A stretch of DNA of 64,000 nucleotides from Branchiostoma floridae (lineage: Eukaryota; Chordata; Leptocardii; Amphioxiformes; Branchiostomatidae), in assembly GCF_000003815.2 (NCBI RefSeq), contig NC_049988.1, forward strand, positions 18,430,087 to 18,494,086, written 5' to 3'. Within the stretch, counting starts at the first letter, position 1, and each line of letters opens with the position of its first letter. Of the stretch, positions 1-64,000 are shown in pieces. The notes beneath the pieces were generated by a model. That model was not told where the DNA came from, searched no databases, and worked only from the letters and a program-made list of their open reading frames with translations. Made by a program: the position numbers and the translations under genes.

Positions 1-544
1 GTAGCTGCTGCATGATGTCACAACTACAGATCAAACAAAGCATCGGCTTTAAAATTTGTGCATAATCAAAGTTTCAAGAATAAAAATCTGGCATGTTATC
101 CAGTCATAGACCTGGCACGAGATCAGATGGATAGCCCAAGACTGGAAGAAGTTCATCAGTGCCTTATACTCTATCAAAGGGAGTGAAGAGGATTGGGAAG
201 GTAGGTATCCAGCCGTATTACAGCTCCAGAGTCTCTTCTGTCTTTTCTGCAAATCGAGAGAGACTCGGAAGCTATGATACCGCTGGATACCAGACTAGAA
301 AAATCTTTACAATATAACCTTTCATAGAGCTATTAGATTGCTAAGTTAGTTTTGACAAAACCTTTGTAATTTTACAGATAGCAAATAGAATATTTTGACA
401 TTGTAGACCATAACTTCACTAACTATCTGGTTTATTGTTTGTTGTTCCCCATCAAGTGAGAGTTAGATGTGCTTGGTTAAACATCATATGACAAAAAGCA
501 ATCCATGCATCTTACAAAAAGAATCACAAAATATAGTCACTCAC

Positions 545-3500
545 TTGTTCTTGACATCCGCCTTGTCAATCAGAGGCTGCAGTCTTAAGAGAAGTTCGAA
601 CCCTTGGTAAATTTCTTCTCTACCATCCTGTGGTGTAAAGAACACATAAAAGCATTCTCATGACTGCCACCTAGAGAACTATATAAGAACTGCAGATAGG
701 CAAACTACCTGGCTTGCAGGAATACTAAACATACAATTTGTAAGTAAGCTGACCCAAGATTCACGTTAAATTATACATTGCATATGAAAGTTGTGTGGAT
801 GTATGTCAAAGTTCAAATTACAAATTTCAAGTTTAAGCACTTTCCTTACTTTTCCTTCTTGGGTGAAAGTTTTCAACCTTTGGAAGATCTGAGGAATCTG
901 GAAAAACAGAAGAAAATACCAAAGATAAATCAACAGCGAACAAAACAGGTGCTTCAAACACATCATAATAGCATACAATTAATGGGGTGGTTATGAGTTT
1001 GAAGTGAAGAGGTCAGAAAGAAAGCCACAAACATAAACATGCATTTACAGTATTTTGGTCAAGCTGATTTGATACTTTTGCTGTTGTTATGTACAGTAAT
1101 GTTAACTTTCTTCAGCTAATCTGATCCTGACGAGATGTCTTGCTCATACCTTAAGGAATGTAAAAGCCGTCCACTTGAGTTCATCGTTGGTCTCTGCTGA
1201 GTCGATGAGCCCCATCAGACATGACTGGCACACCTGCGCGTACAGACGGGGGCGGGGGATGTTCTGGAATACAGGAAATGTTCATATAGACTAAGTCTTG
1301 TAAACATTTCCCTCTTTCAACAATTTTAACCTCTTAAACACCACTTCAAGTTCAGTTGCTTGGAGCTTTCAAGACTGCCTCTTTGTCACCAAGAATGTCT
1401 ATTACATGGCTGGTGTTATTTGTATTGTATAGGCTTGAGGTAGGGCTGATAATTTATAAAAATGCATTCTGAACCCAGTAACTAACCAAACATTGTAGGA
1501 TCCAAAGAATTTCATACAGAGGTTTTCAGCAAGCAAAAGTTTGACTGAGTTAGTGAGAGAATTTCTGACTAGGTTGCAAAAGAAAGCACAAGTAAAATAG
1601 TGAGCTTAAACAGACCAAGACCAAGACATAAAGCAAAACCTTAGGCACATGGAACTGCAAGTAATGTTTGGATTGAGAGACCAACAATATAGAAATATTA
1701 TAAAGATTAACTCGATACTCACATTTAATCTCTCTATCAGGAGCAACAACTCCACAAACAGCTGTGTATCGCTGGTGGTGTTGAGGGTCGCCTCGATGAA
1801 CGAGAGGACAGCGATGCTAGAGTTGAGAGCTCCGTGTCCATGAGCCTGTCCCGGTGGTGACAGCGCCTTGCCGTGCGGCAGCTGTTGTAACTGGTAAAAA
1901 GCCTGGTTTGGACGAGAGTTAGAAAGACAATATGTGAATCTATGTCATAGATGGGAAGTCATAATGTTTGATAAGTGTTCCAGACCAGGTAATAATTAAG
2001 GGTTAATGACCCACCTAGAGGTGTATAAGGTGTCATAATGCCTGGCCTTCTGCTATAATATAACCACTGAATGACACCATATACACCATGGAACAGCTGG
2101 GTTAAAGTAGTAGTGGTAGTAGTAGTCATCTTATCTACATAATTTGGGCTAAGACTTATTGGACTCAAACCTTGTTCAGTCACCAATGCTAAACCATCTG
2201 ACTGTTTACAGAGTCCTTCTAGTTGCTTGAGTAAGTTTTATTTTGCATACCTGCTGTAGACTGTTGGCCGTGTCTCGCACGATCAGGCCAGACTGGGCCA
2301 GGTTCTGGACGGAGTCCTGCAGGGTCGTCTGCAGCTGCTCCACCTTGCCCCAACCAGCTGTCAATCAAACACAGGTAGGGATGCAAATCATGTGAATTTT
2401 ACCAAATAAGGGAAATGTTAGTCATGTGACCATATAAAGTAAATTTAAACTGGCATTACCATATTAGGCAAATCTGAGCTGACATAATCATTTTACGCAA
2501 ATGTGAACTGCCCCACACATCACTATAGACAGCATTCTCCATCATGTTAGAGGACTACAAGACAATGGCCATATCACTATCAGCCAGGTTGTCAATAGTA
2601 CAGGTTTCACTGTGTTCTAAAAATTTTGAGGCAAAAAAGAGTCATAAGATACATGTAGCACACTAACAATCTTAAAACTGCCTTTTTTGATGATGTGCAC
2701 TTTTAACCCTGACCTGCTTCCTCCATCTTGCCCACATACAGCAGAGCCCGGGTCTGTTCGTTCCCCAACAGTTTCCCCACACAAGAGTCCCCACACATGA
2801 GTCCCCACACATGAGTCCCCACACATGAGTCCCCATACTTGAGTCCCCATACATGATTTTTAACCCCGACCTGTTTCCTCCATCTTGCCCACATACAGCA
2901 GAGCCCGAGTCTGTCCGTTCCCCAACAGTTTCCCCAGAACCTCTCCCGTCACTCGCAGGATGTCTGCATACTCTGTAGACTCCTTCAGCTGGGAAAACAC
3001 ATCACACTATGACTTTTCTACAGTGAAACCCAGGCGCCACTCTATCACTTGAACCTTGAACCTTGAACACGGACATTAGGGATGTCATCACAGGTTGCAA
3101 TGGATCCTTCTTATGTGGCGATCAGACGTCTGCTTGAAGGAGTTACTTCCAACAACCTAAGCTGCATCTATCACTACTTCCATGGCAAATGCTCCATGAA
3201 CTTCACTCTCTCATGCCTCCACAACGAACTTTCTCTGCTTTTAATGGTAAAATAAGGTAACATTTGAAGTATGACAAACCAGTGTTGTAGCCAGCACCCG
3301 TCCCTCCGTCCTTTGATGGAAATTTGCAGCTGGGGACGGAAAAAAAATTTGCCCATTCCATCCTCTGTGAGCAAAATTTAACCCTCAAAATGCAGGAAAT
3401 AGCGTTTCAGAGGGTCTAAATTTTAAAAGCTTCCTTTGGAGCATGCCTCCAGACCCACTAGGAACGCTGTGCCAAAGCCATTCAAAATTGAGGGGACGGA

Positions 3501-5939
3501 AAATGATTTCTGGCTGGCTACAACCCTGTGACAAACAATACAATAATGCTTTAGGTAAAATAACTCACAAGAGATGAAGTGGAAACTGCCACAGAAAATC
3601 AAACTTAGATATAAGTATATTTTAGTTTTAAAGATATAAAAAGAGCAGAAGAACATGATTTTTTGTTTACCTTCTCCACAGCCTGGCTCACACATCTCAG
3701 TAACCACAGCACAGTCAGGACTAAGGACTTACACAGGAGCAGGCAGGAGTCAGGGGTGCCCAGGCAGCTGGAACAAACACAGAATAAAGGTTTTTTTTCC
3801 AGTTAGATGCACAAATAGGTGGGACCGTGTGGCGCAATCGGCAGCACATTTGACTCAGGTCCAGAAGGTCCTGAGTTCAAACCCCGCCGTGTCACCGATC
3901 TTGTGCCCTTGGGAAAGGCACTTTACACGACTTTCCTATATAGGCTACAAAAGTCTTCAGCAAATTGAAGTTGGTAGCCTCAAAAACAAAAAAAAGAAAG
4001 AAATGTACTCGTATTGAATTGTTCTGCCAGTTCATTCTAGTGATACTGAAGAAGAGAGATAGATGATCATGTCCATCAAAACTTCTAGGAGTAATTCTTT
4101 GTTTTTTATTCAGTTATAGAGATTGAGTTGTATTTGAATACTGTATTGTTTGCTTGGAATTCTAAACTTCATAAATGTAATATGAAAGGTTTAATCAATT
4201 CGTTTGTATGGAGAAAAAGACTATAACTGCTGTACCCACCTAACATGAGCTGCATAACAGTTGAGAAGGTCCAACAAGGTTCTGGTACAGAGAGGTCTGG
4301 TCACATCCTCATACTGCACGGGAAAACATGTCTGGTTATCTTGTGCACAAATTTTCTCTACCCATCTCTTACTCTTAGACTATGACTGGCATTTAGAGAG
4401 TCAAAAAGAAAAGATCGTAAGACGGATTGTAGGGATTTGCTGAGTGTAGATGTACTCAACCATGCACGTCAAACCAATCAACACTATAACTGTTCAGAAG
4501 TTTGTCTCTATGTTTTAATTCAAAGTATAAGTCTGATCCTTAATAGACAATTTTTAGGAACTACAGTAACACACATGTACATATATGTAGTACAAATTGT
4601 ACAGTACAATCATCAAATATTTACACACTATTACTCACTCACTATTACCATAACATTAGAATCTGTCCTACTATTCTACATCAAGATCATTTCAAACTAA
4701 TTGATAGACTGAAAGTGTTACCTTGGTGAGAGCGTTGAGGAATGCCCCGTATGAGACGACCTGAGAGCTGAGGGCGTGCCTGAGGTAGGAGAGCACCAGG
4801 GTGTTCGGGGTGGGGCCGACAAACGCCTGCTGCAGGATGCACTCTGGGGGAAACAAACAGTACAATATTGACTGTTGTTGTTTTTGTACAATTTGAGCTA
4901 TTTTCCAACACAAAAGAAATGAAATGAATTTCTTTCTTTTCTTCTTTTAGTGCCCACAATCATTATGGTGATCATTACGGCACAGTCTATATTTAATGTC
5001 CTATCTGAGGGACGGCCCTAGCCGACGCTAGGTACTCATTTTCGCCTGAGTCAAGTGAGGAAAGTCGTATAAAGTGCCTTTCCCAAGGGCACAAGATCGG
5101 TGGCACAGCGGGATTGGAACTCAGGACCTCTTGGGCCTGAGTCCAATGCGCTGCCAATTACGCCACGATATCTCACATTTTTAGTCGATGACACAGACCT
5201 TCATCACATGCCTGATTCACTGCACTGACTGGATATGATTTTGGAAATGATCAGATGTTTCAAATTATACTAGTACCCTAAGCGCAACAGCTCCAAAATC
5301 CCTGATGCCTCACCTGCGAGTTGATACTGGTCCATGGACCCACCAGGAAAAGCTTGCTTTAGGTTGACACTCCATTGCAGCTCCGTCCACCTTTAATGTC
5401 AAATTGATGTCGGATCATAAAATCATACTAATATTGCATATTAGTGTAGAGTATTGTTATGTGAAAAACATGAGATACTAGATATTTGAAGCATAACAAG
5501 TTCAAAAACAAACATTTAACAAGCGTAAGTGTGTAATTCTACTTGTATATGTTATTAATTTTTTCATCTCTACAGAGACGAGAAAGGACAAAAAAATTAA
5601 TTTGTGGCTTTATGTGTGTGTGTGTTGTGATATTCAAACAAAGCCACAAATTATAATTTTTCTTCTCGTCCTTCTACACACTGTTTCAGTAACCCAAGTT
5701 TCTTAACAATTTGTATCTCTTCCGTTTAATATCTGTACCGACCACTTGTTACTAACACCATAATATTATACAACTGCAAATCACTGTTGTAACTGCAACT
5801 ATAGGGGATCAGCATTTGTATCAAAGAAGAAGCTGACAAGACGCAGAAGCGACAACACAAGAGACAAAGATAAAAACAACCACCACCTTTCCCGCCACGC
5901 CCGCAGCAGGAAGCTCTTGATGCTCGCCCTTCCGTTCAT
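545..5939 (-). CDS. MED24: Mediator complex subunit 24 (5' part, 11 exons, runs off left edge)
   Basis: MED24 is a tail-module subunit of Mediator, linking activators to RNA polymerase II in the nucleus. I trace eleven GT-AG exons on the minus strand: 5939-5887, 5390-5314, 4843-4722, 4313-4240, 3767-3671, 2988-2871, 2357-2251, 1902-1723, 1263-1150, 897-850 and 627-545. They join in frame to 1073 nt, about 357 codons of a protein of roughly 990 in human. Diagnostic stretches are FVGPTPNTLVLSYLRHALSS (exon 3), LVLTVLWLLRCVSQAVEK (exon 5), QTRALLYVGKMEE (exon 6), ELKWTAFTFLK (exon 9) and FELLLRLQPLIDKAD (exon 11), each collinear with vertebrate MED24. I chose the ATG at 5939 because MNGRASIKSFLLRAWRERW aligns with the usual N-terminus; an in-frame ATG at 5993 would add 18 residues. 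The remaining exons lie left of position 1. Family call is firm; single exon edges may be off by a few bases. Confidence 0.92.
2701..2779 (-). pseudogene. Partial duplicate of MED24 exon 6 with its splice donor
   Basis: This 79-bp segment is nearly identical to 2857-2935, which is the 3' end of MED24 exon 6 plus the first intron bases. Both copies read QTRALLYVGKMEE and both end in a CAG|GT donor in the same phase. The copy here lacks the upstream half of the exon and has no good acceptor, since the intervening DNA is a 14-bp minisatellite. It is most likely a non-functional exon relic. It could also act as an alternative distal donor: the reading frame stays open from exon 6 through the minisatellite only in some frames, so use is doubtful. 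Confidence 0.75.
2782..2855. repeat. 14-bp minisatellite between the duplicated MED24 exon ends
   Basis: About five tandem units of GAGTCCCCACACAT and close variants (some with CATACTT). It sits exactly between the two copies of the exon 6 end, so it probably arose with, or mediated, the duplication. Confidence 0.85.
3290..3535. repeat. Interspersed repeat of the 'GGCTGGCTACA' type in a MED24 intron
   Basis: A block bounded by GTTGTAGCCAGCACCCGTCC and TTTCTGGCTGGCTACAACCC, so its ends are inverted. Its core, with CCCTCAAAATGCAGGAAAT, AGAGGGTC and GGAGCATGCCTCCAGACCC, recurs with variation at 29.4-30.3 kb and 43.9-44.0 kb, while end-like sequence appears near 31.5-32.05 kb and 45.0-45.3 kb. 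No coding potential. Class not identified. Confidence 0.6.
3821..3960 (+). repeat. tRNA-like SINE, family 1
   Basis: Starts with a pol III box A-like TGTGGCGCAATCGGCAGC and a box B-like GGTCCTGAGTTCAAACCC, then a body containing TGTGCCCTTGGGAAAGGCAC and TTTACACGACTTTCC. The same body recurs, in either orientation, at 4995-5177, 23131-23225, 28090-28258 and 52432-52573. It does not fold as an intact tRNA gene. Confidence 0.75.
4995..5177 (-). repeat. tRNA-like SINE, family 1 (reverse copy)
   Basis: Reverse complement of the family 1 SINE: GTGCCTTTCCCAAGGGCACA followed by GGATTGGAACTCAGGACC (box B) and CCAATGCGCTGCCAATTACG (box A). Lies in the MED24 intron between exons 2 and 3. Confidence 0.75.
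5576..5672. mobile_element. Short fold-back element (MITE-like)
   Basis: Inverted arms GACGAGAAAGGAC...TTTGTGGCTTT and AAAGCCACAAA...TTCTTCTCGTC flank a TGTGTGTG loop. Non-coding. Located in MED24 intron 1. Confidence 0.65.
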
Positions 5940-6318
5940 GCTGATGCTCCTCGCCGGCCCTTGCCTCGTCCCGGGATCCCCAGCGCGGTTCATGGCGCAT
6001 AAAATTTACAAAAATCCAACAATATCTTTAGTAAAACCCGCTCATTTGTATGGGCGCCGCCATTTTGAATCGGCAAGCAGCCCTGAAATGTAAGCCGCAA
6101 TTTGATTAGTCAATTTCTAAAAGCTTGCCCTTGCTTGTCCAATCATAATGAGCGTATCGAAAGCGACTGAAAACGAAGAGGATGATGGGATTGTTTCATT
6201 ATTCCAGCCAGCTGATTGGTTAGTTCAGCTCAGACTCAGGACAGGACTCAGGAGGAGGATGTGAGAAAGGGAGGAGAAGAAAGAGCTCAAGAAAGGAGGA
6301 ATAATCACGTCTGTAGCC
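5940..6318. promoter_or_regulatory. Divergent promoter between MED24 and ASDURF, with YY1-like site
   Basis: Only 379 bp separate the two divergent start codons. GCCGCCATTTTGAATCGG at about 6057-6074 matches the YY1 consensus (reverse of AAGATGGCGGC), typical of housekeeping promoters. No TATA box is evident. Direction and start sites are inferred from gene layout, not seen. Confidence 0.6.
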
Positions 6319-9300
6319 ATGGCAACAGGTCCAAGAAAGGATGAAGTTGAACGTCAGGTGTGATAGATTAGTAATGTCTTACCACACAGCGCACTGATAC
6401 CTTGAGTCATTCCAGGGGGGTTCAAGAACTACCAACTACTGACCATTCCAAATGATCCAGAAATTTTTGGAGCACCTGTAGTGGTTTATGGTGTTGGGTT
6501 TGTGAACTGGCAGGCCCAAGTTCAATTCCTGAAGCCAGGGGACTGTTTCTGCTTGCCGCTCCTAGTTGTTTCACAATTCAGTTTCAGTTTATTTATTTAT
6601 CCAGGAAAATACATCGCCTTCTGGCGTTTTTCAATACCTCCTGGTGGGCCGGGAGACCCCAACATAAATTAACACAAAATCACAACAACTGAATCAAAAT
6701 TGAAATCAAAGGTCAAACTTAAATAACTAAACGTCAGGTGTCAACTATTTACAATACAAATAACTCAGGATAACTTAATATAATTTAATATAATAATGGT
6801 AATAATAATAACAATAATAACACATTCAGGCAGTGGATCAACTTAAAATCAAAGTAACGAAAAGTGGAATTTGCATATCAATGTGTCGCTGGTCGGGCAG
6901 TGTTTGTTTCAAAGTTGATTTGCAAATGAAAAATAACAGAAGAGAACAGAAAAGAGGCTCCACAATAACTTTGGAATTCCACTTTTCCCATTTTGAAATG
7001 GGCTTATATTTTCAATATAAAAGCACTTGGTGAAAAGTCTTTACATATGATTGACAAGTATGATGTACAGTTGTGAAATATGATAATAACTTTCATGAAT
7101 ATTCATTTTGAAAATTTTCTTCCTGCAGGAAGTCCTGCAGGAATTCCTGCAGGAAGCATTTTTCCTGCAGGAATTCCTGCAGGAAAAACTTTTTCCTGCA
7201 GGAATTCCTGCAGAAATTTCCTGCAGGACAAAGGTAAATTCCTGCAGGAAGAATGTTTTCTGCAGGAATTTCTGCAGGAATTCCTGCAGGAATTCCTGCA
7301 GAAATGACCTTATAATTCATATCTAAAGCAATAACACTAAGGAGTTCTTATCAATTTGATTTTTTTAATTTCTTTTGAAACTGTTAAACTGTGCCTATTG
7401 CATTAGTTGTTTATCAGACCTGACTGTGAATATATAGTGAAATATATTCATACATAATAGAGGGCCTTGTATCCGCAGGGCATGAACAAGATAAATCCAT
7501 TTTTTTTTCCAAGTATGTTCCATGGATGAATGTGTTAAGAATTCATTGAATCACATTCTGAACTTGACAACTCTCTGGGAACTAAACTTCAAGGGCATGA
7601 AAAAGCCTGGCATGTTAGGGTGCCCTCCCCATAATTACATGTATACTGCCTTCAATATATAAACAATTTCTTCAGTTGAAGTTTACAAGTCTACTTTTGC
7701 CATTTTGTCAAGTGCTAACATTTTCAATATAAAACTTAAAAGCACTCCCAGCCAAGAAGAATTTTCTGGTAGGAATTCCCACACCGGCCATAACAATGCC
7801 TGCATGAGAAGAGGCAACTAGAACTTGGTTTCAACAAATGTGTTACACACAAAGTATGAGTCAGTTAGCCATGACATGTTTAACAGCCTATGTTGTGCTT
7901 ACACGGCTGTGGTGTTTTCATTAAATGAACTCCTCTGTTTGAATGCTCCTTTCATGCATGCATTGAAATACAGTACCAACGTGGCCAAGGATGAAAGGTC
8001 CTTGGTCAGCAACCTGAGATTTGTTTGATCTCATTCTGGTCCCTCTTTTCAACCTCCTTGATCTGGTTGGTCATCTTTTGATCATCATAAGATATTAACA
8101 CTTGAGTATAAATGGGATGGAATGCCATGAAGTTGTTATGCTTCATTGGCAAGTTTGTTCCAGAGAATATTTCATAATCTAAAATTGGGCCTTGTAACAT
8201 TAGCCAGGAGCTTGCTTCCTCTAGTTGAAAATTCAAGTAAGTATGCGCTATTGTAATGCGGGTTCAAAGTAAGGTCAGCTATTGTTCTAAAGATATGCAA
8301 ATGATGCTGGTGTCCAATTAACAATTAGCAAGAATCCAGGTCCAGGCTACCTGTAACTTGTAGTGCTGAGGATCAAAGGCCTTCAATTTTCAAAGAGATT
8401 CGAACTCTGGAACTCAGAGGTCCATTATTAATAGAAGAAATTTCAGAAGAATTACAGAATTTCAGAAACCTAAGTTCACTATAACACTAATATTTGAATT
8501 TAAAATGGTTAAACCAGTAGGGTAAATCAAGGTTGTCTTCAATTTAGGGCTAAACTATGAACAATGTTTCTTAAAGTTTTGTGAAAATTTGATGGTCCTT
8601 TTAAAGAGCTTAAAAATATGTCCACTTTAGCTAATAGACTGCTCAAACCAAGGAGGTTTAGGAATGAAGTCAGCACCTCTGTGCCTTTTCAATCCAGCTG
8701 TGCCTTGCTGCCAGTTTGCCCTTCAAGCTGTGTTAAAAGTACAACTGCTGCTGGCTATCAGACCCCCTTCTGTCAGTAATGACCATGATAAAATCAGACC
8801 CGAGCGCTCGAAAATAAAAGCTGGTCCTTCTAGTTGTGGGACTGCTATGCTAGTTTCAAAGTTGCCAAACTCCCTATTTTGTAAATGCCAGGGAAGTGAC
8901 TCAAGTGAGTTTGCCATGGAAGGAAGGGTTGTCACCCTAGGCCCTGCCCTAGATATAGAGGAGGCTCTACATGTAGGGTTATCTCCAAGCAGATGCTGCA
9001 TGGCATAAGGCAGCACATAAGCTGGGGGAAGGAGTTTAGCCGGCAGAGGAGTAAATTGGCCACGCGTGGAGATTACTTGTAGGGATGTGTTGAAAAGGAC
9101 AGTGCTCTGAGTGCTGTACAACAAGCTAATCATTATTACATACAGTTACTGTTTTCTGACTAACGCTGGGCCGGCCAGTTTGGTTTGAACATTGATTGGT
9201 TTGGGAGGGAGTGCCAGACTTAGATAATTATCGTAAATCAAAATGTCTCTTTTTTAATATTCTACATGTAGTTCTCAAGAAGATTTAGAAGAATGGGACT

Positions 9301-12300
9301 CATCTGAGCAAGGTAATCCATCCCAAAAGTAAATTTTCAGGTTTCTGTCATTCTGAAATACCACTGACCAAGTAAGGAAGGTTGTCATGATAAAGCCACT
9401 CTACAACTTAGTACAAGCAGAGGTTTGGCTCCGGCTGTTTTTTTAACGTTTTTTTTTTAGTCATTTTTATTGGGCTTTCTATTTTGTATTGTATCTTGTA
9501 TTGTTTGGCTGGCGTACTTCAAGAAACATGACAAAATAGAAAGCTCAATAAAAATGACTTAAGTGAAACGTCAAAAAACAGACGGAGCCTAACCTCTGCT
9601 TGGAGAGTAGATAAACCCTCCTTGTGCTGACTGAAGCCCAGGACTTATCTCTGAGCAAGACACGTGTTAGGAAGAAAGTCACCACCTGGGGTTCTTGGAC
9701 AGTCCCTGTGGGATACTTGATAATTGCACATGTATCCTTTGCAATTGTATTAAGGACAAAAGCTGACCTTGTTTGAACCTGCATAACAATAACTACTTGA
9801 GGATTTTTCTCTCTGGCCTGACAAAATCACCTAAAAGGAGGGTCAACAAGCCAAAAAAAGGCATGGTTGTAAGCCATAGTGGAAACACTAGCAATATCCA
9901 TCTGTCACTTGCCAACAAGCCCTTTAAAGTTTAAGCTGTGTCTTTTCAACCAGCACAGATTAACAACTGCTTGGTCAGTTGGTGTCTATCAGACCCCCTT
10001 CGGTCAGCATTCATGGTACCAGACCCGACTTTGTGGATATGAACAAGGTGTGAATTGTCTTGATTTGCATAGAGCCAACAAAAAGTGGCACATGGAAAGA
10101 TTGCTCTCCAAGCAGAGGATTGGCTCTCGGCTGTTTTTAACATGCTTCAAGGAGGTTGTTTTCAACCTTCTTGCATGCTTTTAGGCATTTTTGTCAAGTT
10201 TTCTATTTCAATATTGTACCGTTTCCTTCATGTCTGCTGGCCAAGGCCTTTAACACATCAAAAACAGCTGGAGCTGAACCTCTGCTTGGAGAGTATGAAA
10301 GATAAAATCTCTGTGTCACGCCAGTTACTCTCCAAGCAGAGGTTGGGCTACAGTTTAGGCATTTTTCAACTTTTTGTTTGGCTTTTAATTTATACTGTGT
10401 TCCTCCTGTCCATTTGCGCGAAAAAAAAGTGCAAAATAGGAAGTTTGACAAAAGCGCCTAAAGCACGTCTGCTGGGTAAAGTTTCGGCAGATGTTGGATG
10501 TATGATATTCTTCTATAGGGTCTGGCCCAGGCAATGTCAAACAATGAATCTTAAATGTCTTGAGGAGGCAGTAAAGGTTAACACACCTTCTCACATGCTG
10601 AACCACATCGTGAGGATTGGCTTGGAAGAAGTCGGCTTGAGGCCATCTTTCCCACTGACACAGAAGTGCAAGGTCTTTCACAATCATCAAGGAGGTTAAA
10701 GAAAGACTTTCTTTAACCTCCTTGCAATCATGCACTTTTGAAACACAAGAGGCAAGTAGTAGTCTCCTGGCTCCCAGGATTTTAACCCGGGCCCACCAGC
10801 TCACGAACCTAACACACTAACCACTCAGGCTAAAAGGTGACAAACCAGACCATGTTAGACTGTCTTACTGAAGCTGCATTCCTTCATGGACTTTCAAATG
10901 CCTTCAAACACATCATGTTTCTTAATATTGCCACTAAGTTTCCTCTGGATCCCCTGATCATCCCAAATATATATCAAGACTTGGCTGCCAGGAAAAAAAA
11001 AAGATTTTATGATTCAGAAACGTGGCTGAAATATCAGATTCATGTCTGAAAACGTTCACTTTCCTCAGTGACGCCACAAAGTATGACCCCACGTACCTGG
11101 ATGTAACCTGGATCCAAGCTTTAATGGTATATAATAAAGTGAGAAGTTGTCTGGCTATAGTGCTGTGCACAGCACTGCCTAATTTCCCATTTTTCCAAAT
11201 TCTGAGGTTGCCATTAGTAGGTAGTCCAAAAGTGTTGAGCCTGATCAAGTTGGTGAGATCAAGGAAGATCAAGGAACTTTTATTGATGAAAGCTTCTTGA
11301 TCTGACTTGAATCCTGTAATCCATCCCAGAAGTGAATTTTCAGGTTTCTTCAACTTTAAAGTTCTAATCTGAAATTTTCTTTGCCTGACCAAGGACGTTT
11401 AATATATGAAACTTCCTTGGCCCAAGGAGGTTAAAAAAATCATTTCAACCTCCTTGCTTGGCCTGACTGCCCACCAGGTAATCTCCAAGCAGATCTTGCT
11501 GTGGCAAATGGGAAGGAGTGTAGCCGGCAGAGGAGTTATTGGCCACAGCTCTATAAAGCAGTTGTGTATAGAAATTTCACATTGTTTTGGGAAGGTCCCT
11601 GTGGGACTTGCTAATAACTTGCTAATTTGGGAGCATGCCTTTACAATAACTGACCTCCTTTCAACCCGCATAACAATGTGCATAATTACCAAAAAGAGGA
11701 TTTGGTAAGCGCCTTATATACAGCCTGCCCATGTAGTAGGATTTGGAACCTAAACTGACAAATAATCTCTGGAACAAACTTTTGCCTGATGTTTCTATTC
11801 ATATGAATCACTAGTAACAGCTTCATGGCATTCATGGCTTCATGTTAAATTGTTAATGGTCCAAAAGATAACTGTACTTTGTACCAGATCAAAACCCAGG
11901 TTATCATTAAGTTTGGTTATCAAAAAGTTTGTTGTTACTTTGTCGGCCTTTCAGCTTTTCAACACCTCTCTATAGCACATGCTAGCACCTGCAAGATAGT
12001 CCATAGGCCAGGACCCCAAATTTCACCAATCAATACCCTATGCGGACTGCAGTGGCAAATTATTCTTATTATTCTAAGTAGTAGAAGGCCTGTGGCATAT
12101 ATTTTGATGTGACAGCCATTCTGGTTTGGTAGCTTTATTCTGGCTATCAGTATTTGATATCAGCCTTCAAACCTATCAACATCTAAATGATCAGGAAATT
12201 TTTTTGTCTTAAACCAAGGAGCTTTTATCAATAAAATCACAAGTAGACCTAGGCCTGGGGTAGCCAAGAGTAAAGATTACCAAAGGCAAATAGTAAAGAC

Positions 12301-15300
12301 TAAAAATCTATTCCATTAGGTTGCTGTTGGAAAATCTAAGTTAGGTCAGTGAGCTCAGAGCTTTAAAACTCCTTTGTGATATGCAAGGTAAAGGAAGGAA
12401 GTTAAACCTCCTTGGGTAAACTTAGTTTACTTCTTAATTACCAAGTTGCAACTACCATTCATTTCTCTAATTACCTGTCATTATAAATTAGTGCATGCAT
12501 TGTTGTTGTTGGATTTTAAACACCTACATGTAGGTGCAAAGGAGATTAGAGAATGGCTTCTCTAAAGATGGGTGAGACAGGGGAGGGGAAAGTGATTATC
12601 ACACTCTTGTCATAAAAAGGCCTTTGTCACAATCTCAAGGACTGAAAAGAGTTACAGCTGAGGAAAGGGTGTTACTGGTTAAATTGTTCTTTTAACTGAT
12701 CGGATCTGGTGATGGGTGATATATCATTTCAATTAGACACCTAGAAATGCATTAAAAACAGCTGTTTAAAATTAATTCTAGGTGTCCACGTACCCGGATC
12801 GGGACACTTCTATGTGTTATGGCATCGCATGACAGGTCAATGCCACATATATGATAATAGATGATCAATGTTGCACCCTGAGGGGTTTATTATAAAGCCT
12901 GGTTGATTTCTATATTAACCCAAAGATACCAGCGATCAGCATGGCTAACAAAGTGGTTCATGATTTACTTGTCCAGAAGATGAGCAAAATTTTTTACTAT
13001 AGTTTAGAATTCAGTAAATAGTTACTGGAAGTCCCCAAAATAATTTCATCAGGTTGGTAGACCATAGGATAGGAGTTCAAATCCTTTCATCTAGAAAAAG
13101 TGTCAGTAGCATTCTGAGAAGTTCAAGTTTTCTTGTTAATGTGGGCCCCCTTACATGAGGGTCTGCAAGAGAAGGGGTTGTCTTGGTTGGTAATGCTTAA
13201 CGGTGAATTCAGAAGGCGGAGTAGCGTTTAACGATAAATTCAGGAGGGCTGGTAATGCTTAACGGTAAATTCAGGAGGAGTTGCAAAGTAAAACGCGCAA
13301 TCCTTTCGTACAATGCTAGGATTGTTGTACGTGCCATGCCAGGGTGGTTTGTCCGTCCGGTTCTGCGTCAAACTGAGAATAAGGTACTAATTTTGTGATC
13401 AGTATTATAGGAACTGTGGGTAGAGGGCGATCGCTGCCTCACCGAATATTACACAAAAACATGTAGAAACCATCATCCTCTTGCTGCGGTAACAATTTCG
13501 TCAGCATGCATATTGGCAATTTCAGTGCTTAAACTCTATCTTATGCATGGTACAGGTGCTAATGGAGGTACTACAAAAAATAATGTAGATCCATTTCTTT
13601 GCTGACTTCTGATCCTTTAAATGTTTTTACTTAGCTTATGGATGCTAAATGGATAGTTCTTGGGCACTCAAATTGGCTTAGATACTCATAAAACGTCAGT
13701 ATTGAGGTTAAAGAAAAAATAGAAGAGGTAACTAATAGTAATTGCCACAGCTTCCGTACCTCTGAAATATATGAGTACCTCTGAAAAAATATGAGTAACC
13801 ATTGCAGGACAGGCATTTTGTTGAAGACAAGTTAATTCATAGGGCAGTTTTTTTTTCAAATGCCTCAGGCATCTCCGGCAACATAATCAATAAAACTAGG
13901 AAAATGAAACAATAAACAATGCCTCCAATATATATCTATTTTAGACATTGAAAGTCAAGGCTAAAACAGCTAATGAAATTGGCACAGTTTAACAGTTTCA
14001 AACAAAATCAAATGCATACAGAACTCTTCCTGTCATTGCTTTAGATATTAATTTTAAGGTCATTTCTGCAGGAATTCCTGCAGAAATTCCTGCAGAAAAC
14101 ATTCTTCCTGCAGAAATTTACCTTTGTCCTGCAGGAAATTTCTGCAGGAATTCCTGCAGGAAAAAGTTTTTCCTGCAGGAATTCCTGCAGGAAAAACGCT
14201 TCCTGCAGGAATTCCTGCAGAAATTCCTGCAGGAAGAAAATTTTCAAAATGAATATTCATGAAAGTTATTATCATATTTCACAACTGTACATCATACTTG
14301 TCAATCATATGTAAAGACTTTTCACCAAGTGCTTTTATATTGAAAATATAAGCCCATTTCAAAATGGGAAAAGTGGAATTCCAAAGTTATTGTGGAGCCT
14401 CTTAGAAGAGAACATAAATGTCAGTCTTAGCATCAAAACTGATTTACACAGAAGCGAGCAGAAACAGTTTGTTACAACAACACCAAAATGTTGTGTGTAA
14501 TACTAATAGTGGAGTTCAATCGCCATCAAACTGACCACGCCGACCTTTTTGCTTAGTGGTTTATATAATAGCGGTGTTGGGTTTGTAAGCTGGTGGCCCA
14601 GATTCGGCGCGTGTTTGAATCCTGGGAGCCAGGAGACTGTTTCTACTCCCCCCATCATCGTGTTTCAATTGGACCACAGAGATATCTTTAACATGATCTT
14701 GTGTAAACTATTTTTCATCTAACCACAGATTTGTATGTTTTTACAGATGAATGAACAGACTGTTCTTGAAATTGAGCTGAGGACTGTTAAGCAGGACAAG
14801 GTAAACTAAAATCATGTTGAATCAGTGACGCTACAAATGTATACTGAAATATAACAATTTTTATATAATTAAAAGGGTCAGCAGGTTCATGAAATGGGAA
14901 TGGCATGTTTTAAACAATTTACTTTTTTCTTATGTTCAGTGGATTATACTTATAGTGACACAGAAGAAGAGTAATGTATGTCATGTGGATAAGCCTTCAA
15001 GAATTTTGGAACTTTAGTCCAGTTAGTTGTATCATAACTTATATGTAGAAATGGAATTGTCTTTGAATATTGTTTCCAGGATTTCTAACCTTTATAATAA
15101 ATGTGGGTTATTCATCCAGTGTGTTTTTGTTGCCAGAGAGTTTACAAGCAGCAGCAGAACAGCAATGTGTTCTTCAGAGAGGACAAGACTAAGCTACTTA
15201 GTGAATGTAAAAGTAAGTCACATCCTTGCTTGTGTTGAGTTCTTTCTTGCTAGTATGTAAAGAGAAAGACTTCTTTGCAAGAGAAGTGAGCATACCACGG

Positions 15301-15783
15301 CCCACCAGGCATCCCTGAACAGTTTGCAGAAGATTTCTGGCATATTTGATCCACTTTTGTTCATTTGTTCAGAACCTTGCGCAGTACTGTGCCTCAGACA
15401 GCGCAGCAAGTTTCCTTGCTGTTAGAGTAGCAGGGTATACTATATTTTTACACGGATAGGTTGTCTCTCTCTCTCTATCCATGGTTAGATTATACTGCTG
15501 CTGGGATCCCTGACGCAGGGGTAGGCAGCAGTCGGCACCTTCTTGAAGTGAACACGGGACTTCCATTTTACTTCCCATCTGAAAAGATGGACCCAACAGA
15601 GATGCCCTGAGCCCGGGATTTGAACCAGGGTCTCTCATGCTGGCCAGGTACTCATTAATTGCAGGAGCTTAGTCAACACAGAAGAAGTTTTAGGCTAACG
15701 ATGGTTTTATTTTCTTTATTGCAGAAACCATGGATGAACTCAGGAAGGAGTACCAGGAAATACAGCAAGATGCGGAGAGATGA
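6319..15783 (+). CDS. ASDURF: ASDURF-like prefoldin-family microprotein, 75 aa, four exons
   Basis: ASDURF is a small coiled-coil prefoldin-like subunit of the PAQosome (R2TP/URI chaperone complex). Exons 6319-6357, 14747-14800, 15137-15212 and 15725-15783 join in frame with GT-AG introns to 75 codons plus TGA. The conserved core RVYKQQQNSNVFF, then LLSEC and TMDELRKEYQEIQQ, matches human ASDURF (RKVYRQQQNSNIFF, LSES, LDELKKEYQEI in my recollection). The start ATG at 6319 lies in a good context (GTAGCCATGG). The human protein is 96 aa and is encoded by an upstream ORF on the ASNSD1 mRNA; here no asparagine-synthetase-like exons follow, and the next gene downstream is on the other strand. It shares a divergent promoter with MED24. 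Intron 1 is 8.4 kb. Exon 1 is the least certain, as its 13 residues are not conserved; the other three are firm. Confidence 0.85.
6473..6580 (+). repeat. tRNA-like SINE, family 2
   Basis: GTGGTTTATGGTGTTGGGTT, GGCAGGCCCAAGTTCAATTC (box B-like) and AGCCAGGGGACTGTTTCT. Related copies lie at 10735-10832 (reverse) and 14555-14665 (forward). It sits just outside the left arm of the long inverted repeat. Confidence 0.6.
6953..7432 (+). repeat. Left arm of a long inverted repeat, with a CTGCAGGAATTC array
   Basis: About 480 bp that reappears, reverse-complemented and diverged, at 13938-14406. Outer part: AGAGGCTCCACAATAACTTT and ATGAATATTCATTTTGAAAA; centre (about 7120-7306): many overlapping copies of the self-complementary TTCCTGCAGGAA/GAATTC; inner part: GAAACTGTTAAACTGTGCC. 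The array is open on both strands, but only because the unit is a 12-mer; I do not regard it as coding. Confidence 0.85.
9412..9609. mobile_element. Fold-back MITE, family A
   Basis: Inverted ends CAAGCAGAGGTTTGGCTCCG and GGAGCCTAACCTCTGCTTGG enclose second arms AGTCATTTTTATTGGGCTTT and AAAGCTCAATAAAAATGACT. About 195 bp, non-coding. Other copies in this window: 10105, 10328, 18477 and 60018. Confidence 0.8.
10105..10292. mobile_element. Fold-back MITE, family A
   Basis: Ends CTCCAAGCAGAGGATTGGCT and AGCTGAACCTCTGCTTGGAG are inverted repeats. Interior is diverged from the 9412 and 60018 copies and includes a small CAAGGAGGTT palindrome. Confidence 0.7.
10328..10478. mobile_element. Fold-back MITE, family A, degraded right end
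   Basis: Left end CTCTCCAAGCAGAGGTTGGG is intact; inner arms TTTAGGCATTTTTCAACTTT and GGAAGTTTGACAAAAGCGCC pair; the right terminus is reduced to GCACGTCTGCTGGG. Confidence 0.6.
10690..10727. repeat. Near-perfect palindrome CAAGGAGGTTAAAGAAAG
   Basis: CAAGGAGGTTAAAGAAAG, one base, then CTTTCTTTAACCTCCTTG. A looser version lies at 11424-11457 (CAAGGAGGTT...AACCTCCTTG). Single halves recur at 8060, 8652, 12404 and elsewhere. Could be the ends of a tiny MITE or a strong hairpin. Confidence 0.7.
10735..10832 (-). repeat. tRNA-like SINE, family 2 (reverse copy)
   Basis: Reverse complement reads GCCTGAGTGGTTAGTGTGTT, AGCTGGTGGGCCCGGGTT and CCTGGGAGCCAGGAGACT, with A- and B-box-like spacing. Confidence 0.65.
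13184..13286. repeat. Three tandem copies of a ~32-bp unit
   Basis: Units built on GGTAATGCTTAACGGTGAAT plus TCAGGAGG, the middle one diverged (AGTAGCGTTTAACGATAAAT). Confidence 0.7.
13938..14406 (-). repeat. Right arm of the long inverted repeat
   Basis: Reverse complement of 6953-7432, including the TTCCTGCAGGAA array (about 14068-14240) and the shared flanks ATGAATATTCATGAAAGTTA and GTGGAGCCTCTT. The arm is slightly shorter and its array has fewer units, so the two have diverged by repeat slippage and point changes. Confidence 0.85.
14555..14665 (+). repeat. tRNA-like SINE, family 2
   Basis: GCGGTGTTGGGTTTGTAAGC, GCGTGTTTGAATCCTGGGAG (box B-like), GCCAGGAGACTGTTTCT. Same orientation as the copy at 6473, so the pair brackets the inverted repeat as a direct repeat. 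Confidence 0.6.
15540..15655 (-). repeat. tRNA-like SINE fragment (ASDURF intron 3)
   Basis: GCCCGGGATTTGAACCAGGG is a reverse box B; upstream CCATCTGAAAAGATGGACCC resembles sequence near the family 1 SINE at 28090. Confidence 0.5.
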
Positions 15784-17543
15784 AACACAACTCTTCAGTA
15801 CTTTTAGTATTAGAAAGGGAACTACAGTAGTACTGTGAGGTTTCATATTATCAAGGATGTATTTATAGAAATCTAAAAATTGAATTGTTACGACTAAGTT
15901 TGCTGCTGGTGAGAAGCTTTCATACAGCTTCCGCCATATTTTTTTTTAGCTCTGAAGGGTTATGTGACCTGGGGGTTGGAGGTCACTCTCTCTCAGGACA
16001 CGGGACTGGATGATCGACAGTGTTGTAGATACATGTAGAAGGGAGTCGGTGGCAGCCCTAGCCACGGTTTATCTGCTGGATGTATGCTGATCAAATTTCT
16101 CAGTTTACTTGAATAATTAACAAACTTCTTGTATGATATTACAGTATTTTATTAAGAAGCCACAATGCAATACATGTTGATGATATCACAGTATAAAAAG
16201 CGTTGCTGATTTTGACAACCACAATCATATTTATGAAAATAGTTGTCTGTTTGTTGGTACCAAATATTGCCGGTATGTTGAGTGAAATAGCCTGGAATTC
16301 AATCAATACAAGTTGACGTTGACATACCACCAAGGTGTTATGGTATATTGTTAATACATGTACATGCATGTATAATGTATCACACACACCATAAATACAT
16401 AAATACATTTACTAGTGTAGATACTCCGATATATTTTGGCTAACAGGCTAAAACTGTGATATAGCTCTATATGGGCACACTTACTCATATTTAAATAGTA
16501 TGGTCATACATAGAAAATCTCTTTTAAATTGTATCTATAAACACAGAAAAATGTACAAAAAACTTTCTCAAAATGCAACTGCAGTACAGTACATTGTACA
16601 AAAAAACATCACAAAACAGCACTCACCTAAAGAATAACCTAATTGGCTTATAAAAAAAAAGGAACATACAAAATAATCTCAGCAAGACATTTGATTTGTA
16701 TCTATATTCTGATAGATAAAAATGTATGAAATTCTTTTCCATGCTACATAAAATTTTAAACCTTGTCCCTGCCGTGCACTTATTCACACTATGAACTGGT
16801 TAAGTAAATGTCGGGTCTAGGGAGATAGGGTTAATTTTCTTACACTGCAGTAACAAACTGAACTGTGATGCCTATTCTTACATATACATGTAAATAATAA
16901 TTCATTTTATCAAAATCTATAACTGCATTATGATGATTAAAAATTATAAATCCATAAACAGTCATCAAAAGTGATGATACTTGTAAACATATCAGAAACA
17001 CCTGAGTTCCAAAACCATTGCAACAAAAGACTACATAAATCATTATCCTTGACAGTTTCCTTTAGATCTTGCATATGAAGGCTCATACTTTGTTGTACAA
17101 AAATCACAGGGCCATTACACCATATGGTGCTTTACTCCAATACTGGATACTAATACTGAAAGAAAACAAGTTTGTGCTACTTTTACATCTAGGAAGCTAA
17201 CTTCAAGCTAACTTCAATTTATAAGCACAGCAACAACAGCACACTCAGTCACTTGACCAATGACTTATCTTAAGCAGATCCTACGGTAGCATAAGATTGT
17301 ATCAAAAACTGACAAAGGAGTGAAGCCAGCCTTGGAGTGTGCATTGGCTACCAGATACATGTACACACTCCAAGGCCTGCTACACTCCTTTGCCAGCTTT
17401 TGATACTATCTTAGGCTACCGTAGGATCTGCTTGGAGATAGATTACAATGTGACCACATCTAAACTCTGCTGCCTTACTGGATACAAAATACAAATTTGG
17501 GGCCAAACAGCTACCTTAGCACTCTAAAGGTTACGTGAGGTCG
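15784..17543. other. Convergent 3' region between ASDURF and the F-box gene
   Basis: No coding exon seen. AT-rich and probably split between the ASDURF 3' UTR and a long 3' UTR of the minus-strand F-box gene; a TTTATT (minus-strand AATAAA) at about 16148 could be its polyadenylation signal. Also holds the fold-back at 17272. Confidence 0.4.
17272..17433. mobile_element. Fold-back MITE (single copy seen here)
   Basis: Arms AAGCAGATCCTACGGTAGC and GCTACCGTAGGATCTGCTT at the ends, continuing inward as ACAAAGGAGTG/CACTCCTTTG and CTTGGAGTGTG/CACACTCCAAG. Nearly the whole 162 bp folds on itself. Confidence 0.75.
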
Positions 17544-20500
17544 CTACACGTTGCTCTTCCTGGGGAACTTGAAGAGGATGTTGCGCTCCATGGTAGCGAT
17601 GCGAGGCGATGACGGCAGCGAGGGCCAGCGCTGCTGACAGTCCATCTCGGCCTCGATCTTACCGATACAGTCTCCCCGTGCCGCCATGATTGCCTGTAAT
17701 TCAATTAAGTACACAATGATTTTGTAAACTTTAAGGCTACAGTAACTAATGTAAGGAGACTGAGATAGAAATCTGTTCATGTTCTTGACTTGGGAAGTTG
17801 GCATTTCCTGGTCTTATTTCTATCTAGTCAATGTTCAAAACTCATTTTTACACTATGTAACTGTATAATGTTTAGTTTGAAGATAATGTGAAGGGCTTCT
17901 AGCACTGCCAAAGAAAGCAGGAGACAAGAATGAAATTCAATGCCCAATAAAATATCATCACAGTCCACCATGATTATGATAGTTTGTAAGAGTCCTGTAA
18001 GTCAAACTACAAACAGACCACACAAATGTATACCAGTAATAAGTGCATAGCTTTCCCTTCCATTAAGATAAACAGAAAAAAAGCAAAATCCATGACAACT
18101 CACCCTGCAAATGACTTCTGCGTCCAGCTTGGTCCGGGTGCCGGTGGTCAAACACAGCTCCCTGAGTGACCAGCACCGGGTCATCAGCTGACCGATACCC
18201 TTCTCGGAGAAGCAGACCCCATTGTACAGATTCAGGTGTTTAAGGGCACGACACGCCTCTGCAAGCTCCGATAGCGTCTGGTCGGTTAGCTTGGACCGCT
18301 GGGTACGGCTGCATGAGAGGTTGAGATGCTCCAGGACCTTGCAGTGCTTAGCAATGTGACCTGTTGATTGGACAATAAAAAATTGTTCATAAGTCTCTTT
18401 TTTTAGACATTGGAAGGATTCACAAACACAGTAACTATCACTTTTCCTGGTATTTCTGTCTTTTGGAGATTGATAACTCTCCAAGCAGGGGTTTGGCTCT
18501 GGCTGTTTTTGATGTGTTTTTGCCTTGCTTTCTATTTTGTAATTATTTTCTTTGTGCAGTTTGCCCAGTGGACATGAAGAAAACAGCACAAAATTCGGAG
18601 TAAAAAAAGAAATACATAAAACATGTAAAAAAAAAACCTGCTGGAGCCAAACCTCTCCTTTGAGAATAGAGGTTGCTCTTGTGTTGGTTTTCAATCCCTG
18701 GTCATTTTGATTTCAGATTGTTTCTTCTTCCCAGCGATAGTTGATTGGTGTTTTCTTTTTTTCATCCAAAGATGCCAGTAACCCAGGCAAACTCCCAGCA
18801 TGTTTTGCCACTGTATACATCTAATCACATGGAAAATACTTTCAGATTTCACATCAAGCTAATTCTAATTCCCCATATCCTAGAGGAAAAGTTTAACTTT
18901 TCAAGATATATATACCTAAACTATCAAGCACAAAAGATGATAAAACAAATTGGGAGCGTGAATTTATTTTCATGACCAATAGTGACAGCTGTCAATCAAG
19001 AGTGAGCTCACCAATCCCTTTGTCGGTTACCAGGTAACAGCCCATGAGTGACAGGTACTTCAGCTGTCTGCAGAAAGAAGCCACCTGCTGGATGGAGTCG
19101 TCGGCAACGTTGGAGCAAAACGACAGGTCCAAATGGCTCAACACACACGGAGTGATCCGACACTTCTCCAGCTTAGGTCTGCATTGGGCTTGGAACCCCT
19201 TTGAAGAAGTGCTTGCTTCATCTATACACTGGAAATGCCTTTCAAGTGTCTTGGGGAAGATCTGCCCTGTAAAGGAGGACCCGTGAACGTCCTTAGCAGG
19301 CAGTTGTGAGCAGCTACATCCGACGGAATGCTGCACCTGGCAGCTGAACCTCAAGTTTGCGAGGTAGTGGCAGGTTTCGGCTTTCAGGAACTTCAGCTTG
19401 GTGCATTTTGTCATCAGGAGGTTCAGACCTGCGGACGTGACTTTCACGCACTCCGATATGTTGAGGGATCGCAGCTCTCTGGAGTTGTCTGCGAGGCTGA
19501 TCAGCGATTGGTCGCTGATAGACAAACAACCACGTACCTCAAGGTGACGAAGGTTCTTACAGGCCGTGGTGATCGCGCGAACGCCGTCGTCTGTAACCCC
19601 CCAACATCCCGTGGTGTCAAGGTACTCCAGGTTTGGACACCACGACGCAAGGACCTTAAGCGCCACGTCGGTGATGTTTCCCGTGCTGTGTGGTCGCAGC
19701 GCCATCCACGATTCCCCGTGCACGTCAAGATGGCGGAGCTCATGACAGCTGTGCGCCACCACGCACACGCCCATGTCAGTGACGTTACGGCAGTCGCTAA
19801 CGTTCAGATGTGTGAGACGCTTGCAGCAGCGCGCTATGACCTCCATTCCCCTGTTACTGATGTACGTATGTGACAGGTTTAGGTGACGTAGGGCACTGCA
19901 GCTGACCGCTATAGACTGGATACCTTCGTCTGAAATGCCCGTACAGTGGGACAGATTCAGAGTGTAGAGATTGGCTATTCCGTCAGTAAAGATATCATCT
20001 TCGACAAAGTCTGACGCCTTGCAGTCAAGTTCGACTAGCTCCTTACAGTTCTTGATCAGAGACTGATACACCGAGATGACGGAACTCCTGTTCAGTACGT
20101 ACTGTAGCGGATCTAACCGATTTAGCATGCTAAGCTTCCTCAGCCCTTGTAGACACGTTGGTATAGAAGAGAGCACTTTGTACGATATGAAATGACAGTC
20201 GAAGATGTTCAACTCCTTGATTTTGGGGCACTCTTCACAAATCTTCAGAAAGGCTTCTCCTGCAATGTAGGTGCCGGATAAGTCCAGCTTCCTCAAGCTT
20301 TTACAGTGTTCTGAGATGGCGTGAAACCCGAGAGCGTCTAGTCCTTTGCACCCGCTGATGTCGATCTCCTGTATGCTGTCGCCGTAGTAACGCAAGAGGG
20401 GCAGGAAGTGTTCGTTTCGCAGCTGGTTGAAGCCGGAGAAGCGGAGACGCTGCCAGAGCGTGAAGTCGTAGCTGAGGCGGTGCCACTGCTGACACGTCTG

Positions 20501-20584
20501 GCGTAAGGCGAGGCAGACGTCACGATGGTCCAGGTACTGGAAGATCTGGAGGAGGAGGGGGTCGCTCAGGTCGTAGATACTCAT
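17544..20584 (-). CDS. F-box and leucine-rich repeat protein (FBXL family), 659 aa
   Basis: FBXL proteins are substrate receptors of SCF (SKP1-CUL1) ubiquitin ligases. Exons 20584-19012, 18360-18104 and 17693-17544 join in frame (GT-AG) to 659 codons plus TAG. Residues about 3-50 form an F-box (DLSDPLLLQIFQYLDHRDVC). From about 70 to 370, and again from about 460 to 600, cysteine-type LRRs repeat every 24-28 residues, e.g. LRHLNLSHTYISNRGMEVIA and LTHLNVSDCRNVTDMGVCVV. Between them is a non-LRR insert (about 400-465) rich in Ser, Cys and Gln. The C-terminal 49 residues match nothing I know. The final-exon length and AATAAA-like site suggest a long 3' UTR. I cannot assign it to a specific human FBXL. 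Exon 1 is unusually GC-rich against its intron. Structure is firm, orthology open. Confidence 0.88.
18477..18667. mobile_element. Fold-back MITE, family A
   Basis: CTCTCCAAGCAGGGGTTTGG and GCTGGAGCCAAACCTCTCC form the termini. Inserted in the intron between F-box gene exons 1 and 2. Interior contains TTGCTTTCTATTTTGTAAT, shared with the 9412 and 60018 copies. Confidence 0.7.
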
Positions 20585-21610
20585 AGTGCCTGGGTGGGGG
20601 AAAATAAGTTGTTGTTGTTGTTGTTGTTATTGTTATTCTATTTATCTATATATTTCTGTTTTCTTAAAACTGCTTGGCACACATCGCTGCAAAGAGTACA
20701 AGATAAAGTGATGATGAACTCTAGTAAGCAAGTTGACTCAGCAAAGGACATTGATTATTAACATAATTATTATAAGATATTGAAATTGTATATCGTCATT
20801 TCCCTTCATTCATTTATTTCATCTTGTGGACTCCTGGGTATCCCTTCAGCATGTTTTGCTAATTTTCAAGGGGGCCCAGGTAATAAAACATGATACAATG
20901 CGTACATGTACAATCAAGGAGCCTGATAAAAGCTCCTTGGTACAATCATATGGCGAAATTGTACAAATTAGACAGAATAATGACTGGCATTGTTTATTTG
21001 TAAATATTTGTATGGAGTGTTGGAGACAGGGCGCGCTAAGCACTGCAGTTGGCCAGTTGTATTAACAGTGTAAACGTTGCACAAAGATTTACCATATTGT
21101 AACGTTAAACCTATTTATAACGATTGGCATGGAGCCCAACTGGGCCCAGTAGGAAACTTTGACAGATGAAACCCTTGGGCCCCTAAAGGGGGTCGTATAC
21201 ACAGTTGAGGCCAAGGTCGCTACCATTCTACAACGACACTGTCTCAAATTGTGACTAAATCTGCTGCAAAATTGGAAAACATGCCACGCCCCACGCTAGA
21301 TCTGCTACCTATTCCGGGCCCCACCCCCAAATTATGTGATCAATGTTTACATGGGAAATAGTTCATGTTTTCTACAACTACAGTCATAACAAATCCGTTC
21401 AAACACACAACATGATTATAAATGATAGAAGGTTTACCTGTCTCCTTGTTTCTGAGCGCACAACGCCCGTATTTGTCCAGAATAGTTGATCGGTTTTGGC
21501 AGTTACTTTTTCTGTTGATACCGTAAAAATCAAAACAACTGATGCAACGTCGCTCTAACCTCTGACCCCGCGCACTGACCCACGGGTAGGAAACATGGCC
21601 GCCGTTTTTG
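20585..21610 (-). other. 5' UTR intron and probable non-coding first exon of the F-box gene
   Basis: A strong minus-strand acceptor (CCCCCACCCAG|GCACTATG) ends at 20590, five bases before the ATG. A good donor (GGAGACAG|GTAAAC) ends an exon at 21438. I infer a non-coding exon from about 21600 to 21438. The intron holds a GTT microsatellite (20609-20628) and a CAAGGAGCC/GCTCCTTG hairpin near 20917-20942. Confidence 0.5.
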
Positions 21611-21737
21611 TTTTGGTTCCCGTCAAATTTTCTCCGGAAAATTTGGGCGCCGTCTACACAACTTTCACATTCCTCTAACACTCTGTACCTCCGTAGAACG
21701 TTTAAGTATATATCCTAGGACACATAGGAGCTGAAAG
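21580..21737. promoter_or_regulatory. Divergent promoter between the F-box gene and PAN2
   Basis: ATGGCCGCCGTTTTTG at about 21595 is a YY1-like element like the one at the MED24/ASDURF promoter. The interval is relatively CpG-rich and lacks an obvious TATA box. Inferred from gene orientation. Confidence 0.5.
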
Positions 21738-24700
21738 ATGGAGTTTAACACGTCTACGGGTGGCGGGATCACGCCAAACCCGTACGCACCACAGTTCAGC
21801 CCCGCTGCCGCGACCACCACCACCACCGCGAGTACGTTTAGCCCAGACGCGCCGCCTTTTGCGCCCTCCCCGGGGCCTCACGCCCCGCCCTTCGCCCCCT
21901 CCCCCGTGCCACACGCGCCTCAAACACCACAGCACCATCCCGAGATATTTGTGGACGGGCACGTGCCGATTTTGGACGGCAGTTTTAACGGGAGCGGCGA
22001 CGCGTCGGTGCACTTCGGACACAACTCCAGCGGGTTCGAGGAAGGCTTCCACCCCAGCGATCCCAACTCTCAGCATCACAGCGGGCAGCATCAGGAGCAC
22101 GGCATCATGCAAGGCGGTACGATAAACGTGTAGTTTGAACGGGGGAGGGTGACAGAGAAGGTCTCCATGACCTTGTCATATCGTGGGCAAAAATAGATCA
22201 CAGATGGAGAACACTAAGTTATCATAAACATTTTCTTACTAGAGCACGCACGGCACCATGGACAGCGGTATGGACTGGACAGATAGAGGGGGCGTTAGAA
22301 ATTGGAAGGGGTGATAAAGAAGGTTTCAATGAACTTGTAAAAGTGTGAGCAAAAATAGATCAGATCAAAAGTAGATCACATATCAATATGCTGCCCTATG
22401 GCGAAACTGATAGACTAGGCAAGAGAAATCCATTGATATCATCACTGATATATCTATGAACAAATGTTGCACATCTTGCTGTCAACAAATACATCGCTAC
22501 TTCATAAATGAGATACTAGAGTAGCTTTAGGCAAATTGCTTTCAGTGTAGATGCCTGCAAAGCTGGTGTGTTACAAAGGACAGTTATGTCAGGGGCAGTG
22601 GCAATACATATACAGAAGCTGGTGTGTCAAGCAGAAGGGCGGTTGTACAGGCTTTACAATTACAGAAGCTGCAGCTGTGTTGGACAGAAGGGCAGTTATA
22701 CTTGCTAGGAAATAAAGATTCAGTGACCATAATAAATGATGGAAAACAGAGAAGCTGAAACCTTTGTTACAAATTATTTTCAGAAACAAAACATGAAAGT
22801 AGTCTTATTAACACAGAATAATTTTCCAGGTCGAGGCATCTCCAACCCTCCTGTTGGTAATGAGGAGTACCACGAGCTCCACACCATCGTGGCAGACGGA
22901 GGAGACCGATACGGGGTGTCGGCCGTCGCCTTCGATCTTCATCAGGAGCTGCTCTGGATGGGCAACCAAGGAGTGAGTCAGAAAACACTTCTTATAAAAA
23001 AATTCACTTTTCAACCTTCTCAAAGCTTCATCTTTTTCATTGGACAATACTTATGGCAACTAAATGGGCACTTTGACATTTGAATGGTTAAAGGGCTGTC
23101 AGTACAATGTACACTTATGATGGTTTACCATTCTGTGCCCTTAGGAAAGGCACTTTACACGACCTTCTTCACTCCACCCAGGTGTAAAAATGGGTACCTG
23201 ACGTTTTCTGAGGAGGGAAGGCAGTGGAAGGACTCCGCCTTCCAACAGTGTGCCCTAGAGACCATAGGAAACAGCTCTTTGCCTTATGACCTTTGTTTAT
23301 ATACTGGGTAGGCCAGTATGCACATCCAGGGCTGCATAACTAGCCTGTCAATGTGGCTTTTAGGGTTAGCCCTGGTGACAAAGAGCACAAGCAAACAACA
23401 TAAAAACCTTCATCTAATGACAAAGAGAATACGCTGACCTTATCCATTTTAAGACACCAGTAAATCTTCATTTTTCCTATACAGGGACATGTGACGTCCT
23501 ACTATGGCCCAGGCATGCAGAAGTATTCGTCCTTCCAGCCACTGCCCGTCGGGACAGAGATGCGCCAGGTGCTCAGTATTGACAACGGCGTGCTGCTCCT
23601 CGGGAACAACCGCATGAGGTGCTCTGAGCGCGGCGGACTGACCATCTTTGATTTCAGGTCTGTTCCTTTGTTGCCTCTGTGAAAAGTTAAATCAGATTGT
23701 TACGTCAATGAATAAAGAGACTAGCCTTTGTTACAGTCTTCAAACGGATATCTTCTACAGCAAGCTCCATTCCTCGGTTAAGTTCTTTCCCAGTATAGGA
23801 GAACATGGCCAACGTTGAAAATCCCGAATGGTTTTATTTCTTGGTACTGTATGTTTGTTTACTTTCACAGGGACTTGATGTGAAAAAAATTTTTTAAGAT
23901 ACTAGTTAACAGTATTACCCAATTTGAATTGACCTTCTTACCCCCATTTTACAGTGGTGAGGACATGCATGACATGCAGGTCATGACAATGGTGGACCCT
24001 ACCACTCTTCTCATAGGGGGTCACCAGGACAAAGTCATCGAGTTTGATCTGAATTCTGGACAGCAGGTTAACTTGGTAGGGACACAACCCAAAAAAATTA
24101 TTATAAAAACTTCTCCTGAACATCATTTAAGTCTCTCACAAACTGCATTTTTTCATTTTACAAGAGTAAAAAATACAGAGTCAGTAATGAATTCGTGTAA
24201 CTTTTTTCTCCCCCCTGCTATTCAGCTAGAAGTGGGTGATCCTGGAGTTGCCATATTTAGACACACCAATAGATTCATATGCTGTGGGGATACAAGTGGA
24301 CAGGTAAGGACAACCTGTTTGTTTGTTTGCTTAATTTGACTTTCGTTAGTCCGTTACTTAATTAATCAACCAGTAAATGAATCAATATAGCATCAGTGTT
24401 CCCTGTTATGACTAGTGGAAGAGTAGGCTAGCTCTTAAACGATAATTACAGACCTATTTCCTTCCCATTCATTTCATTCGCTTAACTCTTGCCAAATAAA
24501 ATTCTTCATTCTCATGCCCGTAGTTGCTTGTAGAACTTGACAAGATGACTTAAGAGGTTTTGTGAAATACAAGTATGAACCATCACTTGTCCAGTAACTG
24601 GAGTACCACCCTTGTGTGTCCTCAGGTGACCCTACGAGACATGAACACCTTTAAGACAGAGCACATCCTGAAGGCTCACTCTGGGTCCCTGTCGGACTTT

Positions 24701-27700
24701 GACGTCCACGGAAATCTGCTGGTCACCGCAGGCTTTTCTACCAGGTAAAACAATTGTTTCCATTATATCATGTTTGTAATATTATTCAAATTAATGATTC
24801 TCATCTTAGAAAAGCTGCTGTATATTTTGTGACTGTAATAAAAACTATTAAATGTTAATTGAAGTATCACTTTTCTTCACCTTACCTTTTCTTCGATTTG
24901 CATGAAAAGCTTTATGAAGTCAGAAGCTTTTGTGTTATGTTGAAGGACATATATAATGGCTATACAGATACAGATGATTCTTGTCTTTTGGATTTTTTCA
25001 TACATGTAATAGTGATCTTGCATAACATATAATTTATTATAAAGCATAACAACTGCATTACTTTGTTTCGTTAGAACAAGTTCCTGTGTGGTTTATGTAC
25101 AACAGAAAGCTCATAATTTATTTATTTGTCATCTGTCCTAGGAGAGGCAGTTTGGCGGTGGACCGTTTCCTGATGATCTATGACCTGCGTGTAATGCGAG
25201 CCATGGCGCCCATGCAGCTCTCCATCGACCCCATGTTCCTCCGCTTCGTACCCACCTACACACCCAGGATTGTCGCTGTGTCTCAGGTGAGTTGAGTTCC
25301 TTCCCTTAACTTTCCATGTACAGTTTAAGCTGCTCCTATTGGTTGCTCTAGGAATGCAGATAGTTCTCTCAACCCAGAGGTGAATGGCCACAAACTCTAG
25401 CACCTTAGTCCATCCCTAAGATCGCTACCCGCTAACATGATGGCAGGTTGCGACCTTTAGGAGCGGACTAAAGCAATCAAGGCTGGACTCCAATCTCAGT
25501 GTACAAAGGCTAGTAGTTAGTGGCCCTGCCACTGGAACTAGAAGTCATGGGTTTGAATCCTGGCTGTGTTGCTCTCCCGACATGCACCCTACCAAAAAGG
25601 GTTACAGCCCTTAAGCTGTGGTCCACTGTACATTGTGCTTGTCGAAAGAGCTGGGAGATTTTCCCTGGTACAATGAACCTGTAAATACTGTACATAAGGC
25701 CTGTCCTCTCAACTGTGGAAGAATAGCTCTTGCTTAACTAGTTGTATCAGGATCACTTTTAGGGCCTGTGGCCAGTTCAGCCCCTGGCAGTGAGAGGTTG
25801 TGTAACACAGACTTGCAGTTTGTATAAATGTCAAAAGAAGGTGCTGTTGTACATTGCACCTGTTTGTGTTCTTCCAGGCTGGACAGTTCCAGATCCTGGA
25901 CCTTGCCGGAGTGATGACCCCTGCCAGCATGGCCATCCACCAGCTCAACACCCACGGGCACATGTGCATGGGCTTTGACATCTCCACATCATGCGAGGCC
26001 TTTTCCTTTGGAGACAATGGAGGTAATGTTCATCTTGAAATGTTCCCTGTGCTTGTATCTTCGTGGTGATTCTTCACAATGAATTCTTGCATGCGATGTG
26101 TTTTGGCGATACCCCAAAATTGAAATCCACTCAAGAATCAATAAATTTACCGTTTATGTTTTTAATCCGTCAAAAGATCAATTTCAGCAATATTGAAAGA
26201 CAATACAATCTCCATAACTAGATGAGATTTGGAGGTTACATCTGGAAATAATCTCGTAATCTTTTCCAGTTGTAGAGGCTGAATTGTCTTTAGATATTGT
26301 TTTCCTGGATGTGTAACCCTTATCAGTACATTCACACATAAGCTAGATCAGCTGCATTTTGTATCACCTAAAACCACCTTGTGGCATATTACACCTGTCC
26401 GGTATGGCATTAGTACACTACTTTTTCATTTGAATGGAAGATTACTGACTTTTGGACATTTCACTTTGTGATAAAGGATTGCTGCACCTATGGACAGACA
26501 GAGAAGAGGTCCTCTACAACAACTACTCAAGTCCTACAGAATTCGCGGATCATGTAAGTACAAGGGTGGGTTATGTCGGAGGGTGAGTGGTTGGTGTATT
26601 AGTTCATGGGAATATGGATGGGTGGTGGGGTGTGTGGGTCTATCTGTGAGTGGATGGATGGATGGATGGATGAATGAGTGTGAGTGCAGATAAACAGATG
26701 GATTGGAACCAAAGATATAGATTATAAACCATAAAATAGCAAATCCCCGACAGTATACAATCATGTATAATATGTACCAAGAGATATTACCTAAAACTGT
26801 ACATATTACCAACTGTTGAACATTTTTTTTTATCCTAAATCCAGCCCGAGCACCTGCCTGCCATGTCTATAGTGGACCCCCTGACTCCCCTGGCCAGCAT
26901 ACCCATGCTATATGAGAACTGTCAGTAAGTACGGTTTACTCTTGCATTTTGTAGTACAATGTAGTTTATACAACAAGGAGAGAGATGGACTTAGCAGATT
27001 GATGGGCCTCATAAACCAAAGTAATACAAACAAATTGATATGTCTTTAGACAATTTAGACAAATCTTTGATTGCAAAACACATCTCTTTCAAAATTTCGC
27101 TATCAAAAAGAAGTGACAAGAAGTGGAATTCACTAAGGAGAATATAAGCCTTGTGCTGGCTTAAATAATATTGTATAGATGATATACACCTTTAAGTGAT
27201 GTACATCTGTATAACAGTGTTAATAATTTGTTTTCCAGTGGTCCCCTGCTCTCTGACTGGCCGGAGGACTGCATGAAATATGTAAAGAGGTAAGTGCCAA
27301 CAGGGTCTGTAGTACTATGGTACTGGCGCACATACTTTTTGTGAAACTTACAAAGAAAATGTTGCAGTTCGAAAAGACAGTATTGTTGTTTGGATTCTTG
27401 ACAATAGTAATCACAGGCTGATGTAGTATCTGGGGATGGTGCTTGTCTATCAATTATTATGTCCACCCTCTATGTTAAAATTGAAGTACTAGAAAGATGT
27501 ACTAAATGTACTGCCGGCCCGTAGTACAAGCGACCCAATACGAAAAGAAATGACCAGCAAAAGGGTATTATGAGCAAAAAAAAAGACAAAAAAAGGCCCA
27601 GAGAGTCTGCTATGGAGGCTACTAAATGTTGCAACAAACAGAAAGACTGAGCCAAATCCCTCCATCTGCTTGGAGATTGGAGAAGTGGTAAGATAATCAT

Positions 27701-30700
27701 TAATATGTGTTACAACTATGATAGTAACAAAGATAATGATGATGATGACTGAATATTTTCACTCTCTCCCCAGACGGATGCCCCCAGTTGACCCTGAGAT
27801 TCTGGCCTCCATGAAGATTGTTCAGTTCATCGGCTATGCACCTAACCCGAGGGTTAAGAAGAGGAACCAGGTTGGTTTGTTTATTTGTTTGTTTATTTGT
27901 TTTGTTTTTATCAAACTGCCTCAAGGCATAACATATGTACTGCTTGCATAATAAGTTCAAGCTGCGTGATACCAGACTGTAAGGTTTGATCCACTCACGC
28001 TGGGATGGAACCCTACTCTTAGACTTTTTGATAAATGGGGTGTCTTCTTTAACGTGTGTCTCTCCTCAAACACCGAACCTCTGGCTTTGCATCCCATCTA
28101 AAAAGACGTCTCTAACCAAAGCTAGGTACTCATTTTAAGTTGAGTGAGAGAATATGTGAAAACATGCCTTTCCCAAGGGCAGAACATTGGTGCCTGCTCA
28201 GGATTTGAACCAAGAATCTTTCCATTCTAAGTCAACAGCCTAACCACAACTAAGTCCAAATATGGTGTCTGTATCATCATTGCTTTTAAACTTTGTTCTT
28301 GCTTCTTGGAATCTGCAACATTTTTGATAGCTACATATGGCCTGCTAGGATTCGAACCCAGAACCTTTAGATTCTAAGTCAGCCGCCCTTACCACAAGAC
28401 CACGTTTTGCCACAGGTGCCGTACCGAGCCAAGGACCTGGCCATCACCATCCCCACCTCATCTACGGGGGCAACCAGCACTGTTCCCGAGTCACCAGGGG
28501 CCAGAGGTCAGAGGTTTTTGGCAACTACCTTGGGGTGGAGCCTTTGTGATGCTAAATTTAATTTCATATTCAAAGGTCTTCAAACCTGAAAAAAGGATTG
28601 ATCTTCACCATTAAAAAGTTTGCTTTTTTGGTGATGCATTTTTTTATTCATCACGAAAATGATACTGTAACATTGTTTTGTGACATGAAAATTTGGGTAG
28701 TGATACATGGCTACATTGAACAAGCAAAAACTTTTTCAACATGTTGTTGGACACGTTGAAACAAGTTATTTTGTCTGAACAACTGAATTATTTGTTTCCT
28801 TCGCATCAGGAGAGAGTCCTCGCTGGTACATGGTGCCGACAAGATACCGCAAAGTAGAGATCAAGTACACAAAACTCGGTAAGTATGGTAGGCCTACTTA
28901 GCTTACAGATGTGCCCTATGTGGCAGAGAGTGTCATTCTCTTATAGGACTGTTTAGCCATAGTCAAAGCTGTAGAGCTGATATCAATTAGGATTTTACCA
29001 TGGTCATTACTGATCAAATGGGGCCATATATGGAGGGAGGGAGGGAGGACTGTACATTTGGATTATGATTGTGTATGTTTCTTTTGATCTGTAATCTGTA
29101 TGATATTATATATGTCTGCATGTAATGTATGTGTATTATGTATGTTTTTGTTGTTCAAACTTCAAACCCTAGAAGACTAGCCCTTGATAGGGCTAAAGGA
29201 TCTCACAATAAAGGAATAAATGGAGAGAGGGGTGGATTGATTGGAATGATGGATGGATGAATGCAACAAACATTGCATGTAACATACAGAAAGTAATATA
29301 GAATTAAATTGGACAAACTCAAGTTTGAAGACAAGAACTGGGACACCTGGTTGTGAATGTGACATCAGAAATGATTTCCCATTGCTTCCTTTTACAGTGA
29401 GTTTTACTCTTGATCAAATATTGCTGTGAGTAAATTTGCAGTGGCGGCGGCACCGGGGGGGCAAGGGGGGCGGCTGCCCCCCCGAAAAATATGTTGGGGG
29501 GGGGCGTCGCCCCCCCAGAAAATCAAGCTGAAACCTTGTGTATTTTTTTGATGATGGAAATTTCTTTAAATCAAGCTAGTCTAACGGCAAAATTTACGCC
29601 TGAAAACGCAAGAAATGACGTTTCAGAGAGTCCCGATTTCAAAATTTCGCCAGAGTCCCTTGTGACGGCCCGCGTCTTCGGCCATGTCGGCGCAGGACAA
29701 TATGTTGCGGGAGCGTCGCTCTCAAAAAACTTTTAAACTAATAGAAATTTTGCTATCGTACTTAGCTTAGTTTACAAGCAGAATGTGGCCCTCAAATGCT
29801 GGAAATGACGTTTTAGGCGGTCAAGATTTCAAAATTTTCTCCGGACCTCCCTAGCCGCGGATGACTCATTGTGCCTCCGGCGCTCACAACGACATGGTGA
29901 AAATTTGTTGAGGCGTGGGTCATCGCCCTCAAACATCTTTCTTTGACAAAAATGGCATTAGATTTAGCATAGTCCCTCAGCAAAATTTGTCCCTCAAAAT
30001 ACAGAAAATGGGGTTTCAGAGGGTGCAGATTTTAAAATTTCCCCAGACCAACCTTGCTACAGCTTGCACCTTCCGCACTTGAAATCGTGAATATATTTTT
30101 GGGGCATCGCCCTCGCTAAAACCATGTGTCTTTCTAACAGAATTGTCATCAAAGTTAGCTTAGTCTAGCAGCAAAATGTGCCCGTCAAAACGCAGGAAAT
30201 GGCGTTTTAGAGGGTCAAGATTTCAAATTTTCCAGGGGGAGCATGCCCCCGGACCCCCCTAGAATGGTCCTTCGGCACTACATGTGCGGCAAAATTCTGT
30301 CAGTAAAGGGTCGCCCCCCCAAGCGAAATTTGCTGCCGCCGCCTCTGATTTGTGGCTTCTACAGAGTGTCATCTGAACAGCTTAGGTGTAGGCTATGTTT
30401 ACACAGCCTCCATGACATTTTGCGCTACAACAGACTCGCTGGTATGACCACGTGCAAAGAATGACCCATAACAACTGGCCAAGAAAGGTCATAAACTTGT
30501 CTGTAGTGGGCCAGAACCCGCGTGGGCGCCCCAAGAGGAAATTGGTTAGACTTGGAAATTGTTAATAAAGATCTTAGAAAACTGGACATGCAAAAAGCCA
30601 CCCCCCTCAGAGTCCTCCCCAGAGGATGGAATAACGGAGGCCCTCCACTATACTCCTAGCCCAGCTCCACTATTCTACTTTTGAAATTTAGTGTTTCTTC

Positions 30701-33700
30701 CCTATTTTCTTGGTTAGTTTTGCTAAAATTAATGAAAATTCACAGATTTTTGTACCAAGTGGCATCACTTTTCCAGTTGGCATTGTCTGCAAAAACTTGT
30801 GAATGGGCAATGATCAAAACAAGTCGTTTTGCCACTTCACAACAAAGGAATCACTATAATATACTAACATTATACTTGTAGTATTTGACACCCTCTGTCG
30901 ACATGTCATTGCAAAATGAACCCATTTTCATGAAAGCGCAGCGCGTTGGTTCGGGATATTTTTGCCAGCCCCTCCACTATACTAAAAAATTCTGGGGAGA
31001 ACCCTGCCCCTTGACAGAGACGGATGGAGGGCAGCAATCAGATCCAAACGACTTGACACGTCCAACCAAGACAGGGAACAACGGATGCTAAATCAGATAG
31101 GGAGCGAGTGAGACATGTGGTTTGTGATCCCAATGTTCCTTCTGATTCCAGGTGTGGACAGTTTTGACTTCCGCCACTACAACCGGACCAACTTTGCTGG
31201 TCTGGAGACCAACATTCCCAACAGCTACTGTAATGCCATGCTGCAGGTAAGGCTGAGATTTAACAGTTTAAAAGACATAGGTATATCAATATATAGTTGT
31301 AGTATTCAGTATTTGATAATACTGCTGCTGGGATCCCTCACACGGGTACGAAGGAGTTGGCAAGTCTTCACACCACACTTCCATGCAGCTCTGTACAGCA
31401 GGCTCACCCTAGTTAGACTGCATACCTTAATCCATTTAATCTAGTCACCTTAATCCATTTGACTGGCATTCAGCAAGGATTGACATGACACTTGTTGGTT
31501 TTCACTGTTAAATCTATCCTTTCAAGCTTACAAAAATGCATTTCTGTCAGTAAGAACATGTCGGGATGCTTTTGAAAGGCAGGTTGAACTTTTGTCCCTC
31601 AAAAAAAAATTTCTGTGCTGGGACGGGGGGACAGGTCCTGGAGACAGCCACAATCTACTTTGTCTTCTGGCTACATATGTGTATGTGCCTACCTCGATAG
31701 GTTGAGAACCTTGGCACTGTGGGGGAATGGGCACTCCTGTTTAAAGGGGGTGGAGCTGTATTTCTGCATTGATTCAGCATTGGGAAACCCATGATTGCAG
31801 AACTTTTACATTTTGTAGTTCCTCAAAGGGCAGGGATACTACTCCCTGTCCACCATCCTCCAGCTGGTCTAAGGCCATCCCTCTGTCCTGGCCATGGGAT
31901 GGAAGTTTGCATGTTGGGATGGACAAAAATTCCAACCCATCCGTCCCAAAAATCTGAATGTGTTTTCAGAAGCTTGAAAGGACTTATTCAACAAGAAAAA
32001 TCCACATCCCAAACAATGAGAGGGACGGAAAAAAATTAAGGCTGGAGACAGCCCTGGTCTAAGGTCTAAGAAAACGATTGTTTCTCCAGGTGCTGTACTT
32101 CATCGAGCCCCTCAGGTGTGCAGCCCAGTCCCACCTGTGTGAGAAGGAGTTCTGCCTCACCTGCGAGCTGGGGTTCCTCTTCCACATGCTGGACATGTCC
32201 AAGGGGGAAAACTGTCAGGTAACAAGAGTTCTGAAATATTCTGATTATGCAAATGAATTGCTCATCTGCGTAATGTATGGTCTAATTTAGGTAAAAAAAT
32301 ACAAGAAATGGAAGTTATTTAGCAGTTCCAAGATCACATACCACATAATCCATCGAGAGGTTCTTGAGTTATGCTGACCACAAATATCAAATAAATGCAA
32401 TCCACCAGATGCAGAATTTCATGAGTTCACAAACACAAAAGCACAAAACAACCCAAACCCAAACATAATCTTCTGGCTAATGTAATAAAAACTCTGTGTG
32501 GAATTTGTCCCAGTCCAGTAACTTCCTCCGAGCATTCCGCACCATTCCAAACTCTATGGACATTTTAGCAATCTTCCTGGGCCACTTCTTCCACTTTTCT
32601 TCCATTCTCTGGAAACAACACTTGCAGATAGATGTGCAAAAGTTAGGTGTGACGGTTCGTTCAGTGTAATATAACCAGCTGCTGCCGCACTTTGTGCCTG
32701 CGAAGCTGGTGTGTTACGCTATAGGATGGTTATACTAGCTATATAGATACAGATACAGATGCAATAACGTATATTTAGTCAATAACAATGTCATGTATTT
32801 TGCACTTGTCGCAGGCCAGTAACTTCCTGCGAGCGTTCCGCACCATCCCGGAGGCCTCAGCGCTTGGGCTGGTTCTGGGCGACCACGAGGAGGCCACGGG
32901 AAAGGTCAACCTGGGTCGGCTCATCCAGTCCTGGAACAGGTTCATTGTGCAGCAGGTGCACCAGGTGAGTTGGACAGGTGTTTTCTGCAGGTCCACCTGA
33001 TGACTTAATCATGTATGTACCTCTATAGTTTTGCTTGTATAATTGCCCTGGTAATGCTGGCTAGTTATAATTTGCACGAAACCTTTGTACATCTAATTTC
33101 TTTAAACTTACAGCTATCTACTGAGGACGCCCCTACTGTACATTGTACTTTTTGACAAAATATTCCAATCTTCAGTGATTTTATCTCCGAAAGAAAAAGA
33201 ACACTCTACTATTCATTGATTTTAGGCTTCTCAATACAACAGTTGCAGTGGGTGAATTTGAAGAACCCATACATGTTCATGTTTATCCATGCTTTTATGA
33301 GAATCCACAAAATAAAGGAACTCCTTACTACATTAACATTTTATTCTGCTTCTCAGGATATTCTTGAACCAAAAGAGGAAGACTCAGAGAAGAAGGAGCC
33401 TGAAGAACCAGAGCCTCCGAAGGAAGTAGAGAAGACACCAATAGAGAAGATGTTCAGTTCAGAGGTGACCATCTCCTCCAAGTGTCGGTGTGGGAAGGAG
33501 ACGACCAAGGAGACCAACTCCATGGTGTATGGACTCAACTACCCGGACATCTCAGACCCAGGTGATTTTTAAAAGACATTTCTGTGTTGTTGGATAGACA
33601 AGCTGATACCTGTACATATATCTGTTCCTTGTATAGCTGGTATAACCGCCCTTTGGCCTAACATAGCAGCTTCTTTATCTGTATCTCTATTGCCGTTCTA

Positions 33701-36700
33701 ACCGCCCTTAGGCACAATACAGCAGCTTCTGTTTCTGTATCTGTATAGCTGGTATAACCCCCCTTTGGCGTAACACACCAGCTTGTGTGTCTGTATCTGT
33801 ATAGCTGGTATAACCGCCCTTCGGTATGACACACCAGCTTCTGTATCTATATCTGTATATAGCTGGTTAACTGCTCTTTGGCATAACACACCAGCTTCTG
33901 TATCTGTATCTGTATAGCCGGTACATGTATAACAGCACTTCAACTCATTTAAGTTTCCAAGCAAACACTTTGCAGTACAAGTATCATTGGCTTGAAAACA
34001 ATCCTCTCTATGTACATGTATCTACGGATTTATCAATGCATGATGTTACAAAAACAATTCCACTACTTGTGTTGCAGAGCTGAAGAAGAAGCAGTACTCA
34101 TTTGCTGAGGTCCTGAAGAGCAGCATGTCATCAGAGCAGGTCACCCACGCCTGGTGTGAGGACTGCAACAGATATCAGCCCACGGTGTGTACAAGGAGGT
34201 TACATATAGAATAATGATATATAGAGAGTCCTCAATTGATAATATATAGAGAGTCCTTTATGTATAGAAAATCCTCAATAAGATTAGCCTGGGTACCATC
34301 TGTATAGTAGATTACTTTGACGTTTATTCTCTCTGAGAACTTGGACATTTCTAACGCCTGGAATATTCAAGTCTTGTCCAAATTTTGGACGAGGGTGCTT
34401 CTGCTAACCAAGAAACTTGAAATGGTTAACTTTTCGACTTAGCACTATAGAACCTATTCCTTAATTTCCTCATTGGTTGAAGTCACCACCAAATGATACA
34501 TGTATATAGTTTCCCAGAGGGGTAGCAGAAGCAAACTACTAGTACTACCTTGATGGTACCCAAGCTATTGTAGGATGCCTTTGTCACCTTAGAAAGCCTT
34601 GCTGTGGCTTTTGAGAAAGGGCACAGAAGTGGCAGTCAACTTCTTCTTTGTTTTTTCTTAGACACAAAGCAGGAAACTAAAGAGCCTGCCAGACATCCTC
34701 TCCATCAACTGTCACCTGGACAGTGAGCGGGACCAGCTGTTCTGGCAAGCACAGGAGGAGGTAGGGGGATAGGGATGGATGAAGGGATGGATGGATGGAT
34801 GGATGTCAAAATATTAATAATATCTATAATGTAACAGTCATGTATGAGTGATCTGGTCTCGTATTTGGAATAGTGTACAAATAAATTGACCTGCATATGT
34901 AAATATGGGAGTTGGACATGATATCAGTACATAAATATTGGTCTGCATACTAGATAGTGAGGAGTGTGCTTTAGCAGTGCTTCTCTCTCGATCTTAACTG
35001 CCAGTTGGACAGGTCATGACAAAGTGGAATTCATCTTCGATATTTTCGTGACATGTGATATTGCTGTATTGATGTTGTTTGCTATGACAGTTACTCCAAC
35101 TTGGAGTCCTCATTCTCACCCTCTTGCCAGTCACTACTTTTATATGTTTAACCTTTACCCAGCTATCTTCTCAATGTAAAAGTACAAATGTGGTACATTG
35201 GAGCACCCTTAGAGTGTGCAGGGTTAACTGAATGAGATAAACAACTGCCTGAGTGGCCAAAAGATTTGTCCCATCATATGTTTTTTGGATCTATTAACTT
35301 CAATTTTGTCTGACCAAGTCTTAGTTATACGTTGTCTGACCATTTTTTTTACCTCAGGCTCTTCTCTCTATGATATGACCTCAATGAAAAGTTGCCAGGA
35401 GGCTGATATGAGTTTTTCGTGAATCGATACTATTATGGCTTCATGATAAGATGAGATAATAATGATGATGAAGACACAATCATAATCCAATCAAACATGT
35501 TTTGTAATGCTCGGCTTCTTCCCTTCCTTCCTTTTCAACTTGTAGAAAATGCCGAACTACGTTCCGTGGGACCAGGTCTGTTTGAATCAGTCAACTCAAC
35601 AGTTACAGTATATCTTCTTACAAACACAGTTTATCACTCTGAAGTAAAGTTGAACATTTACTGGCATTTCCAACACAAAAAACAGACTTATCCAAATAGT
35701 CAATTGTCCAACTACCATCCCTGATAAAGATTATGCACTTAACCTTTTCTATGACGTCATGTTGCGCTCATTCATTGACAAAGACTGGAGTTGAATAGTG
35801 AAATATTTGCATTGATGATGGTTGGACATCCAGGTAATAAGATATGCCAAAAAGCAGTAACTCAAGCAACTGGATATGATTTTGGAAAAGACCATATCCA
35901 AAAGTTGCTTGAGTATCTGCCTTTTGGAGTAAAAAAAAATTGGTTTGAATTTTTCTGTTGGAAATTACTGTTCAACTTTGCTTCAGAATGATTTGTACCT
36001 ACATAGATGAACTTTCAAACTACACCATACACTCTTTTATCGCAACACTTCATTTCCTTTTTTTTCATACTGTTGAAGCTACGTGGAATTTCATCCCTTG
36101 CCAGATGTTTTGGTTGTGGTTTTCTCTTATACTTGGTGTGGTTCTTGCCCTGGAGGTTATAAATTCAGTATCCTTCTAATCTTTTGTTCTGAGTAAAAGG
36201 CAAAAGTTGGTCAGTGGCAACAGTAGTCTTAAGTGCATGGTTTGCGTCTCTGTCTGTCTCTCGATTCCCCATTCTTAAATGTTTATAATCTTTCTTTTAA
36301 AAAGATTACCGAGTTCTCCTTCACCATTCCTTTCGTTTGGTGACTCCTTTTTTACAATTATCCTTTTTCATTGCAGCTTGTACAGTCTCTGCAAATTTAA
36401 GTCTTTTAACAATCTTGTCTATAATGTAACGCTAGGTCACCTTTATCCGCGTGGTTACCTATATCCGTTCTTTTTCAAAACAGTGTATTTAGGGATATTG
36501 AGTCAACGACGGTGGTTTCAAACTGCAATGTTTTAAAAATACACATTGCGTATTGCAGTTTGTTGCCACAGTCCGTCAACTTGATATTCCTAAATGATAC
36601 GTTTTCAAAAACAACGGATATAGGTTAACCCGCGGATAAAGGTGAAGTAGCATTAATTACTGTAGAAAGAGAAACAATTATGCTTGTTGGAGCCATGTTG

Positions 36701-39700
36701 TAGTATGATTATGTGCTCAGGGCTCAAAATACCACCTGCATATGCATGTTAGTGCAGGTAAAATTGGAGCTGTGCAGGTATTTCTGGCGTCTACCTGCAC
36801 CTAACCTGCACTGGTCCATGTGCTGGGTTTCATACATAAATTTCCTTTGGTTTAGATGTGTAGGGATTGTTATTAGCTGCATTGACTGTTACCACCTATT
36901 AAGTATAAAAGAAAAAAATAGCAATTGTTCCTAAACAATTTTAGTATGATTTATACTAAAGTCTTCCTAAACTCAGAGTGGTGCAGGTAAAATTTGTCTG
37001 GTGCAGGTAATTTTCAATGTTACCTGCACCAGTGCAGGTATGCAGAAAAAAAGTATTTCGAGCCCTGATGCTGTACTGCATAATGTCAAGTTTATTTCCT
37101 CAATCTTAAAGTAGCAAGAACAGATAGATTAGTACAGAGTTTCAGTGTCACTGACGAAAACTACTGGATGGTAGTTGACCATTTCCAAAACCATAGCCAG
37201 TTGCTTGAGCAACTACTTTTTGGCGTATCTTATTACCCGGAGGTCTAACCTACATGGAAGTAACGCTAGTTCACCTTTAATCGTGGGGAAACCTATATCC
37301 GTTGTATTTAAATCCGGGCTACTTAGGGATATCAAGTTGACCGACGGTACAAACTTTCCAACTGCAATCAATATTTTGAAGAAAAAAAAATGCAATTTCA
37401 AGCCACCGTATATAGACTTGATACTGTTTTTAGATACAACGGATATAGGTTACCCCGCGAATAAAAGTGAACTAGCGTTGCAGATTTTCCCTTCAGAAAA
37501 TGTGGATATGTCAGTTCAGCATTTAGTTTCTTAGATAGGAAAAATAATCAATGAAACTGATATAACACTAGTTCACCTTTATCCATTGGGTAACCTATAT
37601 TCGTTGCTTTGAAAAACAGGATATTTTTGGATATCTCGTTGACGGATGTTAGTTTCAAATTGCAAAATTTTTCAGGATATTGCAGTTTAAAAGTACCACC
37701 CGTCAATTTGATGTGCCTAAATACCCTGTTTTTAAAAGCAACGGATATAGGTTACCCAACGGATAAAGGTGAAGTAGCGCTATATGATATAGGCTTTCCC
37801 TTCATAAAATGTTACAGAAAATGTCAGTTCAGCATTTAGTTTCTTAGATAGGAAAATTAATCAATGAAACTGATATAGCCTATAACGTTAGTTCACCTTT
37901 ATCTGCGGGCAACCTATATCCCTTGTGTTGCGAATAGGGTATCCAGAGAGGGTATCAAGGTATCAAGTCGATGGACGGTAGTTTCAAATTGTACTATTTT
38001 CAAAATATTGCAGTTTGAAACCACCATCTGTCGACTTGATATATACCTAAATACATTGTTCTCAAAAAGGAACGGATAAAGGTTACCCTACGGATAAAGG
38101 TGACCCTACGGATAAAGGTTACCCTACGGATAAAAGTGAACTAGCGTTATTGCCAAAGGAGATTTTACTTGATGAGAATTTTGTTTCCCTCCAGGTCATG
38201 AAGCAGAAAGAGGGGAACTCCTCCAAGCCATCCTCCTCGCAGAGCCGAACTGTCCGACCTTGTCGCTACGGGTCACAGTGTACGCGATCGGACTGCAAGT
38301 TCTCCCATGGCTCACAGGACAAGGAACAAACGTAGGTAGCAGTTGATTCAGAAATCCGCAGAACACTTATTGCTTTGCTTTGTTTTGCCTTAAACTCCAG
38401 AAAAAGGAGGTGGTATTTTCCAATAAATTTTTTATCAATGAATACCTAATCAGTAGACTTTTTGCAGAATTCCACTTGTGGTGAGTTAGCTGATTTGTGT
38501 TGAAACCATCTCCCTTCAATGTTCAACCTTGTTCTTGCCACATACATACTGATTTTCAAAAGGATACCTACTGGAAAGTAATGACCACAATGATTTGAGA
38601 TTTGCTGGATATTTAGAATTAAAAAGACTTCATAACTTGAGTTATGCACCTTATTTCTGGGTAAGCCCCCAAACCTATTGATTACCCCTCAGGTCTATTT
38701 CAACTGTTACTTGTACCAGTGCAGTCATACAGAAAAGATGTTTCAAGCCCCGACTGCTGTTATACATGTTTATGTTTATAGATGCTTGTGTAGTATTAGC
38801 ATAACCCCTTACCATGTTGTCAGGCCGTGCCGATATGGTGACATGTGCACTCGCCCCGACTGCAAGTTTTCTCACAGGAGCAACACAGAGAGGCAGCAAG
38901 CGTGAGTGTTCGTTCTCAGGGGCAGAATACAGTCAGCTCAGTCCTTTACAAACTCAGCCTAAGAACAAGATCAACTCAGACACTGTAGAGCCCTATGGAA
39001 CTAACAGTAGTGATACTACAGTGGAAGCCGCTTAATTGCCAGCGAATTCTGTGCAATTATCCGGCGTGTGTGATAAGCAAAGTTACCCAGTTGGACCGCA
39101 CCACGACAGGATTTGGGGATTCCGTGCAATTCACCGAAGTGTGGGTTTATCCGATGTGCAATTAACTTGCTTCCACTGTAGTGGAAAAGAAAAGAGTGGG
39201 GGTCCTTCCCAGTGTGAGTGGTTCAAAACCTACAGTCCTTTGGCTGCACATGGAGCAATCGTTGTTATATTGAGGTCACCTGAGTTAGTGTTGAATGACA
39301 GCCCTCACAAACCGGTCTTGCTCCATGTGTACATTTGGTCTGATTTACCATGGGCTGAGTTGGTAAAGGGCGAAGCTTTGTTCTGTGATCTACTAGTATT
39401 TTGACCCCTGAGAACTCTCTTGCTGGTCTGGATGGTTCTGGTAACTGGTGTATAACAGTAAATGTTGTTCTTGCCCTGTGCAGCTAACAATCTGCTTTCT
39501 CTCTCCACCTTTCAGCAGCAGTTGTGGATTTTTGATTTGTTGTTTGTTGGTGAAAACTGTTTTTGTCTTCTTCCTCTGGCTTTTGGCATTGTGAATACTG
39601 TGCATATTTTGTTGATTTCTGATTGAGAAAGATCCTTATTCCAACTACATTTGTACTCCATGTTAAGTTGGGAAAAATCTAAGGTTTGCACACTTTCACA

Positions 39701-42700
39701 GTAACAATATTTCACTGTGGTTTTAAGTTTGCGGTAGCACCATAGACTGTGGTCACTGTAGTGGAAAATTTTTTGTGGTGGTTTTATGTTTACATTAAAG
39801 TGGCTACCGTAAAAAAAACCACAGACATAAAACCACTGCGAATGTTTCTGCATTAAGTTTTACAGTAGTTGAACCCATTGTTTCCACAGTACGGTGTTGT
39901 CCAGTGCAGAGATACTGGAGATGAGTCTACAGGAGGAGGCCCAGGCACACTGGCTACCCTGCGGACTCAAAATGGCGCTGGTAGACGGGCATCTGAAGAT
40001 AGAGGGGCTTCCCGAGATGGAGGTAAGGGGCTCATGTAGTTTTGTTTTGCATAACCAGTATCAAACTGCTATAAGATGTAGTAATGAGGCTGCTCCTACA
40101 GGACATGATTTCAATAAGTTCCTCTCGATGATAGTTCCAGGGAACACAAATTTTTGAACACCTCTATTCTTGATTCATAACTCTAATACTTGAAGGCATA
40201 TGACTATTTCTTGTTCTTCTCTGATGACCTTAACCATGGGAAGATTGCTAGCAGAGCAATTGTAGGGAATTACGCTGAAGGAAGTGTCCCTTGACCTCTA
40301 CTGAATGACATATGCCGTATAGGCCAGCGAGGCTTACCTATCTCTTACCTACCATCCCACCATTGTTGCATTAAATTATATCCTTAGTTTCAAAGAATGA
40401 TTGACATTGTTTAACCATACCACAGTTTGTACATACACTGCATTGTTTGTTGTAATGGCCAAGACCCTGGTCTTGGGTCATTGATGCCTTTGTGCAACCC
40501 ATATGCCTCCACATGCAGAGCAGAATAAAGACATCACATGCCCCAAACCTCATAGCTCCTTTTCTGTGTACATAAGAGTAATTGTATGTTTCAGGATGTT
40601 GGTCGTATGTGTGGGCAACTGTAGCCTTAGCTTTACCTTAACCTTGACCTTGTGTTCCAGGATGTAGAGAAGGAGAAGCCGAGTGAGGAGTGGGCAGTGT
40701 ACGAGCTGACCAGCTCTGTCTGTCATGTCCAGGAGTCCAGACTGGGGGGCAATCTGGTCTGATATATGGGCAACTTTAGCCTTAGCTTTACCTTAAAGTT
40801 GATCTTGATCTTGCTGTTGTGTTCCAGGATGTAGAGAAGGAGAAGCCAAGTGAAGAGTGGGCAGTGTACGAGCTGACCAGCTCTGTCTGTCACGTCCAGG
40901 AGTCCAGACTGGGGGGCAACCTGGTCGCACACATCAAGGGCGGCATTCCTTATCACAAGAGGAAAGAGGTAACCCAAGTGTCTATAACACAATATGATAA
41001 TGCTAGTTCACGTTCTTCAGAGCGGTATTTAGGGAAATCAAGTGTTACTTCCAGGGTCCAGACTAGGGGGGAGGGGGGGAACTGGTTGCACATATCAAGG
41101 GCGGCATTCCCTACCATAAGAGGAAAGAGGTACTACTAACCAAACACAAGTTTTTATGATCCATGATTCCACTTAGCCAAACTGAGAATCTTTCATTGCT
41201 AAAACTTGTATGATAATGAATCAGTAATGGTGCAACAGTACACATGATCAACGAAAATCTGATCGGACACAACAAGGCCAGCATACCTTACCACAAATGG
41301 AAAGAGGTAACCGATAGCAAGTCTCTATAATACAATATAATAATAAATGTGCATCAGGCATTTGTGTAGGTGTTTTTTCTTTATGAATTACAAGCATATA
41401 TATATATCCAAGAAAAGTCTGTGGAAAGAAAACTCTGCTGTCCAATTGACCAATGCTGTAACTGACTGGGAGTAGATGATGCATGAGCCACTATGATTAA
41501 GTGCGATTTAATAAGGCTAAGCCATAATAAATTCTCCTAACTGTAAGGTTAGAGTGGTGCTTTTTCACATACGTAAACGCTAATCCTAAACAATCCTGGG
41601 AAAACAATCCCGAAGTGCATGTTTCACCAAGTGGTCACAATGCGGAGAAATACATTCAAGAACTTGAAAGTGATTGAACATTTTTCCCACCTTATAGGGC
41701 ATCACAGCTACCCAGTGGTACTTAGTGAACGACTTTGCCATCGCTCCTATGGACAAGGTAAGCCCATGGCTTCACTGGAAATGTCTTTTTGTTTTGGTCA
41801 TTTGCTTGCGTGTTTGTAGTTATTTTAATGCAGTAGAGCGACTGGTTTCCATATGCTAGGCCCGTAAGCCACACCAAACGGAATTTCAGACCAAGGTGCC
41901 ATATCCTGTTTTTAATATGCATGTCTGTTGACTTATGCAAGCCAGGGGGAAATGCATTAGACAGTGGGAGATTTGCAACAGTAAAACAAGGTATTCTCAG
42001 GAACTAAAAAAATAATATCTTGTGGACTGTAGTGGCATTGTATGCACATGACTGTGTTTATGACTGAATATTGTGATGTTTCAGTTGGATGCTGTCCAGT
42101 ATGGGATGGCCTGGAAGGTTCCATGTGTGCTCTACTTCTCCAGGAAGGACCTCAACAAGAGACACGACTGCCAAAGTAAGACTCTTGTACATTTTTTTTA
42201 CATTTGCAAACTGCACAAAGTCAAGTATAATGACTACTCGATAGACTTCAAGAAATTGTCACAGTATTCAAGTGGCCAATGTAGACAGGATTCTTAATGC
42301 TTGGGCCAATGAGAACACCTGCTTTGCCTATTGGGTCAGTTAGTCAAGTTTGATGTTTCTGACTTAGGGAGAAGAGTATAAATATAATTACACTAATTAT
42401 AGTGTAATTACACTAAGTGGATTTCATATTTCAGTATTAGACCTTTTAGGTCCCAGGTTTGCAAGGGCTGTTACTGTTACCTTGAATAAGGTTGTTGTTT
42501 TTTTCATTTTCTGCCCCCAGTCCACAACCCCATCAGTGAGAAGGTTCTGTTCCCGGAGGCGTCCCTGTCCAGCCGTGTCCTGAAGAGACATATCACGTTC
42601 CAGCCGCTTGCTGCAGAGGAGATGCCGAAGGACGGCGATCTGGTCGCACTGGACGCTGAGTTCGTTACCCTCAACCAGGTAAGTCAGTTGAGTGTTCAAT

Positions 42701-45700
42701 TCAGTTCATCCATCTGGTGATTATTATTCTTCCGCTAATGTAAAAAAATCGGCAATTACTGACATGTATTGGGTCAGAGGTCAGCATTTTGGGGTTCAAG
42801 CAAGACTGGTCTCCTTTGTGACAAAGGTGGCTAGAGAAGGGGACTGGAAAGGGTGAAGAAGGAGTGTAGTTAGTAGTTTGTGCGGCAGGGGAGGCACTGG
42901 AATTCCTGACTGTGACCTCTCCGGCTTCGTGCAGATGAGTCTGTCGCACATGACAGATAAGAGGCCCTGTACTACAGCCACTTGAAAACACTTGACTTGA
43001 CTTGACATGACTTTACTTGGATCCACATTTAGCTTAACGATGTTTTTGAAGTTCCTATACAACCTGGTAAAGAGGACAGATAAAGTGAGACCCCCAGTCT
43101 TGAACTGGTATGATGGGCTGAGTCAACAATATAACTTTGGGGGGAAAACCTCTCAAACATCTTGGACCCATTTGAATGAAAGCTCATCTGTGTTGGTAAA
43201 GTCCATAGTTTACAATTTAAGCTTTGTCTGGTCACACTGGATGCAGAGTTTGTCACGCTCTACCAAGTTATCGGAAAGTTAAAGTTGAAAGTTTGATACC
43301 TTAAAAAAGGAACAAGGTACATGTACAACATGTTTAAAGATCTACAGTCCAATCCCTACTGCTGGCTGGATAAGATGCAAAAATTACTTGTGGATGTTTG
43401 AGTGACATCCATCACTCTTCTTCAGCATCACTAGAATAAACTGGCCAAAAGAGTACATGTTCCCCAAATGCAATCATTCAACTACATTTTGGGGAGGCGA
43501 TAGCCCTTACTTTGTACAAATAGGCAAATATATCAAAGAATGTTTATGCTGTAGAACCAATAAATGACATGTAAATGACATGCTAGTCTCAATATGTTGA
43601 CTTATTCATATCTATAGATTTTCATATATGGTCTGTTTATATGTACTGTAGTTGTTATAGACCTAAGGCTTATGAAAGCTGCTGTACTTTTGTCAATAAA
43701 GATTTCTTTAATGCTGCTTGCTCTAAACTTGGTACTGAAATGTTGCTGCTATCACTTCAGGAAGAGGCAGAACTCCACAGTGATGGCACCCGGTCCACCA
43801 TCAAGCCTAGCCACATGTCTGTGGCCAGGATTACAGTCATCAGGGGGTAAGTGTCCTGTTTTTAGAACCACTAGGACTGACCTACCTAGAATGTTCCGTA
43901 TTTGAGATACCAGAATTTTCCTGGGGGAGCATGCCCCCCCAGACCCCTTTGGACTGTCACACCTTCAACAGGATTTCCATTCAAAATCCAGGGGAAGGAA
44001 AAAATTTCAGGCTGGCTTGAACACTGGTTGGCATACATCGTCTCATGCTAAGATCTCCAGTTAACCTTTGGGGTTATTATCTGTCACTATTGACCCAACT
44101 CCCTTTTAGTGTCAAAATGCCCAGCATTCAAATGTACAAACAACTAGTGGCTACAAAACCTCTGTTTCATAAAATGATAAAATTGTAGAATAGAATTATA
44201 TGGTTTCTGTTCTTTTTAATAGCTCATTTGTCAATTTTTCCATACAGACAAGGCCCCCAAGAAGGCACACCTTTCATAGATGACTACATCTCCACTCAAG
44301 AACAGGTGAATTGTTTGTTTGTTTGTTTGTTTGTTTGTTATTTCTTTATTTGTTCATGTCGATTGAGAATCTCTTTATTTAGGCCATGAGGGATGAATAG
44401 AGATGTCCCTAGAGCTCAAATGGTAGCAGCCTCACAGTTAAGCTCCTGGTTCCAATAAGTTGGTAACTGGGAGACTCCAGTTCAATCCTGACTCCGGTTA
44501 AATCCAAGACCATCATACAACAATCAGAATGGCTCTGAAGGGAAATTCATGAGAGCAGCTAGATGCATGGCAAATTTGAGAATTATTGAAATTTTAGATT
44601 TTGCTCCTGTAAATGCTCCTGAGCTGTGGTAGTACAAAGGCTCGGAAAGGTGATTCCATTGTTACATTCTTTATGTAGAATCATTAGACAGTCACATATG
44701 ATTTGAGGTCAGAATTTTTCTGATTTAACATATTCTTATTTTTCTGTTGATGCTGTAGGTAGTGGATTACCTGACCAAGTTTTCAGGCATCAAGCCTGGT
44801 GATTTGGACGCCAATATCTCCTCCAAACACCTGACTACACTCAAGTCTACTTACCTCAAGCTAAGGTACATGTTCGTACTTATTACTGTAAGCCTGGCCT
44901 TTAAAGAGTCTGCAAAAAGGAGTGTATAGTCTGCCAGTATAAAGAGAATTCCTAATGAAGTATTGATGTTTGGGATTTTTATCAAAAATTTGACTCCATA
45001 GCAGGGCTGTAGCCACCACCTATCATTCCATCTCTTAACAGAATTTTACTGCATATAAAAGAAACATTTTAAGAATATTTCATCAACCTTGACAGATGAT
45101 ATTGGTGGGTGAAGGTATAGAAATTAATTAATTTAAATCAACTATTCATTCCAAAACCTTGGTCTGCATGGAAATTGAACAATGATCAAAATTTGTACAA
45201 GTATGGAAAAATAAGTCTTTCCAGAATGTTTCCCTCAATGAGAATTGGTACAACGGACAAAATTTCAAGCTGGCTAGAGCCCTACTACAATGTACATACA
45301 TAAAGATAAATCAGTGAAGAATGTAAAAATGATTCTGACATATTTTTAAACTCACTTTTTAAATTGATGAGTTCATGTTTATTCCTGGGGCTATCTGTTG
45401 TTTTCACAAAACAGGGTATTTAGGGATATCAAGTTGACAGACAGTGCTTTCAAACTGCAATATTTTGACATTGCAGTTTGTGAAACCATTGCCCATCAAC
45501 TAGATATCCCGAAATTCCGTTTTAAAGCAAACAACGGATTTAGGTTAGCCCACAGATAAAGGTAATTCAGCCCTACATTGTGCTTGTGTCCATTTCAGGT
45601 ATCTGATTGACCGAGGAGTGAAGATGGTGGGGCATGGCCTGAAGAAGGACTTTCGAGTCATCAACCTTTTTGTACGTAGCATATTTGTGTTCAGCATAAC

Positions 45701-46763
45701 ATAAGACCCTCTGAATAGATTGTTAAGATATTTGTGATATGAATAGGGGTTGGGAAGACAAAGGTCCCGGTCAACTTTGGGACCCCTGGTGTGTGAATTT
45801 GTTACGACAGCAGAACTTCTGATTTTTGTATCTTTTGTTCGAGATATGCTGTGGTCATAATTTTTGTTCTGTACTTTTCTGTACAAATCTGGTGTGTTAC
45901 ACCACATGTCGTTTCTTTCTAAAGAAACTTAATGTCTGCCTTGTGATTCCCAGGTGCCAAAGGACCAGATCGTGGACACAGTCTTATTGTTTCTTGTGAA
46001 GATTTTCGTTCGGATTTTCAGTCAGCGATCTGAAATATAGGTGACAGACTCTTTGTAGAAACAGCTTATCCTTAAGAGTATCATTCTGGTTTACCGGGTA
46101 TGCAATAAAAACAAACTTTGCATCTGCCTTCTGATTCCCAGGTGCCCAAGGACCAGATCGTGGACACAGTCTTGTTGTTCCACCTGACAAACAAGAGGAT
46201 GATGTCCCTCCGCTTCCTGGCCTGGTACTTCCTCAGTAAGTCATGTGATTGATGCATCTTCTTAGCTTTGAAATGTAACCATAGCTAGGGGTGGGTACTG
46301 GTACGCTTTAGTGGTACAAAACCGGACCTGAAGAAATCAGTGGACTGGATCTTGGACCACACCTTTTGGGGATTGCTGGTCCAAGAAAATAACAAGAGCA
46401 AAGTGAAGTAGGGTTTATAGTAATTTCTATCAAGTTTCTACAGTCAAACTTAGCGTTGTTTACATAAAGATAGAGATAGAATAGTAAAAAAAATTGACTC
46501 TGAAAATTGAAGTTCTACAGCCGTGAGTAAGGCTAATATTGCTTGGGGTGCCTTTTAACCATTTTAGCTTGATTCTGTCTCCCCCAGAACTGCGTATCCA
46601 GAGCGACACCCACGACAGTATCGAGGACGCGCGGACAGCCCTGCAGCTGCACAAGAAGTACAAACAGCTGAAGGACGAGCAGGAGCCCGACGAGTTCCAC
46701 AAGACGCTGAGGAAGATGTATGAGGAGGGCAGGAAGGTCGGCTGGAAACCTCCCGACGAATGA
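21738..46763 (+). CDS. PAN2: PAN2, catalytic subunit of the PAN2-PAN3 poly(A) deadenylase, 1311 aa, 33 exons
   Basis: PAN2 shortens mRNA poly(A) tails in the cytoplasm with PAN3. All 33 exons join in frame with GT-AG introns: 21738-22116, 22830-22972, 23485-23657, 23955-24066, 24226-24303, 24626-24744, 25142-25286, 25878-26022, 26477-26553, 26845-26924, 27239-27289, 27774-27870, 28416-28506, 28810-28878, 31152-31246, 32090-32218, 32815-32964, 33357-33561, 34078-34184, 34662-34760, 38195-38331, 38824-38901, 39890-40022, 40828-40968, 41698-41757, 42085-42175, 42521-42678, 43761-43846, 44248-44305, 44759-44865, 45599-45671, 46142-46235, 46588-46763. Order: Pro/Ala-rich N-terminus (1-126), WD40 propeller (about 135-460), pseudo-ubiquitin-hydrolase domain (about 590-1060) with Ser611 where active USPs have Cys, then a DEDD exonuclease (about 1062-1300) with D1106/E1108 (DAEF), D1215 (GHGLKKDF) and H1262/D1267 ([12 protein letters not shown]). 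Two CCCH fingers (871-911) are inserted within the hydrolase-like domain. Human PAN2 is about 1200 aa. Confidence 0.95.
22558..22720. repeat. Degenerate minisatellite 'GAAGCTGGTGTGTTA' (PAN2 intron 1)
   Basis: Three imperfect units containing GCTGGTGTGTTACAAAGGAC, GCTGGTGTGTCAAGCAGAAG and an AGAAGGGCAGTTATA variant; same family as 32690-32765 and 33629-33935. Confidence 0.6.
23131..23225 (+). repeat. SINE family 1 body fragment
   Basis: TGTGCCCTTAGGAAAGGCAC and TTTACACGACCTTC followed by ACTCCACCCAGGTGTAAAAA; the tRNA-like head is absent. Confidence 0.55.
25515..25575 (+). repeat. tRNA-like SINE fragment in PAN2 intron 7
   Basis: AGTGGCCCTGCCACTGGAAC with ATGGGTTTGAATCCTGGC as a box B. Short and without a clear body. 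Confidence 0.4.
28090..28402 (-). repeat. Two SINE-like reverse copies next to PAN2 exon 13
   Basis: 28090-28258 carries the family 1 body (GCCTTTCCCAAGGGCAGAAC) and box B GGATTTGAACCAAGAATC; 28335-28402 is a second tRNA-like head (GGATTCGAACCCAGAACC). The second ends 13 bp before the exon 13 acceptor. Confidence 0.6.
29440..30340. repeat. G-rich repeat with four or more degenerate ~150-bp units (PAN2 intron 14)
   Basis: Opens with a G-tract and GGCTGCCCCCCCGAAAAA and ends near GCCCCCCCAAGCGAAATTTG, so its ends are loosely inverted. Inside, variants of GTTTCAGAGGGT...GATTTCAAAATTT recur about every 150-190 bp (near 29620, 29810, 30010, 30210). Related to the repeat at 3290. Confidence 0.6.
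30395..30660 (+). mobile_element. 3' remnant of a non-LTR retrotransposon reverse-transcriptase ORF
   Basis: With a frameshift, the plus strand reads LRYNRLA then WYDHVQRM, followed by [10 protein letters not shown]. This is the R-x-WxHVxRM ... PRGRPKRRW pattern common at the C-terminus of LINE reverse transcriptases. It is broken and truncated. Position 30978-31095 continues with repeat-like sequence. Confidence 0.5.
33629..33935. repeat. ~60-bp minisatellite in PAN2 intron 18
   Basis: About five units of GTATAGCTGGTATAACCGCC + CTTTGG..TAACACACCAGCTTCTGTATCTGTATCT. A single related unit is at 32690-32765 and a degenerate set at 22558. Confidence 0.8.
35847..35927. mobile_element. Small fold-back element in PAN2 intron 20
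   Basis: CCAAAAAGCAGTAACTCAAG...GGATATGATT pairs with ..ATATCC..CTTGAGTATCTGCCTTTTGG. A related half (CAGTTGCTTGAGCAACTAC, CCAAAACCATAGCCAG) lies at 37143-37245. Confidence 0.6.
36427..36655. mobile_element. Fold-back MITE, family B
   Basis: Ends TAACGCTAGGTCACCTTTAT and ATAAAGGTGAAGTAGCATTA; inner arms GTTTCAAACTGCAAT and ATTGCAGTTTGTTGCCAC, with TTAGGGATATTGAGTCAACG against the reverse strand. Non-coding, about 229 bp. Confidence 0.85.
37261..38150. mobile_element. Three adjacent family B fold-back MITEs
   Basis: Copies at 37261-37479, 37563-37782 and 37883-38150 share the ends TAACGCTAGTTCACCTTTAT and its complement, and the 5-10 bp-spaced motifs AACCTATATCCGTTG and CAACGGATATAGGTT. The linkers between them are also similar (TTAGTTTCTTAGATAGGAAA), so this block looks duplicated as a unit. 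The last copy ends in a triplicated CCTACGGATAAAGGT. It lies just before PAN2 exon 21. Confidence 0.85.
38195..38901 (+). other. PAN2: Two CCCH zinc-finger exons inside PAN2 (exons 21 and 22)
   Basis: Exon 21 (38195-38331) encodes [16 protein letters not shown] and exon 22 (38824-38901) encodes [16 protein letters not shown], both CX5CX4CX3H, nine residues apart. They replace a stretch of the human hydrolase-like domain between LPDIL... and the MSLQEEAQ...LPCG segment. Spacing matches ZC3H14/Nab2-type fingers, which bind poly(A). Exon 22 is 78 nt and begins and ends in the same phase, so it can be skipped or duplicated without a frameshift. Function in PAN2 is inferred. Confidence 0.85.
39019..39178. 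mobile_element. pogo/Tc1-type MITE with TA target duplication
   Basis: Terminal inverted repeats CAGTGGAAGCCGCTTAATTG and AATTAACTTGCTTCCACTG, each flanked by TA. Located in PAN2 intron 22. Confidence 0.7.
39690..39850. repeat. Interspersed repeat 'GTGGTTTTATGTTT' in PAN2 intron 22
   Basis: Repeated, partly inverted motifs: ACTGTGGTTTTAAGTTTGCG, GTGGTGGTTTTATGTTTACA and CCACAGACATAAAACCACTG. Class not identified. Confidence 0.5.
40611..40765 (+). pseudogene. Tandem partial copy of PAN2 exon 24 (dead exon)
   Basis: GATGTAGAGAAGGAGAAGCC with its TTCCAG acceptor and upstream intron is repeated from 40661 in near-identical form to the true exon at 40828. The copy ends at GGCAATCTGGTC, followed at once by TGA, and has no donor. 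Inclusion would terminate translation. Confidence 0.85.
41047..41315 (+). pseudogene. Two further decayed copies of the PAN2 exon 24 3' end
   Basis: 41047-41131 carries TCCAGACTAGGGGGGAGG, ATCAAGGGCGGCATTCCC and AGGAAAGAG|GTACTA; 41256-41315 keeps only GGCCAGCATACCTTACCACA and GGAAAGAG|GTAACC. Both preserve the donor side of the exon. Confidence 0.7.
42760..42990. repeat. Interspersed repeat in PAN2 intron 27
   Basis: Contains GTTTGTGCGGCAGGGGAGGC and GATGAGTCTGTCGCACATGA. Looks unlike the surrounding AT-rich intron and has no exon signals; assigned as a repeat with low certainty. Confidence 0.35.
45390..45574. mobile_element. Fold-back MITE, family B, left end missing
   Basis: TATTTAGGGATATCAAGTTG/CAACTAGATATCCCGAAAT arms and the right end CAACGGATTTAGGTTAGCCC are present; the CACCTTTATCCG left terminus is not. 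Confidence 0.7.
45937..45993 (+). pseudogene. Partial duplicate of PAN2 exon 32
   Basis: GATTCCCAGGTGCCAAAGGA and CCAGATCGTGGACACAGTCT repeat the acceptor and first 14 codons of exon 32 (46142). After TTATTGTTTC the sequence diverges and reaches an in-frame TAG at about 46038. Confidence 0.85.
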
Positions 46764-46771
46764 GGAGCTGA

Positions 46772-47285
46772 GATGGATTTTAAATTGGCCAATCACTGTT
46801 GGGATGGATTTTAAATCGCCCAATCACTGCTGGGGTGTATTTTGAATTGCCCAATCGCTGCAGGGATGGGTTTTAAATCGCCCAATCACTGCTAGGATGG
46901 ATTTCAAATCACCCAATCACTGCATTCCGTGAAGCATTATTCTAGTGTTAATATTCAAACCTCGAAACAGTGATACTCTCTTTATCGCTCCCCAGAACTG
47001 GAAACCGACCAACGATTGACAGGGCTGGGATGGATTTTGAATCTGCCAATCACTGCTGGGATGGATTTGAAATTGCCCAATCACTGCTGGGATGGATTTT
47101 AAATCGCCCAATCACTGCTGGGGTGGATTTGAAATCGCCCAATCACTGCTGGGATGGATGTTTAATCTTGTGGCTAGAAACTTCCCAACAAATGATGGGG
47201 CTGGGATAGATTTTAAATTGACCAATCACTACTGGGATGGATTTCAAATCGCCCAATCACTGCATTCCGTGAAGCATTATTCGAC
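46772..47285. repeat. PAN2: ~32-bp minisatellite in the PAN2 3' UTR
   Basis: About twelve units of GCTGGGATGGATTTTAAATC + GCCCAATCACT in two blocks (46772-46925 and 47025-47265), each followed by CATTCCGTGAAGCATTATTC. It begins nine bases after the stop codon. Confidence 0.85.
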
Positions 47286-47432
47286 AGTAGTTTAGTGTAC
47301 TGCACAGTATAGTACCTAACCCTAACATCAATTTCAGGTACCAGTATCCACCGGTACAGTGGTTTACGTACAGGTCTGGACCTGTACTTGTCCGTGTGCA
47401 ATTTCACAAATTAACCTGTGGTGTTCATTGAT

Positions 47433-47438
47433 AATAAA
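47433..47438 (+). terminator. PAN2: Candidate PAN2 polyadenylation signal
   Basis: AATAAA in TTGATAATAAAGACATG, about 670 bp after the stop. Another candidate pair of AATAAA motifs lies at about 48349-48362. Confidence 0.45.
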
Positions 47439-47916
47439 GACATGATAAGATACTCAAGAGAATGTTCATTAAGACGTCAGGTATCTTAGGAATTGCGCCA
47501 AGGCTCTCGAAAGGATTTCAAATCAAATCATTTCATTGTTTTACAGTGCTGAATTTCCATATTTTTGTGGCATATGACTTTTGTAGAAATAACACACTTT
47601 GAGTAACAAGAAAGGGTAAGGAGTTATATTTGTTTGTGTAAGTGCATCAAGGTACAGCACTGGTACATACTAAACGTTTCGGTATTTAATGGACCTGTAC
47701 CCAAGTTATTTCAGTGGGACTGGGTATTTGTGTACAGCACTATTTCACAGGAATATTATAGATAGTTATAGACAGTTTAGGATAGTCATAGACGTGTTGC
47801 ACAATTAACTGTATTGTGAAGGGGAAAAAAACTGTCATACATTGTACATGAGATACAGCATTGGGACTGTTCATTGTATGTGTATTGCCATATTAAAAGA
47901 CTTAGTACAATGTATG

Positions 47917-48580
47917 TAACGTTAGTTCAGCTTTATCCGCGGGGTAAGCTATATCCATTGTGTTGCTAAACAGGCTATCCACAGTATCCAGGGATATCAA
48001 GTCGATGGACGGTAGTTTCAAATTGTTCTATTTTCAAAATATTGCAGTTTGAAACCATCATCTGTCGACTTGATATCCCTAAATACATTATTCTTAAAAA
48101 GAACGGATAAAAGTTACCCCACGGATAAAGGTGAACTGGTGTTAATTGTTCATGTGAGGGATTTTAGATGCCAAAATCTAGTTCAGTTTAAAGATTGATG
48201 TAACTGGCATAACTTCTCTGCCTATACATTCCATAGGAGACCTACTCTAAGTACCTTTAACAGATACTTTGTTGTATAGTAACATGGTGTAAGTAACTTG
48301 CATTCTACTTACTTGTATTGATGTAACAAAGTTCAGTATTTTTGTTGAATAAAGGTGTTGAATAAAGGTTATACAAAATACTTTGAACGGTTTTGTGACA
48401 CTAGGTTACCTGACACTAGGCTACCTTTATCCGCAGGGTAACCTATATCTGTTGTATTAACTGCTATTCATTTAGGGACATCAAGTCGATGGATAATGGT
48501 TTCAAAGTGCCATATTTTCAAAATTTTGCAGTTTGAAACCATTGTCCATCCACTTGATATCCCTAAATACCCTGTGTTAG
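47917..48580. mobile_element. Two family B fold-back MITEs downstream of PAN2
   Basis: 47917-48144 is full length (TTAGTTCAGCTTTATCCGCG ... CGGATAAAGGTGAACTGG). 48408-48580 keeps its left end (CTACCTTTATCCGCAGGGTA) and both inner arms but stops at TATCCCTAAATACC. Confidence 0.8.
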
Positions 48581-51469
48581 ATACAATTTTTTATTTATTT
48601 ATTTGGAAATCCATGCCTGTAGGCTGATTGCAAGGGTACAGACAGTAAAAAGTAACAAGTGTCTATTCTATACAGCTGTCAATATGCATGATTCTACATT
48701 TACTGGAAGGTTTGACTTCTATTTTGGAGACAGTGGCTGATGAAAAGTCCCACGTTTTTAATGATTAGTTGGTTCTGTGATTTTAACAGGACTGAAGATA
48801 CAATGGATATAGTCATACGTCTGCCTGTGTGGAAGGGCCAAGAACCTATGGATGGACCTTTATGATATTTGGTATGTGGAGAAGTTTTGGCCAAACGAAA
48901 ACCAATTTGGGCCTAATGGCCATTAGCAGCTTTCTATCACTTCCTAGAGAACTATCACAAATCACACAGACAAGGACGTAATTTCACAATTATATTGAAA
49001 ATTCACAAAAACAACAACAAAAGTATGCAAATCTTCACTTAAGTTCCTTATTTTCTTCTCTATTCGAGAATAGACAGAGAGGTGCCAGCCAACACTTGCA
49101 TATAATCCTACGCTAGAAAGCGGTGGAATATTTCACATAATTTCAGTGATTTCAAGTAACATCTCGAAGAACCTACTAGCCGAGCACAATGAACAAAATG
49201 AATACTTATTCGGACTCGCTCTACTTACAATACATCACTGTACTTTCAATTTATACATAAACTGGTATTAAAACTAGAAAATCCTGTTACAAATAAATGT
49301 ACTTAAGATTAAACGGTACATAATGTTAGACACTTTTCTTTCTACTTCTCTACAAACTGGCTTGTCAGTCCAAAGAGGATGACGTGGTCTTTGAACAAAA
49401 CATGATTGATGGATAATAGATATATGCAACAACAATATATCGGGCGTACTGACATTACAATTCAGCAAGGCAAAAGGGCACACAGCAATTAGAGAAATCA
49501 TGCAACAATTGGCAACATGTATTCTAAACGTACAATCTACTCTTTGAATTGAATCGGAGAACAGTAACGTTACAAACTTGATTTTAATAAAAGTGATAAC
49601 GTTACATAAATATGCTTCTCATCTCATAAACATCACACATGTGCTAGAGGAACGCGGTGAATGGAGGTCATGCAACGATAGGTGACATGTTAAGATTAAT
49701 TTTCGAATGCACATCGTCTCTTCAGTGTGTAGACTTCGAAGCAAGACAGTTGTGTTAAAACATGGTCCGTTGAATACTCTGTGGCATTGGTAGACAAGTC
49801 ATCCAAGCATAAAACCTCCATACTGTCACGGAAAACGTGCCACTCAAATGTCTGAGGTAACAACAATACAGCAGCCAAGCCGAAGACGATATTCAGTCAG
49901 TCTTTAGTTAGTCTTAACATTCTGTCTTTAGTATCCCTGTAAAGGCAACTGGAGATTCCAACCATCATGACACAGGTAACAGTTCCTTTCGGAGCAGAGT
50001 AACCGTATCACCGTGTTCTTTCTTCGCTGCATATTGCACACGATGTGTTTAAACTGTCTATATTTTCCCTGTGAAGGCATCTGGAGATTCCAATCATCAT
50101 GACACACTTCCTTTTGAAGCTCGGTAACGGTAACTCGTCTCTACAATTTGTAGATTAGACATGGGTTGTAAAGGCATCGACTTCATTAGTCTTCGTTTCT
50201 CTGTGGCACCTTCAAGGACATGAAACACCCTGAAAACTCCCAACTGTCACAGAAAATGTGCCACTGATATTCCCCTAGTAACAATAACGTTAACGATATA
50301 ATAGGACCGCAGTCAACTGAAGACACATCTTGTCAGTCGTTGAATCATTAATGGCAGAGATTGTGGAAACGGTTGTTTTCCCTGGCTGCATGCTATACAA
50401 GACTTGTTATGACTGTCTATAGTGCCTGGATATAAAGGCAGCTTGAGATACAAATAAACGTGTTACAAATTAGTTCCATTTAGCATGGTGACGGTCGGCA
50501 TGTCTGGATAACAAGATGACTGATATGGATGGGTCAAAAGACCAAATCTATATATTACATATTCACATGTGATAATCTCTGCACTGAAAATATAAGACTA
50601 ACGTTAACTTTATAACGTTACAGTTCCACAATAGTCTGTTTTATCCTGCACCACATAAGTAGTCTTTTTGTAACGCTAGAGGATACTAGCGTTAACGTTA
50701 GTTACCAGGATAATTTCTTGTACAAAGTGTCATACATTGCATGATATACAATCAATATTGAGTTAAAGGCCTTGCCTTGCTGAGTTGTTTCTTTTCCTTT
50801 TGCTGATTGTGCTGTGACATACTAGTATTCTGAGAGAACAGTCTGACAAACATATCTATAATTTATATAACGTTAGGATAATGTAGGATGAATATTATTT
50901 TGAATTGTCCAAATTATGCAGTCGTGTGACGTAACTGCGTGCATGCACAGTACATTTGTATTTGACCAAGAAACAGGAGGTCCTGGGTTCGAATCCTGTT
51001 ATGTTACCAATATAACATTAACGGAACTTTTATAGTTACATGTCTGTCCCATTCCGTTGTAGAATTCTCCTGAATGGATCATCAGACAAAATCTATATAT
51101 TACATATTCACAAGTGATAATCTCTGCACTGAAAATATACTCTAACCAGAGTCTGTGAAAGTATATATCCCGCACCACATAATTAGCCTTTTGTAACGTT
51201 AGAGAATGATAATGTTAAATTTAGTTACCAATTCTTTTTCTAACCATTATGATGACACATAATCGTTTTGAAGCCACACAAGGCTAACGTCATAACACAA
51301 AGGGGCCCAGTCGGGCAGTTTTGGGAACAAAAAGTACGATATAGAAGACAAAAACACAAAACGGACCAAGAATAATTCAACAGTATGCCTTGTACATATA
51401 TATTGGCATAAACTTTCATTTTTCGTTTCCGGTCGCGGGCCCCGGTTTGAAAACGTGACTAAATAGAAC

Positions 51470-54100
51470 TTTTGTTCAAACCCCAAATCCCTGCAAAATC
51501 ATAGCATGTCAGTAGTGTGTGTATGGCTCTCTCGTTGGGCCGTATTCATCGAATGGGCTTGTCGTCAATTTCAATTATTACCTCAGTGAAACGGGAATAT
51601 TGTAGTGTCTGCACGAAAAGAGAGATTTACCAAAAACACAGCTGTTTCATTAATAAGAATATCAATAAGAATATCCAACTGAAGAGAAAAGGCCCAATCG
51701 CCCCCATTTTTCAGCACCTCATTTGTAAATATTACCAAGAAGCAAAGGTTACCAACCTTTCCTGGTATTTGCCGCTATTGACAAAGTCCACTTTTCCTGC
51801 TATATGCAGTGTATTTGTGACAGGGATTACTGCCCGCAACATAACTAGAAAACGCATGGATGGATTGGTTTTATATTTGGTATGTGGGTAGGTCTTTATA
51901 AGACCTTGAAATGCTTCTCCTTTACAATATTTCCTCATGAATATTAAAGACCCATGAGTTTTCTTTTTTATTTTCCAAAATATTAAGAAAGCGGCAACCC
52001 ATCTTACTGTATATGCTATAAGTATGTAACATTCCTGGTACTCGCATGTTTGGTTGTGAAAACTCAGGTTGCATTTACTGCATAAAAGTTTCTCTGAGGA
52101 GCATCAATTTTTCGAGTCGTCAACAATTTTTGGCGATTTAGAAATGATAAACTGCATTGCTTTCAATTCCGAACATATTTCGGTATTGATGCACGCTTCG
52201 ACACAAACGAAATTGCAAGAGGTCTGGAGCTCTATGGATTTTGTTGAAACCTAAAATCCCTGTAAAATCTCAAAGGAGAGTTATAAACGAATGGAGGAAA
52301 ATGAATATGATTTGCAGTAAGAGCTTAATCACAACCAAAACAACACAGCTGTTTTTTTTTTTTTCTATTTGCTTTTGGACAGAAAAGGACAAAGTGGCAC
52401 TGCACTCAAGTTTTGTAACTTATATCAACGTACCCATTTTTACACCTGGTGAAGTGAGGAAAGTCGTGTAAAGTGCCTTTCCCAAGGGCACAACGTCGGG
52501 GGCATGGCGGGGATCGAACTCAGAACCTCTAGATTCCGAGCCGAACGCTCTACCAGTTACGCCACGCCCGACGCCGACACAGCTGTTTCATTAGTATTGA
52601 TAAGAATATAAAGTCTCAAGAATTACAAAGTTATAAAGGACTGGAGGAAGAGAGCCCAAAAAGCAAAAGCTCAATCTTCCACATTTTTCAGCAGCTCATT
52701 TGTAAACATTACCAAATGAACACATCTGCATACCAGTTTTTGCTCGCCTTTCATCTTTAGATTGCTAGGCCAGACTCATGGCATATCATTTTAACGAAAG
52801 GAGTTTCTTTGTTCTGAAACATGACAGGTTTGGAACGATGTTTTGCGACTTTCAGTGGGGCATAGATTTGCGTACATTTTCATCTTAATTTCTGAAGCAA
52901 GGAAACAGTGGTTTACACAAGCCTCGTTTTACTTCGTCATAAATATTCAAGACCTATGAATTTTCCATTGTTTGTTTCTCCGGCAAAACATGTTATTCAG
53001 GAAAGTCTTTAAGCTATCTTTATTAGTTATATTCTAGAAGGAAGTCACACTTCTTTGTGCCCGTATTTTCGACTGTAAGAATAATTTTTTCTTTGCATTC
53101 CGATGGATTTCATTGCAACATAATAAACTGACATAAAAGATATCCAAAAGTGTGCGATTTTGAAATAATCAGCTTTTCTGCACTGCGATCAATTTGAAAT
53201 GTACACTAAATCTTGTTCAATGTGGGGCGACTTTCATGTGGACCTTTTTCATCTTAATTTCTGAAGCAAGGAAACAATGGTTTGCACAAGCCTCGTCTGA
53301 TAATAAGAATAAGAAGTTTATTTGCAAGTTCCGAGGGCTAATTGCAAGTACATGGTATACACATAGTGACAATGGACAGTCATAAACAATATTTTAATCT
53401 AATACTAGTGTTGGCTATTTCTAAACAGGTTGGGTTTGACTTCTTTTTTGGAAGCAGAGGGAGACGATAATACAATTCATCATGAATATTCAAGACGTAC
53501 GAATTTTCAATCTTCTGTTCCTCCGGCAAAGCTTGTTATTCAGGAAAGTCCTTACGCCATCTTTATTTGCTATATGCTAGAAGTTAGTCATAGTTTATTG
53601 TGTACGTAATTCTGCCTGTAAAAATCATTTTTTCTTTGTATTCCGATGGATTTCATTGCAACATAACTTGCATAAAACATATCCGAAAGTGTGCGATTTT
53701 TAAATCAACTTTTCTGCGCTGAGATTAATTTGAAATGTACACGTGTTTTGAATAGCACAGTAAATCTTGTTCAAACCTGAAATTCCAGTAAAATCCTCAA
53801 ATATCGTTACAAATAACTAGATCATTGACAAATGTGAGAACAGCTGAAAGTTGTAACTTTGTTTCACTGCTGACGCTGTAGAAAGATTTATCATTCATAT
53901 CATCAGGAGTACGCTGATATAAAAAAAATCCCAACTGAAGAGAAAAAAGCCCAATTGCCCCAATTTTTCCGCAGCTCGTTTGTAAACATTACCAAATGTT
54001 CTGCTCGCCTTTCATCTTTAGATTGCTTAGCCAGGCGTCTGGTATATTATTTTGAAGAAGAAAAAGAAGTTTTTTTCATATAACTAGTATCAGCAGGGGT
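51470..54100. repeat. Diverged repeats shared with the 3' flank of the second LRR receptor
   Basis: Ordered motifs TTCAAACC..AAATCCCTGTAAAATC, ACACAGCTGTTTCATT, AAGGCCCAATCGCCCCCATT and CTTTCATCTTTAGATTGCTA recur in three partial copies here (from about 51476, 52241 and 53766). A fourth copy, with the same motif order, lies at 60800-61090, about 230 bp past the stop of the receptor gene ending at 61323. Confidence 0.65.
52432..52573 (-). repeat. tRNA-like SINE, family 1 (reverse copy)
   Basis: AAGTGCCTTTCCCAAGGGCA, then GGGATCGAACTCAGAACC (box B) and CTCTACCAGTTACGCCACG (box A side). Confidence 0.75.
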
Positions 54101-54758
54101 GCGTACCTGTAAATCATAGCTGTACCTACACAAGTTTGGCGAATCATCACAAGTTATGCGTGTAGCAAACATTTAAAATCAAGTTTTCAGAATTACTTTA
54201 TCATCGAGGAGTCGAAATTTACCTCTTTTCGTGATAAAAATTGTAACATAATGTTTTAGTTTGTTTATGTATAGGCACATTGGCAAAAGGCTAGGTCTGA
54301 GTTTTTGTGAAATTGGTGCCATGAAAAGAACCACAGAAACAAACAAATCACTCGACAGGCTACTAATATATTGATACAATTCAAAACATTAAGTAAAAAC
54401 TACAAACTACCATTTCCACAATAGATACTATTTGAAGAAGAAAAACTACAACATGTACTACCATTGCTACAATTTACAAACTGATTCTATTTGAAGAAGA
54501 AAAACTACAACATGTACTACCATTGCTACAATTTACAAACTGATCACACTCAATGACATAATACCATTGCTACAATATACTACATTGCATATCAAGTATA
54601 ACTGCTACAATCGCAACAACATTTTACACGAAGTTTAAAAAAAGTATTTTCTGGTGCAATTTCGGCTGAGTTTCTAAAAGCCATGTTAAGTTCGCGTCTT
54701 TTTGTTTGTCAAGTAGGCACGGCTGCTAATGTACGCACTAGAAAACAACGGCTACGAC

Positions 54759-57700
54759 TCATTCGGCCATAGAGGCCGTTTCGTCTGAAACAGACTTTTT
54801 GCCTTCTTCCCCGTTAACACCAGAACCCCCCTGCTCGCTTCCTGAGTCGTCCATAACGGACTCCTCGGAACCGGGTGTTTCGGTCTCTTTCGGGGTAGCG
54901 GCGTGAGCGCCATCCGCGGCGGCCTCTGGTAGCGAAGAGGCCGTGGAGCAAGTCGCTTCGCTACGGTCTGAGTTTGGCAAAGGGGACGGGCTTCCCTGAT
55001 CAGTGAGGACCCTAACCGACACGGGATCATCTAGGATAGTTTCCTTTGGTTCATCTTTGCCATACATTTTGGAAACGGGGCCCCCACTAGCAACGTTGTC
55101 GCTTCTATAGGTACCAGGCGTGCTATCTCGGGTTTCTGTACGGTCACCACTGACATACTTGTCGCACAGCTTACTCACACCGTACGGGACAGCTTCCGAA
55201 GAGTCAGAAGCGTCTGACTCGCACAAACTGTCGTGATCGCGAAAGTGACCTTCAGCGTACGGTGTGATCTCATCGTCTTCGACATCGTACGTTATGGCGT
55301 ACGGGGCAATCTGGTCATCTGGGTCTCCACTGTTTGCACCTGCATTGTCGTAGACTACGGCATAGGGGACGATCGCGCTCGGCCCAGAAGGCAAGCGTGC
55401 CACGCCTTCTCGGGGCGCAAGTGCCTGTTCTGCTGCTGAATTGTTCTCTAGCCCTGCTGCCCATTTGACCCCGGTGGTATACTCCCATGCTACCCTCGTG
55501 AGTATCATCAGAACTGCCGCCAAAGAAGCGAACACAATCAGCCATGTAGACTCGGAAACGTACTTTTGGTTGTGGTTGCCCGGAAGCAAGACTATGTAGG
55601 ACAGGGGTGTAGACAGAGGCTGTGTGTCGGCTGTTGCTGGTCGTGTGTGGTTTGTGGGTTGTGTCAGTAGCTGTGGTGTGGTGAAAGGTTGTGAGAAGTG
55701 CATGCCCTCCCTCCCGTCAAAGTATGCGGTATAAGAACCGACTTCTGAGATCGCCGAACAGCTGAGGTTCCAGAAAGAGAAGCTACTGGCGGTGCTGAGC
55801 CAAAGAGTGAAGCTTGACTTCCCCATGTAGTTGGAACATTTTTCTTGTTTCCTAGATCCCTGATTTTCGCTTGGGTTCCATTCTTCTCTACATTTCACCC
55901 ACCCATCAGCCCTTATGTAGGTCCCCACCCTCACAGTTAGGTTGCCTATTGCCAGACTGGCGTGTGTCGTCGTGTTTGTGTTGTATGTTATGTTCATCGA
56001 GTATTCTGACCCATTGGCAAAGGCCCAGGACACTTGGGGCAGGTCCTCCCAGTACACGTTACCAACGGCTTCATATTCTTGGGACTCGTGATTTTGCTCT
56101 ACGTTTACAAACTCCACAAAAGGTGCCGGGCAGGGTAGGGAGCTGACATTAACCTGTACAGGAGGCCATTCCATCAGGGACGCGGCGGGACACCCTGTCG
56201 GTAGGGACATCTTAGCATACCGGGGATGAGGACCCCTACCGCACGTAAAGCGCCTCCACAGATGTTCATACAGCCCAATGTTAGCACACGTACAGCGCAG
56301 GGGATTGTCCGGCAATAAAACTTTCAGTAGTAGGTCTTCCCTCCCTAGATACGCAACGGCTATAGCATTTCCTTTCAAAGCGACATTGACTGTTCTCGTT
56401 GGTTTAAACCAAAGCCCTGACAGAAAAGTCAGCCTGTTCCCCGCCAAATTTAGAGAATCCAGTCGCTTGTTTGAGTGGAACGAGCCATCTGCAATCCAAG
56501 AGATTTCATTGTACTGCAAGAGCAAGCTCCGCATATTTGCAAGCTCAGGAAACATGTCTACGCTGACTGACTGAAGCCTATTCTCAGCGATATCAACACG
56601 CCATACGGTCTGCGTTCCCTGCAGTACCCCAGGCGCTATGTACCAGATAGAATTCGCACTTACGTCCAGCCAGTCCAGCTGTAGTCCACGCAGCATGCCG
56701 GGTGCCATCGTCAGGATCTGGTTGTCCACGAGATAGAGGAACCGCAGCAGCGGCAAGCCGTCAAAGGCACCTGCCTATAATGTAAATGTCGGGCTTTAGA
56801 CTATTCATGGGAGAACGATTTTGGAAAATAAAAGGATTCAAACCAGCCTAGAATTTGGGAATGTCCTAAAAACTTGATATAGCTGTAAATGTCATTCATA
56901 TAAGCAATCTAGAGTGACTTGTGATAATCCATTTCACGAGGAGAAAACCCGACTGTTGATAGACTGAGAACACTCGCCCTTCGACAAGCTGGACAATAGG
57001 CGGGTGTGGAATGTTAGAATCAATTAGCTAGATTATATTACAGTTTAATACATGTAGCATAAGACCAAAGGACCGTAAACTGGCACAATATACATACTGC
57101 AAACAAAAAGTAATGAAACGTTACCAGTATCGTAGCTCAAGATCCAACAAGATCTTTTGCGTCTTAGATGCGCATGCGTGCTAAAATCTTACCTCCAGAC
57201 AGGTTATGTTGTTGCCCAACAGCAGCAGCTTTTGGAGGCCCTTCATCCCCTCAAACGTGCCGCTTCTCAGGGCCTGAAGGTTGCTCCGCCAGATGACCAG
57301 GGTCTCCACCTGTGGAAGCTTAGCAAACGCGCCTGCCTCTATGGTCGTTATGTTACAGTTTACCAGCCATAGTCTACAGTCTCTACCGCGTGGCATCTTT
57401 GAGATAGCTGTGGCGTCAGCTTTAGTCATTGTGCCAACGTTGTTATCGGCTATGACAAGTACAGTGATGTCTTGTTGAGAGGGACTCAAAGTGACACCCT
57501 GGACTTCACCAGTGACAGAGCTACCTGACACGCTTCCGTTACCTGCACAGTCGTAACAGGACATGAAGGCTGGGTATGGGTACATGCCGTTGTGCTTGAA
57601 AGGCCCTTGGTAACTATCATAAGAATTTGGGTCTCTGTTCCACCTGGACTCATAGCCGGCAATGTCATACCGGTACTTTGATCCACCATTACGGCTGTCC

Positions 57701-57825
57701 CCAACACTACATCTCAGCGGTGATACATTCTGACAGTGTTGCCAGTCTCCTGCCTCTACACACGGCACTATCAAACGTACTACAACCAACACTAGACAGA
57801 ACTTCGCCACCCATTTTACAGCCAT
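54759..57825 (-). CDS. LRR/Ig-like single-pass membrane receptor, 882 aa, two exons
   Basis: Exons 57825-57193 and 56774-54759 join in phase 0 to 882 codons plus TGA. Order: signal peptide (1-25, FCLVLVVVRLIVPCVEA), a Cys-containing N-terminal region (to about 110), LRRs from about 120 to 365 (GAFDGLPLLRFLYLVDNQIL, LAGNRLTFLSG), a C-terminal LRR cap starting NPLRCTC, an Ig-like segment of about 420-565 with many N-glycosylation sequons, a Thr-rich stalk, one membrane helix at about 622-642 (WLIVFASLAAVLMILTRVA), and a 240-residue acidic tail. The tail has repeated PYA motifs (IVPYAVVYD, IAPYAITYD, ITPYAEG, AVPYG). It resembles the LRR-Ig receptors that are expanded in lancelets. No TIR or kinase domain is present. 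Its paralogue starts 3.5 kb upstream. Ligand and signalling are unknown; Ig assignment is moderate. Confidence 0.88.
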
Positions 57826-57929
57826 AGTGGAAACACCTGATTCTCAAATGACCCGCTGATACAGAATGAAACTCGACTGATGGATTTTAGTCCGACCAAC
57901 AAAACCTCCTTAATTATACAGACTATACC

Positions 57930-59440
57930 ACAGTACCTGTACCACAGTGATGTCCGCTCGGGCCAGACGTTAGCTCCAACTCTGGCAGGCCTGTGAGAAT
58001 GTGGTCATTTGTACAGGAGAATGTGTTTATCCAGCCTGAGTGGAATTAACTTATAATATTCAGCATTTTGTCGTCAGTTCATAGAAGTCTCTTTGCTTGA
58101 TCTGAATTTGCATTTTTTCAACAGAAACCAATCGCGTTACCATCCCTGACCTAAATGGCGACCACAATATTTTTGTTTGAAGATATTGTTTTCACTTGAC
58201 TTGCTAGTACAATAGAAAGCAATTTTTATTGAGACAACGAAAAGTACAGTGACTCTAAGACTTGTATGGTGAAGTATAAAGTACAAAACAGAGTGAATAC
58301 AAAATAAACCTCAAAACTCTACTAACTAAACAATATAGGTTAAAGGATACTAAGTGAACCTCTATACAATTAGGGCATGGCGCTAAACATGGGTGTTACT
58401 ATCTTTTCTAATCACAAAGCAATCTTCTATGTATCTTAGCATTATAAGGTCTGTCGGATCTAAAGATATAGTCAAATCTACTTCTGGTATCGAGTATCTT
58501 GAAATCTATAGTATTTATACACAGGAATGTGAATAACTTATTGCGTAACATATAGTGGCCTCTTATCTTATTACATCTTTTTGTACACGCTTTAGAAACA
58601 CTTTAGACTTGAGATATTTTTATTCAACCCTTAAGCATGGCAGGACCGTGTCACAGAGATGCACGGGGCAAACGTACGTACCAACTCGGGCAGGTCTGAC
58701 AATTTAGTTATTTGCACAAGAGAATGTGTTTATCCAGCTTGTGTGAAATTAATTTAGAATATTCAGCATTTTGTCGCCAGACTTATGAAGGTCCGATCTT
58801 TTCCTTGCATTTTTTCTCAGCCCTTTTTTTCTCGAAGTCCCTTTTCTTGATCTGAATTTGCATTTTTTTCCAACAAAAACCAATCGCGTTACCGTCCCTG
58901 ACCCAAATTACGACCACAATATTTTTGTTTGAAGTTATTGTTTTCATTAGACTTGCTAGTAGTGGTCCCTCATCTTATAACATTTTTTTAACACGCTTTA
59001 GACACACTTTACAGGTGAATTTTCTTATTTACCCTTTTATCATGGCAGTACCCGTGTCACAGATGGCCGGGACAAACGTATGTACCAACTCTGGCAGATC
59101 TGATAATTTAGTCATTTATACAAGAAAATGTGTTTATCCAGCTTAGGTGAAATTAATTTGGAATATTCAGCATGTTGTCGCCAGACTTTTGAAGTCCCTT
59201 CGCCAGGTCTGCATTTTTCCGACAGAACACGTTCCTTAATTACAACCGTATCAATGCAATGTTTCTCTCTTGAAGTTTTTGTTTCCTTCCTCGGGTTTTC
59301 ATTTGATAGAACGAAACAGATCTTGACGAAATCGCGATTTTTACGAATCTCTCATCCCATAACATATTGCAAAGGGGGGATAAGGGGATGCCATAAGCAT
59401 ATACTTTGATAAGGAATACACATTTAAATATTTCCATTGA
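57930..59440. repeat. Three ~400-bp tandem units upstream of the first receptor
   Basis: Each unit carries CCAACTC(T/G)GGCAG, GAATGTGTTTATCCAGC, AATATTCAGCATTTTGTCG and CCAATCGCGTTACC (weak in the third). Unit starts are near 57930, 58630 and 59030. The first unit is longer because of an insertion at 58214-58552. Confidence 0.75.
58214..58552. mobile_element. ~340-bp insertion in the first tandem unit, with an empty site in the second
   Basis: In unit 1, GACTTGCTAGT is followed by ACAATAGAAAGCAATTTTTA and the homology resumes at TAGTGGCCTCTTATCTTA; unit 2 (about 58950) reads GACTTGCTAGTAGTGGTCCC without interruption. TAGT occurs on both sides and may be a target duplication. The inserted element has no recognised ends. 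Confidence 0.65.
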
Positions 59441-60017
59441 ATACTTTTAGCATGACGAATGTCTGTGTCATAAAAATGCGCGAACCAGACTCATGAAGCC
59501 TATTTGATAGGACCACGATATCATCCACCCAGTATTTTCATAGTGAACGTTCAGACGTCTGCTGATGTGTGTTTGTCCTACCATGACCAGTTTTGCACAT
59601 TATCAAGAATAGTTGGACATAGCAATATTGGTATTTGCCGGGTATATATCTGGTTGCAAAAAGCAAGCATTACCAGACAATCAGTATTTTAAAAATGTAG
59701 GGATTACCCGTAATTTAATTAAAGACGGATTTCAGTATACAACATACTACCAAAAGACTTTTCGAATGACACATTGGTTGGCCTTTTTGAAAACGCTTTC
59801 CACTAACCTCAATGTTTTGGTTAGTTGTGGTTAACTTTAAACACTCATAACAAATAGATACCGTTATAGCTAAATCCCACCTTTCATGCACCGACCCTTA
59901 TTACGTGATATATACCTTAGTAGGTTTGTTACGGGGTTACCCTTGAATAGATATTCATCTCTTCGTCAAGGAACGTTTGAAGTTTTACGTGTGCGCGTAT
60001 CCTGTCATTTTTTACCC

Positions 60018-60212
60018 TCCAAGCAGATGTTAGGCTCTGGCTGTTTTTTTAAACGTTTTTTTAGTCGTTTTTATCGGGCTTTCTATTTTGTATTTTATCT
60101 TGCTGTGTTTGGCTGGCGTACTTCAAGAAAAATGAATTGATAAAATAGAAAGCCCGATAAAAACGACTAAAAAACGTGAAAAAAGCAGCCGGAGCCTAAC
60201 CTCTGCTTGGAG
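60018..60212. mobile_element. Fold-back MITE, family A (best preserved copy)
   Basis: Ends CTCCAAGCAGATGTTAGGCT and GGAGCCTAACCTCTGCTTGG with inner arms AGTCGTTTTTATCGGGCTTT and AAAGCCCGATAAAAACGACT. The two halves pair nearly perfectly, suggesting recent insertion. Confidence 0.85.
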
Positions 60213-61322
60213 AATAGTCAATTTTGCACTTTCTCCAGTTAGTAATCCATGTCGCTGGCCCCTACCACGAGATAGTCGTCGTTTTGTGACGGAACTACAT
60301 CTGAATAAATAATCAAAACATTCTACACAGCTTTTGTTTTATTATGTGTGAGCGTATTCTGTTTGCTTTACGAAATATTGTAATGCTGCTATGCAGTCTT
60401 AAAATGATTTTATTGAAATATGTTGTGTAAGAACAAAGCAATAATCAGAAATGTATAAACGCATGTTACGGTACTGATTTCCATTTAAACGATGTTACAT
60501 TGATAGTCATAAGATTCATTGTAAAATAAGGTTTTGATGTTGAAATATGATAAAAAATAATGATGTTGAACACATTACAGTGATGTGTACCCTTGTGATT
60601 TATCTGATATACAATGCACTGTACTCTGTCCAAAAAAAATCTAAAAAGTATTCCGTCAGTTTTTTCAGTAATAGGTGTCACTGACGAAGAGTTGAAGATA
60701 TCTCTCGTTTTGAAACGGGTTTGTACGCTTATGATGATACAAGTGCATGATATTGTACAAATCAGATTGCACATGTGCAAGTATTTCATGGTCCAGAGAC
60801 TTCTGTTCAAACCTGAAATCCTTATAGATCCCAAAAGATCGTTAGAAAGAACTGGAAGGGGAGAAAAATTTGAAAACCGCCGCGATTTGTAAATTCATTA
60901 TAGCTGCTAACGCAAGAGTAGATCCGAAACAACGCAGCGGTTTCATTCATATCAAAAGAGAATATTTAATGGAAGAGGAAAAGGCCAATTGCCCCCATTT
61001 TGCTGTAGCTCATCAGTAAAAATTATCAATGTAGACATCTACATACCAGGTTTTGCCCGACTTTCATCTTTAGATTGCTAGGCCAGGCTCCCAACAAATT
61101 ACAACAGAAGAAACTTGCGCCAATTCTTTAGAACAGAAGTAAATGTGTATCAAACTGATAGGCGATTTTTCTTGCCCAAAAAAATCTGTACCTTTCGCTT
61201 ATTGTGTACAGACAGTTTTCCAAAACAGTGTGCAAACTACTATCATAGTTGCCACAATTCTTTTACTTTTTTCTGCGTTGGAAGCCAGAGCGGCTGAGCA
61301 GAGAGCGTCGCGAGGACTCTGC

Positions 61323-63644
61323 TTAGTCAAAATAGCCTCTTCGAAGCCGATAGGCAGAGGAGTGGGAGGCGCTAGAGTTGGCGAGAATGGAAGGGTGCTG
61401 GTAACAGTTTTGGTCGGACACTTTGGAAGTTTCCGTACCAGTATCTTCGTAACTACTACACTGCTGGTAGGCAGAGGACTGGGATGCCCCAGGGTTGGGG
61501 AGAATGGAGGGGTGCTGGTAGCAGTTTTGGTCGGACACTTTGGAAGTTTCCGTACCAGTATCTTCGTAACTACTACACTGCTGGTAGGCAGAGGACTGGG
61601 TGGCGCCTGGATTGGGGAGAATGGAGGGGTGCTGGTAGCAGTTTTGATCAGACACTTTGGAAGTTTCCGTACCAGTATTTTCGTAACTAGTCCGCTGCTG
61701 GTAGGCAGAGGAGTGGGTAGCGCCGGGGTTAGGGGGAGTTGAGGGGTGCTGGTAGCAGTTTTGCTCGGACACGTTCGAATTTCCGTTGCTAGTATTTTCA
61801 CAACTACTACGCTCTTCGTAAGCTGTATTCAGCGCTCCCTGTCCGTAAGGGACAATTTCTGAAGACCCATACGAATCTGTGTCGCGCAAACTACCATGGT
61901 CTTCAATGCGACCCTCGACGTTTGGGTTGGGGACTGATTCCGATCCATCTAAACTATCATGGTCTTCAAACCGCCCCTCAGCGTAAGGACTGATAACCGA
62001 CTCTGATCCATTCAAACCGTCATGGTCTTCAATACGACCCTCAGCGTATGGACTGATTTCTGATCCATCTAAACTGCCGTGGTCTTCAAAACGACCCTCG
62101 GCGTAAGGACTGATAACCGACTCTGATGCATTCAAACCGCCATGGTCTTCAATATGACCCACAGCGTAAGGACTGATTTCTGATCCATCTAAGCTCTCGT
62201 GGTCTTCAAAACGACCCTCAGCATAAGGGCTGATGACTGAGTCGTTCGGGCTATCATGATCGTCAAGAGGCGAGTTGGAGCATGCAGCGACCGTCGCGCG
62301 GACACCGTCAGCCATATCAGGTGGACAGCGCTTAACCTTACACCTGAAACAACTCAAAACTACCTTACCAACGAACGCAAACAATAACACTGTCACAGCA
62401 GTAGCTGAAACGGAAATGTACCACGTGACGTTGCTGTCTCTATCGACAGTCATACCTGTGCTCATTATCTCTGCTGTAGTTTGGCGTGTTGCGGTGCGGT
62501 GTTGCAGTGTGCTCATCAGTGGGGGCGCTGTTGTTGTGGGATGTTGTGTCGTGTGAGAATGCGACATGTGTGTGTCGTGTGTTGATTCCAAGTTAGTTGT
62601 GTAGGACCCGCTCTTAGAGGAAGCAGTGCAAAGTGTGTTCCCCAACGCCAAAGGCCTCGCACCCTCAAGCCAGAGAGTGAAGCTGGACTTCCCCATGTAG
62701 TTAGAACACACCTTCGATTTCTGGGGTTCCCTGATATCAAAATCCACCATTTTACATTTTGTCCACCCCTCAGCCCTTAGGTAGGTCTTCACTTGTACAG
62801 TTAGGTTACCCACTCCCAGACTGGCGTGTGTCGTTGAGGTTGTGTTGTACATTATGTCCATCGAGTGTTCTGACCCAATGGCAAAGTCCCAGGACACTTG
62901 GGGCAGGTCCTCCCAGTACACATTTCCAACAACTTCGTATTCTCGGGACTCGTGATTTTGCTCTACGTTTACAATCTCCACAAACGGTGCCGGGCAGGGT
63001 AGGGCGCTGACATTAACCTGTACAGGAGGCCATTCCATCAAGGACGAGGCGGGACACCCTGTTGGTAAGGATATTAGTGAATGCCAAGGGGATCGCGATA
63101 TCTCTGTCCACTGCCTCCACAGGGATTCATACAACCCAATGCTCGCACACGTACAGCGCAGGGGATTGTTCGGCAATCGAACCTGCCACCTTAAACTTCC
63201 CCTCCCGGGGTACTCAGCGGCTATAATAGCATTTCCTTTTAGGTTCAAAACCACTTTGCCTAGGTTTGACGGTTTGGACCAAAACCCTGACAGATAAGTC
63301 AACTTGTTGCCCTGCAAGCTTAGGAGACCCAGTCGCTTGTTTGAGTGGAACGCGTCATCTGCAATCCAAGAAATTTCATTGTACTCTAAGTATAAGTTTT
63401 CCATGATCGCAAGCTCAGCAAACATGCCTACGTTGACGGACTGAAGCTTGTTCTTAACGATATAGACATTTCGTACAGACCGCGTTCCCTGCAGTACCCC
63501 AGGCGCTATGTACCAGATAGAGTTAGCACTTACGTCCAGCCAGTCCAGCTGTAGTCCACGCAGCATGGCGGGGGCCATCGTCAGGATCTGGTTGTCCACG
63601 AGATAGAGGGACAGTAGCTGAGATAGTCCTTCGAAGGCACCTGC
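61323..63644 (-). CDS. LRR/Ig-like membrane receptor with tyrosine-repeat tail (3' exon; 5' exon off the right edge)
   Basis: The exon starts at an AG acceptor at 63645 (TTATAG|GCAGGTGCC), the same junction as exon 2 of the gene at 54759, and stays open for 773 codons to a TGA-type stop at 61323. It encodes LRRs, the NPLRCTC cap, the Ig-like segment (WPPVQVNVSALPCPAPFVE), a Thr-rich stalk and a membrane helix (exon residues about 408-432, VSATAVTVLLFAFVGKVVL), closely similar to the first receptor. The tail of about 340 residues is longer: six PYAEGR(F/I)EDH-type units at 61830-62234, then four 39-residue units at 61353-61820 rich in Tyr (SYENTG, NCYQHP, SSAYQQ), ending YRLRRGYFD. The first exon, with signal peptide, is expected beyond 64000. 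Phosphotyrosine signalling is an inference from the motifs. Confidence 0.87.
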   Translation of the reverse strand, partial: AGAFEGLSQLLSLYLVDNQILTMAPAMLRGLQLDWLDVSANSIWYIAPGVLQGTRSVRNVYIVKNKLQSVNVGMFAELAIMENLYLEYNEISWIADDAFHSNKRLGLLSLQGNKLTYLSGFWSKPSNLGKVVLNLKGNAIIAAEYPGRGSLRWQVRLPNNPLRCTCASIGLYESLWRQWTEISRSPWHSLISLPTGCPASSLMEWPPVQVNVSALPCPAPFVEIVNVEQNHESREYEVVGNVYWEDLPQVSWDFAIGSEHSMDIMYNTTSTTHASLGVGNLTVQVKTYLRAEGWTKCKMVDFDIREPQKSKVCSNYMGKSSFTLWLEGARPLALGNTLCTASSKSGSYTTNLESTHDTHMSHSHTTQHPTTTAPPLMSTLQHRTATRQTTAEIMSTGMTVDRDSNVTWYISVSATAVTVLLFAFVGKVVLSCFRCKVKRCPPDMADGVRATVAACSNSPLDDHDSPNDSVISPYAEGRFEDHESLDGSEISPYAVGHIEDHGGLNASESVISPYAEGRFEDHGSLDGSEISPYAEGRIEDHDGLNGSESVISPYAEGRFEDHDSLDGSESVPNPNVEGRIEDHGSLRDTDSYGSSEIVPYGQGALNTAYEERSSCENTSNGNSNVSEQNCYQHPSTPPNPGATHSSAYQQRTSYENTGTETSKVSDQNCYQHPSILPNPGATQSSAYQQCSSYEDTGTETSKVSDQNCYQHPSILPNPGASQSSAYQQCSSYEDTGTETSKVSDQNCYQHPSILANSSASHSSAYRLRRGYFD
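61353..61820 (-). repeat. Four 117-bp (39-aa) tandem units in the receptor tail
   Basis: Units 2 to 4 (nearest the C-terminus) are almost identical at the DNA level; unit 1 is diverged, with Cys for Tyr in the SYENT motif. Unit length is a multiple of three, so copy-number change keeps the frame. Confidence 0.9.
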
Positions 63645-64000
63645 CTATAATGTAAATGTAAATGTCAGACTACTCGTGGAAACGCATTCTCCTACGTAGA
63701 GACAAACCCTTGTCATAGATGTTAACCTTTTTCGAGCTCCTTTCCGTTAATAGATGTCGAGAACCTTTGAGTTTCCTCCCGCCCATATCTATGAATGACC
63801 TGGAATCCAGTCTACCGTGGATTGGCCAGGCTACCTTCGGGACAGGAGAGTCTTTCGGCCGCCGGGATAATCTTTGACACCCGGTAGGAGTTTTGCACGA
63901 TGGGAGTTAACTAATCCCACTGGGAAAAACCCAACCGCGATTACACCGGCGGCTGAGAGCTGCACTGGCCCCGTACAGAGCCTACACTTACTACCGTAGG
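63645..64000 (-). other. Intron of the second receptor gene
   Basis: Follows the acceptor of the exon at 63644. I see no exon in it; the first exon of the first receptor has no match here. Confidence 0.55.

Follow-up and report, generated by a model that had tools for sequence, protein, structure and literature searches.

A PAN2 deadenylase gene of the lancelet almost certainly encodes two in-frame zinc fingers of the Nab2 type. The gene lies in the window analysed here, a 64-kb stretch of DNA (C10:18430087–18494086) taken from a genome assembly of 513,431,437 bases in 431 contigs. Both the enzyme and the finger type are known; their combination was not met in the open-access literature, in which no report of fingers in PAN2 stood among the matches listed (titles and openings of abstracts).

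PAN2 gene model and location of the fingers

The PAN2 gene spans positions 21738–46763 on the forward strand. Its model, assembled by hand from splice signals and reading frame with a start codon (21738) of our choice, comprises 34 coding exons and 1321 amino acids, has GT–AG borders at all 33 introns and contains no internal stop. The domains follow the order expected of PAN2, with Pfam matches to PAN2_N (the WD40 part, E 5e-99), UCH_1 (E 1e-95, residues 602–1036) and RNase_T (E 2e-17, residues 1113–1284), and a stretch between the WD40 and UCH-like domains, where a PAN3-binding linker would be expected, is also present. The nearest solved structure is the human PAN2 chain 9qtu_C (E 1.6e-251). 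The DEDDh exonuclease, recognized by its RNase_T match, is encoded by exons E27–E33 (42521–46763, forward strand). Its residues D16, E18, D125, H172 and D177 (numbering of alignment A1), which we take to be the DEDDh catalytic residues, are invariant among three sequences, the lancelet PAN2 and two fungal PAN2. Apart from the fingers, the gene is predicted to be an ordinary PAN2 that retains its nuclease residues, and the Pfam domains together with the 9qtu_C match confirm the otherwise canonical PAN2 of the original prediction.

The fingers interrupt the UCH-like domain. On the upstream side, exon E20 (34662–34760, forward strand, as are all exons below) ends in phase 0 with the final residues before a variable loop (LFWQAQEE); its alignment with human PAN2 extends to residue 761. 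Exon E21 (38195–38331; 137 nt, phase 0-2) bears finger 1, whose Cys-to-His codons occupy 38261–38308, and exon E22 (38824–38901; 78 nt, phase 2-2) bears finger 2 at 38828–38875; the spacing is CX5CX4CX3H in both. The UCH-like domain resumes with HWLPCGLKM in exon E23 (39890–40022; phase 2-0), as judged from the model and the alignment. The tandem CX5CX4CX3H fingers originally claimed for the PAN2 frame are indeed found at this place, inside the UCH-like domain, and the claimed splice phases 0-2, 2-2 and 2-0 are correct, with agreement at the E20–E21, E21–E22 and E22–E23 joints. A further candidate exon that the first reading did not contain, E20b (35546–35575; 30 nt, 10 residues, phase 0-0), is optional; its acceptor ranks 29th and its donor 17th of 33, and its GC3 is 0.80. 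Both finger exons have a GC3 typical of coding sequence (0.69, compared with 0.71 in the whole gene), and intron GC is 0.39.

Our comparison with human and fungal PAN2 (9qtu, 4czw and 6r5k) reveals PAN2_N/WD40, UCH-like and RNase domains in identical order, and the sequences flanking the loop at either end, in the UCH-like and RNase parts, can be aligned with solved PAN2. The obvious difference occurs in the loop itself. The alignment with human PAN2 (9qtu_C) stops at human residue 761 and resumes at 801, leaving 39 residues unaligned, and that with 4czw, which we take to be a fungal PAN2, stops at residue 283 and resumes at 287, leaving 3. By comparison, the lancelet loop has 95 or 106 residues unaligned to human PAN2 or 4czw. 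These breaks suggest that the fingers occupy a length-variable loop of the UCH-like domain. Furthermore, the lancelet pair measures 41 residues, counted from its first Cys through its last His, and exceeds the human loop in length, and no PAN2 chain is among the 11 PDB sequences listed for the 108-residue finger segment (E up to 10); both observations support the earlier view that human and yeast PAN2 have no such fingers. Mussel PAN2 is listed with 1,202 amino acids and with UCH_1 and RNase_T only in an excerpt of PMC4793324, a hint that molluscs are without these fingers.

Partial same-strand copies exist for four of the 34 PAN2 exons (E17, E24, E27 and E32). Those of E24 lie at 40661–40759, 41043–41129 and 41256–41306, with identities of 96%, 80% and 80%; an acceptor-like AG precedes the first, which by eye reaches an in-frame TGA. 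Poison exons, decayed tandem duplicates and an assembly artefact are all conceivable explanations of the E24 copies. Fragments of E17 (32515–32548, 91%), E27 (43227–43265, 82%) and E32 (45954–45991, 95%) also lie in PAN2 introns, and E22 has only a 26-nt antisense match (29449–29424, E 0.003) that is probably due to chance. The intron before the finger exon holds diverged repeats at 36430–38140, with stretches by eye like aacctatatccgttg and ggataaaggtgaact, which are perhaps a small inverted-repeat element. Outside the gene, a reverse-strand open frame (20626–18995) encoding an F-box and leucine-rich repeats stands head to head with PAN2, about 1.1 kb from its start codon. Two long reverse-strand open frames at 63644–61326 and 56774–54762, alike by eye, resemble membrane-anchored leucine-rich-repeat proteins, and a piece of the former has LRR_8.

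Identity, apparent constraint and genomic relatives of the fingers

The Pfam family zf-CCCH_2 (PF14608, ‘RNA-binding, Nab2-type zinc finger’) matches two stretches within UCH_1 at E 1.2e-8, above its cut-off of 25.8 bits. The score is 35.5 bits for the whole PAN2 and 43 bits for the finger segment; taken singly, finger 1 reaches 28.7 bits and finger 2 reaches 25.8 bits, which was counted as over the cut-off. When the 108-residue finger segment was compared with the PDB, the top matches were Nab2 entries 2lhn (E 9.4e-10) and 5l2l (E 1e-9), presumably Nab2 fingers 5–7. The cut-off passed by each finger singly and the PDB match support the assignment to the Nab2/ZC3H14 type.

In the six frames of the window CX5CX4CX3H occurs three times: once in each finger and once in an antisense match that overlaps finger 2. 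In 200 simulated first-order windows it occurred 0.08 times on average and never more than once. Over 17 codons including the preceding Pro, 18 of 51 bases are different between the fingers, 13 of them at third positions, but 3 of 17 residues are; 11 codons are altered without a change of residue. Residue retention that good arose in none of 200,000 random mutation sets, starting from either finger, in a simulation that assumes uniform mutation without repeated hits and compares two copies within one gene, not orthologues; simple as this model is, the contrast is a large one. In an ungapped comparison, five of the seven codons 3′ of the finger His encode differing residues, so that constraint looks confined to the finger. 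The finger residues thus look constrained, and the view that the fingers look selected, not accidental, is supported by the base and residue differences, the simulations and the motif count.

A zf-CCCH_2 search of the 513-Mb genome gave 48 matches at E up to 10, among which the PAN2 fingers rank third and fifth; two other places outrank finger 1 by PF14608 score. Five Nab2-type matches lie in a row at C1:1476348–1481079, separate from PAN2, in a cluster that we take to be ZC3H14. The finger gene has PAN2 domains and is not the lancelet's own ZC3H14 gene. Used as a protein query, the finger segment matched six places in the genome, the best three all within the PAN2 gene. The fourth lies on C7 (E 0.226, 31% identity, 4 stops), and a match at the final C1-cluster finger has E 0.243 and 63% identity over 19 residues, with no stop. 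At the sensitivity of this search, the finger pair is single-copy in the genome. Outside PAN2, identity to the pair is highest for the last C1 finger, with 12 of 16 residues matching finger 2 and 31 of 48 bases identical to the E22 finger. Its exon appears, by eye, to start in phase 0, 3 nt ahead of the first Cys, unlike E22, which starts in phase 2, 4 nt ahead of its first Cys. Copying of the PAN2 fingers from the last finger exon of the ZC3H14-like gene may have occurred but is not supported by these comparisons. Searches of viral contigs and prokaryote genomes for PAN2 relatives gave 24, 153 and 203 pattern matches, none of which was confirmed.

Proposed adenine binding and alternative readings

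The adenine-contact residues of Nab2 are largely retained in the lancelet fingers. In the crystal structure of Chaetomium Nab2 with RNA, aromatics two residues after the first and third Cys provide a code of two adenosines per finger (PMC3874189, excerpt). An aromatic at position 3 separates the strong Nab2 fingers 5 and 7 from finger 6, the affinity of which was restored by an added aromatic (PMC3384006, excerpt). Set against the contact positions given in these excerpts, both lancelet fingers have Arg at position 2, Tyr at position 3 and Phe at position 14, which places both in the two-adenosine group of the Nab2 code. The cautious idea in the first reading, that this deadenylase may grip its own substrate, is in line with that code. 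By comparison, position 9, which is touched by A3 and is Asn423 and Asn466 in the strong Nab2 fingers (PMC3384006, excerpt), is Arg in both lancelet fingers, not Asn. The arrangement of the fingers is also distinct. Nab2 fingers 5–7 act as three packed fingers (PMC3384006, excerpt), whereas the lancelet PAN2 has two fingers joined by a 9-residue linker, against 6- and 5-residue linkers in the aligned Nab2 chain, and does not form a unit of three fingers packed through short linkers.

We moderately favor the reading that the fingers contact adenines and assist PAN2 in holding its substrate. According to this model, a tandem Nab2-type pair would sit in a length-variable UCH-like loop of an otherwise ordinary PAN2, and each finger would hold two adenosines, like the odd-numbered Nab2 fingers. 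Through the pair, PAN2 would itself touch the poly(A) tail or adjoining A-rich stretches, within the reach of the nuclease; in yeast PAN2, the UCH-like and RNase domains jointly shape a cavity for the RNA 3′ end (PMC6547884, Cell 2019, excerpt). The fingers would add affinity and A-specificity that are obtained through PAN3 in other PAN2–PAN3 complexes, and, depending on whether E22 is spliced in, PAN2 could grip with two fingers or one. For the yeast complex, the excerpt of Wolf et al. (PMC4158885) describes isolated Pan2 as unable to bind RNA and PAN3 as supplying the substrate. The same excerpt ascribes a preference for poly(A) to the CCCH finger at the Pan3 N terminus, which may confer poly(A) specificity; when this finger is missing, the slight gain in affinity that the yeast complex shows for tailed RNA disappears. 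In this regard, the lancelet PAN2 may grip its substrate directly, unlike yeast PAN2 alone. Deletion of the yeast PAN3 finger had a comparatively modest effect (PMC6547884, excerpt), which counts against the proposed function in that fingers may matter little. A PAN2 bearing poly(A)-type fingers of its own would offer a natural test of how strongly a grip by the catalytic subunit alters the rate of deadenylation, its tail-length limits and its dependence on PAN3 and PABP.

It is possible, though fairly unlikely, that the fingers are folded but bind another target, such as A-containing 3′ UTR motifs, other RNA or a partner (PAN3 or PABP). In other parts of transcripts, Nab2 can also recognize motifs whose key positions hold adenosines (PMC3874189, excerpt), and DNA, RNA and protein are all possible targets of zinc fingers in general (PMC4158885, excerpt), but the three adenine-contact positions are kept in both lancelet fingers while positions 5, 6 and 10 vary.

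Splice sites were scored with a leave-one-out matrix built from the introns of PAN2 itself and ranked among the 33. E21 has the top acceptor and the 30th donor, and E22, a symmetric exon, ranks 31st for its acceptor and 32nd for its donor; from these scores, E22 could be a cassette exon. When eight exon combinations were tried with the regular E23 acceptor, all four without E21 stopped at residue 853–910, before the nuclease box, and all four keeping E21 stayed open, with or without E22 and E20b. With this acceptor, the nuclease frame depends on E21, and E22 can be skipped in frame. Among ten phase-0 AGs examined at 39760–39990, six leave an open frame. One acceptor, at 39933, scores 3.0, about the same as the E22 acceptor (3.0), and could in principle yield a fingerless in-frame PAN2 isoform; the regular E23 acceptor at 39890 scores 10.3 with the same matrix and 7.95 with that site left out. 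These sites bear on the unlikely case that the finger exons mark a regulated or minor isoform and that the main PAN2 is without one or both fingers, a case that is compatible with the other explanations. The weak splice sites of the symmetric 78-nt E22 and the fingerless form offered by 39933 would fit such an isoform, but E21 has the strongest acceptor in the gene and is required for frame with the regular E23 acceptor, which outscores 39933.

It is doubtful that a poly(A)-reading finger moved from PAN3 to PAN2, such that PAN3 would have lost its CCCH finger and PAN2 gained the Nab2-type pair, PAN2 would recognize poly(A) without PAN3 or PABP, and E22 splicing would set the tightness. The lancelet PAN3 gene lies at C7:7423636 (forward strand), matches 9qtu_A and carries the PAM2-like stretch GVDAHEFIPGN, which we take to be PAM2. 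With the PAN3 5′ exons not located, a tight CCCH pattern found no match in 30 kb at PAN3, none of eight matches to a looser pattern in 90 kb had the spacing and sequence of a PAN3-type finger, and none of 34 matches passed the PAN3-finger family cut-off. Two of the eight looser matches are on the PAN3 strand, a CX5CX4CX3H at 7374116 without the aromatics and a CX6CX4CX3H at 7380285, and the 90 kb contain N runs of 100 and 608 nt. No PF00642 match upstream of PAN3 on C7 was among the 60 listed of 84 candidates scored. The yeast and human PAN3 finger queries both pass the PF25586 and PF00642 cut-offs. The human query matches 9qtu_A 38–84 (E 8.8e-28) and scores 26.1 bits with PF00642, above the cut-off, and 18.1 bits with PF14608, below the 25.8 cut-off.

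A separate nested gene or pseudo-exons as the source of the finger exons, which do sit among long introns in a gene holding partial, non-functional-looking copies of other exons, is very improbable, since the junction phases match PAN2, E23 depends on E21 for its frame and the fingers appear to be under constraint at the residue level.

Comparison with known deadenylases and finger proteins

A fingered PAN2 would be a further deadenylase with a built-in finger, beside TOE1, which to our knowledge is without the PAN2 domains. According to the excerpt of PMC13316410, TOE1 likewise combines a DEDD-type deadenylase and a C3H finger in one chain; it differs in having a single finger (Cys300, 309, 315 and His319). 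The N-terminal finger of PAN3 is a poly(A)-preferring CCCH finger of the same complex, but it belongs to the other subunit and has the spacing CX8CX6CX3H in yeast (Cys14, 23, 30 and His34; PMC4158885, excerpt). By comparison, the tandem CCCH fingers of Nab2/ZC3H14 (PF14608) share with the lancelet pair the CX5CX4CX3H spacing, the basic residue and both aromatics. Nab2 contains seven such fingers, whereas the lancelet PAN2 contains two, with a longer linker, inside a deadenylase.
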